This document shows positions 1 through 64,000 of a DNA stretch of 64,000 nt, one piece after another. This DNA is from Pedobacter lusitanus (GTDB lineage: Bacteria; Bacteroidota; Bacteroidia; Sphingobacteriales; Sphingobacteriaceae), in the NCBI RefSeq assembly GCF_040026395.1, contig NZ_CP157278.1, forward strand, positions 2,666,001-2,730,000, written 5' to 3'. The translations under genes and the position numbers were made by a program. A model generated the notes under the pieces. The model saw only the letters and a list, made by a program, of their open reading frames with translations. It had not been told where the DNA came from and did not search any database. The first letter of the stretch is position 1. Every line of letters starts with the position of its first letter.

Positions 1-1
1 C

Positions 2-1729
2 TGTAGTTTTGCAGCATTTGCCTATGCAGAGTTTGCTTCTATGGTTCCTGTTTCGGGGAGTGCATATACTTATTCTTATGTTGCTTTTGGAGAACTGGTG
101 GCCTGGATTATCGGGTGGTCGCTCATTATGGAGTATGCTATTGGTAATATTACTGTAGCCATCTCCTGGTCTGATTATTTTACGGGACTGCTCTCCTCCA
201 TTCAGATCCCCGCATTAGGCATCAAAGGTATCAATCTGCCCGACTGGATGACGATGGATTATCTGACAGCATTTAACGGGCATAAACATGCTGAAGCTTT
301 ATTAAATGCAGGCAAGAGCTTTGCTAACCTGGATGATGCAACCCGCATTGCGAATAACGCCTGGACTACAGCTCCTACCATTGGTGGTTTCCATATCGTC
401 GCTGACTTACCTGCTTTAGGTATTATCATCCTGATAACCTGGCTGGTTTACAGAGGAATGAAAGAGTCTAAAAATGCCAGTAACGCCATGGTCATTGTAA
501 AACTGGCTGTAATCTTACTGGTTCTTTCTGTAGGTATATTCTATATTGATGTTCAAAACTGGAATCCTTTTGCACCTAATGGTGTTTCTGGTATTCTCAA
601 AGGTGTTTCGGCTGTATTCTTTGCTTATATAGGCTTTGATGCTATTTCTACCACTGCTGAAGAGTGTAAAAACCCGCAGAGAGATCTACCAAGAGGGATG
701 ATGTGGGCAATTATTATCTGTACTATCCTTTACGTAGCTATTGCACTGGTTTTAACCGGGATTGTAAGATATGACCTGCTTGCAGTGGGTGATCCGCTGG
801 CTTTTGTATTTGATCATATCAACCTGAAACTGATGAGCGGAATCATTGCTGTCAGTGCAGTATTTGCTATGGCCAGTGTATTGCTTGTTTTTCAAATGGG
901 ACAACCCAGAATCTGGATGAGCATGAGCCGCGACGGGCTATTACCCAAAAGATTTTCTAAAATCCACCCGGTTTATAAGACACCTTCATTTGCAACTATT
1001 GTAGTTGGTTTTGTCGTTGCCGTTCCTTCTTTGTTTATGAACCTGACTATCGTTACAGATTTATGTTCGATTGGTACTTTATTCGCTTTTGTACTGGTAT
1101 GTGCCGGAGTATTGGTTTTACAAAACAAACCTGATATCCAGAGAGGTAAATTCAGAACTCCTTATGTGAATTCAAAATTTATTATTCCTGTAGTATTCAT
1201 TGGTGTGATCATTTCTGGCTTTGTGTTCTTCAAGACAGAGACGACGGAATTTATCACCAATAAAACTAAAGTACATGATCCGATAAGTTTACTGACTTCA
1301 CTGAATAAAACTGAACTGGCTACTATCCAGACGGAGATTAAAGCAGAGCAGAAATTATTAAATGTGGTAGAAAAGAATATTGATGCTGAAGCTTATCTGA
1401 ACGGCCTGACCACAGAACAATATCAGAGCTTTATAGATAGAAGTACGATCAGTGCTGACAAGAAATTTGAAAGCGGCTGGGCTTTATTTAAACATAAAAT
1501 CCCAATGTGGATCTTTTTTGTCATGTGTTTAGTAATTACTTATTACTGTATCACCAAAAACTTATCTCTGATCCCTGTACTGGGATTAATGAGCTGTCTT
1601 TATATGATGTGTGAACTGGGTATATCCAACTGGATAGGATTTGGCATCTGGCTGGTTATCGGGCTGGTCGTTTATTTCCTGTATGGTTTTCACCATAGCA
1701 AGCTGAATGTGAAGAATAGTGTGGATTAA
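2..1729 (+). CDS. APC-superfamily amino acid permease, 5' end outside window
   Basis: Inner-membrane secondary transporter of the APC superfamily, most like the cationic amino acid transporter (CAT/YfnA) group; the substrate is not readable from sequence. The frame is open from base 2, before the first ATG at 41, so the N-terminus lies outside the window. Visible signatures are YAEFASMVPVSGSAYTYSY (typical APC TM3) and FFAYIGFDAISTTAEECKNP (TM6 and following loop). About 12 hydrophobic segments would be expected and at least nine are visible. An odd feature is a hydrophilic stretch of roughly 90 residues (starting near FKTETTEFITNK, ending before KHKIPMWIFF) between two late membrane segments, longer than the usual loop there. 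A strong terminator follows, so the gene ends a transcription unit. Confidence 0.9.
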   Translation, partial: CSFAAFAYAEFASMVPVSGSAYTYSYVAFGELVAWIIGWSLIMEYAIGNITVAISWSDYFTGLLSSIQIPALGIKGINLPDWMTMDYLTAFNGHKHAEALLNAGKSFANLDDATRIANNAWTTAPTIGGFHIVADLPALGIIILITWLVYRGMKESKNASNAMVIVKLAVILLVLSVGIFYIDVQNWNPFAPNGVSGILKGVSAVFFAYIGFDAISTTAEECKNPQRDLPRGMMWAIIICTILYVAIALVLTGIVRYDLLAVGDPLAFVFDHINLKLMSGIIAVSAVFAMASVLLVFQMGQPRIWMSMSRDGLLPKRFSKIHPVYKTPSFATIVVGFVVAVPSLFMNLTIVTDLCSIGTLFAFVLVCAGVLVLQNKPDIQRGKFRTPYVNSKFIIPVVFIGVIISGFVFFKTETTEFITNKTKVHDPISLLTSLNKTELATIQTEIKAEQKLLNVVEKNIDAEAYLNGLTTEQYQSFIDRSTISADKKFESGWALFKHKIPMWIFFVMCLVITYYCITKNLSLIPVLGLMSCLYMMCELGISNWIGFGIWLVIGLVVYFLYGFHHSKLNVKNSVD

Positions 1730-1742
1730 CAGCGCTGAGACT

Positions 1743-1791
1743 AAAAAAGAAACCCGTCCTCTGAAATGATCAGGAGACGGGTTTCTTTTTT
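1743..1791 (+). terminator. Rho-independent terminator of the permease gene
   Basis: A GC-rich stem (AAACCCGTC / GACGGGTTT, extended by A and T runs on either side) with a loop around TGAAATGATCA is followed by a T run. The A run on the left makes it able to work in both directions. The same loop motif recurs in the terminator at 38330-38362. Confidence 0.85.
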
Positions 1792-2012
1792 AGATCGAAT
1801 TACGATTATAGAAATTAGTAAGGTAACACATATTGCTGATGACCCGGTTCCGGGTCAGTAAATCTGAACATCAATGCCTGTATAAAACCCACACAAAAAC
1901 AGCTAAAAAACTGACAATGATTGATTTAATGTTTTTTTAAATAAACAAATTCCTACAGTTTTGCCAATCAGAAAACCTGGATCCGGTAATCAATACACTC
2001 TAAAAATTAATC

Positions 2013-2585
2013 ATGGCAAAGCAAATTTTAAACACGATAAAAAACTGGTTTAGGACTGGTTTAAAACCTACTCAGGCACAGTTCTGGGATACATGGGATT
2101 CTTTCTGGCATAAGGATGATACCATCCCCACAAGCTCCATTGAAAATCTGGATAAAAGGTTCGATCAGAAAGCTGATGCAGAAGCATTTACTGCCCACCT
2201 AACCGATCCTTATGCCCACAATATCCAGAACAAAGTAGATAAACAAGAGGGGAAAGATTTATCCAGCAATGATTTTTCCACTCCGGAAAAGCAAAAACTG
2301 GCAGCACTTAAAGATTACACCGCGGACATTAACAGGTTACAGGACCTTATAGAACGCGAAGATCCTATACTGATCAGCGGACAGCAGGTCTACCGGATAA
2401 ACTGGACAGAAGAGTTTCAGCAAAAATACGGAACTGTCGCCCGGTCATCGGCACAGGTAAAAGTACCCGAAACCCAGGTCTGGAAGCCTGTTTCTGACTA
2501 CAGAATGGTATACAACCCTGACGGTTCTACCGAATCCATTGAATGGGATCTGGATGGGCTGGACACAAAAATATTCATCAACTAA
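2013..2585 (+). CDS. Phage-tail-fibre-like protein, function unknown
   Basis: A 190-residue protein with no signal peptide. The N-terminus (WFRTGLKPTQAQFWDTWDSF, then WHKDDTIP) and the central VDKQEGKDLSSNDFSTPEKQKL segment belong to a type often found in Bacteroidota prophages and phage-derived clusters, where the VDK-EGK-LS-ND-(F/Y)T motif occurs in tail fibre or baseplate-associated proteins. No enzyme motif is visible. The following gene starts 11 bases after its stop and also carries tail-fibre/collagen-like features, so the two probably form one unit. No other tail or capsid genes are nearby, so this looks like a domesticated or stand-alone pair, not a complete prophage. The function is not known. 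Confidence 0.75.
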   Translation: MAKQILNTIKNWFRTGLKPTQAQFWDTWDSFWHKDDTIPTSSIENLDKRFDQKADAEAFTAHLTDPYAHNIQNKVDKQEGKDLSSNDFSTPEKQKLAALKDYTADINRLQDLIEREDPILISGQQVYRINWTEEFQQKYGTVARSSAQVKVPETQVWKPVSDYRMVYNPDGSTESIEWDLDGLDTKIFIN

Positions 2586-2596
2586 AACACACAAAA

Positions 2597-3562
2597 ATGA
2601 AACAATTACTATTTATGGCGATACTGTTAAATAATTTAACGGCATTTGCACAAATCTCTCCGGTATTAAAAACAAGATCGGACGCTTCTTTTACTCAAAG
2701 CGACGCATATTTATCAGTTATCAAACGTCTGGGTATTCCAACTTCATCAACGGATGATTTAAATGCCAGTATAGCAGGAGCAAATACAGCTAAACTAGTT
2801 TACAATACTACTTTACAAAAATTACGCATTTACAATCCGATCACAGACACCTGGAAAGATGCCAGTCCAGCCGATTTAAGTAATTTTTACACCAAATCAG
2901 AGGTAGATCATCTCATAAGTTCAATTTCTTTAACACCCGGACCTAAAGGCGATCCCGCTACAGTTCCTTCTGCCACTATTTTTACTCAAGGCAAAATAAG
3001 GCTTTCTGGTGACCTTGAAGGTACTGCAGATTCACCGATTGTACGGGGATTAGATCTGAAAGCGAATTTAAACCAGACTAATAACTTTATAGCTGATCAA
3101 AATATAACCGGAGCGTTAACTGTTAAACAAACGGGTCGTACGGCAACGGGTAATTTTTATACAAGTGGTGAGTATGGTTCCTGGATGTTTTATAATAATA
3201 GCTCAACAAATCAGTATGGTACAATACAAGTATTTCCAACTAGTGTATCAATGTCATTATCCAGCCCTGCGGGGCAGCAAAGAGGGCTGGCATTAACTGA
3301 AAGAGGATTACTTGTCCAGGATTACTATTCTGTTGCTAAAGGACTGGAAGAGATCGAAGATTATTCAGCAAATAAAACTGCATACAGTTATGTCACTAAA
3401 TTGATGTTAGATAGAGTCGCTGTATTAAGAGGCACAGGGATTGTCGCCCCCGCTTCTGCAACAGCCACCGGAGTTAAAAACGAAGTACGTTTGGCAGGTG
3501 GCTACCTATACTGGTGTACTGACACAGACAAATGGGTAAGAACTGCATTCACAAGCTGGTAA
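2597..3562 (+). CDS. Secreted tail-fibre-like / collagen-motif protein
   Basis: A 321-residue exported protein. I chose ATG 2597, not the in-frame upstream ATG at 2543, because only 2597 places a signal peptide (MKQLLFMAILLNNLTAFAQ) at the N-terminus and it avoids overlap with the preceding gene. After the signal come a motif NTTLQKLRIYNPITDTWKDA seen in Bacteroidota surface and tail-fibre-like proteins, a short collagen-like GPKGDPA segment (near residue 120) and a repeat-poor C-terminus ending in a GGYLYWCTDTDKWVRTAF segment typical of the same protein group. It probably acts outside the cell together with the upstream gene; no enzymatic role can be assigned. Confidence 0.75.
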   Translation: MKQLLFMAILLNNLTAFAQISPVLKTRSDASFTQSDAYLSVIKRLGIPTSSTDDLNASIAGANTAKLVYNTTLQKLRIYNPITDTWKDASPADLSNFYTKSEVDHLISSISLTPGPKGDPATVPSATIFTQGKIRLSGDLEGTADSPIVRGLDLKANLNQTNNFIADQNITGALTVKQTGRTATGNFYTSGEYGSWMFYNNSSTNQYGTIQVFPTSVSMSLSSPAGQQRGLALTERGLLVQDYYSVAKGLEEIEDYSANKTAYSYVTKLMLDRVAVLRGTGIVAPASATATGVKNEVRLAGGYLYWCTDTDKWVRTAFTSW

Positions 3563-3757
3563 TTACGTTTATCTAACTCATAATTTTTAGAAATTCTTTT
3601 AAAGGATAGTTGTCATTGTCCTATAATTACAAAGAACAAAGTGCAGACATGTTGATAAAAAACTGTCTTCGGAAATGATCAGGTGATGCGTTTATTTTTC
3701 AGACAATATTAAGAAATACTGTGCAAATGGGACTTGAGGTAAAACTTAAATCCCATT

Positions 3758-4522
3758 TCAAAACATCAAAGTAAAACCTTTACCTCGTTTTGGCTTGTCC
3801 ATGTCTTCAATTTTTTTGATTTCCACCTTTAACAGCTGTTCATATTCCTTTCCCATAAACTCCCGAAAAATCTTAATATCATCTTTGTCCAAAGATTCAT
3901 TCAGGGCAGTAATATATTTAGGTTTACTTTCATTGTGCACAATTGCAAGAGGCAGATCATAAAATGCCTGTACATAGTTCATCATCAGTCTTGAGGTCCG
4001 GCCATTCCCATCATACCAGGGGTGAATATTTACAAGATTAAAATGTGTATCAAAAGAAAGATTTATCTGATCAACCAGTTTTAACGACTTCTTCATTAAC
4101 CTTTTTATCTTCTCTACCATATCGTTAACCAGCGAAACAACTTTATCATAGTTAGGGAAGTACATATCTCCGCCAACAACGTTACCTTTTCGAAATTCTC
4201 CATCACGGGCATCAACTGTACCTGGCATCGTATTATATACACTTCCGGTATTTCTGATAACGAGGGAATTTATTTCTTGCAGCAACTCAACCGATAAAGG
4301 CCGTTTTGCTCTTGCTTCTTTTAGTGCAAATTGTAATGCGGCATAATGATCAGTAACCATAAGGCTATCATTCAAGGCTTTGTTACCAGGTGTCAGTCCA
4401 TCCTCTAATAAAACTCGTGTTTCAAGTTCCGTTAAAATTGAACCCTCAATTTTCGTCGAATGATGAGCAATAGAGATAAGAAATAATCCTTTGTTTCGCC
4501 TCACCCGCTTTAAATTTTTCAT
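3758..4522 (-). CDS. Fic-family AMP-transferase with N-terminal inhibitory motif
   Basis: Fic proteins transfer AMP (or another nucleotide phosphate) to hydroxyl groups of target proteins. The active-site loop HPWYDGNGRTSR (about residues 167-178) fits HxFx(D/E)GNGRxxR with Trp in place of Phe. A STKIEG motif at residues 22-27 matches the inhibitory (S/T)xxxE(G/N) helix, so this is a class II Fic whose Glu is expected to block ATP binding intramolecularly. At 254 residues it holds little beyond the Fic core and a charged C-terminal tail. It is the last gene of a minus-strand unit, 7 bases after a DUF6266 gene. The target is unknown; the neighbours are possible partners but nothing proves it. 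Confidence 0.88.
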   Translation of the reverse strand: MKNLKRVRRNKGLFLISIAHHSTKIEGSILTELETRVLLEDGLTPGNKALNDSLMVTDHYAALQFALKEARAKRPLSVELLQEINSLVIRNTGSVYNTMPGTVDARDGEFRKGNVVGGDMYFPNYDKVVSLVNDMVEKIKRLMKKSLKLVDQINLSFDTHFNLVNIHPWYDGNGRTSRLMMNYVQAFYDLPLAIVHNESKPKYITALNESLDKDDIKIFREFMGKEYEQLLKVEIKKIEDMDKPKRGKGFTLMF

Positions 4523-4529
4523 CCAACAA

Positions 4530-5186
4530 TTAAAAACCGATCACAAACTCACCCAAATACTCTGTCTGCGACACATATTTCAGATTATCAGATGCAAAGA
4601 AAAGCCACATATGTACCTCGCCGGCAAATAAGTCCGGTAAATTAAGATCGATCTTTAAATCACTTCTTTGCGAACTCTCCAGAGAAACAAATCTATTTTT
4701 CTCAGGATGAAAGCAAAAGAAATACGCTCTGTCCGTAGCTTTTGTTTCGTCGTTATCAGGTAGCTCATCCGCCTCCCAGGCAACACTTATTCTTGCTCCT
4801 GACACTGTAACTGCAACATTATATCCGTTATCAATTTCAGTTGCATAATCCGCCGGTTCACTCAATCTTACCTTTGCATAATCCATAGTAAAATCCGGAT
4901 ACTCCCCACTAATTGCATCACGCAGGTTATACCACATGGCATAATTCATAGCGGTCATGTTTTTTGGTACCTTCTGAAAACTAAAACTTACAACAGACTT
5001 AAACCTCCGCATAAATTTACCAGCCAGCCTGATCTTTGTCCGCTGACTAAGTTGCAAAGCACTGGCCTTCTTTGCAGAAGGCTTTGGCTTACTTTTACCC
5101 ACATATTTATCTTTCCACTTGGTAATTACCAATGCGCCGATTTTCCCGGTAAATATTCCTAGTGAACCCTGTTTTAATATTGCCAT
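4530..5186 (-). CDS. DUF6266 family protein (second copy)
   Basis: A 218-residue protein without signal peptide or membrane segment. The N-terminus GSLGIFTGKIGALVITKWKD has the G-x-F-x-GKxG-x-x-V pattern of DUF6266, a family largely confined to Bacteroidota and often present in several copies per genome. It shares with its upstream neighbour the same architecture: glycine-rich N-terminus, basic middle region, A(I)SG(E/I)YPxxxxDxAKVxxS in the centre and a C-terminal beta-rich half ending in YxGxFVIGF. The two are diverged paralogues. It lies between the other DUF6266 gene (50 bases upstream) and the Fic gene (7 bases downstream). Function unknown. Confidence 0.8.
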   Translation of the reverse strand: MAILKQGSLGIFTGKIGALVITKWKDKYVGKSKPKPSAKKASALQLSQRTKIRLAGKFMRRFKSVVSFSFQKVPKNMTAMNYAMWYNLRDAISGEYPDFTMDYAKVRLSEPADYATEIDNGYNVAVTVSGARISVAWEADELPDNDETKATDRAYFFCFHPEKNRFVSLESSQRSDLKIDLNLPDLFAGEVHMWLFFASDNLKYVSQTEYLGEFVIGF

Positions 5187-5236
5187 ATTGATTAATTTAA
5201 ATAAATTATAAAATGCCTGAAATAAACTTAATTCTG

Positions 5237-5875
5237 CTACCAGATAACCTGCCCCGTATAAATACTATTCGAAACACATTTCCGGTTTTCAGAGATAAAT
5301 GAAATGTAAGTTTCGAGCAACAACGGTTTTTTCCTTTTCCTCATTGATAAATGTGCTATCCCTTCGTTTCTTCTGCCAGCATTTAATTGAAATACAGTAC
5401 CCCGACGCTTTGGATCATAAGCCATCAGCATAACCTGATCATTTCCCTTTATACCAGCAGCAGTAAAATTCACGTCCCAGTTAAAGGTTAAACCATTCTC
5501 TGTTCTGCTTACAAAAACGTTTGGCGTAAGCGGCATTTGCCCCTGACTAAATAAAACTTTTGCAAAATCTATTTGCTGTTCAGGATAAATACCAGAGATT
5601 GCATTTACCCTGTTATACGAGCTGGCTATATTATAATAATTTTTTAAATTAACTCTTCCTGCCAGTTCAAATCCAATAGTAATAAACTCTTTAACGGGTT
5701 TAAGGAAAGCTGTAATCAACGCAGTAACCTGTCTGCTCTGTAATACCGGAACTGTTGGTTTATCTGTACGCAAACCAATTGTTCTCTTGACGAGCTTTCC
5801 ATTTAGCATATAAGTTACTGTATTTCCCACCCTGCCTCTAAAGCCATCATTTAATCCTCCTGAAAATGTTGCCAT
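5237..5875 (-). CDS. DUF6266 family protein (first copy)
   Basis: A 212-residue protein starting MATFSGGLNDGFRGRVGNTV, the characteristic DUF6266 N-terminus. The central ISGIYPEQQIDFAKVLFSQG aligns with ISGEYPDFTMDYAKVRLSEP of the downstream paralogue. No catalytic motif, signal peptide or membrane span is visible. It is the first gene of a probable three-gene unit with the second DUF6266 gene and the Fic gene; its upstream region is very AT-rich. The biochemical role of DUF6266 is not established. Confidence 0.8.
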   Translation of the reverse strand: MATFSGGLNDGFRGRVGNTVTYMLNGKLVKRTIGLRTDKPTVPVLQSRQVTALITAFLKPVKEFITIGFELAGRVNLKNYYNIASSYNRVNAISGIYPEQQIDFAKVLFSQGQMPLTPNVFVSRTENGLTFNWDVNFTAAGIKGNDQVMLMAYDPKRRGTVFQLNAGRRNEGIAHLSMRKRKKPLLLETYISFISENRKCVSNSIYTGQVIW

Positions 5876-5988
5876 AATTTATATTTTATATTAACTATAT
5901 CATATTAACAATATAGATATATAATTCCATTAGTACAACAATATAATTACAATATACCTCCTTTATACTTTGTTATAGTTTAATACGG

Positions 5989-6071
5989 TATTGAAGCGGG
6001 GTTGATACGGTGTTGATACGGGTCGAGGCGTTTCAACACCGTATCAACCCCGTATCAACCCCGCTTCAATA
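5989..6071. repeat. Long inverted repeat made of GTTGATACGG decamers
   Basis: Left arm 5989-6021 and right arm 6039-6071 are reverse complements over 33 bases with a single mismatch (6011 against 6049). The unpaired centre is 17 bases and can form a small extra stem. Each arm contains two tandem copies of the decamer GTTGATACGG preceded by ATTGAAGCGG. It is far more GC-rich than the flanks. It could be a bidirectional terminator, a REP/MITE-like mobile hairpin or a recombination site; the sequence alone does not decide. Confidence 0.85.
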
Positions 6072-6191
6072 TTAACCAGTATATAGCGGATATGATGTGC
6101 AGGGATAGGCTCATTAGAAACCAGATGACTTCTTATTCTTTATTGACCATTTGCCCTCCTGCAATGAAAGCCTGCCAAAAGAATAAAAAAA

Positions 6192-6225
6192 GCCGTCCTC
6201 TGTTTTCCTGAAAACAGAGGACGGC
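6192..6225 (-). terminator. Terminator of the S41 peptidase gene
   Basis: A perfect 15-bp stem (GCCGTCCTCTGTTTT and its complement) with a 4-base loop. On the minus strand it is followed directly by a T run (the A run at 6185-6191 of the plus strand). It lies 27 bases beyond the stop of the S41 gene. Confidence 0.9.
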
Positions 6226-6252
6226 CGGGAATTATTGATTGTGTATTATAGC

Positions 6253-7467
6253 TTACTGAGGGATCAGACTGATCGCTTTTTCCAGTTGCGGATCCGTTCC
6301 TGCGTCTAATGCTGCTTTGTTATATTTCACTTCTACATCAGGCGGAAAACCAAGTCCTTCGTAAACTTTACCATCTTTATAACGCATCATCAGTGTTGAG
6401 GTATAAACCAGACTCATGAAATCTGTTTTAAACTGCCCGCCGTTGTAAAAATCATCGTTACTTAACAATGGCCCATTCCCACCCCAGGTACGTTCTCCAA
6501 CAAAGGTTGCGTTATTGGTCGGTAATGCTTTTAATGCCATAGTAGTCATCTCTGCCATACTTACTGAATTCAGATCTGCAAGGACAACTATCGGTGCAGT
6601 AAATGCTTTAGCATCTTTAGCAGGATGCACGGAAGCTGGTACCCATGGTGTATAGTCCAACCTGCCCATTCCGCCTTTTGATCTGGTAGCACCAATCACA
6701 TAAGCTTTATCTGTAAGAGCACCGACAAGTACGTCCAGATCTGCCAGTGCACCACCACCGTTACTTCTTACATCCAGGATCAGTCCTTTAAGATTTGGCG
6801 TATTTTTCAACTGATCAAAATAATACTTTAATGCTTTTTGAGCATTATTCGGAGTTGTACCATTCAAAACGGAATTAACCCTGAAACTGTTAAAGTGGAG
6901 ATAAAGAATATTGTTTTTAATCTTTCCGGCTATCGCGAAGAACTGACTTCCATCAGAAAAGTTAACAAAACCTTTCACAAAACCCGGATCAAGATATTTT
7001 GGAGGAATAGTACTGTAAAAGAAATTAGGATTGATATTACCGTGATAGTCCGGCTGTTTCTGATGCCTTAAACCAGATGGACTGATGTAAGTTGCAGAAT
7101 CTTTCACATATTTACTATTGATCTGTAAGGCATAATGCGAATCAACCAGTTGTGAGGTCATTTCCTTAAAATAGGTATAAGACTTTCTCACATCCGTAGA
7201 ATCATTGATATTCATTTTGGCAAATAATGGCTGATACTTTTTGTATACCTCATCCCAGTTGGTCGGGTCTATATCCCAGAAGATATAATTATTGTTCATC
7301 CCATTCCAATAAGCCTCAAAAGCCTCGCTAAAATTACCGGAAATATAACGTTCTGGCTGATTGACTTGTGGCAGCTCTTTACGGCAAGAAGCAGTTGTGC
7401 CAATGATTAAAATACCCAGGATAACCTGGAACATATTTTTATATAAGAAAAGATAGGTCGATTTCAT
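6253..7467 (-). CDS. S41-family peptidase, lipoprotein, tricorn/IRBP-like active site
   Basis: A 404-residue protein of the C-terminal-processing/tail-specific protease family. The N-terminal signal ends in a lipobox (IIGTTASC), so it should be lipid-anchored in the envelope. The catalytic-domain motifs are LKGLILDVRSNGGGALADLD and NSVSMAEM, with the nucleophilic Ser in SMAE. The usual TFGKG motif that carries the Lys of the Ser-Lys dyad reads ERTWGGNG here, so the general-base Lys is missing. This resembles the tricorn/IRBP branch, which uses a different catalytic set. No PDZ domain is obvious between the N-terminal region and the protease core. It is 36 bases downstream of a beta-barrel gene and probably co-transcribed with it. 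Confidence 0.85.
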   Translation of the reverse strand: MKSTYLFLYKNMFQVILGILIIGTTASCRKELPQVNQPERYISGNFSEAFEAYWNGMNNNYIFWDIDPTNWDEVYKKYQPLFAKMNINDSTDVRKSYTYFKEMTSQLVDSHYALQINSKYVKDSATYISPSGLRHQKQPDYHGNINPNFFYSTIPPKYLDPGFVKGFVNFSDGSQFFAIAGKIKNNILYLHFNSFRVNSVLNGTTPNNAQKALKYYFDQLKNTPNLKGLILDVRSNGGGALADLDVLVGALTDKAYVIGATRSKGGMGRLDYTPWVPASVHPAKDAKAFTAPIVVLADLNSVSMAEMTTMALKALPTNNATFVGERTWGGNGPLLSNDDFYNGGQFKTDFMSLVYTSTLMMRYKDGKVYEGLGFPPDVEVKYNKAALDAGTDPQLEKAISLIPQ

Positions 7468-7503
7468 AAGGTTGTAATAATGATAAATAAATTAAGATAG
7501 GGC

Positions 7504-8229
7504 TTATTTGCCTAAACGATACATGCACCCCACCTGTATAGTAAAGGTGTCGTTATAACGCGGAATCTGATTAAGCATATAGCTTTTCTGCTGATCTGTC
7601 AGTGCCCTGTAGTATCTGCCTTCTGCAAATAATTCATAACGGGGTTTAAGCTGATAACTCACACCAGCTCCTGCAAGTAAGCCGAGTTCAATTCTGCGAT
7701 CTTTACGTTTATCAAATTCATACTTTTCATCATAATTATATCCTGGTTCAAAATCCAGCAGTCTTTTAGACTGAAAATCATCCGGAAGCTCATTTGATTT
7801 TGAAAAAGGATCCAGTTGTGTTCCTTTAATGTGCGATGACGACCAGTAACCGGCATATCCACCCAGATTAAAAAAGCCTTTTATTTTCTGACCACCAAAA
7901 ATAAAGTGCGCCATCAAAGGTAACTGGATATAATTGTTCGTGTTTTTCTGATAAACTCCCTCAAAAAAACCCGAACGTTCCATTTTATAACTTTTACGGA
8001 TAAACTGAGGATCAGCCTGTACCGCAAACCAGTTATTCAGCGTGTATTTTACCGGAATACCAATGTTAAAACCTTCCATAGGTTTATACGCTGTAAAGGC
8101 CCGAAAGCCGGTATTGGTAAAGATGTAGTTTTTGTTGTAACCTGCCTCAAGGCCGACTGACCATTGGGCGTGCAGGGTAAGCGTCCCGGCAATCATGCAC
8201 AGGAATAATAGTAAACATGTTTTTTTCAT
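7504..8229 (-). CDS. Outer-membrane beta-barrel protein (PorT/OMP_b-brl type)
   Basis: A 241-residue exported protein. I place the start at 8229 (MKKTCLLLFLCMIAGTLTLHAQ, a clear signal peptide ending in AQ), not at the in-frame upstream ATG. The mature part shows alternating hydrophobic beta-strand patterns (WSVGLEAGYNKNY, GIPVKYTLNNWFAVQADPQF, IELGLLAGAGVSYQLKPRYELFAEGRYY) and ends in VGCMYRLGK, as in small Bacteroidota outer-membrane barrels. It probably forms a unit with the S41 lipoprotein downstream. The precise role is unknown. Confidence 0.8.
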   Translation of the reverse strand: MKKTCLLLFLCMIAGTLTLHAQWSVGLEAGYNKNYIFTNTGFRAFTAYKPMEGFNIGIPVKYTLNNWFAVQADPQFIRKSYKMERSGFFEGVYQKNTNNYIQLPLMAHFIFGGQKIKGFFNLGGYAGYWSSSHIKGTQLDPFSKSNELPDDFQSKRLLDFEPGYNYDEKYEFDKRKDRRIELGLLAGAGVSYQLKPRYELFAEGRYYRALTDQQKSYMLNQIPRYNDTFTIQVGCMYRLGK

Positions 8230-8423
8230 AGAAATTTGGTATAGTTGGTTGATTTTCACTGCTCACCGGACAGAGGTATTTGCCTTCCGGATTACAACCC
8301 GTAAATTATAAAAACAATTACCGAAAACGCAACACTATGTCATATTTATTTATGCTTATGTATAAAAACAGCATTATTATCCTGTTTATATAATGTAGTT
8401 TCGCGATATAATTTAGAATTTTT

Positions 8424-9090
8424 ATGAAATCATCTTTAACGCTTCTGATTTTAACATTCGCCTGCCAGTTATCTTTTGCTCAAACCAATAAATTCGGCAC
8501 AGAAGGAAACGCCGGAGTTGGCACAATCGATCCTGCTGGTCCATTCCATATCAGGGGAGCATCTAATAAATTAACCGGATCCAGAAATGCTTTAATTCTT
8601 GACAATGCTGCTGTGACAGGAAACCGTTCAAGTGATGTAATCTGGACGGCTAACGGAATCGCCAAATGGGAAATGGGAAATGATGTCAGAGCTGACGGCC
8701 AGCAGAGTTTTTGGTGGAATCCGTGCCCGGGAAATAAAAGTAGAAGCTACAAACTGGCCGGATTATGTATTTGAAAATGACTATACCCCGATGTCTCTGG
8801 CAAATATTGAAGCCTATGTAAAAGTCAACAAACATCTTCCTGAAATCCCGTCAGCTAAAGAAATAGCCGAAAACGGGCAGAATATAGGAGATATGAACAC
8901 TAAACTGCTTAAGAAAATTGAGGAGTTAACCCTTCATCTGATTGACCTGAAAAAAGAAAATGAAGAGTTAAAGAAATCAGTTAACAGGATAGATAATTTA
9001 GAGGAAGAAATTAAAAATCTAAAAAAAAAGATCACCTTTAAATTGCAAAATCTGCGTATAAAATACACTAAGACAACTTTTCAAAATTGA
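8424..9090 (+). pseudogene. Broken tail-fibre-like gene with coiled-coil C-terminus
   Basis: Two pieces of what looks like one protein lie in different frames. The first (from ATG 8424) has a signal peptide ending in SFAQ, then AGVGTIDPAGPFHIRG and WTANGIAKWEMGNDVRADGQ, typical of Bacteroidota tail-fibre-like surface proteins. From about 8715 the continuation is in the +1 frame: GGIRAREIKVEATNWPDYVF, HLPEIPSAKEI, GDMNTKLLKKIEEL and a Lys/Glu-rich coiled coil to the stop at 9090. In intact relatives several dozen residues normally separate these two motifs, so an out-of-frame internal deletion near 8710-8725 is the likely cause. A sequencing error alone would not explain the missing part. Confidence 0.7.
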
Positions 9091-9159
9091 CAACTGTTAA
9101 AATGTGTTAAATATTGTCCAGAACAAAAAAAACTTTAATTATTCTGTAGAATTATTCAT

Positions 9160-9167
9160 TACTTTTG
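9160..9167 (+). promoter_or_regulatory. Probable -7 element before the T9SS cargo gene
   Basis: TACTTTTG matches the Bacteroidota -7 consensus TAnnTTTG. It ends 9 bases before the ATG at 9177, so the transcript would have almost no leader. A poor -33 match (TTTA, 9134-9137) lies 22 bases upstream. Confidence 0.45.
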
Positions 9168-9176
9168 TTGCAATAG

Positions 9177-9695
9177 ATGAATACAAAAACTAAAACGATC
9201 TCACGCCTTTACATAATTTGCATTTTTTGCATCAGTGTATGCTGTGGAAGTACAGTTTTTGCTCAGCGAGGTGACAGTATCAATGTCAATTCCAAATACA
9301 AAAGAATTGTCAGGACTCCTCAGATCAGAGGTGATGTCCCTTCGTACAAACCAAGTTATTTACCGGGTTCATCACTAACGCCAAATAACAGTCTGCTTTC
9401 CCATGGCAGATCAGGTAGTGGCAGACCCGATAAAATTCTTACCGTACTTAAAGTTTATCCAAATCCGGTTGATGATCAGATTAATCTGACTATACGTCTG
9501 GAACGGGAGTCTAATCTGTCTATTAAAATCATGGATCTGCTGGGTAACGAAGTTGTAACCTTATCCAACGAACGTTTATCTGCCGGTGAACAAACCAAGA
9601 CCTTTACTATTCCAAACCGTCTGAACAGCGGAATCTATTTCCTTCGTTTTGTTGCAGGTTCAGAAACAGTGGTAAAACGCATTTCTATTCTTTAA
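9177..9695 (+). CDS. Secreted protein with T9SS type A sorting domain
   Basis: A 172-residue protein exported by Sec and then by the type IX secretion system. The N-terminal signal ends near STVFAQ. The last about 80 residues (VLKVYPNPVDDQINLTI through SGIYFLRFVAG to VVKRISIL) match the Por secretion tail: the YPNP motif, a GxxV turn segment and the SGIYFLR strand. Between them is only a short low-complexity Pro/Ser/Gly-rich linker of about 60 residues, so there is hardly any cargo domain. Either a larger N-terminal domain was lost or the short linker itself is the secreted part. Confidence 0.88.
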   Translation: MNTKTKTISRLYIICIFCISVCCGSTVFAQRGDSINVNSKYKRIVRTPQIRGDVPSYKPSYLPGSSLTPNNSLLSHGRSGSGRPDKILTVLKVYPNPVDDQINLTIRLERESNLSIKIMDLLGNEVVTLSNERLSAGEQTKTFTIPNRLNSGIYFLRFVAGSETVVKRISIL

Positions 9696-9806
9696 GATCC
9701 TGCTTTAATTTCCTTCTTAATCTTTTTTTTACAGGATATAATTTACTTTTACGCATCATGCACTCTGCATGTTAACATAAAAGACTATTTTTTTATACCT
9801 ATTATT

Positions 9807-10418
9807 ATGAAGATAATTGCTATTGGCCGTAACTACGCTGCACATGCTAAAGAATTAAATAACCCTCTCCCATCAAGTCCTGTAATTTTCATGAAGCCAG
9901 AAACGGCTGTGCTTAAAGACAATAAACCTTTTTACCTTCCAGATTTCTCTTCAGACATTCATTATGAACTGGAAGTTGTGCTTAAAATCAATAAAGAAGG
10001 AAAACATATTGCAGAAAAATTCGCTTCCGGTTATTTTGATGAAATTGGTTTAGGTATAGATTTTACCGCGCGTGATCTGCAGTCTTCACTTAAAGAGAAA
10101 GGATTACCCTGGGAACTGGCCAAGGCCTTTGACAATTCAGCTGCAGTAAGCCATTTTATTCCTAAAACCCAGATAGCTGATCTGAACGATTTACAATTTG
10201 AACTCAAAATAAACGGAGAAACCTGCCAGAACGGAAACACTAAAAATATCCTGTTCTCCTTTGAAAAAATCATTTCTTTCGTTTCGCAATACATTACGTT
10301 GAAAAAAGGTGATCTGATTTTTACCGGAACACCAGAAGGTGTTGGTCAGGTTCATCAGGGTGATAAACTGGAAGCATGGATAGGTGAAGAACAATTCCTG
10401 AATTTTGATATAAAATAA
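9807..10418 (+). CDS. Fumarylacetoacetate hydrolase family protein
   Basis: A 203-residue cytoplasmic enzyme of the FAH superfamily, which cleaves C-C bonds of or isomerises beta-diketo and enol acids with a divalent metal. The family core is visible: GRNYAAHAKEL, SPVIFMKPETAVL, the metal-ligand segment HYELEVVLKI, GIDFTARDLQ and the C-terminal GDLIFTGTPEGVGQV. The length matches the short YcgM-like branch (about 200-220 residues). No pathway genes lie nearby, so the substrate (acylpyruvate, oxaloacetate or an aromatic-degradation intermediate) cannot be told. The peptidase gene downstream starts 5 bases after its stop. Confidence 0.9.
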   Translation: MKIIAIGRNYAAHAKELNNPLPSSPVIFMKPETAVLKDNKPFYLPDFSSDIHYELEVVLKINKEGKHIAEKFASGYFDEIGLGIDFTARDLQSSLKEKGLPWELAKAFDNSAAVSHFIPKTQIADLNDLQFELKINGETCQNGNTKNILFSFEKIISFVSQYITLKKGDLIFTGTPEGVGQVHQGDKLEAWIGEEQFLNFDIK

Positions 10419-10423
10419 GTTTG

Positions 10424-12145
10424 ATGATCAAAAAAAGTATTTTCCTGTTTCTTCTTTTTGTATTTGCAATCAGTACTCAGGCTCAACAGATTTTTAGTAA
10501 TAATAAGTATCCGCTGGTCGATTTCCGTCCGCCACTGGATATTGTTCCTCCGGCACTGGCAGGCTCATTCGGAGAGCTCAGAGGCAATCATTTTCATTCA
10601 GGAATAGATTTTCGTACCAATCAGCGTGAAGGTTATCCGGTACACGCCATCGCCGATGGCTATGTTTCCAGAATGCGTGTTCAGAACAGTGGCTTTGGCC
10701 TGGCTTTATATATAGTTCATCCTAACGGATATACTTCTGTTTATGGTCACTTATCCCGCTTTGCACCCAAAATTGCTGAAGCGGTAAAGACTCTGGAATA
10801 TCAGAAGAAAACATTTGAACTGGATGAATTTCCTGCTGCAGACCTGTTTCCGGTACATAAAGGCGATGTAATTGCCTATTCAGGAAACCGCGGAAGCTCT
10901 GGTGGTCCCCATCTTCATTTTGAAATCAGGGATTCCAAAACAGAGAATACGATTAACCCGCAACTGTTCGGTATTCAGATACCAGACAATATCCCACCGG
11001 TTATTTATGCATTGTATCAATATAAGCTGAATAAAAAACCTTTTAATGAGTATACCCCGAAAACACTGATCCCGGTTACCGGCGCAGCAGGAAAATATAC
11101 TTTGGGCAAAGCCGGGCCGCTTATCATCAGTGGAGAAACCGGATTTGGCATTACTACTACAGACAGACATAACGGTGCTTCAGGAATTAACGGCGTATAT
11201 TCTATTGAACTGGAAGTGGACGGGAAAACCATTTATACTTCCTCTTTAGAAAAGTTTGCTTTCGAAAACAGCAAGGCGATTAATTCACATGTTGATTATC
11301 CGGCACTGATAACCTCCAGAAGAAGTATCCAGAAAAGTTTCACTGACCCTGGAAATCCGCTGCAGATTTATAGTAACCTGGTTAATAACGGCAGAATTGA
11401 GTTGAAGGATCAGCAGGTGCATGAGCTTAAATATATTGTCACTGATGCCAAAGGGAATAAAAGCATATTGCCGTTTACAGTAAAATCAGATGGACAAACT
11501 GTAATTTCTACGCCTGACCAGCCGGATGGTGTACCTTGTTTCTATAACAAGGAAAATGAATTTTCGGCCGCAGGCGTTAAAGTCGTACTGCCAAAAGGTA
11601 CCTTATACAATGATTTCAATCTGGTATATAAAGTTAAGCCAGAGCCGGCCAAAGGTGCTTATTCACCGGTTTATCAGATCCATAATAACCTGACTCCGCT
11701 GCATGTTGGTTTTGATCTGTGGATTAAAGCTGATGCCAGTCTGGGTGCACTGAAAGATAAGGCTGTTATTGTCAGCACCAGCGGTGCCTCTCAGGGCGGT
11801 GTATATGATAATGGTTATGTGAAAGCTACGCCGCGAAATTTCGGCAGCTTCTATATCACTATTGACACTATTCCTCCAACAATAATCCCGGTAAACATCG
11901 CAGCGGGCAAAAACATGGCTGGGACAGTAAAGATGATTTTCAAAATCCGTGATAATCTTTCGGGAATTAAAAGCTTTAATGGCTATATTGACGGAAATTG
12001 GGTATTAATGGAGTTTGATACGAAAACTGCTACCTTATGGCATTCTTTTGATGAACGTACTTCAAGCGGACAGCATCAGCTGAAACTGGTTGTGGAAGAC
12101 CTGAAAGGAAATAGTAAAACGTATTCAATTAATTTTATAAGATAA
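10424..12145 (+). CDS. M23-family (LytM-type) metallopeptidase, exported
   Basis: A 573-residue protein with signal peptide MIKKSIFLFLLFVFAISTQAQ. I use ATG 10424, not the TTG three bases earlier. The zinc-peptidase domain lies in the first third: GNHFHSGIDFRT (H-x3-D), YGHLSRF and GGPHLHFEIRD (HxH). All M23 zinc ligands are present, so it should be an active peptidoglycan endopeptidase or at least a zinc-binding protein. The long C-terminal part (about 370 residues) is beta-rich and carries no recognised domain that I can name. It lies between the FAA hydrolase (5 bases) and bcp (1 base), suggesting one transcript. Confidence 0.9.
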   Translation: MIKKSIFLFLLFVFAISTQAQQIFSNNKYPLVDFRPPLDIVPPALAGSFGELRGNHFHSGIDFRTNQREGYPVHAIADGYVSRMRVQNSGFGLALYIVHPNGYTSVYGHLSRFAPKIAEAVKTLEYQKKTFELDEFPAADLFPVHKGDVIAYSGNRGSSGGPHLHFEIRDSKTENTINPQLFGIQIPDNIPPVIYALYQYKLNKKPFNEYTPKTLIPVTGAAGKYTLGKAGPLIISGETGFGITTTDRHNGASGINGVYSIELEVDGKTIYTSSLEKFAFENSKAINSHVDYPALITSRRSIQKSFTDPGNPLQIYSNLVNNGRIELKDQQVHELKYIVTDAKGNKSILPFTVKSDGQTVISTPDQPDGVPCFYNKENEFSAAGVKVVLPKGTLYNDFNLVYKVKPEPAKGAYSPVYQIHNNLTPLHVGFDLWIKADASLGALKDKAVIVSTSGASQGGVYDNGYVKATPRNFGSFYITIDTIPPTIIPVNIAAGKNMAGTVKMIFKIRDNLSGIKSFNGYIDGNWVLMEFDTKTATLWHSFDERTSSGQHQLKLVVEDLKGNSKTYSINFIR

Positions 12146-12146
12146 T

Positions 12147-12611
12147 ATGAGTGAATTAAAAGAAGGTCAGAAAGCCCCTGAATTTACCGCAGCAGATCAG
12201 GATGGAAACACAGTTACACTTGGACAGTTTGAAGGTAAAAAAGTGGTTTTATACTTCTACCCGAAAGACAGTACTCCGGGATGCACTGCCGAAGCCTGTG
12301 ATTTCAGAGATAATTATCAGGGACTAAAAGCTAAAGGTATTGAGGTTTTGGGTGTAAGTGTTGATGATGAGAAATCACATCAGAAATTTATCGCCAAGCA
12401 TAGTCTTCCTTTTACCTTACTGGCAGATACGGATAAAAAAATTGTGGAAGCTTACGGCGTTTGGGGAGAAAAGAACATGTATGGCAAAAAATATATGGGA
12501 ACCAACCGTACTACTTTTGTCATTGACGAAAATGGGGTAATTGCCCATATCATTAAGAAAGTTGACACCAAAAACTCTACAGCACAAATCCTTGAGTTAT
12601 TAAATAGTTAA
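12147..12611 (+). CDS. bcp: Thioredoxin-dependent thiol peroxidase (Bcp/PrxQ)
   Basis: A 154-residue cytoplasmic peroxiredoxin that reduces hydroperoxides with thioredoxin. The PKDSTPGCTAEACDF motif gives the peroxidatic Cys46 and a resolving Cys51 spaced C-x4-C, the classical atypical two-Cys PrxQ arrangement. The length is usual for the family. It begins one base after the stop of the M23 peptidase gene, so translation may be coupled. Confidence 0.95.
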   Translation: MSELKEGQKAPEFTAADQDGNTVTLGQFEGKKVVLYFYPKDSTPGCTAEACDFRDNYQGLKAKGIEVLGVSVDDEKSHQKFIAKHSLPFTLLADTDKKIVEAYGVWGEKNMYGKKYMGTNRTTFVIDENGVIAHIIKKVDTKNSTAQILELLNS

Positions 12612-12721
12612 GAAGCTGTTTATTTTAAAAATAAAAAGGCACTTATACCAGCTGAAAGGAAAATATCACATTCAGATGGTATTTCTTGTATTTACAAAAA
12701 ATAATAAATGACAGCAATAAT

Positions 12722-12729
12722 TATATTTG
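12722..12729 (+). promoter_or_regulatory. Probable -7 element of the transketolase genes
   Basis: TATATTTG fits TAnnTTTG and lies 33 bases before the ATG of the transketolase N-terminal subunit. I see no good -33 element at the right distance. Confidence 0.45.
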
Positions 12730-12762
12730 CTATCAATAGATAAGAAGACAATAAATAATTAG

Positions 12763-13608
12763 ATGAAACATACAATCAATGAATTAGAGGACATTGTTTC
12801 TCAGGTACGAAGAGATATTGTAAGAATGGTGCATGGCTGCCAGTCCGGACACCCGGGCGGATCACTTGGCTGTGCGGAATTTATGACAGCCTTATATTTT
12901 GAGACCATGAACCATTCCACAGATTTTAAAATGGATGGTAAAGGCGAAGATTTATTCTTCCTTTCTAATGGTCACATTTCTCCGGTATTTTATAGCGTAC
13001 TAGCCCGTGCGGGTTATTTCGAAGTTAGCGAACTGGCTACTTTCAGAAAACTAAACTCACGTGTTCAGGGTCACCCGACAACTCATGAAGGTTTACCTGG
13101 TATCAGAATTGCTTCGGGATCTTTAGGTCAGGGTATGTCTGTAGCAATCGGTGCAGCTTTAACCAAGAAATTAAATAAAGATCATTCACTGGTTTTCAGT
13201 TTACATGGAGACGGTGAATTACAGGAAGGACAAAACTGGGAAGCAATTATGTTTGCGCCTCACAATAAAGTTGACAACCTGATTGCTACTATTGATTATA
13301 ACGGACAGCAAATTGATGGTCCTACTGAAAAAGTATTATCATTAGAGAGTTTACAGGCAAAATTTGAAGCTTTCGGATGGCATGTAATCACTTCTAATGG
13401 AAATAACATGGAAGACATTGTTAAAACACTGGAATATGCCAAATCACTTACCGGTAAAGGCAGACCTATCTTAAACTTAATGAGTACACAGATGGGTCAT
13501 GGAGTAGATTTCATGGTAGGTTCACATAAATGGCATGGTACTGCACCTAATGATGCACAACTGGCTTCTGCTTTAGATCAGAACAAAGAAACTTTAGGGG
13601 ATTATTAA
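12763..13608 (+). CDS. Transketolase, N-terminal (thiamine diphosphate) subunit
   Basis: Transketolase moves two-carbon ketol units in the non-oxidative pentose phosphate pathway. This 281-residue subunit carries the ThDP-binding part: HGCQSGHPGGSLG, ASGSLGQGMSVAIG, and GDGELQEGQNWEAIMFAPHNKVDNL with the GDG...N motif. The enzyme is split: the pyrimidine-binding and C-terminal domains are encoded by the next gene, 190 bases downstream. Split transketolases are known in several lineages and normally work as an assembled heterotetramer. The long gap for a subunit pair contains a small reading frame (see 13706-13774). Confidence 0.93.
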   Translation: MKHTINELEDIVSQVRRDIVRMVHGCQSGHPGGSLGCAEFMTALYFETMNHSTDFKMDGKGEDLFFLSNGHISPVFYSVLARAGYFEVSELATFRKLNSRVQGHPTTHEGLPGIRIASGSLGQGMSVAIGAALTKKLNKDHSLVFSLHGDGELQEGQNWEAIMFAPHNKVDNLIATIDYNGQQIDGPTEKVLSLESLQAKFEAFGWHVITSNGNNMEDIVKTLEYAKSLTGKGRPILNLMSTQMGHGVDFMVGSHKWHGTAPNDAQLASALDQNKETLGDY

Positions 13609-13705
13609 TTTATAACCGTGAAACCTGCAGGAAATAAAGCAGGCTTCATCAAAAAACACGAAGCGGTCCGGTTGTAACAGATCCTTCGAAAAAAAACAGA
13701 GACTA

Positions 13706-13774
13706 ATGAAACCATCAGGTGCAGCACAGCATAAAGTGAAAAGATTTAATTGCTTGCACATGATAGCTTCATAA
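13706..13774 (+). CDS. Possible 22-residue leader ORF between transketolase subunit genes
   Basis: The frame starts MKPSGAAQHKVKRFNCLHMI and ends at TAA 13772-13774, 23 bases before the ATG of the C-terminal subunit. Its start is preceded by the string AGAGACTA, identical to that before the real downstream start (AGAGACTAATGAAA at both places). Two short inverted repeats, CCTGC...GCAGG and GCTTC...GAAGC, lie upstream in the same gap. It may be a translated leader or just the remnant of a small duplication. No homology is recognised. Confidence 0.3.
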   Translation: MKPSGAAQHKVKRFNCLHMIAS

Positions 13775-13797
13775 CCACTAAAAGACAATAGAGACTA

Positions 13798-14754
13798 ATG
13801 AAAAAATATACATATTCAGAAAAGAAAGATACCCGTTCTGGTTTTGGTGCTGGTTTACATGAAGCCGGCAAGAAAAATCCGGATGTGGTTGCCCTTTGTG
13901 CAGATCTGAAAGGTTCCCTGAAAATGGATGCCTTCGCAGATGAATTTCCTGAGAGATTTATTCAGATAGGAATTGCTGAGGCAAATATGATCGGTATAGC
14001 AGCTGGAATGACTATCGGAGGAAAGATTCCTTTCACCGGTACTTTTGCCAACTTCTCTACTGGAAGAGTTTATGACCAGATCAGACAATCTGTAGCTTAT
14101 TCAAATAAAAATGTTAAAATCTGTGCTTCTCATGCTGGTTTAACTTTAGGAGAAGATGGTGCTACTCACCAGATCCTGGAAGATATAGGTCTGATGAAAA
14201 TGTTGCCTGGTATGGTAGTGATCAATCCTTGTGATTACAATCAGACTAAAGCAGCAACAATTGCCATTGCTGAATATGAAGGACCTGTATACCTGCGTTT
14301 CGGCAGACCAAGCATTCCTGTTTTTACTGATCCTGATCAGAAATTTGAAATTGGTAAAGCATGGATGGTTAACGAAGGTACTGATGTAACTATCATTGCA
14401 ACCGGACACATGGTTTGGAAAGCTATTGAAGCTGGTGAGCAGTTAGCTGCACTTGGAATCGATGCAGAAATTATAAACATTCACACTATTAAACCGTTAG
14501 ATGAAGAGGCTATTTTAAAGTCACTTAAAAAAACAGGCTGTGTGGTTACCTGCGAAGAGCATAATAAATTTGGTGGCTTAGGCGAAAGTGTTGCACGTCT
14601 GTTAACAACAGAGCTTCCTTCTCCGCAAGAGTTTGTAGCTGTAAATGATAGTTTTGGTGAAAGCGGAACACCTGATCAGCTGATGACTAAATATGGTCTG
14701 GATACAATTAACATTGTTGAAGCGGCTCAGAAAGTAATCAAAAGAAAAAAATAA
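13798..14754 (+). CDS. Transketolase, C-terminal (pyrimidine-binding) subunit
   Basis: A 318-residue partner of the upstream ThDP-binding subunit. Recognisable parts are the active-site Glu region FIQIGIAEANMIGIAAGM, the TLGEDGATHQILEDIGLM segment and the C-terminal transketolase domain (VTIIATGHMVWKAIEAGEQL to FGESGTPDQLMTKYGL). Together the two chains match a full-length transketolase. Its stop is followed after 3 bases by the ECF sigma-factor gene, so the sigma factor could be partly transcribed from the transketolase promoter. Confidence 0.93.
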   Translation: MKKYTYSEKKDTRSGFGAGLHEAGKKNPDVVALCADLKGSLKMDAFADEFPERFIQIGIAEANMIGIAAGMTIGGKIPFTGTFANFSTGRVYDQIRQSVAYSNKNVKICASHAGLTLGEDGATHQILEDIGLMKMLPGMVVINPCDYNQTKAATIAIAEYEGPVYLRFGRPSIPVFTDPDQKFEIGKAWMVNEGTDVTIIATGHMVWKAIEAGEQLAALGIDAEIINIHTIKPLDEEAILKSLKKTGCVVTCEEHNKFGGLGESVARLLTTELPSPQEFVAVNDSFGESGTPDQLMTKYGLDTINIVEAAQKVIKRKK

Positions 14755-14757
14755 TCA

Positions 14758-15318
14758 ATGAAGCAGGTTGAAGATGATGAAATTTTAGCAAAGTTCTCTG
14801 TAGAGAGCACGCGTAATGAAGCCTTTAACCTGCTTGTTATCAAATATCAGGAAAAGATCTACTGGCATATCCGCCGTCTGGTGATTGATCATGATGATGC
14901 GGATGATCTGGTTCAGGAGGTCTTCATTAAGGTTTGGAAAAACCTGTCCAAATTCAGAAATGATTCCAAACTTTATACCTGGATCTACAGGATTGCGACC
15001 AACGACTGTATCACTTTCTTAAATAAGAAAAAACAGCGCAACAATATTCCCCTGGATGATGTTTCTGATGAACTATCAGAAAGTTTAATTGCCTCTTCTT
15101 ACTTTAACGGCGATAAAATCCAGATGAAATTACAGCAGGCCCTGCTCATCCTTCCGGAAAAACAAAGGCTGATATTTAATATGAAATATTATGATGAACT
15201 CAAGTATGAAGAAATTTCTGAAATACTGGGTACTTCAGTAGGTGCATTAAAAGCCTCATTTCACATTGCAGTAAAAAAAATAGAAGTTTTTATGCTAAAT
15301 GATGACATTACCTTTTAA
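14758..15318 (+). CDS. ECF-type RNA polymerase sigma factor
   Basis: A 186-residue extracytoplasmic-function sigma factor. Region 2 is visible as AFNLLVIKYQEKIYWHIRRL and DADDLVQEVFIKVWKNL, with RIATNDCITFLNKKK at its end. Region 4 is LPEKQRLIFNMKYYDELKYEEISEILGTS with its helix-turn-helix, and no region 3 lies between them. The next two genes look like an inner-membrane anti-sigma factor and a periplasmic sensor, so this is probably an envelope-stress regulon. The start is 3 bases after the transketolase stop. Confidence 0.93.
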   Translation: MKQVEDDEILAKFSVESTRNEAFNLLVIKYQEKIYWHIRRLVIDHDDADDLVQEVFIKVWKNLSKFRNDSKLYTWIYRIATNDCITFLNKKKQRNNIPLDDVSDELSESLIASSYFNGDKIQMKLQQALLILPEKQRLIFNMKYYDELKYEEISEILGTSVGALKASFHIAVKKIEVFMLNDDITF

Positions 15319-15404
15319 ACCTTTTATGATTTTAAGCATCCATATAACATACAAATTCAGGAAATCCCTGATGTTATAATTCTGCAATAGCTAAATTATC
15401 AATA

Positions 15405-16049
15405 ATGATACACGATGTAGATGACAATGAATGGAAACAAGAGGCCCCTTATCTGGCTTCCCTTAAAAAGGAAAATCCATTTAGTGTACCGGAACAATAT
15501 TTTAATACCTTACCTGAGCTGATTCATAATGTTATTTATGTCTCTGAGCTCAGAGAAGCTATTCCTGTAGCCGGATTTACCGTACCTGAACAATATTTTG
15601 ATCATTTGCAGGATCATATTTTAGCTGAAACAGCTGCAAGCCGTTTACAAAACCTCCCGAAGACTGAAGGTTTTCATACGCCTGATTTATATTTCCAAAA
15701 ACTGCAGGCCAGTATACTGGCAAAAACGACCGGGACTGATCTTCCGCTCAAACGTGAGCCCAAGCTCATTCGCCTATGGCATAATGACCTGATTAAATAT
15801 GCTTCGGCAGCCTGTTTCATATTGGTGACTGCATTTGGTCTTTATCTGAATCAGCAGAATTTTAATGCTGAAAACAGAGCAGCTGATATGGCCAGTGAGC
15901 AAATGTTATATGATATAAACGAACAGGACATTATTGATCATATAGAAGGAAATAATGTGGATATACAGAATGACAATACCGCAAATGCAGATTTGGAAAC
16001 TTATATTCTAAACAATTATTCCCAGAGTGATCTGTCATCAGCATTATAA
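15405..16049 (+). CDS. Probable membrane-anchored anti-sigma factor with triplicated motif
   Basis: A 214-residue protein with one predicted membrane span (ASAACFILVTAFGLYL, about residues 132-150) near the C-terminal third. The cytoplasmic part contains three copies of an F-x-(V/T)-P-(E/D)-x-YF-x-x-L motif: NPFSVPEQYFNTLPELI, AGFTVPEQYFDHLQDHI and EGFHTPDLYFQKLQASI, about 35 residues apart. I know of no named family for this arrangement. The role as anti-sigma factor is inferred from position, 86 bases after the ECF gene, and from its single-span topology. The periplasmic tail is acidic. Confidence 0.65.
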   Translation: MIHDVDDNEWKQEAPYLASLKKENPFSVPEQYFNTLPELIHNVIYVSELREAIPVAGFTVPEQYFDHLQDHILAETAASRLQNLPKTEGFHTPDLYFQKLQASILAKTTGTDLPLKREPKLIRLWHNDLIKYASAACFILVTAFGLYLNQQNFNAENRAADMASEQMLYDINEQDIIDHIEGNNVDIQNDNTANADLETYILNNYSQSDLSSAL

Positions 16050-16059
16050 TTTACATATT

Positions 16060-16503
16060 ATGAAGAATCTACTTGCCATCGCTTTTCTATTATGCCTCCC
16101 CTTCCTGGTTTCTGCACAAAGAAACGAAGGCAGAGGTAAAGAAATAGAAGCTTATAAAAGCACTTATCTGAAAGAAAAACTGGAACTCACTCCCGAGGAA
16201 GCAAAGATATTCTGGCCAATCTACAATTCTATGCAGAGTGAACAGGCCGAATTACGCCAGGAGCGCAGAAAAAACATGATCAGTTTCAGAAAGAGCACGG
16301 AAATTGAAAATCTTTCGGATACTGAAGTAGAAAGCCTGATCAATAACGAACTCAACTTCAAACAGAAAGACCTGAATATTGACCGCAAGTATTACAATAA
16401 ATTCAAAAGCAGCCTGCCAATAAAAGTAGTAGGTAAATATTACAGAGCTGAACAGACCTTCAAAAGAGAATTACTGAGCAGATACAGGGACGGAAAAAAA
16501 TAA
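16060..16503 (+). CDS. Periplasmic sensor-like protein of the ECF sigma operon
   Basis: A 147-residue exported protein. I prefer ATG 16060, which gives a signal peptide (MKNLLAIAFLLCLPFLVSAQ), to the upstream in-frame ATG that overlaps the previous gene. The mature part is helical and charged, with KEKLELTPEEAKIFWPIYNSMQ near its start, a pattern of Spy/CpxP-like or 'sensor of ECF-type sigma factor' proteins of Bacteroidota. It most likely senses an envelope condition and feeds into the anti-sigma factor. Its stop directly abuts the stop of the convergent DUF58 gene. Confidence 0.7.
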   Translation: MKNLLAIAFLLCLPFLVSAQRNEGRGKEIEAYKSTYLKEKLELTPEEAKIFWPIYNSMQSEQAELRQERRKNMISFRKSTEIENLSDTEVESLINNELNFKQKDLNIDRKYYNKFKSSLPIKVVGKYYRAEQTFKRELLSRYRDGKK

Positions 16504-17424
16504 TTAATTCATCTTCTGTCTTTTGATCAGATAAGCCGCCAGTACGGCTGAAAAACCAGCCGCTATATCTGCATCAACCATGTCTATTTTATACTGGGCA
16601 CATTTCAGCATCAGCATTTTACGATAATCTCCAAAAGATTTCAAATAAGCTTCTTTGACCGTGGCGGCATTTGCCTTTATCAATTCACCGGTTTCCAGAT
16701 CAACAAACTGATATGGCCTGTTCTCAAAATTGAAGTTCACTTCTTTAGCCTTATCAGTGACATTAAAAATGATCACTTCATGTTTGTTAAATTTCAAATG
16801 CTGCAAAGCGGAAAATAAAGCTTCCTGATTGGTATCTTCAGGGCCCGCGGTTAGCAGATCAGTAAAAATAACGACCATAGAGCGTTGATGAACAGATTCT
16901 GCTACCTGATGTAGCGAACGTTCCAATCCTGTCCCTACGTTCATCCCAGGTGCCTTTAACACATCTTCCAGATGCGTAAATAAATATTTCTGATGCACTG
17001 TTGTTGATCTTGCCGGTGTATTTAATATCAGCTGGTCGGTAAACAGGCTCAGACCAAAGGCATCTCTTTGTTTTTTAAGCAGCTCAATCAATGCGGCAAC
17101 CGCCTGTACTGAAAAGGTCAGCTTATTATAACCACCCTGAGGGAAATACATAGAAGAGGAGGTATCAATTACAAACTGGCAGCGCAGATTTGTTTCTTCT
17201 TCGTACCTTTTGGTATATAGCTTATCTGTTCTGGCATATAGTTTCCAGTCAATGTTTCTGACATTATCTCCGCTGTTATAGGCCCTGTGCTCTGCAAATT
17301 CTACAGAGAATCCATGAAATGGGCTTTTATGCAAACCAGTGATAAATCCTTCCACTACCTGCCTGGCGAGTAATTCCAGATTACTGTTAAACTGATATTC
17401 AGATTGATTGGTAAAGGAGGCCAT
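16504..17424 (-). CDS. DUF58 domain protein with vWA-like fold
   Basis: A 306-residue cytoplasmic protein. The N-terminal part has the DUF58 signature HGFSVEFAEHRAYNSGDNVRNIDWKLYARTDKLYTKRYEEE. The C-terminal part has a von Willebrand A-like domain with FVIDTSSSMYFP, an intact MIDAS-like DxSxS motif. Relatives usually sit beside a MoxR AAA+ ATPase and further vWA genes, but none is present here; this is an orphan copy. Convergent with the sensor gene with no bases between the stop codons. Function unknown beyond the probable metal-binding protein-interaction role. Confidence 0.88.
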   Translation of the reverse strand: MASFTNQSEYQFNSNLELLARQVVEGFITGLHKSPFHGFSVEFAEHRAYNSGDNVRNIDWKLYARTDKLYTKRYEEETNLRCQFVIDTSSSMYFPQGGYNKLTFSVQAVAALIELLKKQRDAFGLSLFTDQLILNTPARSTTVHQKYLFTHLEDVLKAPGMNVGTGLERSLHQVAESVHQRSMVVIFTDLLTAGPEDTNQEALFSALQHLKFNKHEVIIFNVTDKAKEVNFNFENRPYQFVDLETGELIKANAATVKEAYLKSFGDYRKMLMLKCAQYKIDMVDADIAAGFSAVLAAYLIKRQKMN

Positions 17425-17469
17425 TTTGTAAATTTAACAAAAGAAACTAACTTGCCAGCGATAAACAAC

Positions 17470-17958
17470 ATGAATAAATATACTGATCCACCGGGTTCTC
17501 CGGCCACTATTCACCGTCTTCTGTTAAGGGGCATTGTTATCTTTTATTCATTGCTGTTTCTTAGCGGTCTGGTCTCTTCAGCCTATTTTTTTAGTGGTAT
17601 TATCCAGCTCAAGCCTATACCAATGGTGAGTTTTCTTAAGTATATATTGTTATGCATTCTTTTTTTAGTGCTTTTAATTACTGCACTGAGAGCTTTGACA
17701 TTAAAGCATCTGCATTTAAGCCGCCTGACCAGCAGTACCAGGAATTTTAAATGGTTATTTACATTGGCCGTAATGATCTGCATAGCTGCAAAAGCAGGGC
17801 TGTTTGATCTGAATAAGGGGCATCCGGTAGAAATCTCTTATATCCAGATAGCTGTACTGACTGTTATTGCATTGTTTTGCTTCCGTAGCGATCAGCTGCT
17901 TACCGCAGAGGAGAATATCCCAGAAGAAAATCAGGAAGATAAATTATCCGGAGAATAA
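17470..17958 (+). CDS. Four-span membrane protein, possibly DUF2975-like
   Basis: A 162-residue integral membrane protein. Start 17470 is chosen because the upstream in-frame start overlaps the divergent DUF58 gene. Four hydrophobic segments are visible: GIVIFYSLLFLSGLVSSAYF, YILLCILFLVLLITALRAL, WLFTLAVMICIAAKAGLF and YIQIAVLTVIALFCF, followed by an acidic tail. The four-span layout and size resemble DUF2975, but the helix-turn-helix partner often found with that family is absent. No function can be given. Confidence 0.7.
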   Translation: MNKYTDPPGSPATIHRLLLRGIVIFYSLLFLSGLVSSAYFFSGIIQLKPIPMVSFLKYILLCILFLVLLITALRALTLKHLHLSRLTSSTRNFKWLFTLAVMICIAAKAGLFDLNKGHPVEISYIQIAVLTVIALFCFRSDQLLTAEENIPEENQEDKLSGE

Positions 17959-17971
17959 ATTATCCGCGCAT

Positions 17972-18005
17972 AAAAAAAGCATCCGGAATGCGGATGCTTT
18001 TTCTG
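17972..18005. terminator. Bidirectional terminator between membrane protein and trxA
   Basis: The stem AAGCATCCG / CGGATGCTT is flanked by an A run on the left and a T run on the right, so it can stop transcription of both converging genes (ends at 17958 and 18024). Confidence 0.88.
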
Positions 18006-18023
18006 ATATATATATCGGGTTGA

Positions 18024-18341
18024 TTATAATTGTTTATCCAGTTTACCAGACAATACTGATTTTGGAACTGCACCAACTTGTTTATCAACTACTTCACCAT
18101 TTTTAAAGAATAATAACGCAGGGATATTACGGATACCGAACTGAGTAGAAATCTGCGGGTTGTTATCCACATTTACTTTACCCACTACTGCTTTTCCTTC
18201 GTATTCTTTTGAGATCTCGTCTACTACCGGACCTACCATGCGACATGGACCACACCATTCTGCCCAAAAGTCTACTAAAACGGGTTTATCTGATTTCAAC
18301 ACAACTTCCTCGAAGTTTGCGTCTGTGATTTCTATAGCCAT
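18024..18341 (-). CDS. trxA: Thioredoxin
   Basis: A 105-residue cytoplasmic thioredoxin, of standard length. Active site WCGPCR with Cys30 and Cys33, cis-proline in RNIPALL, and the usual strand order. It reduces protein disulphides and would serve, among others, the Bcp peroxidase encoded at 12.1 kb. Single gene with its own promoter. Confidence 0.97.
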
Positions 18342-18361
18342 ATTTCTTTTTTTTATTTACA

Positions 18362-18369
18362 CAAAGATA
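18362..18369 (-). promoter_or_regulatory. Probable -7 element of trxA
   Basis: On the minus strand this reads TATCTTTG, a match to TAnnTTTG, 20 bases before the trxA ATG. The -33 element is not clear. Confidence 0.5.
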
Positions 18370-18413
18370 TAATCAATTGTAATGCCACCATATTTTCTAA
18401 TGCCAAAATGACA

Positions 18414-21400
18414 TTAGTTCAACTTATAATTCACCACATTCAAGGCTTTCAACTGATCCAGAAACTGGTTATCAGGATTGACTTTCAGCGACTTAGCAGG
18501 AAGATCAAGAGAAACATTCTGCTCTCTGTCGTATATCGTAAAATTCAATTGACAGTTCTGCTGCTCTGTATTTTCTTTGTTTTCTTCAATCATAGCCAGA
18601 ATCTGCGCAATAATCTGATCATTGATTCCATGAATCGGGATCTGTATAGTCAGACTTTTAGCCAGTTTATCTCTTAAATCAGACAATAGGGCTATAGAAG
18701 TGATCTTAAACTCCCAGTCTCCTTCTTTACGGAATCTTTCACCCACCCTGCCGCGGATCTGCAGAAAATAACCATCAGTCATAAACTGCTTGAATTTGAC
18801 AAAGTCTTCTCCGAATAAGGCCAGCTCACAACTGTCATTATAATCTTCAAAAACAATGGTCCCAAATGGTTTTCCGGTTTTAGTCATTCGCTGAGCAGAA
18901 ATAACAACCAGCCCGCCTACTACCAGCTCCCTGTTTTTGATTTGCTCAAACTCTGCCAATACGTCTTCATTGGTATCACCCATCCGTATTTTATTCACGA
19001 TAGACAGGTGACGGACACTGTGCTGGCAAAATTCTTTCAGCTCTAATTTATAATTATCCAGCGGGTGCCCGCTCAGGAAAATTCCTATGGCATCCTTCTC
19101 ATATTTTAATCTGTCAATCAGCGTCCATTCATTAGCAACCGGTAAAGTTGGCTCATTAATCATATCTGCTACTGTACCTCCAAAAAGAGATGATTGTGCA
19201 GAAGATTCACTATTCTGAAAATCATTTGAATACTTGATCAGCTTTTCGATACCATTGAGCTTATCATTTATACCAATAAAAAAGAACTGTGCCCGGTGAA
19301 ATCCAAAACTGTCGAAAGCCCCGCTATAAACAAAACTTTCATAGGCTTTCTTATTGACCGTCCTGGTATTGGAGCGTCTGGCAAAGTCATAAATACTTTG
19401 GTAAAATCCATTGCTGTTACGTTCTTCGATAATACTTTCTACCGCCTTTTCTCCAACGCCTTTAATTCCTGAAAGCCCGAAACGTACTTCTCCCTGCGGA
19501 TTTACAGAGAACTTAAGAATGGATTCGTTCACATCCGGGCCCAATACCTGTACGCCCATCTGTTTACATTCTTCCATAAAAAAGGCCACCTGCTTAATAT
19601 CGCTCATATTATTAGTCAGTACCGCAGCCATATATTCGGCAGGGTAATGTGCTTTCAGATAAGCGGTCTGATAGGCAATCCACGCGTAACAGGTAGAGTG
19701 AGACTTATTGAAGGCATAAGAAGCAAAAGCTTCCCAGTCTTTCCATATCTTTTCTAAAATAGCCGGAGAATGTCCTTTTTCTGCTGCCTGGGCAACAAAT
19801 TTAGGCTTCATCTTATCCAGAACGTCTTTCTGTTTCTTACCCATAGCCTTACGCAGAACGTCGGCCTCACCTTTAGTAAAACCGGCAAGCTTCTGCGATA
19901 AAAGCATCACCTGCTCCTGGTATACGGTAATTCCGTAAGTTTCTTTCAGATATTCTTCGCAGGCATCCAGATCGTACTTTATTTCTTCTTCCCCATTTTT
20001 CCTGCGGACAAAACTCGGGATATACTCCAGAGGTCCTGGACGATACAATGCGTTCATGGCAATTAAATCTCCAAATACGGTAGGCTTTAATTCTTTCATG
20101 TATTTCTGCATCCCGGTAGACTCATACTGGAAAATACCAATCGTTTCTCCGCGCTGGAACAACTCATAAGTCCTGACATCGTCAATAGGGAAATCATCAG
20201 GATCAAGCTGGATACCTGTCCTTAAACGTACCAGCTTAACGGTATCCTTGATCAGGGTTAACGTTTTTAACCCCAGGAAGTCCATTTTCAGCAACCCGGC
20301 GCTTTCTACTACCGAGTTATCAAACTGTGTTACATACAAATCTGAATCCTTGGCCATAGCCACAGGAACATAATTGGTAATGTCATCCGGAGTAATAATT
20401 ACTCCGCAGGCATGGATACCTGTATTTCTCAGCGAGCCTTCCAGTATTCTGGCCTGCTGTATAGTTTCAGCACTCAGACTTTTTGAATCTGCTATATCTT
20501 TAAGCTCAACCACCTTCTCATATTCATCTGCACGCAAGGCTCCTCTGAGTGATTTTTCATCGAGGTTAAATATTTTAGCGAGTTTCAGATTGGGAATAAG
20601 CTTGGCTATTTTATCTGCTTCAAAAAGAGGCAGATCCAGTACACGGGCAGTATCTTTAATAGAAGATTTGGCCGCCATTGTACCATAGGTAATGATCTGT
20701 GCAACCTGGTTTGCACCGTATTTTTTGATTACGTAGTCCATTACACGGCCCCTGCCCTCATCATCAAAGTCGATATCAATATCGGGCATGGATACACGGT
20801 CAGGATTCAGGAAACGCTCAAACAGGAGGTCGTACTTGATTGGATCGATATTGGTAATCCACAAACAATAAGCAACTACTGAACCCGCAGCAGAACCACG
20901 TCCGGGGCCAACGGAAACATCCAGGTTTCTGGCTTCCCTGATAAAATCCTGTACAATCAGGAAGTATCCGGGATAACCTGTTTTTTCTATTGTCTGAAGC
21001 TCAAAATCCAGACGTTCTATAATTTCGGGAGTCAGCTCCCCGTATCTTTTCTCTGCGCCTACGTAGGTAAGATGACGCAGAAATTTGTTTTCTCCTCTTT
21101 TTCCTCCATCCTGCTCATCTTCTGCAACCAGAAATTGTTCTGGAATATCAAATTTAGGTAAGAGAACTTCTCTGGCCAGTTTATAGGTCTGTATTTTGTC
21201 TACAATTTCCTGAATATTCAAAATTGCTTCCGGAAGATCCGCAAACAGCTTTTTCATCTCTTCAGAAGATTTGAAATAATATTCCTGATTGGGCAAACCG
21301 TAACGGTAGCCCCTGCCTCTGCCTATAGGAGTTGCCTGCTTTTCAGCATCTTTCACACATAATAAAATGTCATGTGCATTGGCGTCCTTTTTATTGATAT

Positions 21401-22847
21401 AATAGGTATTGTTGGTCGCAATCAGCTTAACATCATGTTTCTGGGCCAGAGAGATCAGCGTCTTGTTCACGACATTTTCGTCATCCTGACTATGGCGCAT
21501 AATCTCCATATAAAAATCAGAACCGAACAGTGACTTCCACCAGATTAAAGCTTCTTCTGCCTGGTTTTCTCCCATATTCAGCACCTTACTGGATATCTCA
21601 CCATACAGGTTTCCTGAAAGCACAATAATGTCTTCTTTATATTGTTCTATAACCTCCCTGTCTATCCTTGGGACATAGTAAAATCCTTTGGTATAGGCAA
21701 TGGAAGACATCTTGGCCAGATTGTGATAACCGGTCTTATTTTTGGCCAGAAACACGATCTGATACCCGTTGTCTTTACGGGATTTATCCAGATGGTTTTC
21801 ACAGACAAAAAACTCACAGCCTACTATGGGAGTAATCGGAACTTCTGAAGGTTCCTCTCCTTTTTCTGCTGCTGCACTATTCCTGGCTTCAACTCCTTTG
21901 TTATGATTAAGCACCTGATTCACAAAGTGAAAGGCACCCATCATATTGGCATGATCTGTCATCGCTACTGCAGGCATTTTATCGGCCGCTGCCGCAGCTA
22001 TCAAACCTGGAATATTGATTGTAGACTGTAATACCGAAAATTGCGTATGGTTGTGCAGGTGAACAAAAGTCGCATCTTTAAGCTCCTGCTGATTGTCTTT
22101 TAAAGTTTGTCTGGAAACACCGGGCCCTTCAGCTTTGGCCTGTCTTTTCCGGATTTCATCAGAAGCGGCTTTAAGATTGATATGCTGAATACCTGCACTG
22201 GGTATAACAGCCGGCTGATGGGCTATAAATGAACGGATATACTCCTGATCGGCCTGAAGCTGATCGGGAGTAAAAACTTCCATTTTCAGTAACTGAAGGA
22301 AACAACGGGTGGTTGCTTCAACATCCGCCGTTGCATTATGGGCCTCGGCAAATGGAACTCCAAATAAATAACTGTGTAATTCGGTCAGGGTTGGCAATTT
22401 AAATCTGCCACCTCTGCCTCCGGGAATCTTCAGTAAGTTAGCGGTAACTTCTGTACAGGTATCCAGAACCGGCATTTGAGCCATCGGGCTTTCTACGCCC
22501 ATCCGGTAAAACTCAGACCCCATAATATTGACATCAAAGCCAATATTCTGTCCTACTATGAATTTTGCTTTGGAAAGGGCAATGTTGAATTTATCCAGGG
22601 CTTCCCGGATATCAATACCTTGTTCCGCAGCAAGCTCTGTAGAGATACCGTGTATACGTTCTGCATCATACGGAATATTAAATCCATCGGGTTTAACCAG
22701 ATAGTCCTGGTGTTCAACCAGGTTTCCTAACGCATCATGTAACTGCCAGGCAATCTGAATACACCTGGGCCAATTATTGGTATCGGATACGGGTGCATTA
22801 TAATTGGCCGGCAGACCTGTAGTTTCGGTATCAAAAATTAAATACAT
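18414..22847 (-). CDS. dnaE: DNA polymerase III alpha with fused N-terminal 3'-5' exonuclease
   Basis: A 1477-residue replicative polymerase. Residues 1 to about 190 form a DnaQ-like DEDDh exonuclease: LIFDTETTGLP with the DxE pair, GQNIGFDVNIM, and AHNATADVEATTRCF with the HxxxxD end. The PHP domain follows from about residue 265 (VHLHNHTQFSVLQ, AMTDHANMMGAFHF). The palm catalytic aspartates are in PDIDIDFDDEGRG (about residue 690). The C-terminal part has HhH and OB-fold regions (LVVGGLVVISAQRM). Proofreading and synthesis are thus on one chain, reminiscent of PolC though in a different order (PolC has the exonuclease inside PHP). No frameshift. Confidence 0.96.
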   Translation of the reverse strand: MYLIFDTETTGLPANYNAPVSDTNNWPRCIQIAWQLHDALGNLVEHQDYLVKPDGFNIPYDAERIHGISTELAAEQGIDIREALDKFNIALSKAKFIVGQNIGFDVNIMGSEFYRMGVESPMAQMPVLDTCTEVTANLLKIPGGRGGRFKLPTLTELHSYLFGVPFAEAHNATADVEATTRCFLQLLKMEVFTPDQLQADQEYIRSFIAHQPAVIPSAGIQHINLKAASDEIRKRQAKAEGPGVSRQTLKDNQQELKDATFVHLHNHTQFSVLQSTINIPGLIAAAAADKMPAVAMTDHANMMGAFHFVNQVLNHNKGVEARNSAAAEKGEEPSEVPITPIVGCEFFVCENHLDKSRKDNGYQIVFLAKNKTGYHNLAKMSSIAYTKGFYYVPRIDREVIEQYKEDIIVLSGNLYGEISSKVLNMGENQAEEALIWWKSLFGSDFYMEIMRHSQDDENVVNKTLISLAQKHDVKLIATNNTYYINKKDANAHDILLCVKDAEKQATPIGRGRGYRYGLPNQEYYFKSSEEMKKLFADLPEAILNIQEIVDKIQTYKLAREVLLPKFDIPEQFLVAEDEQDGGKRGENKFLRHLTYVGAEKRYGELTPEIIERLDFELQTIEKTGYPGYFLIVQDFIREARNLDVSVGPGRGSAAGSVVAYCLWITNIDPIKYDLLFERFLNPDRVSMPDIDIDFDDEGRGRVMDYVIKKYGANQVAQIITYGTMAAKSSIKDTARVLDLPLFEADKIAKLIPNLKLAKIFNLDEKSLRGALRADEYEKVVELKDIADSKSLSAETIQQARILEGSLRNTGIHACGVIITPDDITNYVPVAMAKDSDLYVTQFDNSVVESAGLLKMDFLGLKTLTLIKDTVKLVRLRTGIQLDPDDFPIDDVRTYELFQRGETIGIFQYESTGMQKYMKELKPTVFGDLIAMNALYRPGPLEYIPSFVRRKNGEEEIKYDLDACEEYLKETYGITVYQEQVMLLSQKLAGFTKGEADVLRKAMGKKQKDVLDKMKPKFVAQAAEKGHSPAILEKIWKDWEAFASYAFNKSHSTCYAWIAYQTAYLKAHYPAEYMAAVLTNNMSDIKQVAFFMEECKQMGVQVLGPDVNESILKFSVNPQGEVRFGLSGIKGVGEKAVESIIEERNSNGFYQSIYDFARRSNTRTVNKKAYESFVYSGAFDSFGFHRAQFFFIGINDKLNGIEKLIKYSNDFQNSESSAQSSLFGGTVADMINEPTLPVANEWTLIDRLKYEKDAIGIFLSGHPLDNYKLELKEFCQHSVRHLSIVNKIRMGDTNEDVLAEFEQIKNRELVVGGLVVISAQRMTKTGKPFGTIVFEDYNDSCELALFGEDFVKFKQFMTDGYFLQIRGRVGERFRKEGDWEFKITSIALLSDLRDKLAKSLTIQIPIHGINDQIIAQILAMIEENKENTEQQNCQLNFTIYDREQNVSLDLPAKSLKVNPDNQFLDQLKALNVVNYKLN

Positions 22848-22952
22848 AGAAGGGCAATTATGAATCTATGTTCTCTGGACACTATTCCTCAAACAATCGA
22901 GGTACAAAATTACGGTTTTTTAAGAGGCCGTTGAAATTTAGATGATAAAATC

Positions 22953-23441
22953 TCAGGAAGAGTGCGCATGTCCCTTATTCACTGCTGCTTTATGTTGCTG
23001 TGAGACAAGTTTTGTAATATCATAACCTTTTTCCTGGCAGCGGCCGATAATTTCATCCAGCAGCGCTGCGGGCAATTCCGGCTTACGCGACATAATGGAA
23101 AGGTGCTTGTGTTTTGGATGCCCGACAACTACGTAAGAATAATCTTCTCCAAGCTCTATAACCCAGTAATCGACCTTTAACGGCCATACAAACTGTGCTT
23201 TGAGTTTCGCATTATTTGTTCCCCTGACGACGATAAGTTTTGACCTTACGTATTTTGTTTCTTTATCTCCCGGCAATTTATAGGTGGTAAAGACAGCATA
23301 ATAGCCATCCGGATGAATCACATAGGTTTCAGTGGTCTCATTCCAGTTTTTGTCCATAAAGGCGGGTATTGAATATAGTGAATACCATTTACCTGCGTAA
23401 GACATTATATCAACTTTTTCAACAGGCTTATTCTCTAACAT
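22953..23441 (-). CDS. Lipocalin family protein (Blc-like)
   Basis: A 162-residue lipocalin. The first lipocalin motif is visible as VDIMSYAGKWYSLYSIPAF (GxW), followed by TETYVIHPDGYYAV, KAQFVWPLKVDYWVIELGEDYSYVVVGHP and LSIMSRKPELP, the typical Blc-like order. Unlike E. coli Blc it has no signal peptide or lipobox, so it is probably cytoplasmic, or the true start is missed; no suitable upstream start is present. Ligand probably a fatty acid or lysophospholipid, by family. Confidence 0.88.
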   Translation of the reverse strand: MLENKPVEKVDIMSYAGKWYSLYSIPAFMDKNWNETTETYVIHPDGYYAVFTTYKLPGDKETKYVRSKLIVVRGTNNAKLKAQFVWPLKVDYWVIELGEDYSYVVVGHPKHKHLSIMSRKPELPAALLDEIIGRCQEKGYDITKLVSQQHKAAVNKGHAHSS

Positions 23442-23658
23442 AGCGTTCCCTTATTAAATATGGATGATTTCCATTTAGATTTATAGACCATAATCAATTT
23501 ACAAATTTCAACAGACGTTAAGCAAATGTAAATTCTTTCTCATAAAACCAAGAAGGTCTGATAAAGTTTTAAAAAGCATTTTCAAATAGTGCCTTAAATT
23601 TTATAACTTGGGCTGGAAGATCTGATGAAGATTTTATTACAATTTAAAAATTGAATCC

Positions 23659-24597
23659 ATGAAGATAACAGTTGTTGGTGCAGGAGCAGTTGGTGCTACC
23701 TGTGCAGATAATATTGCCAGAAAAGAATTAGCAGAAGAACTAGTTCTGTTAGATATCAAAGAAGGCTTTGCCGAAGGTAAAGCGATAGACATGATGCAGA
23801 CTGCCGCACTTTTGGGTTTTAACACAAAAATCACTGGTGTAACTAATGACTATAGCAGAACTGCTGGTTCTGCGGTAGCTGTAATTACTTCGGGGCTTCC
23901 GCGTAAACCGGGGATGACCCGCGAAGAATTGATTGGCATCAATGCGGGTATTGTTAAAGGCGTTGCTGAAAATATATTAAAATTCTCTCCTGATGCGATT
24001 ATTATCGTGATCAGTAATCCAATGGATACAATGACTTATTTGTCTCTTAAATCACTGGGGCTGCCTAAAAACAGAATCATTGGTATGGGTGGTACGTTGG
24101 ACAGTGCAAGATTTAAGTATTACCTGAGTGTTGCTTTAAACTGTAATTCAAACGACCTTCAGGGCTTTGTAATTGGCGGTCATGGTGATACTACGATGAT
24201 TCCGTTAACCCGTTATGCTACTTATCAGAGCTTACCGGTAACGGATATTTTATCTGCTGATGTACTGGCTAAAGTTGCTGCTGACACTATGGTGGGTGGT
24301 GCAACACTGACAGGTTTACTGGGTACTTCTGCCTGGTACGCGCCTGGTGCTGCCGGTGCTGCGCTTGTGGAAAGCATAGTTCGTGATGAGAAAAAACTGT
24401 TTACCTGTTGTGTAGCGCTTGATGGCGAATATGGCCAGAGTGATATCTGCCTGGGTGTTCCTGTAATTGTAGGTCGTAATGGCTGGGAAAAAATTATAGA
24501 TTACAATCTGAATGAAGAAGAAAAAGCGGCATTTAATAAAAGTGCTGATGCGGTCAGAGCAATGAATAATGTGCTTAAAGAAATGAAGCTTATTTAA
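23659..24597 (+). CDS. mdh: Malate dehydrogenase (LDH-like type)
   Basis: A 312-residue NAD-dependent enzyme interconverting malate and oxaloacetate. Rossmann motif VGAGAVGATCADNIA (GxGxxG), acidic residue LLDIKEG at the end of strand 2 for NAD specificity, substrate-binding arginines in GLPRKPGMTREEL, DSARFKYYLS, and the catalytic His in IGGHGDTTMIP. The length and motifs fit the tetrameric bacterial MDH of the LDH-like subgroup. The stop codon overlaps the start of the next gene (TAATG). Confidence 0.95.
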   Translation: MKITVVGAGAVGATCADNIARKELAEELVLLDIKEGFAEGKAIDMMQTAALLGFNTKITGVTNDYSRTAGSAVAVITSGLPRKPGMTREELIGINAGIVKGVAENILKFSPDAIIIVISNPMDTMTYLSLKSLGLPKNRIIGMGGTLDSARFKYYLSVALNCNSNDLQGFVIGGHGDTTMIPLTRYATYQSLPVTDILSADVLAKVAADTMVGGATLTGLLGTSAWYAPGAAGAALVESIVRDEKKLFTCCVALDGEYGQSDICLGVPVIVGRNGWEKIIDYNLNEEEKAAFNKSADAVRAMNNVLKEMKLI

Positions 24598-25034
24598 TGC
24601 GCACAATTGCAGTCCCTCTTACTTTAATAAACTTAAATGATGACGGTTTCCACCTCTTGGTGGAAATCGTTGTTTTTGGAGAGAAACACTGGGCCGTAGT
24701 GGACACTGGTGCTTCAAGATCTGTATTTAACAAAACGTTCATTGAACAGAACAGCGACAACATTGTTATTCCTGATATGGGAGACACCAATGCAACTACG
24801 CTGTTTACCACCTCAAGTACTATACAGGCCGTTATTCCAAAACTAAAAATCGGTAAACTGATTATTAAATCCTATCCTGCGGTAGCACTGGATCTGGAAA
24901 CGGTGAATGATGCCTATGTATTAATGGGGCATCCCAAAATTGCTGCGATTATTGGAAGTGATATCTTTCACAAATACCAGGCAAAAATCAATTATAAAAA
25001 GCTAAAGATTCTATTTTATCCGAAACCAGGCTAA
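24597..25034 (+). CDS. Retropepsin-like aspartyl protease
   Basis: A 145-residue, single-domain aspartic protease-like protein. Catalytic motif VVDTGASRSVF with Asp36-Thr-Gly, flap-like strand segments and the C-terminal IIGSDIF, in the order of retroviral-type proteases; it should work as a dimer. No signal peptide or membrane span, so it is cytoplasmic. The ATG overlaps the mdh stop by one base, so the two are translationally coupled. Bacterial members are little studied and the substrate is unknown. Confidence 0.82.
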   Translation: MRTIAVPLTLINLNDDGFHLLVEIVVFGEKHWAVVDTGASRSVFNKTFIEQNSDNIVIPDMGDTNATTLFTTSSTIQAVIPKLKIGKLIIKSYPAVALDLETVNDAYVLMGHPKIAAIIGSDIFHKYQAKINYKKLKILFYPKPG

Positions 25035-25058
25035 ATTTGCTTATTCTGCTTAAATTTG
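25032..25058 (+). promoter_or_regulatory. Two TAAATTTG boxes before the response regulator gene
   Basis: TAAATTTGCTT occurs twice as a direct repeat (25032 and 25051), each containing a perfect TAnnTTTG. The second would give a start site about 15-20 bases before the ATG at 25081. Either alternative promoters or one promoter and one regulator site. Confidence 0.4.
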
Positions 25059-25080
25059 CTTCTAAATAACCTACCTGCTT

Positions 25081-25764
25081 ATGAAACTCCTTATTGTTGA
25101 AGACGAACCAAATGTGGTGTCAGTTTTGAAAAGAGGTTTAAGCAGTGAAGGTTTTGAGTTAAGTTTTGCACCCGACGGATTTATTGCTCTGGAAATGGTT
25201 GCAGCACATTCTTTCTCCCTGATTATTCTTGATATCATGCTTCCGGGAATTAATGGACTGGACTTATGTAAACAAATCAAAAAGAATCATCCGCAAACTC
25301 CAATTATTATGCTTACCGCACTCGGGAGTACTGAAAACATAGTGACCGGATTGGATAACGGAGCGGATGATTATCTGGTAAAGCCTTTCAAAATCGCTGA
25401 ACTCAGTGCCAGAATCCGCATGTTATTGAGAAGATATGCTGGTTTCCAACAGGCGGACGAAATCATTACTATTGGTGATTTACATATCAATATCTCAGCA
25501 AAAACAGTTATCAGGGCACAAAAAGAAATTATCCTTACAGCCACTGAATATCGTCTGCTTCAATTTTTTGCCCGCAATAAGAACAAAACCCTGTCCAGGA
25601 TTGATATCCTTGAAAATGTCTGGGATATTGATTTCAATATGGGAACCAATGTAGTTGATGTTTATGTAAATTACCTGAGAAAGAAAATAGACAAGGGTTT
25701 TAGTGTGCCGCTGCTTCATACCGTGGTTGGGCTGGGCTACCTGCTAAAAGAAAAATCAATATAA
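25081..25764 (+). CDS. OmpR-family response regulator
   Basis: A 227-residue transcription factor. The receiver domain has the acidic pair ED at residues 7-8, the phosphoacceptor Asp51 in LIILDIMLPG and the conserved Lys in YLVKPF. The C-terminal winged helix contains LTATEYRLLQFFARNKNKTLSR and VDVYVNYLRKKID. It overlaps the start of the sensor kinase gene by one base (TAATG), so the pair is produced together. The 11-bp direct repeats at 27164-27196 are a likely binding site. Confidence 0.95.
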   Translation: MKLLIVEDEPNVVSVLKRGLSSEGFELSFAPDGFIALEMVAAHSFSLIILDIMLPGINGLDLCKQIKKNHPQTPIIMLTALGSTENIVTGLDNGADDYLVKPFKIAELSARIRMLLRRYAGFQQADEIITIGDLHINISAKTVIRAQKEIILTATEYRLLQFFARNKNKTLSRIDILENVWDIDFNMGTNVVDVYVNYLRKKIDKGFSVPLLHTVVGLGYLLKEKSI

Positions 25765-27128
25765 TGAGTTTAAATACCCGTATCACCTTCTTATTTGCCA
25801 TTTTATCTGCAATCATTATCTCCTTATTGAGCGGATTTGTCTGGTATTTTGCAAATGAGTTTGCTTTTGAGGATTTCTACAAAAGACTGGAAGCAAGGAT
25901 TAATATTGCCAGTCAGATCAAAGTTGCTACCGGAACTAATACCGCTGAATACCGGGAAGCAAGACAAAAATACCTGGAACGGCTGCCTCAGGAAAATGAA
26001 CATGTTTTCTTAGCCGATAAACCTAATAAGATAGCGTTTGACAAAAGAGTGCATCTGCCTGCCAGCTTTTATAAGAATATTGAATCCGGTCTGATTGCCC
26101 GATACAGAAATGACAATACCTTTTATGCGGGTAAATATTTAAAAGAAGGATCGAATGGTTATATCGTTATTATTTCTGCCAAAGATCCTTATGGATACAG
26201 AGAACTAAAGGATTTACAGCGAATCTTATTTGCAGGTTTCTTTCTTTCTGTTGCTTTGTCCTATTTTGTAGGAAGAAAATTCTCTGATTTTACTTTTAAA
26301 CCGATCAGAGCCTTAATTAAACAGGCAAAAGGAATCAGTGCGGAGAATCTCCATCAGCGCCTGCCACAGATCAAAAGTAATGACGAAATTGCAGAGATAT
26401 CCCAGACCTTTAATGATATGCTGGACAGACTGGAAACTGCATTTGAAACACAGAATAATTTTATCAGCAATGCTTCTCATGAACTTAGAACTCCTTTAAC
26501 GGTAATCAGCGGGGAAGCGGAACTAGCTGTTTTCAGATCTTCGAATGCTGATCCCGAACTTCAGAAATCCATAGCAACTATTCAAACTGAAGCGGAACGG
26601 CTGGAAAACATACTCACCAGTTTACTCAGTTTAGCACAATCCGGGTTTGACGGAGAAAAGCAACGCTGGGAAGAAATACGTCTGGATGAACTGATCTGGG
26701 ATGTAAAAGCATCAATTGACCTGGTGAACCCGGACAACCAGATTCAGATAGATCTTTCCAAACTTCCGGAAAACCCTGAAAGTATTAACCTTCATGGTAA
26801 TTTAAACCTGATTAAGCTTGCAGTAACCAATATTGTAAATAATGCGTGTAAATATTCTGACAACCGCGTTGTTGAACTGGGCTTATCGGTAACCCGTACT
26901 AATATCGTCATCAGTGTAAAGGATCAGGGTATCGGAATTCCGGAAGATGAACTGCAGCATGTATTTGAACCCTTTTTCCGCGCTTCTAACACGACACGCT
27001 ATAATGGTTATGGTGTAGGGCTGCCGCTATCCTTAAATATCATCCGTCTCCATAAGGGTAGTATTGCAATCAAAACCGTTCAGGAATCAGGTACTGAAAT
27101 GAGTATTTTATTACCCCGCTCTCATTAA
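25764..27128 (+). CDS. Sensor histidine kinase
   Basis: A 454-residue inner-membrane kinase. Membrane span 1 at residues about 7-29, a periplasmic sensor region of about 120 residues of no recognised family, span 2 (LFAGFFLSVALSYFVG), HAMP, then HisKA with the phosphorylated His in FISNASHELRTPLTVI. The HATPase part shows NIVNNACKYS, DQGIGIP and GYGVGLPLSLNI. The architecture resembles the CusS/heavy-metal group of the OmpR-coupled kinases, but the ligand cannot be inferred. Confidence 0.95.
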   Translation: MSLNTRITFLFAILSAIIISLLSGFVWYFANEFAFEDFYKRLEARINIASQIKVATGTNTAEYREARQKYLERLPQENEHVFLADKPNKIAFDKRVHLPASFYKNIESGLIARYRNDNTFYAGKYLKEGSNGYIVIISAKDPYGYRELKDLQRILFAGFFLSVALSYFVGRKFSDFTFKPIRALIKQAKGISAENLHQRLPQIKSNDEIAEISQTFNDMLDRLETAFETQNNFISNASHELRTPLTVISGEAELAVFRSSNADPELQKSIATIQTEAERLENILTSLLSLAQSGFDGEKQRWEEIRLDELIWDVKASIDLVNPDNQIQIDLSKLPENPESINLHGNLNLIKLAVTNIVNNACKYSDNRVVELGLSVTRTNIVISVKDQGIGIPEDELQHVFEPFFRASNTTRYNGYGVGLPLSLNIIRLHKGSIAIKTVQESGTEMSILLPRSH

Positions 27129-27163
27129 TCAGCGGCTGTTCTTTTAATGACCTGAACCTTGCA

Positions 27164-27196
27164 ATTCTAATCTCATTCTAATCTCACTCTTATACG
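27164..27196 (+). promoter_or_regulatory. 11-bp direct repeats, probable response-regulator site
   Basis: ATTCTAATCTC occurs twice in direct tandem (27164-27174 and 27175-27185), followed by a third degenerate copy (27186-27196, 6 of 11 matching). Tandem 11-bp repeats are the classical layout of OmpR/PhoB-type regulator sites, and the response-regulator gene lies just upstream. A TACTATTG box (27215-27222, one mismatch to TAnnTTTG) is at the distance expected for an activated promoter of the following operon. Confidence 0.6.
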
Positions 27197-27217
27197 GCTG
27201 CAATCTGCGGGCCGTAC

Positions 27218-27250
27218 TATTGTATCATTAACTTAATCAAAGATACAATA
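27218..27250 (+). promoter_or_regulatory. 9-bp inverted repeat ending at the USP start codon
   Basis: TATTGTATC (27218-27226) and GATACAATA (27242-27250) are perfect reverse complements separated by 15 bases. The right arm includes the A of the ATG. It could be an operator or an mRNA hairpin controlling translation start. Confidence 0.5.
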
Positions 27251-27741
27251 TGAAAACCATTTTAATTCCCACAGATTTCAACGAAGCATCAGTCTATCTT
27301 TCAGAGAATATTTTAAAGAATTTCAAAAATGAATCTGTTAAAATCATTTTCTTTCATGCCTACAAGCTGACAGATTCTATCTCTGATTTATTAATGCTCT
27401 CCAGACGCAGTACGGAATACGGACAAATCCCCGAATCCTTTCACAGAGCCTGTTATGATTTCAAAAAAACTCATCAGGGGAAAATCGCCGCTATCGGAAT
27501 AGAATATTTCTATGGTAGTACAATGGCGGCTTTCAGGAACTTTGCAGAAGCACATGAGGTCGATTTCATCTATTGTCCTGAGGCATACAGTTTCCGTCAG
27601 ATCTCAAAATACAGCATAAATCCTGATGTATTTTTAAATAAATCCGGTATTCCGGTCATCAATACTGTTATGGAAGAAAAACCTGCAGTAAAAACAAACA
27701 CCACCGTTTCTCTGGAGCATGAGAATGCCCAGCTAGTCTAG
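27250..27741 (+). CDS. Universal-stress-protein-like protein
   Basis: A 163-residue protein beginning MKTILIPTDFNEAS, the typical first strand and loop of the USP fold. A later strand (VDFIYCPEAYSFRQ) takes the place of the normal ATP-binding loop, and the GxxGxxxxGSxS nucleotide motif is absent, so it is probably a non-ATP-binding USP. It is followed after 25 bases by the bestrophin gene. The promoter region carries regulator-like repeats, so it may be controlled by the upstream two-component system. Confidence 0.7.
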   Translation: MKTILIPTDFNEASVYLSENILKNFKNESVKIIFFHAYKLTDSISDLLMLSRRSTEYGQIPESFHRACYDFKKTHQGKIAAIGIEYFYGSTMAAFRNFAEAHEVDFIYCPEAYSFRQISKYSINPDVFLNKSGIPVINTVMEEKPAVKTNTTVSLEHENAQLV

Positions 27742-27766
27742 TTAATTACTATTTAAAACACATTAT

Positions 27767-28696
27767 ATGTTATTAAAGAAAAACGTTCCGCTTACCTACA
27801 TCTTTGGCAAAATAGCTAAAGATCTTATTTGGGTAACACTATATGCTGTTGGTATTGTAGTTCTCTATGAAAACTTTCATTTCACCAGGATCTCAATTCC
27901 AATTGCCGTTCCTGCACTTTTAGGTACTGTAATTTCACTTTTACTTGCTTTTCGGTCTAACCAGGCTTATGATCGCTGGTGGGAAGCCCGTATTCTATGG
28001 GGTGCAATTGTAAATGATTCGAGGTCTTTAACAAGACAGATCCTGTACTTTATTGATGATCCATATTATTCAGCAGAAATACAACTATTTAAGGAGCGCT
28101 TTGTCAAAAGACAAATTGCCTGGGCTTATGGGTTAAGTCAGTCACTTAGAAACACCAGCCCTATGCTTGGACTTGATAAGTTTATGAAACCTGATGAACT
28201 GGAATTTATCAGCAGATATAAAAATGTACCGATGTCTATCCTCGAGCTTCATGCCAGGGATATCAAAATGGCAGTAAAAGAGGGATGGATTAATACTTAT
28301 CAGCAGGTACAGATTGATACTACCTTATCAAATCTGTGTGACCGTATGGGTGGTTCTGAGAGAATTAAGAACACTGTATTTCCTGTAACTTACAGTAAGT
28401 ATATCAATATGACGATCTATCTTTTTATTATCATGCTGCCTTTCGGACTGATTGAGTTTTTCGGATATATTGAAGTACCGGTAGTCATTGCCATTGCAGC
28501 AGCCTTTTTATTAATTGAAAAGATGGCCATTCATCTGCAGGATCCTTTTGAAAACAAACCAACGGATACACCGACTACTACTATTTCAAAAACCATAGAG
28601 CGTGATTTATCACAGATGTTGAATGATGCACATTATCATGAAGACAAAATGGCTGCGGAGCCAGTACACAATTCGAAAACCTATTATATATTATAA
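27767..28696 (+). CDS. Bestrophin-family anion channel (UPF0187)
   Basis: A 309-residue membrane protein. Family signatures are FRSNQAYDRWWEARILWGAIVNDSRSLTRQ after the second span, plus hydrophobic segments near the N-terminus (LIWVTLYAVGIVVLYENF, AVPALLGTVISLLLAF) and in the middle (YLFIIMLPFGLIEFFG, VVIAIAAAFLLIE). The C-terminus IHLQDPFENKPTDTP is the conserved end of the bacterial homologues. They form pentameric chloride or cation channels. A strong terminator follows. Confidence 0.92.
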   Translation: MLLKKNVPLTYIFGKIAKDLIWVTLYAVGIVVLYENFHFTRISIPIAVPALLGTVISLLLAFRSNQAYDRWWEARILWGAIVNDSRSLTRQILYFIDDPYYSAEIQLFKERFVKRQIAWAYGLSQSLRNTSPMLGLDKFMKPDELEFISRYKNVPMSILELHARDIKMAVKEGWINTYQQVQIDTTLSNLCDRMGGSERIKNTVFPVTYSKYINMTIYLFIIMLPFGLIEFFGYIEVPVVIAIAAAFLLIEKMAIHLQDPFENKPTDTPTTTISKTIERDLSQMLNDAHYHEDKMAAEPVHNSKTYYIL

Positions 28697-28712
28697 AATA
28701 TAATCAGGTCAT

Positions 28713-28753
28713 AAAAAAAGGAGGTGTCTTTTACAGACACCTCCTTTTTATTT
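28713..28753. terminator. Bidirectional terminator between bestrophin and gyrB
   Basis: The stem AAAGGAGGTGTC / GACACCTCCTTT with a 7-base loop is flanked by A and T runs. It serves the plus-strand bestrophin operon and the minus-strand gyrB gene. Confidence 0.9.
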
Positions 28754-28767
28754 AAACGAAGAAATTC

Positions 28768-30783
<2,016 letters not shown>

Positions 30784-30862
30784 TGTGGATAACTATTTGA
30801 TTTAAAAAGTGTATTAATGACCCAAAAAAAACAAGTTATTTAGGATACTAAATTGGAAATTT

Positions 30863-30870
30863 TATATTTG
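30863..30870 (+). promoter_or_regulatory. Probable -7 element of the OmpH-like gene
   Basis: TATATTTG matches TAnnTTTG and lies 84 bases before the start codon, leaving a leader of about 80 bases. No strong -33 box is seen. Confidence 0.4.
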
Positions 30871-30954
30871 CTAAAATTTACCCCTTCAGTTTAGACCTGA
30901 AACGGGTATTAATGCTGAAAAAGAATTAAAAACCACAAAATAATAATTGCATAA

Positions 30955-31566
30955 ATGAACAGAACATCCTTCAAACTAAGCACACTGGCTACCGCTGTAG
31001 CATTAGTTTCAGTAATGGCTTCATGCCAGAATAAAGACAACAAAACTGCGACTGATACTGCGGTAAAAACTGACGTTGCTGCAACAGCAGTTAAAGCTAA
31101 CGAGCCTATCGTTTATGTAAATTCGGATTCTTTATTAACCAAATACCAGTACTTCAAAGATCTTAAGACTAAATTAGATGCTAAATCTAAAGCTGCTCAA
31201 ACTGATCTTGCTGCTAAAACACAGGCTTTTCAACGTGAGGTTGCACAATATCAGCAAACTCAAAACACTTTACCTGCTGATCAGAGAGCTACAACTGAAC
31301 AAAGATTAGCGCGTAAACAACAGGAATTACAAGCCTATCAGCAAAATGCTGGTGCAGCTTTACAGAATGAGCAAGGTGCAGAACAGGAAAAATTATATAA
31401 CAAAATTGCTGATTACCTGAAAGTATATGCTAAAGGTAAAGGTTACAAAATGGTATTGACTTACCAGAAAGGCAACAGCGCAATTTTATTCGCTGATCCT
31501 TCTCTGGACGTTACAAGTGAAGTTATCACCGGTCTTAACGATGGTTATAAAGCCGACAAAAAATAA
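30955..31566 (+). CDS. OmpH/Skp-family periplasmic chaperone-like lipoprotein
   Basis: A 203-residue exported protein. The signal ends in VMASC, a lipobox, so it should be lipid-anchored. After a Thr/Ala-rich linker, the OmpH domain starts at IVYVNSDSLLTKYQYF (typical strand) and continues with a long Gln/Lys-rich coiled coil (about residues 70-150) and ends in KGYKMVLTYQKGNSAILFAD. By family it helps unfolded outer-membrane proteins cross the periplasm. The lipid anchor differs from soluble E. coli Skp. Confidence 0.88.
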   Translation: MNRTSFKLSTLATAVALVSVMASCQNKDNKTATDTAVKTDVAATAVKANEPIVYVNSDSLLTKYQYFKDLKTKLDAKSKAAQTDLAAKTQAFQREVAQYQQTQNTLPADQRATTEQRLARKQQELQAYQQNAGAALQNEQGAEQEKLYNKIADYLKVYAKGKGYKMVLTYQKGNSAILFADPSLDVTSEVITGLNDGYKADKK

Positions 31567-31581
31567 GCTGTTACAGCGCAT

Positions 31582-31614
31582 AAAAAAGGCCTCCGGAATC
31601 CGGAGGCCTTTTTT
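31582..31614. terminator. Bidirectional terminator between OmpH-like gene and S4 gene
   Basis: The stem GGCCTCCGG / CCGGAGGCC is flanked by A and T runs. It separates convergent genes ending at 31566 and 31617. Confidence 0.9.
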
Positions 31615-31616
31615 AT

Positions 31617-32027
31617 TTAATCATCTTTTTTATCATCTTCGAAAAGGCTGCCCGTCAGATCATCGATTTCCCTGCGGTCTCTCTTGGTTGGCCTGCCCGC
31701 TCCTCTGTCCCGTATTAAAACCGGTGAATGAAACATTGACTTGTAACCCTGAGTCTCTTCAAGGGGAGTAATATCTTTATATTTGGTAACCGCGATCTTC
31801 GACTCTACTCTGGTATACAAGAGCTCAACTACCTCAATTACTTTTTTCTCGATTCCTTTAGATACCTGGTAAACATCACCTGGCTTTACAACTACAGAAG
31901 CCTTCACATTCTGACCATTAAATTTAACGCGGCCAGCTTTACAAGCTTCAGTCGCTAAAGTTCTTGTTTTAAACAATCTTATTGCCCACAAGTATTTATC
32001 TATCCTTAATTTTTCCTGCTCTGCCAT
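31617..32027 (-). CDS. S4-domain RNA-binding protein (Hsp15-like)
   Basis: A 136-residue protein. The S4 domain covers KLRIDKYLWAIRLFKTRTLATEACKAGRVKFNGQNVKAS, the usual HslR/Hsp15 N-terminal motif. The C-terminal tail is charged and Asp/Glu-rich (RDRREIDDLTGSLFEDDKKDD). E. coli Hsp15 recycles 50S subunits that carry blocked nascent chains; a similar ribosome-rescue role is inferred. Divergent from dapD. Confidence 0.88.
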   Translation of the reverse strand: MAEQEKLRIDKYLWAIRLFKTRTLATEACKAGRVKFNGQNVKASVVVKPGDVYQVSKGIEKKVIEVVELLYTRVESKIAVTKYKDITPLEETQGYKSMFHSPVLIRDRGAGRPTKRDRREIDDLTGSLFEDDKKDD

Positions 32028-32104
32028 AAAAAATCAAAAATACATAAGTAAAAGATCGCGCAATACATAAAATTGATTTATTTTGTGAAAAAATAAAATT
32101 GATA

Positions 32105-32923
32105 ATGATAAAAGAGTTGAAAAAGTTAATTGAGGCTGCCTGGGAAGACAGAACTTTATTAGAGTATACTGAATATTGTGAAGCGATCGAGACTGTTGTT
32201 ATGCAACTTGATAAAGGTGAACTCCGTGTTGCAGAACCAATTCTAAATTCATGGGGTATCAATGAATGGATAAAGAAAGCTGTTATCCTTTATTTCCCTA
32301 TCAGAGAAATGAAAGAAATTGAAGTTGGTCCATTTGTATTTCATGATAAAATGAAATTAAAAACCAATTACAAGGAACTAGGTGTAAGAGTTGTTCCTGG
32401 TGCAAGTGCACGTTATGGATCATACTTATGTAAAGGTGTAATTTTAATGCCTTCTTATGTGAACATCGGTGCTTATATAGATGGTGGTACAATGGTTGAT
32501 ACCTGGGCTACCGTGGGTTCTTGTGCACAAATCGGAAAACATGTACACTTAAGTGGTGGTGTTGGTATTGGTGGTGTATTAGAGCCGATTCAGGCTGCTC
32601 CGGTTATCATTGAAGACGATTGTTTCATTGGTTCAAGAGCTATCGTAGTAGAAGGTGTTCGTGTAGAACGTGAGGCCGTTTTAGGTGCAAACGTAGTATT
32701 AACAGCTTCAACTAAGATTATTGACGTTACAGGAAGCAGTCCTGTTGAATATAAAGGTATTGTTCCGGCAAGATCAGTAGTGATTCCAGGAAGTTATACT
32801 AAAAAATTCCCTGCAGGTGAATATCAGGTTCCATGTGCACTGATCATCGGAAAACGTAAAGAGTCTACAGATAAAAAGACTTCACTCAATGATGCATTAA
32901 GAGAAAATAACGTAGCAGTTTAA
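32105..32923 (+). CDS. dapD: Tetrahydrodipicolinate N-succinyltransferase
   Basis: A 272-residue acyltransferase with a left-handed beta helix. It succinylates tetrahydrodipicolinate in the lysine/diaminopimelate pathway, which supplies cell-wall DAP. I use ATG 32105, not the TTG six bases earlier. Visible signatures are GARVVPGASARYGSYL-like GVRVVPGASARYG, YVNIGAYIDGGTMVDTWATVGSCAQIGK, GGVLEPIQAAPVIIEDDCFIGSRAIVVEGV and the C-terminal VPCALIIGKR. The stop overlaps the start of the glycosyltransferase (TAATG). Confidence 0.96.
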   Translation: MIKELKKLIEAAWEDRTLLEYTEYCEAIETVVMQLDKGELRVAEPILNSWGINEWIKKAVILYFPIREMKEIEVGPFVFHDKMKLKTNYKELGVRVVPGASARYGSYLCKGVILMPSYVNIGAYIDGGTMVDTWATVGSCAQIGKHVHLSGGVGIGGVLEPIQAAPVIIEDDCFIGSRAIVVEGVRVEREAVLGANVVLTASTKIIDVTGSSPVEYKGIVPARSVVIPGSYTKKFPAGEYQVPCALIIGKRKESTDKKTSLNDALRENNVAV

Positions 32924-34059
32924 TGAATATTGGTTTTGACGGAAAAAGGGCGGCTAATAATCTGACCGGTTTAGGTAATTACAGCAGATCTCTTGTTTTA
33001 CAGTTATCAGAATTTTTCCCTCAAAACCAATACTTTGTTTACAGTCCAAAGGTCAAAAACACCGGACAGATTTCTTCTTTTTTTAAACGGAAGAATATTC
33101 ATCTTGCACTGCCTGAAAAATCATCTCCGTCCATCTTATGGAGAACTTTCGGGATCAAAAAGCAATTAAAAAAGGACAACATTGCAATTTACCATGGATT
33201 AAGTAATGAAATCCCGGTTGGGATGCCTTCTTCTATTCAAACGGTAGTCACAATGCATGACCTTATTTTTCTGCGTTATCCTCAATATTATAAGTTCATA
33301 GACCGTACTATTTACAACTTCAAAAGTAAATATGCCTGTAAAAATGCAGATCATATTATTGCGATCAGTGAACAGACAAAAAATGATATTATTGAGTTTT
33401 ATCATATTGATCCTTCTAAAATTGAAGTCATTTATCAAACCTGTGACGACTCTTTCAAACAGCTTATTGGTCAGGATTTTAAAGATAGTGTACGCAAAAA
33501 ATATAATCTCCCTGAAAAATACCTGCTGAATGTAGGGACTATCGAACCCAGAAAGAACTTATTAACCCTGGTACAAGCATTACCAGCAATCGACCCTGAA
33601 TTTAAGTTAGTGGTAGTTGGTAAAAAACAAGCTTATGCAAAAAAAGTAATAGCAGAGATTGAAAACCTCGGAATGAGCGAAAGAGTCATTTTTCTGAAAG
33701 ATATTCCATTCTCTGATCTCCCTTCTATCTACCAGTTAGCAACAGTATTCGTTTATCCATCTTTTTATGAAGGATTTGGTATCCCGGTTATTGAAGCTCT
33801 TTACGGTAAAATTCCGGTTGTCTCTGCCACAGGTTCCTGCCTGGAAGAAGCTGGTGGTCCTCATAGTCTGTATGTAAATCCACATGATGCATCTGCGCTG
33901 GCAAATGCGGTAAACACCATTTTAAGAGATCAGGATCTGGCCGCCAAAATGAAAGAAGAAGGGTTAATATACGCACAGAAATTCAATACTTCAATATTAG
34001 CCCGTCAACTGATGGATTCTTACAGCAACATGATCTCCCACGGTCAAGAAAAGCTTTAA
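32923..34059 (+). CDS. Family-4 glycosyltransferase
   Basis: A 378-residue GT-B enzyme of glycosyltransferase family 4. N-terminal GFDGKRAANNLTGLGNYSR, middle YLLNVGTIEPRKNLLTLVQAL, and the nucleotide-sugar site VFVYPSFYEGFGIPVIEALYGKIPVVSA with the EGFGxPxxE motif. It has no membrane span. Substrates are unknown; a surface polysaccharide or glycolipid role is usual. The one-base overlap with dapD suggests co-translation, but other polysaccharide genes are absent. Confidence 0.9.
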   Translation: MNIGFDGKRAANNLTGLGNYSRSLVLQLSEFFPQNQYFVYSPKVKNTGQISSFFKRKNIHLALPEKSSPSILWRTFGIKKQLKKDNIAIYHGLSNEIPVGMPSSIQTVVTMHDLIFLRYPQYYKFIDRTIYNFKSKYACKNADHIIAISEQTKNDIIEFYHIDPSKIEVIYQTCDDSFKQLIGQDFKDSVRKKYNLPEKYLLNVGTIEPRKNLLTLVQALPAIDPEFKLVVVGKKQAYAKKVIAEIENLGMSERVIFLKDIPFSDLPSIYQLATVFVYPSFYEGFGIPVIEALYGKIPVVSATGSCLEEAGGPHSLYVNPHDASALANAVNTILRDQDLAAKMKEEGLIYAQKFNTSILARQLMDSYSNMISHGQEKL

Positions 34060-34088
34060 TAACAAAGATTATTTAATAAATTTACATC

Positions 34089-34655
34089 ATGCTAAAAACG
34101 GAAATTGACAAGGCATTAACCGTCTTGAAAAATGGAGGCGTAATCCTCTATCCTACTGATACAGTCTGGGGTTTAGGATGTGATGCAACGAACGAGGCTG
34201 CAGTTGAAAAAATCAATACCATTAAAGGGCGCTCATCTGATAAAAGTTTTATTATTCTTTTGGATAATGATTCAAAAATACAAAGTTATATAAATGAAGT
34301 ACCTGAGGTAGCTTATGATCTGATTGAATATGCAGAACATCCATTAACCATTATCTTTTCAGGGGCAAAAAACCTGGCTAAAAATGTGATTAATGCCGAT
34401 GGAAGCGTAGGTATAAGAGTGATCAGACATGATTTTGTCCAGCAATTACTACAACGTTTCAGAAAACCAATAGTCTCTACATCCGCAAACCTGTCCGGAC
34501 AACCGACACCAGTTTTTTTTGATGAAATAGATGAAGAAATTAAAACGGCCGTAGACTATGTGGTAGACTGGGAGCAGGAACTCAGAATTAAGAAAAAACC
34601 TTCAACCATTATGAAATTAAGTCCATCTGGTCAATTTTCCTTCATTAGAAAGTAA
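34089..34655 (+). CDS. tsaC: Threonylcarbamoyl-AMP synthase (YrdC/Sua5 domain)
   Basis: A 188-residue protein of the YrdC domain family, which makes threonylcarbamoyl-AMP for the t6A modification of ANN-decoding tRNAs. Motifs are GGVILYPTDTVWGLGCDA, the KGRSSDKSF segment (K/R binding to substrates) and VSTSANLSGQ. The length fits the short TsaC type, without the Sua5 C-terminal domain. A second YrdC-type paralogue (YciO) exists in many bacteria and cannot be ruled out. tRNA-processing genes cca and miaA follow. Confidence 0.85.
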   Translation: MLKTEIDKALTVLKNGGVILYPTDTVWGLGCDATNEAAVEKINTIKGRSSDKSFIILLDNDSKIQSYINEVPEVAYDLIEYAEHPLTIIFSGAKNLAKNVINADGSVGIRVIRHDFVQQLLQRFRKPIVSTSANLSGQPTPVFFDEIDEEIKTAVDYVVDWEQELRIKKKPSTIMKLSPSGQFSFIRK

Positions 34656-34672
34656 GTTTTACTACTTTTGCA

Positions 34673-34680
34673 GATTCAAT
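34673..34680 (+). promoter_or_regulatory. Probable -7 element of the cca gene
   Basis: TACTTTTG matches TAnnTTTG. A transcript from it would begin at about 34686-34690, right at the ATG of the small leader ORF 34690-34719. Confidence 0.45.
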
Positions 34681-34689
34681 AAAATCATC

Positions 34690-34719
34690 ATGAGCCTACA
34701 AGCTCAAAACAACATATAA
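34690..34719 (+). CDS. Possible 9-residue leader ORF before cca
   Basis: ATG at 34690 opens MSLQAQNNI and TAA ends it at 34719, just 3 bases before the GTG start of cca. With the predicted transcription start at the ATG, it would be a leaderless mini-ORF, and terminating ribosomes could re-initiate at the GTG. Only position supports it; no sequence conservation can be judged here. Confidence 0.3.
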   Translation: MSLQAQNNI

Positions 34720-34722
34720 TTA

Positions 34723-36138
34723 GTGAAAAAAAATCTAGAACATCCAGTTTTTAAAGTGCTGGCTGGCATTGCCGATGAAAATCATATCGAAGCCTATGTG
34801 ATTGGTGGATACGTACGGGATATTTTTCTGAAAAGACCATCAAAGGATATTGATGTAGTGGTTTTAGGGAATGGGATTGAATTTGCTGAATTAGCCGGAA
34901 AACATTTAAAAAGCAAAGTAACTGTTTTTAAAAACTTCGGTACGGCTATGTTAAAATACCGGGATCTTGAACTTGAATTCGTCGGAGCCAGAAAAGAATC
35001 CTACCGTGCTGATTCCCGTAAACCTATTGTAGAAAACGGAACTATTAAAGATGATCAGCTGAGAAGAGATTTCACTATCAATGCGCTGGCTATTTCACTA
35101 AACAAAGAAAACTTTGGTCAGCTGGTTGATCCGTTTAACGGTGTTGAAGACCTGAATAACAAATTAATACGTACCCCACTGGATGCAGAGATCACTTTCT
35201 CAGACGATCCATTACGGATGATGCGTGCTATCCGCTTTGCTACTCAGCTGAATTTCAAAATTGATGAGCAGGCACTCGCTGCCATTGCAAAACAAAAAGA
35301 AAGAATCAGTATTGTTTCCAAAGAAAGAGTCACTGATGAATTAAATAAAATTATACTCTCTCCTGTTCCTTCCATAGGTTTTAAATATTTATTCGATACA
35401 GGTCTTCTGCACATTATATTTCCACAAATGGCTAATTTATTTGGCGTGGAAGTAATCAATGGAAAGGGGCACAAAGATAATTTTTATCATACCCTGCAGG
35501 TCCTTGATAATATCTGTGAAGTAACAGAAGACCTTTGGTTACGCTGGGCAGCCATATTACATGATATAGCTAAACCGCCAACCAAGCGTTTTGAAGAAAA
35601 TCATGGCTGGACTTTTCATGGTCATGAAGATAAGGGTGCAAGAATGGTTCCGCAGATCTTTGCACAGCTGAAACTACCGTTGAACGAGAAAATGAAGTTT
35701 GTTCAAAAACTTGTTCAGTTGCATTTGCGTCCTATCGTACTTGCACAGGAAGTCGTTACTGATTCTGCTGTAAGAAGAGTTTTATTTGATGCTGGTGAAG
35801 ATATTGAGAGTCTGATGTTACTTTGCAACGCAGATGTCACCACTAAAAATGAATATAAAATAAAGAAATACCGTAATAACTTCGAGCTGGTTAAGCAAAA
35901 GCTTAAAGATGTGGAAGAGCGGGACAAAATAAGAAACTGGCAACCTCCAGTTTCAGGAAATGATATCATGGAAGTATTTGGCCTTGCTGCCGGTAAAGAG
36001 GTAGGTATGATCAAAAACGCAATTCGTGAAGCAATTCTGGAAGGCGAAATAACAAATTCACCTGATGAAGCGTTAGCATTTATGCTGCGTAAGGGAAAAG
36101 AGTTTGGACTAACCCCCGTAACAAAAGAACCTAAATAA
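34723..36138 (+). CDS. cca: CCA tRNA nucleotidyltransferase with HD domain
   Basis: A 471-residue enzyme that adds or repairs the 3' CCA end of tRNA. The start is GTG; no in-frame ATG is available before the first conserved motif. Class II nucleotidyltransferase signatures are YVIGGYVRDIFLKRPSKDIDVVV (GGxxRD, DxD), RRDFTINALAISL and DDPLRMMRAIRFATQLNF. The HD domain (WAAILHDIAKPPTK) follows in the second half, suggesting phosphohydrolase activity. Whether it adds CCA or only A, with a partner enzyme, is not decided by sequence alone. Confidence 0.92.
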   Translation: MKKNLEHPVFKVLAGIADENHIEAYVIGGYVRDIFLKRPSKDIDVVVLGNGIEFAELAGKHLKSKVTVFKNFGTAMLKYRDLELEFVGARKESYRADSRKPIVENGTIKDDQLRRDFTINALAISLNKENFGQLVDPFNGVEDLNNKLIRTPLDAEITFSDDPLRMMRAIRFATQLNFKIDEQALAAIAKQKERISIVSKERVTDELNKIILSPVPSIGFKYLFDTGLLHIIFPQMANLFGVEVINGKGHKDNFYHTLQVLDNICEVTEDLWLRWAAILHDIAKPPTKRFEENHGWTFHGHEDKGARMVPQIFAQLKLPLNEKMKFVQKLVQLHLRPIVLAQEVVTDSAVRRVLFDAGEDIESLMLLCNADVTTKNEYKIKKYRNNFELVKQKLKDVEERDKIRNWQPPVSGNDIMEVFGLAAGKEVGMIKNAIREAILEGEITNSPDEALAFMLRKGKEFGLTPVTKEPK

Positions 36139-36199
36139 ACAATGTTACCACTGCTGAGCTAATTCGCAGAATTACAGCTCATAGTGGCGTCATATCTCA

Positions 36200-36240
36200 T
36201 AAAATAAAATATATTCAAATGAAAACCATATTTTATTTTA
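36200..36240 (+). terminator. AT-only inverted repeat after cca, possible weak terminator
   Basis: TAAAATAAAATAT (36200-36212) and ATATTTTATTTTA (36228-36240) are perfect complements over 13 bases with a 15-base loop. Just upstream (36149-36188) lies a second, nested hairpin region containing CCACT...AGTGG and GAGCT...AGCTC. A stem without GC is a poor intrinsic terminator; it may instead act as a 3' stabiliser. Confidence 0.4.
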
Positions 36241-36270
36241 TAATTTTATACTATTAGAAATACAGCTCAA

Positions 36271-36921
36271 ATGGCAATTTACAGATTCAGACTTAGTTTT
36301 GACGATTACGATGAAGTAATCAGAGAGATCGATATCAAATCAACACAAACTTTTGAAGATTTACATAAAGCTTTACATCGCACAACCGGTTATAGTGCCG
36401 AAAAATCTTCTTCTTTTTATGTGAGCTCTGATCACTGGATCAAAGGAGACGAAATCGCCTATCTCCCTACTCAAAAGAAAGTTGATCGTGGTGTTGCTTT
36501 AATGGAAAAAGCGAAATTAAGTGCTTTTATTGAAGATCCTCATCAGAAATTCTACTATATATACAATTTTGACCGTCCTTATGAATTCCATGTAGAACTG
36601 ATCAAGATTATTTTACAGACAGACCCCAATATTGAATATCCCGTTCTTTTCAAAAGTATTGGAGAGGCACCTAAAATTTTCGATGCCAATAATATTCCTA
36701 CAGAGGTTGTAGTTAATAATCCAATCTCAAATGATTTCGATTTCCTGAATGAAATGGACTTTGTTCCTGAAGATACGGAGGAAATCGAAGCTATGGATGG
36801 CAGAGGTATTACCACATCTTCAGAAAAAGATGAGGACGCTGATGATGAATCAGATTCAGATGACTTCTCTGAAGACGAGGATTACCATGAAGACGAATAT
36901 GACAGCAAAGAAGATTATTAA
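36271..36921 (+). CDS. pRiA4b ORF-3-like protein with acidic tail
   Basis: A 216-residue protein. The N-terminal domain IYRFRLSFDDYDEVIREIDIKSTQTFEDLHKALHR, then YVSSDHWIKGDEIAYL and YIYNFDRPYEFHVELIKI, matches the pRiA4b ORF-3-like family, which databases also label 'IS1096 passenger TnpR'. That label is historical; no transposon surrounds the gene. The last about 50 residues are almost all Asp, Glu and Ser. It is 8 bases before miaA and probably in one transcript. Function unknown. Confidence 0.78.
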   Translation: MAIYRFRLSFDDYDEVIREIDIKSTQTFEDLHKALHRTTGYSAEKSSSFYVSSDHWIKGDEIAYLPTQKKVDRGVALMEKAKLSAFIEDPHQKFYYIYNFDRPYEFHVELIKIILQTDPNIEYPVLFKSIGEAPKIFDANNIPTEVVVNNPISNDFDFLNEMDFVPEDTEEIEAMDGRGITTSSEKDEDADDESDSDDFSEDEDYHEDEYDSKEDY

Positions 36922-36929
36922 GCCATATA

Positions 36930-37859
36930 ATGGCAAAAAATAAAACATTAATTGTAATTGCAGGGCCAACGGCAATAGGTAAGACAGCTTTAGCTATTAC
37001 GATGGCCCGGCATTTCAACACTGAAATCATCTCTGCTGACTCAAGACAATTTTTCAGAGAGATGTCTATAGGGACAGCAAAACCTCATGCTGATGAGCTT
37101 GCAGCAGCTAAACATCATTTTATTGATTCCCACACTATCACTACTCTTTTTAGTACAGGAGATTTCGAGAAACAGGCACTTGAGGTTTTAGATGAAATAT
37201 TTACGCGACATGATCTGGCCATTATGGTTGGTGGATCTGGCTTGTATCTGGATGCTGTAACCAAAGGATTCGATGAGTTACCTGATACCGATATGGAAAT
37301 CAGAAATCAGCTGAATCTATTATTTGAAACAGAAGGTCTGGAACCTATCAAAGCACAGCTTGAAGTGGCAGATCCCGAATATTATGCCAAAGTAGATCAG
37401 GCAAATACCCAGCGTTTGATCAGAGGACTGGAATTCTTCCTGTCTACAGGAAAAAAGGTCTCTGCATTTTTAACAAACAGCAAAAAACAAAGACCCTTTA
37501 ATATCATCAAGATTGGGTTGAATATGGAAAGATCACTACTTTATGAGCGGATTAACCATAGAGTAGATCTCATGCTGCAGGAAGGCCTTTTAGCAGAGGT
37601 AGAGTCATTACAGGCCTTCAGAGAGCTTAATGCCTTGAAAACTGTGGGTTATGCTGAGCTTTTTGACTATCTGGATGGTACTATTACTTATGATATTGCC
37701 GTAGAAAAGATTAAACAAAATACCCGCCGGTTCGCAAAACGTCAGTTAACCTGGTTCAGAAGGGACGAACAAATTCATTGGTTCAGTCCTGATCAATCTG
37801 ATACCATTATCAATTTTGTGGCGGATTCAATCAATAAAACAAATAAATTACCTCTTTAA
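36930..37859 (+). CDS. miaA: tRNA dimethylallyltransferase
   Basis: A 309-residue enzyme that prenylates A37 of tRNAs that read codons beginning with U. P-loop GPTAIGKTALA, the DSRQFFREMSIGTAKP motif that recognises the tRNA base, VGGSGLYLDAVTKG, and NTRRFAKRQLTWFRRD at the C-terminal end are all intact. The length is standard. Confidence 0.96.
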   Translation: MAKNKTLIVIAGPTAIGKTALAITMARHFNTEIISADSRQFFREMSIGTAKPHADELAAAKHHFIDSHTITTLFSTGDFEKQALEVLDEIFTRHDLAIMVGGSGLYLDAVTKGFDELPDTDMEIRNQLNLLFETEGLEPIKAQLEVADPEYYAKVDQANTQRLIRGLEFFLSTGKKVSAFLTNSKKQRPFNIIKIGLNMERSLLYERINHRVDLMLQEGLLAEVESLQAFRELNALKTVGYAELFDYLDGTITYDIAVEKIKQNTRRFAKRQLTWFRRDEQIHWFSPDQSDTIINFVADSINKTNKLPL

Positions 37860-37934
37860 TAATACCATATAAATCACATCCGGCTTTGGATAAAATTTAT
37901 ATGGTGTTTCTCTTAGAGGGAATGTCTTAAAATA

Positions 37935-38249
37935 CTAAGCCTGGGCAGTTGGTCCACCAAAATTCATTGGAAATCCAGATGGTTCTTCCTGAGTTTTAAT
38001 TCGGCCATTAATTGACTCAAACTTCTCTATATTATCCTGCATAGCTATCATTAATCTTTTAGCATGCTCCGGGGTCAGAATGATTCTTGATTTTACTTTT
38101 GCCTTTGGCACCCCTGGCATTACCCTGATAAAATCCAGTACAAATTCAGTATTGGAATGAGTAATAATTGCAAGATTTGAGAATATACCTTCCGCTACTT
38201 CTTCAGAAAGTTCAATATTGATTTGATTGTCGTTGTTTTCGTTTTCCAT
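37935..38249 (-). CDS. DUF3467 family protein
   Basis: A 104-residue acidic protein with the DUF3467 core: NIELSEEVAEGIFSNLAIITHSNTEFVLDFIRVMPGVPKAKVKSRIILTPEHAKRLM. It is a small single-domain family of unknown function in bacteria including Bacteroidota. It is the gene after rpoC in the direction of transcription, separated by the rpoC terminator. Confidence 0.9.
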   Translation of the reverse strand: MENENNDNQINIELSEEVAEGIFSNLAIITHSNTEFVLDFIRVMPGVPKAKVKSRIILTPEHAKRLMIAMQDNIEKFESINGRIKTQEEPSGFPMNFGGPTAQA

Positions 38250-38329
38250 AGCACAAAACTACTTTTTTAAATGATTAGGCAGGTAGCCAAATTAGATTTA
38301 TTTTAAGCAGCAGTGAAATAATAAACAAA

Positions 38330-38362
38330 AAAAATCCCCCTGAAAATGATCAGGGGGATTAA
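38330..38362 (-). terminator. Terminator after rpoC
   Basis: The stem AATCCCCCTGA / TCAGGGGGATT around the loop ATGA, followed on the minus strand by a T run, closes the rpoBC transcript 20 bases after the rpoC stop. The stem-loop TGAAAATGATCA is nearly the same as in the permease terminator at 1743-1791. Confidence 0.9.
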
Positions 38363-38381
38363 AAAAAATTAACTATTTAAA

Positions 38382-41300
38382 TTACGCTTCTATTTCTTCT
38401 TCTTGTTTCGAAGCTAATAATTTGTCATACTCTTCTTGTGAGCCAACGATAATACGTTCGTATCCACGAACACCAGTACCTGAAGGAATCAAGTGACCAA
38501 CGATTACGTTTTCTTTCAATCCAAGCATATTATCACGTTTACCTGCAATCGCAGCTTCGTTCAATACTTTTGTAGTTTCCTGGAAGGAAGCTGCAGAGAT
38601 GAATGATTTCGTACCCAATGACGCACGTGTAATACCTTGCAATACAGAACTTGCAGTTGCTGATCTTGCATCACGAACTTCGATCTGTTTCAAATCTTTA
38701 CGTTTTAACTGAGAATTTTCATCTCTTAATTTACGCAGAGAAAGAATCTGACCTGGTTTAACCGTGTTTGAATCACCAGCATCAACAACAACTTTCTTGT
38801 CATAGATATCATCATTTTCAATCATGAAATCCCAACGATCTACAGAGTTATTTTCTAAGAATGTAGTATCTCCCGGATCTTCAATATGAACTTTCTGCAT
38901 CATCTGGTGTACAATCACCTCGAAGTGTTTATCATTGATTTTTACACCTTGTAAACGATAAACCTCCTGAATACCATTCACCAGGTATTCCTGTACAGCA
39001 GCCGGACCTTTAATTGCTAAAATGTCCGCAGGAGAGATTGATCCGTCTGATAATGGCATACCAGCTTTTACAAAGTCATTATCCTGAACCAGGATGTGTT
39101 TAGACAATGGTACAAGATATTTCTTGATCTCACCATCTTTTGATTCGATAGTCATCTCACGATTACCACGTTTCACACCACCTAAAGTTACAACACCGTC
39201 AATCTCGGTTACTACAGCCGGGTTAGAAGGGTTACGTGCTTCAAACAATTCAGTTACACGTGGTAAACCACCCGTAATATCTCTTGTTTTTCCTGTAGCA
39301 CGAGGGATTTTAACTAAGATCTGACCAGTTTTGACTGCTTCCCCATCATCGATAGAAACGTGAGCACCAACAGGAATGTTATACTGTCTGATTAACTCAC
39401 CTTTTTTATCTAATACTCTTACTGATGGATTTTTAGTTTTATCACGTGTATCAATAATTACTTTCTCACGGTGACCAGTCTGCTCATCTGATTCCTCACG
39501 GTAGGTAACACCTTCAATGATGGCATCAAATTCGATCTTACCTGCAAATTCCGAGATAATAACCGCGTTATATGGATCCCATGAACAAATCTTATCACCT
39601 TTAGTTACTTCAGCACCTTCTTCAACATATAAGAATGAACCGTAAGGGATATTATTGGTCATGATAACTTTACCAGTACCTTTTTCAACGATTTTGAATT
39701 CACCTGAACGGCCTAAAACAATTTGTTTCACACCTTGCTCACCTGTATCATTTGCTACAGTACGAACATTTTCGAATTCGATGATACCATCAAACTTAGC
39801 ATTGATCTGAGATTCAGCAGCAATGTTTGATGCGGTACCACCCACGTGGAACGTACGTAATGTTAACTGTGTACCCGGCTCACCAATAGACTGTGCAGCA
39901 ATTACACCGACAGCTTCTCCACGTTGAACACGTTTACCTGTTGCAAGGTTACGTCCGTAACAAAGCGCACAAACACCTCTTTTATTTTCACATGTCAATA
40001 CAGAACGTATTTCCACACCTTCTAAAGGAGACTCATCGATTGCTTTTGCGATATCTTCATCAATATCCTGACCAGCACTTACTAATAATTTACCATCCAG
40101 AGGATTGAATACATCATGAAGTGAAATACGGCCTAAGATTCTGTCATATAATGGTTCAACGATATCTTCGTTGTCTTTCAGTGCAGTAGTGTACATACCT
40201 CTTAAAGTACCACAATCAGTTGCGTTCACGATCATATCCTGAGCAACGTCATGTAAACGACGGGTAAGGTAACCAGCATCTGCAGTTTTTAACGCTGTAT
40301 CCGCCAAACCTTTACGCGCACCGTGGGTAGAGATAAAGTATTCTAATACTGAAAGTCCTTCTTTAAAGTTTGAAAGAATCGGATTCTCAATAATCTCACC
40401 ACCTGAACCTGATTTCTGAGGTTTCGCCATCAGACCACGCATTCCGCAAAGCTGACGAATCTGCTCTTTAGATCCACGTGCTCCAGAGTCAAGCATCATA
40501 TATACCGAGTTAAATCCTTGGTTATCGCTCGATAACTGAGTCATCACGAATGATGTTAAACGGTTATTGATACGAGTCCAGATATCGATAATCTGATTGT
40601 AACGCTCATTGTTGGTAATGAATCCCATGTTATAGTTATTCCTTACCTCTTCAACTTCAGCAGAAGCCTGTTCTAAAAGAACCTGTTTCTCTGCAGGGAT
40701 GTTAACATCCTGTAAGTTAAACGATAGTCCACCTCTGAATGCCATTTGGAAACCTAACTCTTTAATATCATCAAGGAATCTTGATGCACGAGCCATACCA
40801 GTAACCTTAACTACCTCACCAATAATATCTCTCAGTGATTTTTTAGTTAGCAATTCATTGATATATCCTACTTCTTCCGGAACCATTTGGTTAAACAGTA
40901 CACGACCTACAGTAGTTTCAGTCAGTTTATTAACAATATTTCCGTCAGAATCTTTAACATTTACCTTTACTTTGATAAATGCATGAAGATCGATACGTTT
41001 CTCATTGTAAGCAATGATAACTTCTTCAGGAGAATAGAATGAGAAATCCTGTCCGTTAACCACACGTTTTTCATCAGTTCTGCGGCCTTTAGTAATATAG
41101 TAAAGACCCAAAACCATATCCTGAGAAGGTACAGTAATCGGAGTACCATTTGCAGGGTTCAGAATGTTGTGGGCAGCTAACATCAATACCTGGGCTTCCA
41201 AAATAGCAGCATGACCTAAAGGTAAATGCACAGCCATCTGGTCACCGTCAAAATCGGCGTTGAATGCAGTACACACTAACGGGTGTAACTGGATTGCTTT

Positions 41301-42674
41301 TCCTTCCACCAATTTAGGCTGGAAAGACTGGATACCCAATCTGTGCAGTGTAGGCGCACGATTCAGTAATACAGGGTGTCCTTTTAATACGTTTTCAAGA
41401 ATATCCCATACTAACGGATCTTTTCTGTCAACGATTTTCTTTGCAGATTTAACTGTCTTAACGATTCCCCGTTCAATCATCTTACGAATGATAAACGGTT
41501 TGAATAGCTCAGCAGCCATATCTTTAGGTAAACCACATTCGTGTAATTTAAGGTTCGGACCTACAACAATTACCGAACGCGCAGAATAATCCACACGTTT
41601 ACCTAATAAATTCTGACGGAAACGACCTTGTTTACCTTTCAGGATATCTGAAAGAGATTTCAGGGCACGGTTACCTTCAGTTTTTACCGCATTTACTTTA
41701 CGTGAGTTATCGAATAACGAATCTACAGCTTCCTGTAACATACGTTTCTCGTTACGTAAAATAACCTCTGGTGCTTTAATCTCGATCAAACGTTTTAAAC
41801 GGTTGTTACGGATAATCACACGACGGTACAGATCGTTCAGATCTGAAGTAGCGAAACGACCACCTTCAAGAGGTACTAACGGACGTAATTCCGGTGGAAT
41901 AACAGGAACAATTTTGATAATCATCCATTCAGGATTATTCTCAATACGTGTTCTTGCACCACGGAAAGCCTCAACAACCTGTAAGCGTTTTAATGCTTCA
42001 TTTTTACGTTGCTGAGAAGTCTCGTTTGCAGCCTGGTGACGTAAGTTATAAGATAAAGTATCTAAATCAATACGTTTTAATAAATCCTCTAATGCTTCAG
42101 CACCCATTTTGGCGATGAATTTATTAGGATCTTTATCATCCAGGTATTGGTTTTCTTTAGGTAATTTATCAAGAATATCAAGGTACTCTTCCTCAGTAAG
42201 GAAATCCATGTACTGGATACCCTGTTCTTCCATTAAACCAGATTGAATAACTACATAACGTTCGTAGTAAATGATCAAATCTAATCTTTTGGTAGGAAGG
42301 CCTAATAAATAACCGATTTTATTTGGCAATGAACGGAAATACCAGATATGTGCAACAGGAACAACCAGATTGATGTGTCCCATACGCTCTCTACGTACTT
42401 TTTTCTCCGTCACCTCAACACCACAACGGTCACAAACAATACCTTTATAACGGATACGTTTGTATTTACCACAGTGACATTCGTAATCTTTTACCGGACC
42501 AAAAATACGCTCGCAAAACAAACCATCACGTTCTGGTTTGTAAGTACGATAATTAATAGTCTCAGGTTTTAACACCTCACCACTAGAGCGCTCTAAAATA
42601 GCCTCCGGCGATGCCAAACTAATGGTAATCGAGGTGAAATTGCTTTTTAATTTATTATCCTTTTTGTAAGACAT
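38382..42674 (-). CDS. rpoC: RNA polymerase beta' subunit
   Basis: A 1430-residue largest subunit of RNA polymerase. The N-terminal zinc site [20 protein letters not shown], the catalytic [15 protein letters not shown] with its three Mg-binding aspartates, and the second zinc site ([13 protein letters not shown]) are intact. It starts 87 bases downstream of the rpoB stop. Length and motifs fit the Bacteroidota form. Confidence 0.98.
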
Positions 42675-42708
42675 AGCTCTGTTGTTTGAATTTGAAAATT
42701 TAAAAAGC

Positions 42709-42743
42709 CGGAATGGGCTCCGGACTTACCAGGTCCCATTCCG
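42709..42743 (-). promoter_or_regulatory. Hairpin in the rpoB-rpoC gap
   Basis: CGGAATGGG and CCCATTCCG are perfectly complementary over 9 bases with a 17-base loop. On the transcribed strand a T-rich stretch follows, as in a weak terminator, so it may attenuate rpoC relative to rpoB. Confidence 0.55.
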
Positions 42744-42761
42744 ACATTAAAAAATTCAACA

Positions 42762-45700
42762 TTAGTCTAACGTAATATCTAAACCTAATCCGCGCAACTC
42801 ATGTACCAATACATTAAATGATTCCGGTACACCTGGAGTCGGCAGGTTTTCGCCTTTTACAATTGCTTCATAAGTTTTGGCTCTACCGATTACATCATCA
42901 GACTTCACAGTCAGGATCTCCTGTAGAATATTAGCCGCACCAAATGCTTCTAATGCCCAAACCTCCATCTCACCAAAACGCTGACCCCCGAATTGAGCTT
43001 TACCACCCAATGGTTGTTGTGTAATTAATGAATATGGTCCGATTGAACGGGCGTGCATCTTATCATCAACCATGTGACCCAGTTTCAGCATGTAGATAAT
43101 ACCTACTGTAGTTGGCTGGTCGAATTTCTCACCCGTTAAACCATTATGCAAGTAAGTTCTTCCTGAAGCAGGAACACCAGCTTTAGCGATCCACTCTTCA
43201 ACTTCATCATGCTTAGCACCATCAAAGATCGGAGTTGCGAATTTCACACCCAGTTCTTTACCGGCCCACGCCAATACAGTTTCGTAGATCTGTCCAAGGT
43301 TCATACGTGAAGGTACACCCAGTGGGTTCAACACGATATCAACAGGAGTTCCATCATCAAGGAACGGCATATCTTCATCACGAACGATACGGGCAACAAT
43401 ACCCTTATTACCGTGACGACCAGCCATCTTATCCCCTACTTTCAGTTTACGTTTTTTAGCAACATAAACTTTAGCCATTTGTACAATACCTGATGGTAAT
43501 TCATCACCAACACTGATAGCGAATTTATCACGTTTGTACGCACCCAGTTCTTCGTTTACACGGATACCATAGTTATGAATCAAAATTTTGATCTGATCAT
43601 TTTTATCGTCATCAGTAGTCCATTTGTATGGATTAATGTGAGCGAATTCTAAATCAGCCAAACTTTTTTGAGTGAACTTAGCACCTTTAGGGAATAATAA
43701 TTCCTTGTAAACGTTGTAAATACCCTGAGAAGTTTTACCATTTACAATCTGGAACAATTTGTCAACCAGTTCATTTTTCAGATTGGTTGTAGCCAGATTA
43801 TATCTCTTATCTAATTTCTCTATTGCTGCTTTTTCTTCAGCTTTAGTAGTTTTCTTAGCTCTTGAGAATAACTTAGTATCAATTACCACACCTCTGATCG
43901 ATGGAGGAGTTTTTAATGATGCATCTTTCACATCACCAGCTTTATCTCCAAAGATAGCGCGTAATAATTTCTCTTCCGGTGAAGGATCAGACTCTCCCTT
44001 AGGGGTAATTTTACCGATAAGGATATCGCCTTCTTTTACTTCAGCACCGATACGAATGATACCATTTTCATCTAAATCTTTAGTAGCTTCTTCAGAAACG
44101 TTAGGGATATCCGGTGTTAATTCCTCTTCTCCACGTTTTGTATCACGTACTTCCAATTCAAACTCTTCAATATGCAATGAGGTAAAGATGTCTTCACGAA
44201 CAATACGTTCACTGATTACAATCGCATCCTCAAAGTTGTATCCCTGCCAAGGCATGAATGCTACTTTAAGGTTCCTGCCTAAAGCAAGCTCACCATTTTC
44301 AGTTGCATAACCTTCACAAAGTACTTGCCCTTTAACAACTTTCTGACCTTTTTTAACAATAGGTTTTAAGTTGATACAAGTATTCTGGTTGGTTTTCTTG
44401 AATTTAATTAATTTATAAGTTTTGCTATCACCTTCAAATGATACTAAACGATCTGCATCGTTTCTTACATATTTGATAGTTATTTCATTTGCATCAACAT
44501 ATTCAACAACACCATCGCCTTCAGCATTGATCAGTGTTCTTGAGTCACGTGCAACACGACCTTCAAGACCAGTACCAACAATCGGAGCTTCAGGACGTAA
44601 CAATGGTACGGCCTGACGTTGCATGTTGGAACCCATCAGGGCTCTGTTCGCATCATCATGCTCAAGGAAAGGAATCAATGAAGCAGCAATCGAAGTAATC
44701 TGATTCGGAGCCACGTCCATTAAGTCTAATTTCTCAGGCTCAATAATCGGGAAGTCACCCTCATAACGTGCTTTAACACGTGCAGTGGTGAAATTACCTT
44801 TATCATCATAAGCAGCGTTTGCCTGTGCGATAGTTTTACCATCCTCATCTTCAGCAGAAAGATAGATTACATCTTCGTCTACAGCAACGATACCGTCTCT
44901 TACGATCTTGTATGGAGTTTCTATAAATCCTAATGTATTGATCTTTGCGTGAACACAAAGAGATGAAATCAAACCGATGTTTGGTCCCTCTGGTGTTTCA
45001 ATCGTACACAATCTACCGTAGTGGGTATAGTGAACGTCACGCACCTCGAAACCAGCTCTTTCACGGGAAAGACCACCTGGGCCTAAGGCTGAAAGACGAC
45101 GTTTGTGCGTAATCTCTGCCAGAGGATTTGTCTGGTCCATAAACTGTGACAACTGGTTTGTACCAAAGAATGAATTAATAACCGACGATAAAGTACGGGC
45201 ATTAATTAAGTCTGTAGGTGTGAAAACCTCATTATCACGAATGTTCATCCGCTCACGGATTGTACGTGCCATACGCGCCAGACCTACACCAAACTGAGCA
45301 TATAACTGCTCACCTACTGTACGTACACGACGGTTTGACAAGTGGTCAATATCATCGACCTCTTCCTTAGAGTTGATTAATTTGATCAGGTATTTTACAA
45401 TTGCAATAATATCTGCTTTTGTTAATACTTTAACATGATCAGGAGTATCCATTTTCAACTTACGGTTGATGCGGTAACGACCAACATCTCCTAAGTCATA
45501 ACGTTTGTCTGAGAAGAATAAACGCTCAATGATACCTCTTGCAGTTTCCTCATCAGGTGGTTCTGCGTTACGCAAAGCACGGTAGATGTTTTCAACAGCC
45601 TCTTTTTCAGAGTTTGAAGTATCTTTTTGTAATGTATTATATATAATAGTATAATCAGCCTGACTGGCACCATCATCTTTAGATAAGATAATAGTTTTAA

Positions 45701-46565
45701 CACCAGCGTCAATGATCATATCAATATGCTCGTCTTCTAAAACAGTATCCCTGTCTAAGATCACTTCGTTACGATCTATCGAAACTACTTCACCAGTATC
45801 TTCGTCTACAAAATCTTCAACCCATTTTCTTAAAACTCTCGCAGCAAGCTTACGTCCGATATATTTTTTCAAACCGGATTTGCTAACCTTAACCTCATCG
45901 GCTAAGTCAAACAATTCAAGGATGTCTTTATCAGAATCGTAACCAATTGCACGTAATAACGTGGTAACAGGGAACTTTTTCTTACGGTCGATATAAGCAT
46001 ACATGACGTTATTTACGTCAGTAGCAAACTCGATCCAGGATCCTTTGAAAGGAATCACACGGGCAGAATAAAGCTTGGTACCGTTAGTGTGACGGCTCTG
46101 GCCGAAGAACACACCCGGAGACCTGTGTAACTGAGAAACAATTACACGCTCTGCACCATTGATTACGAATGTACCTTTAGGGGTCATATATGGAATAGTA
46201 CCCAGATATACATCCTGAATGATAGTTTCAAAATCTTCGTGTTCCGCATCGTTACAAGACAATTTCAACTTTGCCTTTAATGGGACACTATAAGTTAACC
46301 CACGGTCAATACACTCAGGTATATCATAACGCGGCGGGTCAATAAAATAATCAAGGAATTCCAAAACGAAAATATTTCTGGAATCTGTGATTGGAAAGTT
46401 TTCAGCAAACACTTTAAACAAGCCCTCTGTATGACGGTTGTCTGAAGTAGTTTCTATCTGGAAAAATTCTCTGAATGATTGCAACTGTACATCTAGAAAA
46501 TCCGGGTAATCTATGATGTGCTTACTACGTGCAAAATTTACTCTTTGGTCGACTTTATTTGCCAA
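42762..46565 (-). CDS. rpoB: RNA polymerase beta subunit, TTG start
   Basis: A 1267-residue second-largest subunit. The first codon that fits the conserved N-terminus ([21 protein letters not shown]) is TTG at 46563-46565. In the same frame a stop codon lies shortly upstream and no ATG intervenes, so TTG initiation is the likely reading. Rif-region motifs [34 protein letters not shown] look normal: the usual Asp, His and Ser residues are present, so no classical rifampicin-resistance change is seen. Confidence 0.97.
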
Positions 46566-46661
46566 GGTACTAAAGTTAATTTAGTTTAAGAATAAACTAT
46601 TTGTTTGGTTTGCCGTGAACATCTCACCAACCAAACTTAGATGAAATGTATATAAACAGGT

Positions 46662-46691
46662 ATAGACTCCGACTGTACAGTCGGAGTCTAT
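46662..46691. promoter_or_regulatory. Perfect 30-bp palindrome between rplL and rpoB
   Basis: The half site ATAGACTCCGACTGT is followed directly by its exact reverse complement. In RNA this gives a stem of at least 12 pairs with a small loop. It has no T run downstream on the transcribed strand, so it is not a standard terminator. In E. coli this same gap holds an attenuator and an RNase III site; a comparable role is plausible. Confidence 0.75.
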
Positions 46692-46718
46692 GTTTAAAGT
46701 TATATTAAAATTAAGTGA

Positions 46719-47093
46719 TTACTTAATCTCAACTACAGCTCCAGCTTCTTCTAATTGTTTTTTCAAAGCTTCAGCTTCGTCTTTAGCAACACCAGCTTTT
46801 AATTCTTTTGGTGCACCGTCAACTAAATCTTTAGCTTCTTTCAAACCTAATCCAGTTAAGTCTTTTACTAACTTAACAACTGCTAATTTAGAACCACCAG
46901 CTTCTTTCAAGATAACATCGAAAGTAGATTTTTCTTCAGCTGCAGGAGCAGCATCACCAGCAGGACCTGCAACAGCAACTGCAGCAGCAGCTGGTTCGAT
47001 ACCATACTCGTCTTTAAGGATTTGAGCTAATTCGTTAACTTCTTTAACTGTTAAGTTTACTAATTGCTCAGCAAACGCTTTTAAATCTGCCAT
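46719..47093 (-). CDS. rplL: Ribosomal protein bL12 (L7/L12)
   Basis: A 124-residue stalk protein. N-terminal dimer domain [28 protein letters not shown], Ala/Pro hinge ([21 protein letters not shown]) and C-terminal [42 protein letters not shown] domain that recruits elongation factors. Standard length. Confidence 0.98.
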
Positions 47094-47160
47094 TTTATAG
47101 AGTTTTTAAAATTTGACGTGAAAAATAATTTATAATAATATGAAACTTATAAGGTGTTCC

Positions 47161-47682
47161 TTAACCTTCTCTTTCCTGAAGAGTTTTAACAATTCCTGCG
47201 ATTTTACCACCACTAGATTTAAGTGCTGAGATAACATTTTTAGCTGGCGATTGTAGCAAGCCAATGATGTCTCCAATAAGCTCTTCTCTTGATTTCAAGC
47301 TTACTAATGCATCTAAATGATTATCTCCAACAAAGATAGCTGTGTCGATAAACGCCGCTTTCAATACTGGTTTGTCAGAACCTTTTCTCAAAGCTTTGAT
47401 CAGCTTAGCTGGACCATTACCTGTTTTTGAGAATAATAATGCTGACTGGCCTTTTAATGCTTCAAAAATACTTGAATTATCGCCGTCCAATCCTTCAATC
47501 GCTTTTCTGATTAAAGTATTTTTAGCAACCTGCATTTCAATACCGCTTTCGAAACATTTGCGACGGATGTTGTTAATTTTCTCAACAGATAAGCTTGATG
47601 TATCAGCAATATAAAAATTGCCGAATTCCTGCATCTTCTCTTGAAGAGCCGAAACTACTTCGTGTTTTTCTTCTCTGTTCAT
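47161..47682 (-). CDS. rplJ: Ribosomal protein uL10
   Basis: A 173-residue protein that anchors the L12 stalk to 23S rRNA. NREEKHEVVSALQEK, FYIADTSSLSVEKINNIRRKC and MQVAKNTLIRKAI are the family motifs, and the C-terminal helix (IISALKSSGGKIAGIVKTLQE) binds L12. It starts 2 bases after the rplA stop, so translation is coupled. Confidence 0.97.
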   Translation of the reverse strand: MNREEKHEVVSALQEKMQEFGNFYIADTSSLSVEKINNIRRKCFESGIEMQVAKNTLIRKAIEGLDGDNSSIFEALKGQSALLFSKTGNGPAKLIKALRKGSDKPVLKAAFIDTAIFVGDNHLDALVSLKSREELIGDIIGLLQSPAKNVISALKSSGGKIAGIVKTLQEREG

Positions 47683-47684
47683 AA

Positions 47685-48383
47685 TTAGATCCCTGCTACT
47701 GATTTAGTTTCGATTGCGATTCCAGGACTCATTGTAGAAGAAACATGAATGCTCTTAAAATAAGTTCCTTTAGCAGCAGATGGTTTCAGCTTAGAAATTA
47801 CTTGAAGAACTTCTAATGCATTTTCATATATTTTTTCTGCTGGGAATGATACTTTTCCTACCGAAGCGTGAATGATACCACTTTTGTCAACTTTAAAATC
47901 AATTTTACCGCCTTTTACATCAGTAACTGCTTTACCAACTTCGTTAGTTACAGTACCTGATTTTGGGTTTGGCATAAGGTTACGTGGACCTAAAACGCGG
48001 CCCAGTTTACCTACTTTTGCCATACAAGCAGGAGTAGTGATAATAATGTCAACATCAGTCCATCCACCTTCAATCTTGGCAACATATTCGTCTAAACCTA
48101 CGAAATCTGCACCTGCTGCTTTAGCCTCTTCTTCCTTATCAGGATTACAAAGAACTAATACACGTACAGTTTTACCTGTACCGTGTGGTAAAGTAGCGAT
48201 ACCACGTACCATTTGATTCGCTTTACGCGGATCAACACCTAAAGCGATGTCGATATCAACCGAAGCATCAAATTTAGTAGTAGTGATTTCTTTTACCAAA
48301 GCAGCCGCATCCTGTAAAGAATACGTTTTACCAGATTCTAGTTTAGCATGTGCCTTTTGTTGATTTTTTGTTAATTTAGCCAC
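47685..48383 (-). CDS. rplA: Ribosomal protein uL1, GTG start
   Basis: A 232-residue L1 protein of the large-subunit stalk. The start codon is GTG (48381-48383), giving [15 protein letters not shown]. Family motifs: [42 protein letters not shown] and [15 protein letters not shown]1 typically represses its own operon by binding the mRNA; the target is usually in the rplK-rplA leader, which I cannot recognise here with certainty. Confidence 0.97.
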
Positions 48384-48406
48384 TGTTGTAAACTGTTTTT
48401 TGTTAA

Positions 48407-48850
48407 TTAATTTGTCCAGGGTGCATCGCCGCTAACGGTGATTCCCATACTGCGTGCTGTACCGGCAACCATACTCATTGCCGACTCGATAGTGAATGCA
48501 TTTAAATCAGTCATTTTATCTTCAGCAATTGACTTAACCTGATCCCAAGTCACCGAACCAACTTTCTTACGGTTGGGCTCAGCAGAACCACTCGCTAATT
48601 TAGTAGCATCCTTTAACTGGATAGCAACCGGCGGGGTTTTGATGATAAATTCGAAAGACTTGTCAGCATAAACAGTAATTACAACAGGTAATACTTTACC
48701 AGGCTTATCTTGGGTACGAGCATTAAATTGCTTGCAAAATTCCATGATGTTAACACCTTTAGCACCTAATGCAGGTCCTACTGGTGGCGATGGATTTGCA
48801 GCTCCTCCTTTGATTTGTAATTTAACAAGCGCACTGACTTCTTTTGCCAT
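48407..48850 (-). CDS. rplK: Ribosomal protein uL11
   Basis: A 147-residue protein. N-terminal [36 protein letters not shown] with the Pro-rich part that faces the GTPase centre, and the RNA-binding domain ending in [16 protein letters not shown]. Standard length, between nusG and rplA as in most bacteria. Confidence 0.98.
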
Positions 48851-48919
48851 TTTCTGATTTGTTAATTGTAATACTCAATGTTAAAATGTTGGAAGCACGT
48901 AACATTTAAGATCTTTATT

Positions 48920-49462
48920 CTACTCTTTTTCTACTTGCATATAGTTAAGTTCCAGAGGAGTTTTCCTTCCGAAAATCTTAACCATTACTTTTAGTTTTTT
49001 CTTCTCTTCGTTAACCTCTTCAATCACACCTGTAAAGCCATTGAAAGGACCGTCCATTACTTTGACGTTCTCACCAACATAGTAAGCCACATTCATGGTC
49101 TCACCCTGCTGACTCATTTCATCTACTTTACCCAGTATGCGGTTAACTTCTGCCTGACGCATAGGAACAGGATTTCCACCTTTATCCCCTAAGAAACCGA
49201 TAACGCTGTTCACATTTTTAATAATGTGTTCTAACTCTCCGTCCAAAGTTGCTTCAATCAAAACATAACCAGGATAAAAGTTGCGTTCTTTTGCAATCTT
49301 CTTTCCTTCTTTCATCTGGTAGTATTTTTCCATAGGGATCAATACCTGCGGAACAAGATGAGAAAAACCTAAACGACTGATCTCTGAATCGATGTATTGT
49401 TTCACCTTCTTCTCTTTTCCGCTTACCGCCCTAACTACATACCATTTTAGCTGATCGTTCAT
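48920..49462 (-). CDS. nusG: Transcription factor NusG
   Basis: A 180-residue elongation factor. The N-terminal NGN domain [19 protein letters not shown] binds RNA polymerase; the KOW domain [21 protein letters not shown] links it to ribosomes. It is 9 bases downstream of secE and 69 bases before rplK, the usual order. Confidence 0.97.
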
Positions 49463-49471
49463 CTAGTTCTA

Positions 49472-49669
49472 TTAATTAGAAAGTGATTTATAAAAAGTAT
49501 CTAAAATAAAAGTAGACCCCTTATCCATTGCAAAAATAACTACTGCAATAATAAATGAAGCCACCAAAACCAGCACTGCAGAACTTTGCAGTTCTCCCCA
49601 TGTAGGCCAGGTAACCTTCTGGGTCATTTCCTCATACGATTCTTTAATAAATTGAACTATGCTAGCCAT
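49472..49669 (-). CDS. secE: Preprotein translocase subunit SecE
   Basis: A 65-residue single-span inner-membrane protein of the SecYEG channel. Start 49669 (MASIVQFIKESYEEMTQKVTWPTWGELQSS) is used, because the in-frame ATG upstream lies inside the tRNA-Trp. The amphipathic helix, VTWPTW motif and span VLVLVASFIIAVVIFAMDKG are present. The short form is usual outside Gammaproteobacteria. Confidence 0.95.
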   Translation of the reverse strand: MASIVQFIKESYEEMTQKVTWPTWGELQSSAVLVLVASFIIAVVIFAMDKGSTFILDTFYKSLSN

Positions 49670-49682
49670 ATCTAAGTTTTTG

Positions 49683-49753
49683 CACGGGAACAAGGATTCG
49701 AACCCTGATCAAAGGTTTTGGAGACCTCTATTCTACCGTTGAACTATTCCCGT
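49683..49753 (-). tRNA. tRNA-Trp (CCA anticodon)
   Basis: A full cloverleaf on the minus strand: acceptor ACGGGAA / TTCCCGT with discriminator G, D arm with GTTCAACGGTAGAAT, anticodon loop CTCCAAA with CCA, and T arm with GGTTCGAATCC. Only a partial CCA is encoded after the discriminator. It lies between tuf and secE, a conserved position. Confidence 0.96.
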
Positions 49754-49797
49754 GTATAAGAATCAACCCCTTAAGGTCAATATAACATTTTTTTAGA

Positions 49798-49833
49798 ACA
49801 AAGTACCCAGACTATAACGTCCGAGTACTTTGT
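49798..49833 (-). other. Hairpin between tuf and tRNA-Trp
   Basis: ACAAAGTAC and GTACTTTGT pair over 9 bases with an 18-base loop that is partly self-complementary. It has no following T run on the transcribed strand, so it is more likely an RNA processing or mRNA-end signal than an intrinsic terminator. Confidence 0.45.
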
Positions 49834-49873
49834 AATATTATTTAATCGCTTAACACCCGAAGGTATTAGGTAA

Positions 49874-51061
49874 TTATTTTACAATTTCAGTTACCTGACC
49901 AGCACCTACTGTTCTACCACCTTCACGGATAGCGAAACGAAGTCCTTTTTCCATTGCGATTGCGTTGATCAATTTAACATTGATTGTAACGTTATCACCT
50001 GGCATAACCATTTCAGTTCCTTCTTGAAGAGTGATCTCTCCAGTAACGTCTGTGGTACGGAAATAGAATTGTGGACGGTATTTGTTAAAGAATGGAGTGT
50101 GACGTCCACCTTCAGCTTTTGATAATACATAGATCTCAGCTTTGAAATCAGTGTGAGGAGTTACAGAACCTGGTTTACAGATAACCATACCACGACGGAT
50201 ATCAGTTTTCTCAATACCACGTAATAATAAACCTACGTTATCACCAGCTTCACCATAATCAAGGATCTTACGGAACATCTCAACACCTGTTACAGTTGAT
50301 TTAAGATTTTCTGCACCCATACCTAAGATCTCAACTGGATCTCCAGAGTTGATTACACCACGCTCAATACGACCAGTTGCAACAGTACCACGACCAGTGA
50401 TCGAGAATACATCTTCAACAGGCATTAAGAATGGAAGGTCAGTTAAACGTGGAGGAATTGGAATGTAGCTATCAACAGCATCCATTAATTCCATGATTTT
50501 AGCAACCCATTTAGCATCACCGTTTAATCCACCCAAAGCAGAACCTTGAATAACTGGGATATCATCACCTGGGAAATCATAGAAAGATAATAATTCACGA
50601 ACTTCCATCTCTACTAATTCTAGTAATTCAGGATCGTCAACCATATCCACTTTGTTCATGAAAACCACCAATGAAGGTACACCTACCTGACGAGCCAATA
50701 GAATGTGCTCACGAGTTTGTGGCATAGGACCATCTGTAGCCGCTACAACGATAATAGCACCATCCATTTGCGCCGCACCTGTAACCATGTTTTTCACGTA
50801 ATCCGCGTGACCTGGACAGTCAACGTGTGCATAGTGACGGTTAGCTGTTGAATACTCAACGTGTGCAGTGTTAATAGTGATACCTCTTTCTTTTTCCTCT
50901 GGAGCAGAGTCAATCGAATCAAATGAACGCGCCTCAGATAAACCAGCATCAGATAACACTTTAGTGATAGCTGCTGTTAAGGTTGTTTTACCGTGGTCAA
51001 CGTGACCGATAGTGCCGATGTTTAAGTGCGGCTTGCTGCGGTCAAACTTTTCTTTTGCCAT
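49874..51061 (-). CDS. tuf: Elongation factor Tu
   Basis: A 395-residue GTPase that delivers aminoacyl-tRNA to the ribosome. G motifs [19 protein letters not shown] and NKVDM are perfect; [12 protein letters not shown] is the effector loop. The C-terminal domain ends in [17 protein letters not shown]. It lies downstream of four tRNA genes with which it is probably transcribed. Confidence 0.99.
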
Positions 51062-51188
51062 GTTTTTATACTTATTAGTAGGTTAACTTTTATTTTTAAT
51101 TATTGTTTTGATACAATTCAATACAAAAAACCTTGTTGATTCTGCATATAAAAACAGATTTAACAAAGCTTTTTTATCTTTATTCCTG

Positions 51189-51260
<72 letters not shown>

Positions 51261-51337
51261 TTTTGTCCAATCACAATCTTTAATACCGGTCCGGCATTTA
51301 AACTGTGACCTTCATACCGACTGCTCTTTGAATCAAG

Positions 51338-51410
51338 AGCGAAAGACGAGGTTCGAACTCGCGACCTATAGCTTGGAAGGCTATCGCTCTACCAACTGAG
51401 CTACTTTCGC
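51338..51410 (-). tRNA. tRNA-Gly (TCC anticodon)
   Basis: Cloverleaf on the minus strand, acceptor GCGAAAG / CTTTCGC with discriminator T, D loop CTCAGTTGGTAGAGC, anticodon loop CTTCCAA with TCC between ATAGC and GCTAT, T arm GAGTTCGAACCTC. Confidence 0.96.
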
Positions 51411-51429
51411 TTTTATTATTATTATAAAG

Positions 51430-51512
51430 TGGGGGGAGAAGGATTCGAACCTTCGAAGTCTTGCGACAACAGAGTTACAGTCTGTCCCATTTGGCCACTC
51501 TGGTATCCCCCC
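51430..51512 (-). tRNA. tRNA-Tyr (GTA anticodon)
   Basis: Cloverleaf with long variable arm, as expected for a class II tRNA: acceptor GGGGGGA / TCCCCCC with discriminator A, anticodon loop containing GTA (CAGACTGTAACTCTG), T arm GGTTCGAATCC. 83 bases. Confidence 0.96.
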
Positions 51513-51552
51513 ATTTCTTCAAACCGTCACATATAAAATGCAGGTTTAGAAG

Positions 51553-51625
<73 letters not shown>

Positions 51626-51698
51626 TTATTATTATTTATTAAACATTCACAGAACAAACCAACTCTTTATGGGTTAACCCCTGTTCCGAATTGGAATG

Positions 51699-51729
51699 CA
51701 AATCTACAAGAATATTTTATAGTTGCAAA
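51699..51729 (-). promoter_or_regulatory. Canonical promoter of the tRNA-tuf-secE-rpl-rpo block
   Basis: On the minus strand TTTG (51726-51729) and TAGATTTG (51699-51706) are separated by exactly 19 bases, the ideal spacing for the Bacteroidota -33/-7 promoter. The start site would be near 51693, giving a leader of about 65 bases before the first tRNA. The leader includes the palindrome GGGTTAACCC (51671-51680). Confidence 0.75.
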
Positions 51730-51746
51730 ACTATTTTGAAAAAAAA

Positions 51747-51771
51747 ACCAGCAGAATATATTCCGCTGGTT
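51747..51771 (-). terminator. Terminator after hpf
   Basis: CCAGC and GCTGG pair with extra outer A-T pairs, and the minus strand continues with a T run (the A run at 51740-51747). It lies 30 bases past the hpf stop and separates hpf from the tRNA promoter. Confidence 0.7.
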
Positions 51772-51800
51772 TTATATTTAAAATTCCAAAAAATAGAACC

Positions 51801-52148
51801 CTAATAATCAGATACTTCATCAGCGTTTAATACCGCCTTAAGCTCAGAAACTTTTATTCTATTTTTTTCTTTATGTTTTGTGATTTGCTTTTTTAGTGAC
51901 TCAATTGACAAATCCGTCGCTTCTTCGAAAGACTTGCATTGTTCCTTTGCGAACAATATTCCGCCTGGAACCATCAGTTTTATTTCACTTATTTTGTTAG
52001 CCTCATCGTCTACGTTCTCTAATTTTAAATAAACTTCCCCACTTATGATCTGGTCGTGGAACTGCTCCAGCTTATCAACTTTCTTTTGAATAAAGTCTAA
52101 TAATTTGTGATCTGCATTGAAATGGATTGATTGAACTGTAATTTTCAT
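51801..52148 (-). CDS. hpf: Ribosome hibernation promoting factor, HPF/RaiA type
   Basis: A 115-residue protein that binds the decoding centre of inactive 30S subunits. MKITVQSIHFNADHKLLDFIQKKVDKLEQF, EVYLKL and the basic helix FEEATDLSIESLKKQITKHKEK match the family. It lacks the long C-terminal dimerisation domain of long HPFs, so it is the short type. Its start is preceded by AGGAGG with a 5-base spacer, rare in this phylum. It is 15 bases from the xerC stop. Confidence 0.95.
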   Translation of the reverse strand: MKITVQSIHFNADHKLLDFIQKKVDKLEQFHDQIISGEVYLKLENVDDEANKISEIKLMVPGGILFAKEQCKSFEEATDLSIESLKKQITKHKEKNRIKVSELKAVLNADEVSDY

Positions 52149-52153
52149 GTTGT

Positions 52154-52159
52154 CCTCCT
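52154..52159 (-). promoter_or_regulatory. Strong Shine-Dalgarno of hpf
   Basis: On the minus strand AGGAGG, preceded by a run of A, is followed by 5 bases and ATG. This is a textbook SD in an organism whose other genes in the window have none, apart from rpsU. Confidence 0.85.
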
Positions 52160-52163
52160 TTTT

Positions 52164-53048
52164 TTATGCCTTTGGATGGGCCTGTTTATATATTGTTTTT
52201 AATCTTTCTATAGAATTGTGCGTATAAACCTGGGTTGCTGCCAGACTGGCGTGCCCAAGCAACTCCTTGATCGCATTTAAATCAGCTCCCCTGTTCAGCA
52301 GGCTGGTTGCGTATGAATGACGCAGTACATGGGGGCTTTTCTTATCTTGTGTAGATATATATGTCAAATAACTTTTTACAATCTTATATATAAAGACCGG
52401 GTAAACTGCTGTTCCTTTATTAGTAACGAATAAGTCCTCCGTTTTGTTATTAAATTTCTGTAACGATTTCAACTCAATATACTCTTTAAGCTGAATAATA
52501 AGCTGTTTGGTGACAGGAATAATTCTTTCTTTTTTTCTTTTCCCCAAAACCTTTACAGATTCCTGATAAAAATCTATATCTGTTTCTTTCAATCCGAGCA
52601 GTTCAGCCAAACGCATACCTGTACCGAAGAGCATTTCAATAACCATTTTATCACGTACCGAAGGAAAAGTTGTATCGAAGTATTCCCCCGAGTCCAGTAA
52701 ATGATCCAGTTTATCTTCATCTATAAACACCGGTAACCGTTCAGGTGTTTTAGGTGCCCTGATCAAAGACATTGGACTGGTCAGAATAATTTTCCGGCGA
52801 TAAAGGTATTTATAGAACCCACGCAGACTCGATAATTTTCTTCCAATTGAGTTAGCACCAACTTCATCTTCCATCAGATGCACGATATAATCTCTGATAT
52901 GTACGTATTTAGCCTCTTCAGGCTTCATCTCATAAGTTTGTTTAATAAATTCATCAAACTGCTCCAGATCCGTCCGGTAGGCGGTTACAGTATGCGGAGA
53001 ATAGCGCTTCTCGTGCTGAAGATAGTTTAGGTAGGATTCTACAGACAT
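52164..53048 (-). CDS. xerC: Tyrosine recombinase XerC-like
   Basis: A 294-residue site-specific recombinase. The N-terminal SAM-like domain (YLNYLQHEKRYSPHTVTAYRTDLEQF) precedes the catalytic domain with Arg in GTGMRLAELLGL, HVLRHSYATSLLNRG (HxxR), LLGHASLAATQVYTH with the His and the nucleophilic Tyr. The genomic position between rpsU and hpf is conserved in many Bacteroidota. XerC, not an integrase, is the likely role (chromosome dimer resolution); no dif site is seen. Confidence 0.9.
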   Translation of the reverse strand: MSVESYLNYLQHEKRYSPHTVTAYRTDLEQFDEFIKQTYEMKPEEAKYVHIRDYIVHLMEDEVGANSIGRKLSSLRGFYKYLYRRKIILTSPMSLIRAPKTPERLPVFIDEDKLDHLLDSGEYFDTTFPSVRDKMVIEMLFGTGMRLAELLGLKETDIDFYQESVKVLGKRKKERIIPVTKQLIIQLKEYIELKSLQKFNNKTEDLFVTNKGTAVYPVFIYKIVKSYLTYISTQDKKSPHVLRHSYATSLLNRGADLNAIKELLGHASLAATQVYTHNSIERLKTIYKQAHPKA

Positions 53049-53140
53049 TAATTACAATTGTTATCCTGTCAAAGCCGTTTAAATTCAAAGAAGAAGCTAA
53101 GCCGGCTCTAAGAGTGAATGTACGGAATTTTATGCAAAAA

Positions 53141-53172
53141 AAAGCGCCGGTGAAAAAATCCACCGGCGCTTT
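53141..53172 (-). terminator. Hairpin terminator after rpsU
   Basis: The stem AGCGCCGGTG / CACCGGCGCT with a short A-rich loop and a T run on the minus strand lies 29 bases after the rpsU stop and before xerC. rpsU is thus largely a single-gene transcript, though read-through into xerC-hpf is possible. Confidence 0.88.
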
Positions 53173-53200
53173 AAATATTTAAGAACTTAAAAGAATAGAA

Positions 53201-53395
53201 TTAGATCTTTCCTTCAAGGTGCATATTTTCTTTATAAATCGCGTGCTTAACTAATGTACGACGAGCTACAGATTTTTTCTCGTATGCCTGACGGCTACGT
53301 AGTTCTCTCAATACACCAGTTTTTTCAAATTTCTTTTTGAAACGTTTAAGGGCTTTATCAAGTGATTCGCCGTCTTTAATATTAATTATGATCAT
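53201..53395 (-). CDS. rpsU: Ribosomal protein bS21
   Basis: A 64-residue small-subunit protein. IINIKDGESLDKALKRFKKKFEKTGVLRELRSRQAYEKKSVAR is the family core, rich in basic residues. In Bacteroidota bS21, with bS6 and bS18, covers the anti-SD tail of 16S rRNA. The start is preceded by a strong AGGAGG, consistent with autoregulation: low bS21 would expose the anti-SD and raise rpsU translation. Confidence 0.97.
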   Translation of the reverse strand: MIIINIKDGESLDKALKRFKKKFEKTGVLRELRSRQAYEKKSVARRTLVKHAIYKENMHLEGKI

Positions 53396-53407
53396 AACGT
53401 TAAAATA

Positions 53408-53413
53408 CCTCCT
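53408..53413 (-). promoter_or_regulatory. Strong Shine-Dalgarno of rpsU
   Basis: On the minus strand GAGAGGAGGT precedes the ATG with 12 bases between AGGAGG and ATG, a slightly long spacing. Confidence 0.75.
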
Positions 53414-53432
53414 CTCGTTGTTTTAAGGATCG

Positions 53433-53464
53433 CAAAGATAAAACATAAAACCTTATAAAACAAG
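53433..53464 (-). promoter_or_regulatory. rpsU promoter
   Basis: On the minus strand TATCTTTG (53433-53440) fits TAnnTTTG, and CTTG (53461-53464) lies 20 bases upstream as a -33 element with one mismatch. Confidence 0.6.
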
Positions 53465-53465
53465 C

Positions 53466-53505
53466 ACAAAAAAAATCCAGTGTATTTGCACACACTGGAT
53501 TGGTA
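53466..53505 (-). terminator. Terminator of the acyl-CoA dehydrogenase gene
   Basis: ATCCAGTG and CACTGGAT pair around a 10-base loop, followed on the minus strand by a T run. It lies about 65 bases past the stop of the gene and overlaps the far upstream part of the rpsU promoter region. Confidence 0.8.
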
Positions 53506-53568
53506 AAATATATTTGGTTAGAATATGTCTTTTTTGTTGATAATAGCTGTTTTAGATTTAGGTTGCTA

Positions 53569-54741
53569 TTATTTATTTAATATTTCTCTGGCAATTACAA
53601 TTTTCTGGATTTCGGAAGTTCCCTCTCCTATTGTACATAATTTACTGTCACGGTAAAACTTCTCTACTGGGAAGTCTTTTGTATAACCATAACCGCCAAA
53701 AATCTGTACAGCCTCTGTTGCTGCTCTTACTGCAACCTCTGACGCAAAGTATTTAGCCATTGCCGATTCTTTAGTCATTTTTTGTCCACGATTCTTTAAA
53801 TCTGCAGACTGTCTGATCAATAACTCAGCAGCCTCAATTTCAGTAGCCATATCGGCCAGCTTAAAACTAATGGCCTGGAAGCTTGATATAGGCTGACCAA
53901 ACTGATGTCTTTCCTGAGCATAGGCAAGTGCAGCTTCATAAGCTCCTTTCGCAATCCCCAGTGACAGCGCAGCAATAGAAATTCTACCGCCATCCAGCAC
54001 TTTCATCGCCTGCTTAAAACCTTCACCGACATTACCCAGTAAATTGGCAACCGGTACACGGCAGTTATCAAATATCATTTCTGTAGTCTCAGATGCACGC
54101 ATCCCCAGTTTATTCTCTTTTTTACCTGCTGAAAAACCCGGAGTTCCACGTTCAACTACAATAGCTGAAATTCCTTTGGAGTCTCCTTTTTCACCAGTAC
54201 GTACCATAACTACAGCGATATCACCAGATTTACCATGAGTAATCCAGTTTTTCGCACCGTTTAACACATAATGATCACCATCTAAAGTAGCTGTAGTCAT
54301 CATTCTTAATGCATCAGAACCGGTATTAGCCTCAGTTAATCCCCATGCCCCGATCCATTCTGCAGTTGCCAGTTTAGGCAGCCATTTATGTTTTTGCTCT
54401 TCCGTTCCAAAAGCAAGAATATGTCCTGTACATAAAGAATTATGTGCAGCCAGAGATAAACCAACAGATCCGCAGACCTTAGCTACTTCTACAATTACAT
54501 CTACATATTCCTGATAGCCGAATCCCGAACCACCATAAACCTCAGGGACTAATACTCCCATCATTCCCAGCTCACCCAATTTCTTAAAAACCTCAACAGG
54601 AAAAGTTTGTGCCTCGTCCCATTCCATTACATGAGGACGGATATTCTTCTCCGCAAAATCTTTAACCATACTTCTGATCATCAGTTGATTTTCTGAAGTA
54701 CTGAAATTGAAACCTGTATTTTGTGCTAACGTGTCTTGCAT
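53569..54741 (-). CDS. Acyl-CoA dehydrogenase
   Basis: A 390-residue flavoprotein that oxidises acyl-CoA to enoyl-CoA. FAD and substrate motifs: WIGAWGLTEANTGSDALRM, YVLNGAKNWITHG, and the C-terminal QIFGGYGYTKDFPVEKFYRD and IGEGTSEIQKIVIAR, with the catalytic Glu in GEGTSEIQ as in short- and medium-chain enzymes. No partner genes of beta-oxidation are adjacent. Chain-length preference is not readable. Confidence 0.93.
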   Translation of the reverse strand: MQDTLAQNTGFNFSTSENQLMIRSMVKDFAEKNIRPHVMEWDEAQTFPVEVFKKLGELGMMGVLVPEVYGGSGFGYQEYVDVIVEVAKVCGSVGLSLAAHNSLCTGHILAFGTEEQKHKWLPKLATAEWIGAWGLTEANTGSDALRMMTTATLDGDHYVLNGAKNWITHGKSGDIAVVMVRTGEKGDSKGISAIVVERGTPGFSAGKKENKLGMRASETTEMIFDNCRVPVANLLGNVGEGFKQAMKVLDGGRISIAALSLGIAKGAYEAALAYAQERHQFGQPISSFQAISFKLADMATEIEAAELLIRQSADLKNRGQKMTKESAMAKYFASEVAVRAATEAVQIFGGYGYTKDFPVEKFYRDSKLCTIGEGTSEIQKIVIAREILNK

Positions 54742-54902
54742 GTTTTATATTTGAATACGGCAAGTATAGAGAATGTAAACTCAAACCAGCAATTGAATAT
54801 TTGCCCGGAAACAGAACGAAATAGTATTTAGTTCATTTTACAGTACAGCACAAGTTCAGGCGCCTTAAAACACCAGGAAATTTATTTCAAATATTTTAGG
54901 TT

Positions 54903-55430
54903 CTAATAAGAAGCAAGGGCGAAATTATTCGCAGAAAAGGGTTTTAGCCTATCTTTTCCATTTAAGAAATCGAGTGCTATAATGAATGAATACCCTGCAA
55001 CAACAGCATCCAGCTTTTCAATTAATTTAGAAGCTGCAACAACTGTACCTCCGGTAGCCAGTAAATCATCATGGATCAGTACATGCTGTCCTGGCAGAAT
55101 TGCATCTTCATGCATTTCCAGTGTAGCACTTCCATACTCCAGGTCATAAGATTGCTGTATAGTTTTATAAGGTAATTTTCCAGCTTTGCGGATAGGTACA
55201 AAAGGGACATTCAATAAATTAGCCAATGCCATTCCAAACAAAAACCCCCTGCTTTCAATACCTGCTACCACATCGATCTTAACTGCTGAAAGCTGCATGG
55301 CAAGCGCAGTTGTAATCTCACCGCACAAAACCGCATCTTTTAAAATCGGAGTAATATCCTTAAAAACGATACCAGCTTTTGGAAAATCGTTCACATCGCG
55401 TACAATCTGTTTTATTTTTTTCTCAATCAT
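54903..55430 (-). CDS. apt: Adenine phosphoribosyltransferase
   Basis: A 175-residue purine-salvage enzyme making AMP from adenine and PRPP. GIVFKDITPILKD, AGIESRGFLFGMALA, FVPIRKAGKLP and the PRPP loop VLIHDDLLATGGTVVAA are intact. It starts 2 bases after the stop of the upstream HhH-protein gene, so they form one unit. Confidence 0.96.
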   Translation of the reverse strand: MIEKKIKQIVRDVNDFPKAGIVFKDITPILKDAVLCGEITTALAMQLSAVKIDVVAGIESRGFLFGMALANLLNVPFVPIRKAGKLPYKTIQQSYDLEYGSATLEMHEDAILPGQHVLIHDDLLATGGTVVAASKLIEKLDAVVAGYSFIIALDFLNGKDRLKPFSANNFALASY

Positions 55431-55432
55431 GA

Positions 55433-56323
55433 TTAAAAAGAAATATATGGGGCTAACTTCTCTATAGTTTCAGCAGATAAAATAGCCACTTTTTTTAAGT
55501 CTGCAATATTACCATAATTTCCGTGTTGTTTTCGAAACTGAATGATCGCATTGACTTGTTTATACTTTAAATAGGGGTGATTTTTCAAATCATCAAACAA
55601 TGCTGTATTCAGGTTAATTCTTGTCAGTGCCTGGTCATCTAGGATCAGCTGATCCTTAATTTCATTATACTTTAAACTATCCAGTCCATAGACTTCCAGC
55701 AGCTGTTCTTTTTTATAAAAGCCTCCAAGACGCTGCCTGTAATTAAAAATTCTCCTGGCAAAAGCCGGCCCCACACCTTTTAACTCCATCAATTGTAAGG
55801 TATCTGCAGTATTCAGAAAGACAGATACTGTTTTCTGCTTTGCAGGATGACTGTTTACCGGGTACCTGTAACTCTCTTTTTCTGATGTTTGTGGTATATC
55901 TATATAAGGTATAAGTCTTTCATACATTTCCGGGCTGATTACATACATTTTCTTCAAATCCTCCTTTTTGAAATACCTGCCTCCTTTTTCTCTGTACCTC
56001 AAGATTACAGCAGCCTGTTTAGCCGACAGCCCCAGCAATTGCCATTCATCAGCTCCTATCCGATTGGGATCAAAATTAAACAGGCTCGTTATTCTGGATG
56101 GCGCAACCGGATATTTAGCCCTTTTTGCGGTAACCCGGTCAGTTCTCATTAGCGTTAACTGATTAATGGCTGATGCTTCTGCCTGAATATCCCATTTTTC
56201 TTCAACAAAAAAACTATAGACCAAAGGCATAATCCTGATGATCCCTATCAGTACAATCATAACCAGTAATCCATTATATTCCCGTTTAGAAAAATTAAAA
56301 TAAGTAATCAGCCACTTCCTCAT
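55433..56323 (-). CDS. Helix-hairpin-helix protein, ComEA-like, membrane anchored
   Basis: A 296-residue protein. One N-terminal span (YNGLLVMIVLIGIIRIMPLVYSFF), then three helix-hairpin-helix DNA-binding segments, each around an LMELKGVGPAFARRIFNYRQRLGGF-like core: LLGLSAKQAAVILRYREKGGRYFKKEDLKKMYVI, TLQLMELKGVG..., and NLNTALFDDLKNHPYLKYKQVNAIIQF. By family it may bind DNA outside the cytoplasm for uptake. It precedes apt by 2 bases. Confidence 0.85.
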   Translation of the reverse strand: MRKWLITYFNFSKREYNGLLVMIVLIGIIRIMPLVYSFFVEEKWDIQAEASAINQLTLMRTDRVTAKRAKYPVAPSRITSLFNFDPNRIGADEWQLLGLSAKQAAVILRYREKGGRYFKKEDLKKMYVISPEMYERLIPYIDIPQTSEKESYRYPVNSHPAKQKTVSVFLNTADTLQLMELKGVGPAFARRIFNYRQRLGGFYKKEQLLEVYGLDSLKYNEIKDQLILDDQALTRINLNTALFDDLKNHPYLKYKQVNAIIQFRKQHGNYGNIADLKKVAILSAETIEKLAPYISF

Positions 56324-56542
56324 TGGCAGGTAATGTACTTCTGATATTTAATAAACTGGTTAAAATTGCTTAATCAGGACAAATCATTTAAAAAAGCGTT
56401 TTCTCTTCCAAAAACAGCCACATATCCAAAAAAACATTAAACAAGGCAGATCAGCTGAAAAATATTTAACAGGTTATCATCAAAAAATACTGCCCGATTA
56501 AATTAATCTATAAATTTAAACAGGCTCTAAGAATATAAATCT

Positions 56543-56550
56543 TATTTTTG
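56543..56550 (+). promoter_or_regulatory. Probable -7 element of the acyltransferase gene
   Basis: TATTTTTG fits TAnnTTTG and lies 71 bases before the ATG at 56622. A weak TTTA at 56515-56518 is the only -33 candidate. The rest of the gap back to 56324 holds nothing I recognise. Confidence 0.45.
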
Positions 56551-56621
56551 AGGTTGATTCAGTTACATGTTTTAGCTTATATCATCAACATGCACTCAAT
56601 CCCCCTCTTTTAAAAACAGAT

Positions 56622-58373
56622 ATGAAGATCATAACAACCAAAGAATTTGCTAAGGCTACTAAAATTGATAAGCTCGGTGTTCCGGGACTGGCAGATTTGC
56701 TGATGGAAGTAATGAAATTAAATGATATCAATAAAGTTTTCTCTCAAAACCAGCATTTTAATGGTTTAGAGTTTGTAGATAAAATACTGGAAACAATCGG
56801 GGTATCTATTGATTTCGATGAAGATGACCTGAAGAACATTCCAAAAACAGGTGGTTTCATTGCAATTGCAAATCATCCATATGGCGGAGTAGAAGGACTT
56901 GCATTGGTAAAGCTATTATGTACCGTGCGTCCTGAAGCCAAGGTGATGGTTAATTTTATTCTTCAAAAAATACCGAATCTGAACGAATTTTTTGTTGCGG
57001 TTAATCCTTTTGAAAATGTACAGCATTCTTCAAGCATCAGTGGATTAAAGGCTACTTTCGATCTTTTGCAGAATGGTATTCCTATCGGAATCTTTCCTGC
57101 AGGTGAAGTGTCAACTTTTAGTCTTGACAAACAGGAGATCACAGATCGCTTATGGCATCCGGTAGTCGGGAAACTAATTGCCCGGGCCAAAGTACCCGTA
57201 GTCCCTATTTATTTTCATGGTAATAATGGTGTACTGTTCAATATTCTTAGTTTCATTCACCCTACCCTGCGTACGGCGAAACTACCTTCCGAATTTTTAA
57301 ATAAGCAAGGATTAAAAATTAAAGTAAGAATTGGCAAACCTATCGATATCGAAGATATTTCTTACCGTAACAATACCAATAAACTTTTAGACTTTTTACG
57401 CGCACGTACCTATGCCCTGGGCACCAGTATAGAGCAGGAAAGAAAACTGTTTAATCCGATCAATCTTTTCAAGATCAGGAAAACGCCGGAACCTATCATT
57501 GAAGAAACTTCCAGAGCAAGTATCGTTGAAGAAATTGATCAGCTGGAAGCTTACCGTGTATGGTCAGAAAAAAACTATGAAGTTTATATCAGTCCATCGG
57601 CTAATATTCCAAATGTATTAAGAGAAATAGGCCGCCTGAGAGAAATCACTTTCAGAGAAGTAGGAGAAGGCTCCAATAAAAAGATAGACCTGGATAACTA
57701 TGATATTTATTATCATCACTTATTTATATGGGATAAAGACCTGCAGAATATTGTTGGTGCTTACCGCATTGGTAAAGGTGATGAGATTTTAAATACACTG
57801 GGAAAAAGAGGATTTTATCTTTCTGAACTCTTTAAAATAAAAGAGCCGTTTTATCCTGTTTTACAGCAGGGAATTGAATTGGGACGTTCATGGATCCGTA
57901 AAGAATATCAGCAAAAAGCTTTACCCCTGTTCTTATTATGGAAAGGTATTTTAAAATATCTTCTGGATAATCCGCAATACCGTTATATGTTTGGTCCGGT
58001 AAGTATCAGTAATAACTTCTCCAAGTTTTCCAAATCATTGATTGTTGACTTTATCACCAAGAACCATTTCGATTATGAACTTGGGCAATATGTAAGACCA
58101 AGAAATAAATTCAAGGCTGATTTATCTGCAATAGATAAAGACCTCCTTATAGAAAGCAGTGATTCATTAAAAGATCTTGATGTATTAATATCTGATATTG
58201 AAAATACACATATTAAGATCCCTGTTCTGCTAAGACAGTACCTTAACCTGAATGCAAAGATTATCTGTTTCAATATAGATCCTAAATTTTCAGATTGCCT
58301 GGATGGTTTTCTTGTCGTAGATATGCAGAGTATTCCGCCAGAGATGCTGGAGAAAATTGGTAAAAACTTTTAA
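56622..58373 (+). CDS. Fused lysophospholipid acyltransferase-GNAT (OlsF/GlsF-like)
   Basis: A 583-residue two-domain protein. The N-terminal half is a PlsC-type O-acyltransferase: IAIANHPYGGVEGLAL replaces the usual NHx4D, and GIFPAGEVSTF replaces FPEGTRS. The C-terminal half (from about residue 310) is an OlsB/GlsB-like N-acyltransferase: REIGRLREITFREVGEG, LFIWDKDLQNIVGAYRIG and FYPVLQQGIELGRSWIRKEYQ. Such fusions make ornithine or glycine aminolipids in one protein: the C-terminal domain adds an amide-linked hydroxy fatty acid and the N-terminal domain adds an ester-linked acyl chain. The amino acid used is not clear from sequence. A terminator follows. Confidence 0.85.
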   Translation: MKIITTKEFAKATKIDKLGVPGLADLLMEVMKLNDINKVFSQNQHFNGLEFVDKILETIGVSIDFDEDDLKNIPKTGGFIAIANHPYGGVEGLALVKLLCTVRPEAKVMVNFILQKIPNLNEFFVAVNPFENVQHSSSISGLKATFDLLQNGIPIGIFPAGEVSTFSLDKQEITDRLWHPVVGKLIARAKVPVVPIYFHGNNGVLFNILSFIHPTLRTAKLPSEFLNKQGLKIKVRIGKPIDIEDISYRNNTNKLLDFLRARTYALGTSIEQERKLFNPINLFKIRKTPEPIIEETSRASIVEEIDQLEAYRVWSEKNYEVYISPSANIPNVLREIGRLREITFREVGEGSNKKIDLDNYDIYYHHLFIWDKDLQNIVGAYRIGKGDEILNTLGKRGFYLSELFKIKEPFYPVLQQGIELGRSWIRKEYQQKALPLFLLWKGILKYLLDNPQYRYMFGPVSISNNFSKFSKSLIVDFITKNHFDYELGQYVRPRNKFKADLSAIDKDLLIESSDSLKDLDVLISDIENTHIKIPVLLRQYLNLNAKIICFNIDPKFSDCLDGFLVVDMQSIPPEMLEKIGKNF

Positions 58374-58380
58374 AAAACAA

Positions 58381-58410
58381 ATAGCCCGGACATCCACCCG
58401 GGCTATTTTG
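58381..58410 (+). terminator. Terminator of the OlsF/GlsF-like gene
   Basis: ATAGCCCGG and CCGGGCTAT pair around an 8-base loop and are followed by TTTTGTT. It starts 8 bases after the stop. Confidence 0.85.
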
Positions 58411-58541
58411 TTATCAACTAAACCTAAACTTGATAAATACTAACCAAATATTTACACCACAAATATAGAAGGCCGATGTTAAGTCATGATTAAGGATTAG
58501 TTATCTGTATTAAACATTTCTATACATTAATAACACATCAC

Positions 58542-59681
58542 CTATTTCATATATTCCGCTAACTGATATTGCAGCTCTGCACCATTTAGATCTTTTAAAA
58601 CGATTATTCCATCAGGGTTCACCACAATACTTACCGGAGTACCTAAATTCCCATAAAGCTTAGTTGTAGCTAGCGGCCCGGATTTCAGGCCCCAGACCTG
58701 TACCCAGGGCAGCTTATTTTCTTTGACTTCTTTTACCCAGATTTTTTTCTTTTTCTCAGGGTCCAGAGCAATACTGATAATTTTAAATTTTTTGTTTTTA
58801 TACAGTTCGGCTGCTTTAGTCATTCTATAGTTTTCAGCTTTAATCAGACTGTTACCGGTTACCCAGAAATATAACACTACATAAAGCCCACGATAAGCAG
58901 ATAAAGTAACCGGTTTACCGTTGACATCGTATAAGGTAAAATCAGGTGCAGCTGTGCCTACAGCTCCCTGGCTCTTTGCCTGAATATATCTCCCTATCCG
59001 CTGCCCCTGCTCCGTGTTACGGAATCCGGCATTAATGGATCTGTAGGCAGCACCTGTTTTCTTCATATCTTTTCCTTCGCCCATATCTATAATATCGGTC
59101 AGGGCATACAGGCTAAAAAAAGAATCCGGATTCTCATGAATAAACTGCAACTGTTTTTCAAAACGCCCGGTTTTGAATTTATACATGTATTCGTCAAATT
59201 CTTTGGTAAAAGGATATGAACGCCATAAATAAGGAGAAATTCTGTTCCGGTAATTTTTATAGGCGGCTGTAACAGTACCACCTATAAACTTGTTATAAGC
59301 CATGTACTGATCATTGATCTTAGAGCCCGTTACCGTTCCCCGTATTAAAGAATCCTGAGCAGCCACATGAATTTCTGAATTGTCTAAAAAAAAGCCCAGT
59401 TCATCAGTATTGTCCTCCAGATCAATACTATCCTTTCCAACACCATTTCTGTCTAAACTTAAATAGGCCAGCCCTGGCTTTTTTACTGTTCCTTTAAATT
59501 GAAAAACGCCGTCTTTTACCTCGGTAGAGTCAAAAACTTTCGCTCCATAAGAATCCAGATAAACTTTTGCCGGAGCATTCAGGCTCATGATTTTCCCTTT
59601 GATTGTAAATCCCTTTTGCTGAGCAGATACCATTCCTGCTCCTGTACTAACTATTAATAAACTTAAAATTATGCGCTTCAT
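58542..59681 (-). CDS. TlpA/DUF4369-type thioredoxin-fold protein without redox cysteines
   Basis: A 379-residue exported protein. Start at ATG 59681 (a TTG precedes it) with signal peptide MKRIILSLLIVSTGAGMVSAQQ. The N-terminal part is a DUF4369 domain (FTIKGKIMSLNAPAKVYLDSYGAKVFDS...), the C-terminal part an AhpC/TSA-TlpA fold (APDFTLYDVNGKPVTLSAYRGLYVVLYFW). Where the usual sequence reads FWASWCGPCRAEN, this one reads FWVTGNSLIKAEN (about residues 268-285), so both active-site cysteines are replaced (Asn, Ile). The cis-Pro region GTPVSIVVNPDG is retained. A non-redox binding or scaffold role is inferred. Confidence 0.85.
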   Translation of the reverse strand: MKRIILSLLIVSTGAGMVSAQQKGFTIKGKIMSLNAPAKVYLDSYGAKVFDSTEVKDGVFQFKGTVKKPGLAYLSLDRNGVGKDSIDLEDNTDELGFFLDNSEIHVAAQDSLIRGTVTGSKINDQYMAYNKFIGGTVTAAYKNYRNRISPYLWRSYPFTKEFDEYMYKFKTGRFEKQLQFIHENPDSFFSLYALTDIIDMGEGKDMKKTGAAYRSINAGFRNTEQGQRIGRYIQAKSQGAVGTAAPDFTLYDVNGKPVTLSAYRGLYVVLYFWVTGNSLIKAENYRMTKAAELYKNKKFKIISIALDPEKKKKIWVKEVKENKLPWVQVWGLKSGPLATTKLYGNLGTPVSIVVNPDGIIVLKDLNGAELQYQLAEYMK

Positions 59682-59873
59682 CAAATCTGTAACCTTATCT
59701 ATATATCAAATGAGTAAATCTTCATTTCCGGGCCAATATAGCAGATTAGATTGGGTTATAACCTATTTAGAATTCTAACAGCAACCACCCGGAATACCAG
59801 CTTTAATTATCGACATTGATTAAGAAAGACTTATACTGACAGATGGACTTTTATTTAAGTGAAATCTTTTGAT

Positions 59874-59881
59874 TAACTTTG
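59874..59881 (+). promoter_or_regulatory. Probable -7 element of the mntA-hepT pair
   Basis: TAACTTTG fits TAnnTTTG and ends just 3 bases before the ATG of mntA (59885), so the mRNA would be leaderless or nearly so. The -33 region is T-rich (TTTT near 59849) but not a clear box. Confidence 0.45.
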
Positions 59882-59884
59882 AAT

Positions 59885-60196
59885 ATGCAGACAAAAGTTC
59901 AAAATAAACAATCCTTATTTTCCTTACTCAAGGCCAATGGTCAAAAGTTAAGATCTTTTGGGGTGTCGAACTTAAGTGTTTTTGGCTCTTTTATCACTGG
60001 TAAATTACATGCAGATAGTGATGTTGATCTTTTAGTTGAGTTCGATCCTCAACTAAAGACTTATGATAATTTCATGGAGCTTTCTTTCTTTCTGGAAGAT
60101 CTGTTAGGCAGAAAGGTTGAAGTGATAACTCCCCAATCTCTAAGCAAATATATTGGCCCGCATATTCTAAATCAGGCAGAATATGTTCCCTTCTAA
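59885..60196 (+). CDS. mntA: MntA-type nucleotidyltransferase antitoxin
   Basis: A 103-residue minimal nucleotidyltransferase. The start at ATG 59885 is used; a TTG lies two codons upstream. GSx10DxD is intact: Gly34-Ser35 and Asp46-Val-Asp48. Known MntA antitoxins neutralise HepT by transferring AMP to its active-site Tyr, and that Tyr is present in the partner here. Its 3' end overlaps the start of hepT by 14 bases. Confidence 0.9.
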   Translation: MQTKVQNKQSLFSLLKANGQKLRSFGVSNLSVFGSFITGKLHADSDVDLLVEFDPQLKTYDNFMELSFFLEDLLGRKVEVITPQSLSKYIGPHILNQAEYVPF

Positions 60197-60521
60197 TATT
60201 GAATTACTCAAACATATTCTTGAAGAAGTCTCCTTTGTACTGAGTTCAACAAAAGAAAAAGACAAAACAACTGTAATTAATGATCCTGTTCTTTCAAGGG
60301 CAATTGTAAGAAGTCTGGAAATAATCGGCGAAGCAAGTGCAAAAGTTGACCCCGAATTTAAGATATTATACCCCCACATTGAATGGCGGAAAATTACTGC
60401 GACCAGAAATCACTTAATACATGTATATTTTGGGATAGACTATGATATTGTCTGGGATATTATAATTTCTAAGCTGCCGGATCTGGAAAATGATATTGCT
60501 GAAATCATTTCAGCGAATTAA
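60183..60521 (+). CDS. hepT: HepT-type HEPN ribonuclease toxin
   Basis: A 112-residue HEPN-domain toxin (DUF86). The RNase motif RNHLIHVY gives Arg75, His80 and Tyr82 in the Rx4HxY form, so the nuclease should be active and the Tyr available for AMPylation by MntA. All-helical, cytoplasmic. The 14-base overlap with mntA ensures coupled synthesis. The frame is intact, so the module looks functional. Confidence 0.9.
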   Translation: MFPSNIELLKHILEEVSFVLSSTKEKDKTTVINDPVLSRAIVRSLEIIGEASAKVDPEFKILYPHIEWRKITATRNHLIHVYFGIDYDIVWDIIISKLPDLENDIAEIISAN

Positions 60522-60561
60522 ATTTTCAAACATAAACTTCATCAATATCCTCAAAACAAAA

Positions 60562-60592
60562 AACCCTTACCTAAATTAATAGGCAAGGGCTT
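60562..60592. terminator. Terminator between hepT and the TonB receptor gene
   Basis: CCCTTACCT and AGGCAAGGG pair over nine positions with one mismatch, flanked by an A run on the left and a short T run on the right. On the minus strand it ends the receptor transcript; on the plus strand it could end hepT. Confidence 0.7.
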
Positions 60593-60627
60593 TCAAATTT
60601 ATACTCTTTAAAATTGAGTTTCTATAA

Positions 60628-63600
60628 TTAGAAGCTATATCTCAAACCAAATTGCATTTGGAATCTCGATGCAAAGAAGTCTTTTGAATAGTTACTTGTG
60701 TTTTTCTGATCGAAAGTATAAGTTGGATAAGTAGTAGCAGTACCTGCTGTTCCTGGTTTCAGACCTATACTAGCCATTGAGTTATAAGTGTTAGGAGAGA
60801 AATACTGAACTCCCCAGTTTTTGTTTAACAAATTGGTTAAGTTAACGATATCATAAGTAAACGTTAAAGTGTGCTTATGTTTACCACTTTCTATAATTCT
60901 TATATCCTGAGCAAAACGGAAATCCAATTGTGTATTCCATGGTGTGCGTGCTGCATTTCTTTCTGTGAAATTACCTCTTCTTGTTTTAAGATACTTATCA
61001 CCATCAATGTATGAATCAAATGCTGCTGCTTGTGTTGCCGCTGAAACTGCTGGCACCGCTGGAGCCGTACCAGTTGCTGGTTTAGCAGGAATATCTTTAA
61101 AGAAGTTTACCGTTTCACCAACTTTAGGAATATATGCTAAACTTACATTCTGACCTGTTCCATTGATTGTTGTATTCAGGAATCCATACGAATAAGGAGA
61201 ACCAGACTGTGCACTATAGAACAGAGAGAATGTAGACACATATTTATTTGCTTTATCCCATGCAAATCTATAATTAACAGTTGATACGATACGGTTACGA
61301 ATATCAAAGTTAGAAGTAGCCAGCTGAGGGTTGTTAGGGCTTAAAGCCTGGTTTAACTGCCAGTTAGACTCCATCGAGTTTCTGATACCGTTTGTTAAAT
61401 CTTTAGACTGTCCATAAGTATAAGCAGCCATTACATCCAGTCCAAAAGGGAAAGATTTCGAGATTTGACCTGTTACACTATAACGGTATCCTTTACTTGT
61501 ATTCGAAAGTAAGTACGCATTAGTATATAATGGATTGATTGGAGTCTTTCCGTAGATTGGTTGTTGATGTTGTGTATCATAAACCATATAAGTAGGGTTA
61601 TCAGTAATATTGATCTGTTGGAATTTCAAATCATTGATAACTTTAGTATAAATACCTTCTACCGTAAATTTCCATTGGTTCTCAGTTTTATAATCAAAAG
61701 CCAAACTGCTTCTCCATGTTTTAGGCATTTTGAAGTTGTTATCAATTAAATCCACCTGAGTTGCTCCATTAGCATCTTTTACGTTGATTATATTTCCTTT
61801 TGAATCTTTTTGCTGAGAAACAAATCCAGCTTCACCATTTCCATTTAAAGCATCTCTGATAGGATCACTTCCCGGAGTAAATGCAACCTGTGACGATTTA
61901 TTATCATATGCACCATAAGTTACCCCATTGTTGTAGTAAGCATATCCCAACCAGGCGAAAGGAACTCTACCAGTAAATAAACCACTACCACCACGCATAA
62001 TCAAACTCTGATCACCAAATACATCGAAGTTAAATCCAACACGAGGGGAGATTTGAATCTGACCAAAGAAATCATTTTTGATCTCGTTTGGCTTAGTATA
62101 AGTATAAGTATTTCCGTAGTTAGCATCAACAGGAGAACCAGTAGTTTTTGAACTTAAAGGTTGTTTATTTGGCATATCAGCTAAATCAAATCTCACGCCA
62201 TAAGTTAATTTGAAACGATCAGATATCTGCCATTGATCTTCACCATATAAACTAAACATATTTAACTTGAATTGTGCTGGAGGGTTAGCCATAATGTTAT
62301 CCCTTGTATTGTCAGCATAATTATAGTTAGTACGTACACGATTAGGGTTACCAGCTAAGAAATCATCAACACTACCATAAGCTACACGACCGTTCCATGC
62401 ATTCACGAAACCATAGGTAATATTGTATAACTCATTGTGTGTACCAAAAGTAAACGTGTGTTTTCCTTTAGTTAAAGTAAAGTTATCGGTAAATTCAAAT
62501 GTCTTTTGTTTCATATTGAATATACTCGCTTCACGGTCTGTACCTAAAAATATCGTTCCGCCGTTTGCACCACTGATCTCGATTTGTGGTATAGCAGGAT
62601 TAGAAGTTGGTGTTCTGTAATCATGAATACTTGAATAACCAACAACTAAACTGTTAGACATATCGTTGTTGATTCTGCTTTTTAACTCAGCAACAGTAGA
62701 ACTCTGATTATTTGTTTGTTTATAATCAATACCACCAAATCTAAAGTTTGACTGGTCACGCTCTAAGTTAGTTGCTGTAGATGTAATCGTGTTGTTACGG
62801 ATAGTCAACTGATTTTTATCATTGATATTCCAATCCACACGGTTAAAGAATTTATTTGATCTGGCATAGATATTATAGTTACCGAAAGAACCAGCATCAA
62901 TACCATATTTATTTTTCATCAGATCAGAGATTTTCTGAGCCTGATCCAATGTAAGCACAGTCATATCCGGAGAACCTGCTGCCAAAATCACAGGATCCTG
63001 ACGACGTGTAATCTCCTCATTGGTAAAGAAGAATAATTTATTTTTAATAATCGGGAAACCTAATCTGAAACCAGTTTGGTAATCGTGGAAAGCAGAAGGC
63101 ATTTTTGAACCGTCACCGGTTTTATTTTTACCAATTAAGCTAGCGTTACGACCATAACCGTAAACAGAGCCTGATACATCATTTGTACCAGATCGCGTTA
63201 CTGCGTTCACACTACCACCAGTAAAGTTACCAATCTTAACATCGTAAGGAGCTAATAATACCTGAACATCCTGGATCGCATCAATCGATACCGGATTTGT
63301 TCTTGTACTGCTACCTGGCATACCAGAACTTCCGCTCTGACCACCTAATGAAGGACTGAAACCAATTGCATCATTATTAATCGCACCATCAATAGTTACG
63401 TTATTGTATCTGAAGTTGGTTCCCATGAAAGAGTTATCCTTACTACCCTGTGGAGTTGTACGGGTTAAGTCAGTTAAGCTTCTGCTTACAGTAGGCATAT
63501 TTTTGATTTGCTGTTCGCCAATCTGTGTACCTGCGCCAACTTTAACGCCACCTCTTTTACCTTTAACAGTAACTTCACTCAGTTGTTGTCCTTCGTCTGT

Positions 63601-63939
63601 TAAAGTGAAGTCCAAACGCTGATCAGTACCTAAACCAAGGCTGTTGATCTCTTTTTCCTGTTTATTGTAACCTACATAAGTAACAGTAATTTTGTAAGGT
63701 CCTCCAGGATTTAAGTTAGTAATACGGAAATAACCATCTGATCCTGTAACAGCACCATACTTAGTTCCGGTAGGAGTATGTAAAACTAAAACACTTGCGC
63801 CGGGAATAGTCTGTCCTTTTGCATCTTTAATTTTACCATTAACGCTTGATGTCGTTACCTGAGCATTTACACCTAACCCCATAAACAGGAGGAAAGTAAG
63901 TAATACACAGGAAAGATTAATTGTTAGAAATTTTTTCAT
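60628..63939 (-). CDS. TonB-dependent receptor with carboxypeptidase-regulatory-like domain
   Basis: A 1103-residue outer-membrane protein. Signal peptide (MKKFLTINLSCVLLTFLLF...VNAQ), then a CarboxypepD_reg-like beta-sandwich (SSVNGKIKDAKGQTIPGASVLVLHTPTG, about residues 32-115), a plug domain (PTVSRSLTDLTRTTPQG, VQVLLAPYDVKIGNFTGGSVNAVTRSG) and a long barrel ending in FQMQFGLRYSF with C-terminal Phe. It resembles the Oar-like group, not the SusC group, and no SusD gene is next to it. The substrate is unknown; Oar relatives are linked to protein or signal transport. Confidence 0.93.
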   Translation of the reverse strand: MKKFLTINLSCVLLTFLLFMGLGVNAQVTTSSVNGKIKDAKGQTIPGASVLVLHTPTGTKYGAVTGSDGYFRITNLNPGGPYKITVTYVGYNKQEKEINSLGLGTDQRLDFTLTDEGQQLSEVTVKGKRGGVKVGAGTQIGEQQIKNMPTVSRSLTDLTRTTPQGSKDNSFMGTNFRYNNVTIDGAINNDAIGFSPSLGGQSGSSGMPGSSTRTNPVSIDAIQDVQVLLAPYDVKIGNFTGGSVNAVTRSGTNDVSGSVYGYGRNASLIGKNKTGDGSKMPSAFHDYQTGFRLGFPIIKNKLFFFTNEEITRRQDPVILAAGSPDMTVLTLDQAQKISDLMKNKYGIDAGSFGNYNIYARSNKFFNRVDWNINDKNQLTIRNNTITSTATNLERDQSNFRFGGIDYKQTNNQSSTVAELKSRINNDMSNSLVVGYSSIHDYRTPTSNPAIPQIEISGANGGTIFLGTDREASIFNMKQKTFEFTDNFTLTKGKHTFTFGTHNELYNITYGFVNAWNGRVAYGSVDDFLAGNPNRVRTNYNYADNTRDNIMANPPAQFKLNMFSLYGEDQWQISDRFKLTYGVRFDLADMPNKQPLSSKTTGSPVDANYGNTYTYTKPNEIKNDFFGQIQISPRVGFNFDVFGDQSLIMRGGSGLFTGRVPFAWLGYAYYNNGVTYGAYDNKSSQVAFTPGSDPIRDALNGNGEAGFVSQQKDSKGNIINVKDANGATQVDLIDNNFKMPKTWRSSLAFDYKTENQWKFTVEGIYTKVINDLKFQQINITDNPTYMVYDTQHQQPIYGKTPINPLYTNAYLLSNTSKGYRYSVTGQISKSFPFGLDVMAAYTYGQSKDLTNGIRNSMESNWQLNQALSPNNPQLATSNFDIRNRIVSTVNYRFAWDKANKYVSTFSLFYSAQSGSPYSYGFLNTTINGTGQNVSLAYIPKVGETVNFFKDIPAKPATGTAPAVPAVSAATQAAAFDSYIDGDKYLKTRRGNFTERNAARTPWNTQLDFRFAQDIRIIESGKHKHTLTFTYDIVNLTNLLNKNWGVQYFSPNTYNSMASIGLKPGTAGTATTYPTYTFDQKNTSNYSKDFFASRFQMQFGLRYSF

Positions 63940-64000
63940 TTTTCTTGCTTCTGTTTTTTTTTGTAAAACTAGGGCAGCAATATGACGTTAATATTAATTT

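Follow-up and report, generated by a model that had tools for sequence, protein, structure and literature searches.

Results

The locus described here lies in a 64,000-nt stretch of DNA (the window) from Pedobacter lusitanus, the host genome of which is a single 6.05-Mb contig. Read from the minus strand, it consists of rpsU (53201..53395), which encodes ribosomal protein bS21 (64 aa; Pfam PF01165, E = 1.3e-18), a gene for a XerC/XerD-type tyrosine recombinase of 294 aa, hereafter xerC (52164..53048; PF00589 and PF02899), and hpf (51801..52148), which encodes a short hibernation-promoting factor of 115 aa with one S30AE domain (PF02482, E = 4.1e-20). The interval between rpsU and xerC contains an intrinsic terminator with a 14-bp stem and a T run (53141..53172), and a second terminator, with a 13-bp stem and a T run, is located 3′ of hpf (51744..51773), beyond which a run of tRNA genes follows. 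A terminator-like hairpin is also found 5′ of rpsU (53474..53501). All of these features are on the minus strand. An Rfam search of positions 51300-53800 returned only tRNAs.

PF02482 covers residues 3-96 of the 115 residues of the window HPF and is its only Pfam match, which fits a short HPF of the S30AE type. Relatives in the PDB are HPF, RaiA, and YhbH proteins, and on the basis of this homology the protein may be expected to bind and silence ribosomes. The protein shares 100% identity with the HPF of Pedobacter cryoconitis S3M1, and hpf has a single match within its own genome. For the window bS21, the best PDB matches are the bS21 chains of 9i5v and 7jil. The match to 7jil, from Flavobacterium johnsoniae, spans residues 1-57 of both proteins and places a Tyr at position 54 of the window protein, corresponding to the Tyr54 that contacts the 16S tail, which is the one pocket residue compared. 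As a side observation, 9i5v, a solved ribosome entry and the source of the closest bS21 match, also contains a chain named RaiA (9i5v_14, 401 residues), in which residues 8-297 match XerC and residues 307-400 match HPF. By sequence, this chain appears to be a xerC-hpf fusion; a scan of 264 hpf loci for such a frame found none.

An initial annotation of this DNA had pointed to strong Shine-Dalgarno (SD) sequences 5′ of rpsU and hpf, and both are present on the minus strand. Upstream of rpsU, AGGAGG occupies 53408-53413, 12 nt from the ATG that begins at 53395. It is part of an extended SD, GAGAGGAGGTATT (53404..53416), which pairs over 13 bp with the 16S 3′ tail of the same genome (duplex −19.9 kcal/mol). 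This tail, AAUACCUCCUUUCU, was read in three rRNA loci and used for the pairing energies. Upstream of hpf, AGGAGG occupies 52154-52159, and the proposed spacing of 5 nt to the ATG beginning at 52148 is correct. The complete hpf SD, AAAGGAGG (52154..52161), forms 8 bp with the 16S tail (−12.2 kcal/mol) and sits inside the 15-nt gap 3′ of the xerC stop codon. In the predicted fold of the hpf mRNA, the centroid structure leaves the SD unpaired, and the lowest-energy structure pairs just its final GG. The 3′ end of the rpsU SD (GGTATT, window 53404-53407) is complementary to the AAUACC of the genome's own tail.

To place these energies in context, all start codons within the first 40 codons were scored in a window set of 61 ORFs that do not overlap and encode 60 aa or more. 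Two of the 61, hpf and rpsU, reach −9 kcal/mol. The claim that rpsU and hpf alone carry SDs thus stands for the window; genome-wide it does not, as rpsR, rplE, and rplX carry them too. The xerC gene was correctly described as lacking an SD: its start region reaches −5.7 kcal/mol in the window, and an SD is found at the xerC start in only 2 of 119 genomes of the family. The window contains 19 copies of the bare AGGAGG motif against 20.2 expected, which is no enrichment. Across the genome, AGGAGG-N3-13-ATG is likewise not enriched (306 occurrences versus 347 for the reversed pattern), nor is AAGGAGG-N3-9-ATG (75 versus 92 in the control). Among 253 ORFs with a minimum length of 100 aa, taken from the window and 13 sampled 20-kb stretches (a set for which rpsU is too short), −12 kcal/mol is reached by three ORFs in the SD window, hpf among them, and by five in a mock window. 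Strong SDs are therefore rare in this genome and no commoner than in the mock window, and AGGAGG is not common before its genes; had it been common, this would have spoken against the initial proposal.

The strong terminator at 53141-53172 disfavors a single rpsU-xerC-hpf transcript, and rpsU is probably transcribed alone, as is also stated for rpsU of F. johnsoniae (PMC9976891). A hairpin followed by a T run lies between rpsU and xerC in 84 of 101 family loci, as judged by a simple rule and without a shuffled control. Because the terminator sets rpsU apart from xerC-hpf, a control common to rpsU and hpf would act in translation. A search with a Bacteroidota promoter pattern gave 8 matches versus 4.6 expected and nothing clear at rpsU or hpf.

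The hpf SD was then followed through the family, which includes Pedobacter, Mucilaginibacter, Sphingobacterium, and others. An hpf match was found in 150 family genomes (57 + 96, with 3 shared), of which 120 from 21 genera were read. Relatives were scored with the 16S tail of the P. lusitanus genome, in part with a C variant, and lineages with a different anti-SD, such as the Chryseobacterium type described in PMC9976891, could for this reason be missed. The SD that the initial annotation asked to see in close relatives is present at −9 kcal/mol in 119 of the 120 genomes and in 21/21 genera, compared with 0/120 for a mock window at the same loci, and 105 of the 120 reach −12 kcal/mol. The single genome read that has no hpf SD (L052; G115, genus g21) is also one of two without GGAGG. 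The end of GGAGG lies 4 nt from the hpf ATG in 87 genomes and 5 nt in 31. In the 119 genomes for which the distance from the xerC stop to the hpf ATG was placed, it is as short as −4 nt and as long as 97 nt, with 12-20 nt in 113. At the four loci with gaps of 86-97 nt, all from genus g21 (L044, L047, L053, L055), the SD keeps its 4-nt distance from the ATG. Since the distance from SD to ATG is nearly fixed while the xerC gap varies, the motif is tied to the start of hpf. With one representative per genus, positions −9 and −6 are G in 21/21 and position −3 is A in 20/21. Based on these data, the hpf SD is almost certainly a genuine, selected element.

A set of 80 named loci, which overlaps the other loci, has the hpf SD at −9 kcal/mol in 63 cases, including named Pedobacter, Mucilaginibacter, Sphingobacterium, Parapedobacter, Pelobium, Daejeonella, and Albibacterium. 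Mucilaginibacter rivuli (−8.8 kcal/mol) is an example of the named cases in which it is weaker or missing. Of the 101 family loci in which rpsU is visible, 99 have an rpsU SD of −13 kcal/mol or stronger. Two loci of genus g11 (L435, L436) have an odd rpsU leader, GGGGAAAAGAGGTAAAT (−12.5 kcal/mol), beside a normal hpf SD.

Outside the family, at least 178 genomes of the class have an hpf match, and 64 from 50 families were read among the matches listed, usually one or two per family and three in one (f28). Among these, the hpf SD is found in 20 (15 families) and is absent from 44, compared with 5/64 for the mock window (p = 0.0014). GGAGG is present in 18 of the 20 SD-bearing genomes versus 3 in the mock window, and the SD is kept at xerC-hpf gaps of 35, 43, and 62 nt (L078, L071, and L075). 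Named loci with the SD are a Vicingus MAG, UBA7662, and MAGs labelled Flavobacteriales (L229) and Bacteroidales (L231); those without it include Hymenobacter caeli, Salibacter, and most Flavobacteriales-labelled MAGs. A shared distribution of the hpf and rpsU SDs would have supported shared control, and none was found: in the 45 genomes outside the family with rpsU in view, both SDs are present in 2, only that of hpf in 13, only that of rpsU in 4, and neither in 26 (Fisher p = 1.0). The rpsR SD was rejected as a partner as well, since in the 27 genomes matched of 30 it occurs at −9 kcal/mol in 3/18 with the hpf SD and 2/9 without. Six genomes from five families (G347, G289, G242, G190, G163, and G233) have an SD at hpf and at neither rpsU nor rpsR. 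At the position of the rpsU SD examined above, some genomes outside the family have GGTG (4 seen) and others GGTA (2 seen), a difference that may represent covariation with the 16S tail.

Other ribosome-related genes also have SDs. In P. lusitanus, the energies are −14.1 kcal/mol for rplX, −13.5 for rplE, −12.3 for rpsR, −12.0 for rplF, and −11.2 for rpsB. Among the family loci read, −9 kcal/mol is reached by rplE in 30/30, rpsR in 29/30, rplX in 24/27, rplF in 18/30, and rplN in 17/30, and by none of the neighboring ribosomal-gene controls (rpsH, 0/30; rpsN, 0/30; rpsQ, 0/29; rpmC, 0/29). The initial annotation had held that ribosomes with a free anti-SD would preferentially make bS21 and HPF; any such set would have to include more than these two, given that ribosomal protein genes of the family keep SDs too. 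A reading of the frames places the P. lusitanus rpsR, rplE, and rplX motifs within the final codons of the preceding gene. In contrast, wherever the gap could be placed in a family genome with the SD, the hpf SD is found 3′ of the xerC stop, with L062 (4-nt overlap) as the one exception. As it falls in non-coding DNA after that stop, codon content does not explain it.

Discussion

In Bacteroidia ribosomes, the anti-SD is normally hidden in a pocket formed by bS21, bS18, and bS6 (PMC9976891). The relevant sections of that work (McNutt et al. 2023, PMC9976891) report that F. johnsoniae ribosomes lacking bS21 favor rpsU mRNA. They also report that a tuf reporter with AGGAGGU rises more than 2-fold with truncated bS21 and 70% with the Y54A variant, and that in a depletion strain the same reporter is 40% (with inducer) and 70% (without) above wild type. 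SD-less reporters were highly similar across the bS21 backgrounds, and the usual initiation signal of this organism consists of upstream adenines at −3, −6, −12, and −13 (PMC9976891). According to the same sections, an extended SD is needed, with energies below −13 kcal/mol typical of rpsU; SD control in Flavobacteriales, judged from a screen of 200 whole genomes, is apparently limited to rpsU; and some Bacteroidia have moderate SDs at rpsR, rpsB, rplE, rplF, rplX, and other ribosomal genes (PMC9976891). The words hpf and raiA are absent from the main text of PMC9976891, and no paper on an SD at hpf in Bacteroidota was found in the open-licence PMC literature.

The hpf gene resembles F. johnsoniae rpsU, for which autoregulation through ribosomes lacking bS21 has been published, in having a strong SD in an otherwise SD-poor genome, in the sequestration of the anti-SD, and in a ribosome-related product (PMC9976891). 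The differences are that HPF is not a ribosomal protein, that its SD is not associated with the rpsU SD outside the family, and that this SD is short (8 bp, −12.2 kcal/mol, 4-5 nt spacing), whereas the rpsU type is extended. Thus the hpf SD falls short of the −13 kcal/mol given for extended SDs, and that of rpsU in the window (−19.9 kcal/mol) exceeds it. In length, the hpf SD is comparable to the AGGAGGU of the tuf reporter, and in strength it is similar to the moderate ribosomal-gene SDs, which occur in the P. lusitanus genome too (PMC9976891).

Our preferred reading, to which we assign a probability of about 0.5, is that translation of hpf begins through SD/anti-SD pairing and that 30S subunits with a freed 16S tail have the advantage in it, so that HPF rises with incomplete ribosomes. 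As the anti-SD is normally hidden, an SD would help mainly those ribosomes in which the tail is free. Subunits that lack bS21, and whose tail is liberated, would then be preferred on hpf mRNA, and HPF output would go up as incomplete or damaged ribosomes become a larger fraction of the total. It is very likely that ribosomes use the hpf SD. It is probably best used by 30S subunits with a freed anti-SD, and for that reason bS21-poor ribosomes would favor HPF; the analogy to rpsU and to the published SD reporters makes stimulation of hpf by loss of bS21 plausible. The data establish the element and its ability to pair with the 16S tail of this genome; they also show that it is conserved and keeps nearly the same distance to the hpf ATG however far away xerC ends. 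Along with the F. johnsoniae reporter results and the Tyr54 of the window bS21, these findings speak for this reading. Several points count against it: the relevant passages of PMC9976891 demand an extended SD and limit control in Flavobacteriales to rpsU, while the hpf SD is weaker than −13 kcal/mol; the hpf and rpsU SDs show no association outside the family; the hpf SD is missing from one family genome and from 44 of the 64 genomes outside the family; and SDs at some genes related to the ribosome (rpsR, rplE, rplX, and, less regularly, rplF and rplN) may be in use in the family without any regulation.

The last point leads to an explanation that we consider a serious, if lesser, possibility, namely that the hpf SD is functional but constitutive. 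It would raise basal initiation without sensing bS21 and belong to a wider ribosome-related set with rpsR, rplE, rplX, and others. The SD frequencies of these genes in the family fit this explanation, as do the strength of the hpf SD, which resembles that of ribosomal protein genes and not that of rpsU, and the lack of association between the hpf and rpsU SDs outside the family. However, codon use may partly explain the rpsR, rplE, and rplX motifs, located as they are in the preceding coding end, and this does not extend to the non-coding hpf SD. In addition, a constitutive SD would be of little use where the pocket hides the anti-SD (PMC9976891).

Translational coupling, in which ribosomes that end xerC are caught by the SD past its stop and restart on hpf, is suggested by the 12-20 nt between the two genes in nearly all placed family genomes. 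We regard it as unlikely, and the long-gap loci, both in genus g21 (86-97 nt) and outside the family (35-62 nt), disfavor it as the sole reason for the SD. The purine run could instead be a different signal altogether, such as an A-rich initiation region, a determinant of transcript stability, or a protein binding site. The hpf region is indeed A-rich, and upstream adenines usually signal initiation in F. johnsoniae (PMC9976891); the conserved GGAGG, its complementarity to the 16S tail, its near-fixed distance from the ATG and variable distance from xerC, and the tRNA-only Rfam result make this account very improbable. As for chance, the bare AGGAGG string is no more frequent than expected at random, but 119/120 against 0/120 in the mock window refutes it, and we give it practically no weight.

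Returning to preferential use of the hpf SD by ribosomes with a freed tail, a further step would make HPF a second product of bS21-lacking ribosomes. The anti-SD would then act as a sensor of damage to the ribosome, and the amount of HPF made would match the number of ribosomes at risk. We offer this tentatively, as less likely than not. In Bacillus subtilis, RNase R binds the 30S platform at the bS21 site, and bS21 is absent from the complex (PMC10901742). In Staphylococcus aureus, HPF shields ribosomes from RNase R; free 30S subunits are still susceptible, and the strongest shelter is in 70S dimers (PMC8406268). Loss of bS21 would expose the anti-SD on a platform that, without bS21, is the seat of RNase R in B. 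subtilis, and this one event would prompt the cell to make bS21 for repair as well as HPF for shelter. Because RNase R sits at the bS21 site and HPF protects, incomplete ribosomes would need both (PMC10901742, PMC8406268). Together, these systems functionally connect HPF with the loss of bS21 and with the 3′ end of 16S rRNA (PMC8406268, PMC10901742). They are not from Bacteroidota, however, and the S. aureus HPF is the long form, as opposed to the short form in the window, and shelters 70S and 100S ribosomes rather than free 30S subunits (PMC8406268). SD-based control of hpf was not found in the relevant parts of PMC8406268 and PMC10901742.

The published genome-wide screen covered Flavobacteriales and, in the sections concerned, names rpsU as the usual single case (PMC9976891). 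Its near-invariant SD makes hpf a concrete second candidate, in another family, for any genes besides rpsU that may be served by bS21-lacking "specialised" ribosomes. If true, the proposal would link the completeness of ribosomes to hibernation.

Strong SDs were also encountered at a few other genes. Apart from hpf itself and two further sites, 72 of the 75 AAGGAGG sites of the P. lusitanus genome were read, and 14 of them start plausible ORFs of at least 100 aa, among which are, presumably, rpsB, rplF, and a lytic-transglycosylase-like gene. The last, as we take it to be, is a 260-aa gene; in the five genomes of the genus Pedobacter that were read (L248 = G000:C1:2989133-2991145, L308, and L439-L442), AAAAAAAGGAGG is located 3 nt 5′ of the start codon. 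By eye, this gene and hpf are the ones common to this list and to that from genome G048, in which all 40 AAGGAGG sites were read. In 30 family loci, however, its SD reaches −9 kcal/mol in just 12 and −12 kcal/mol in 4, mostly being weaker or absent in other genera, which rules it out as an equal of hpf. In the family genome G075, AAGGAGG pattern counts are somewhat above the control (104 versus 76), and its genus may use SDs more. Finally, a gene of the Pedobacter-genus genome G048 (L300, G048:C1:1922673-1922687), which we assume to encode an RsmH-like 16S methyltransferase, carries a very strong SD, AAAGAAAGGAGGT, with a duplex energy of −18.5 kcal/mol.
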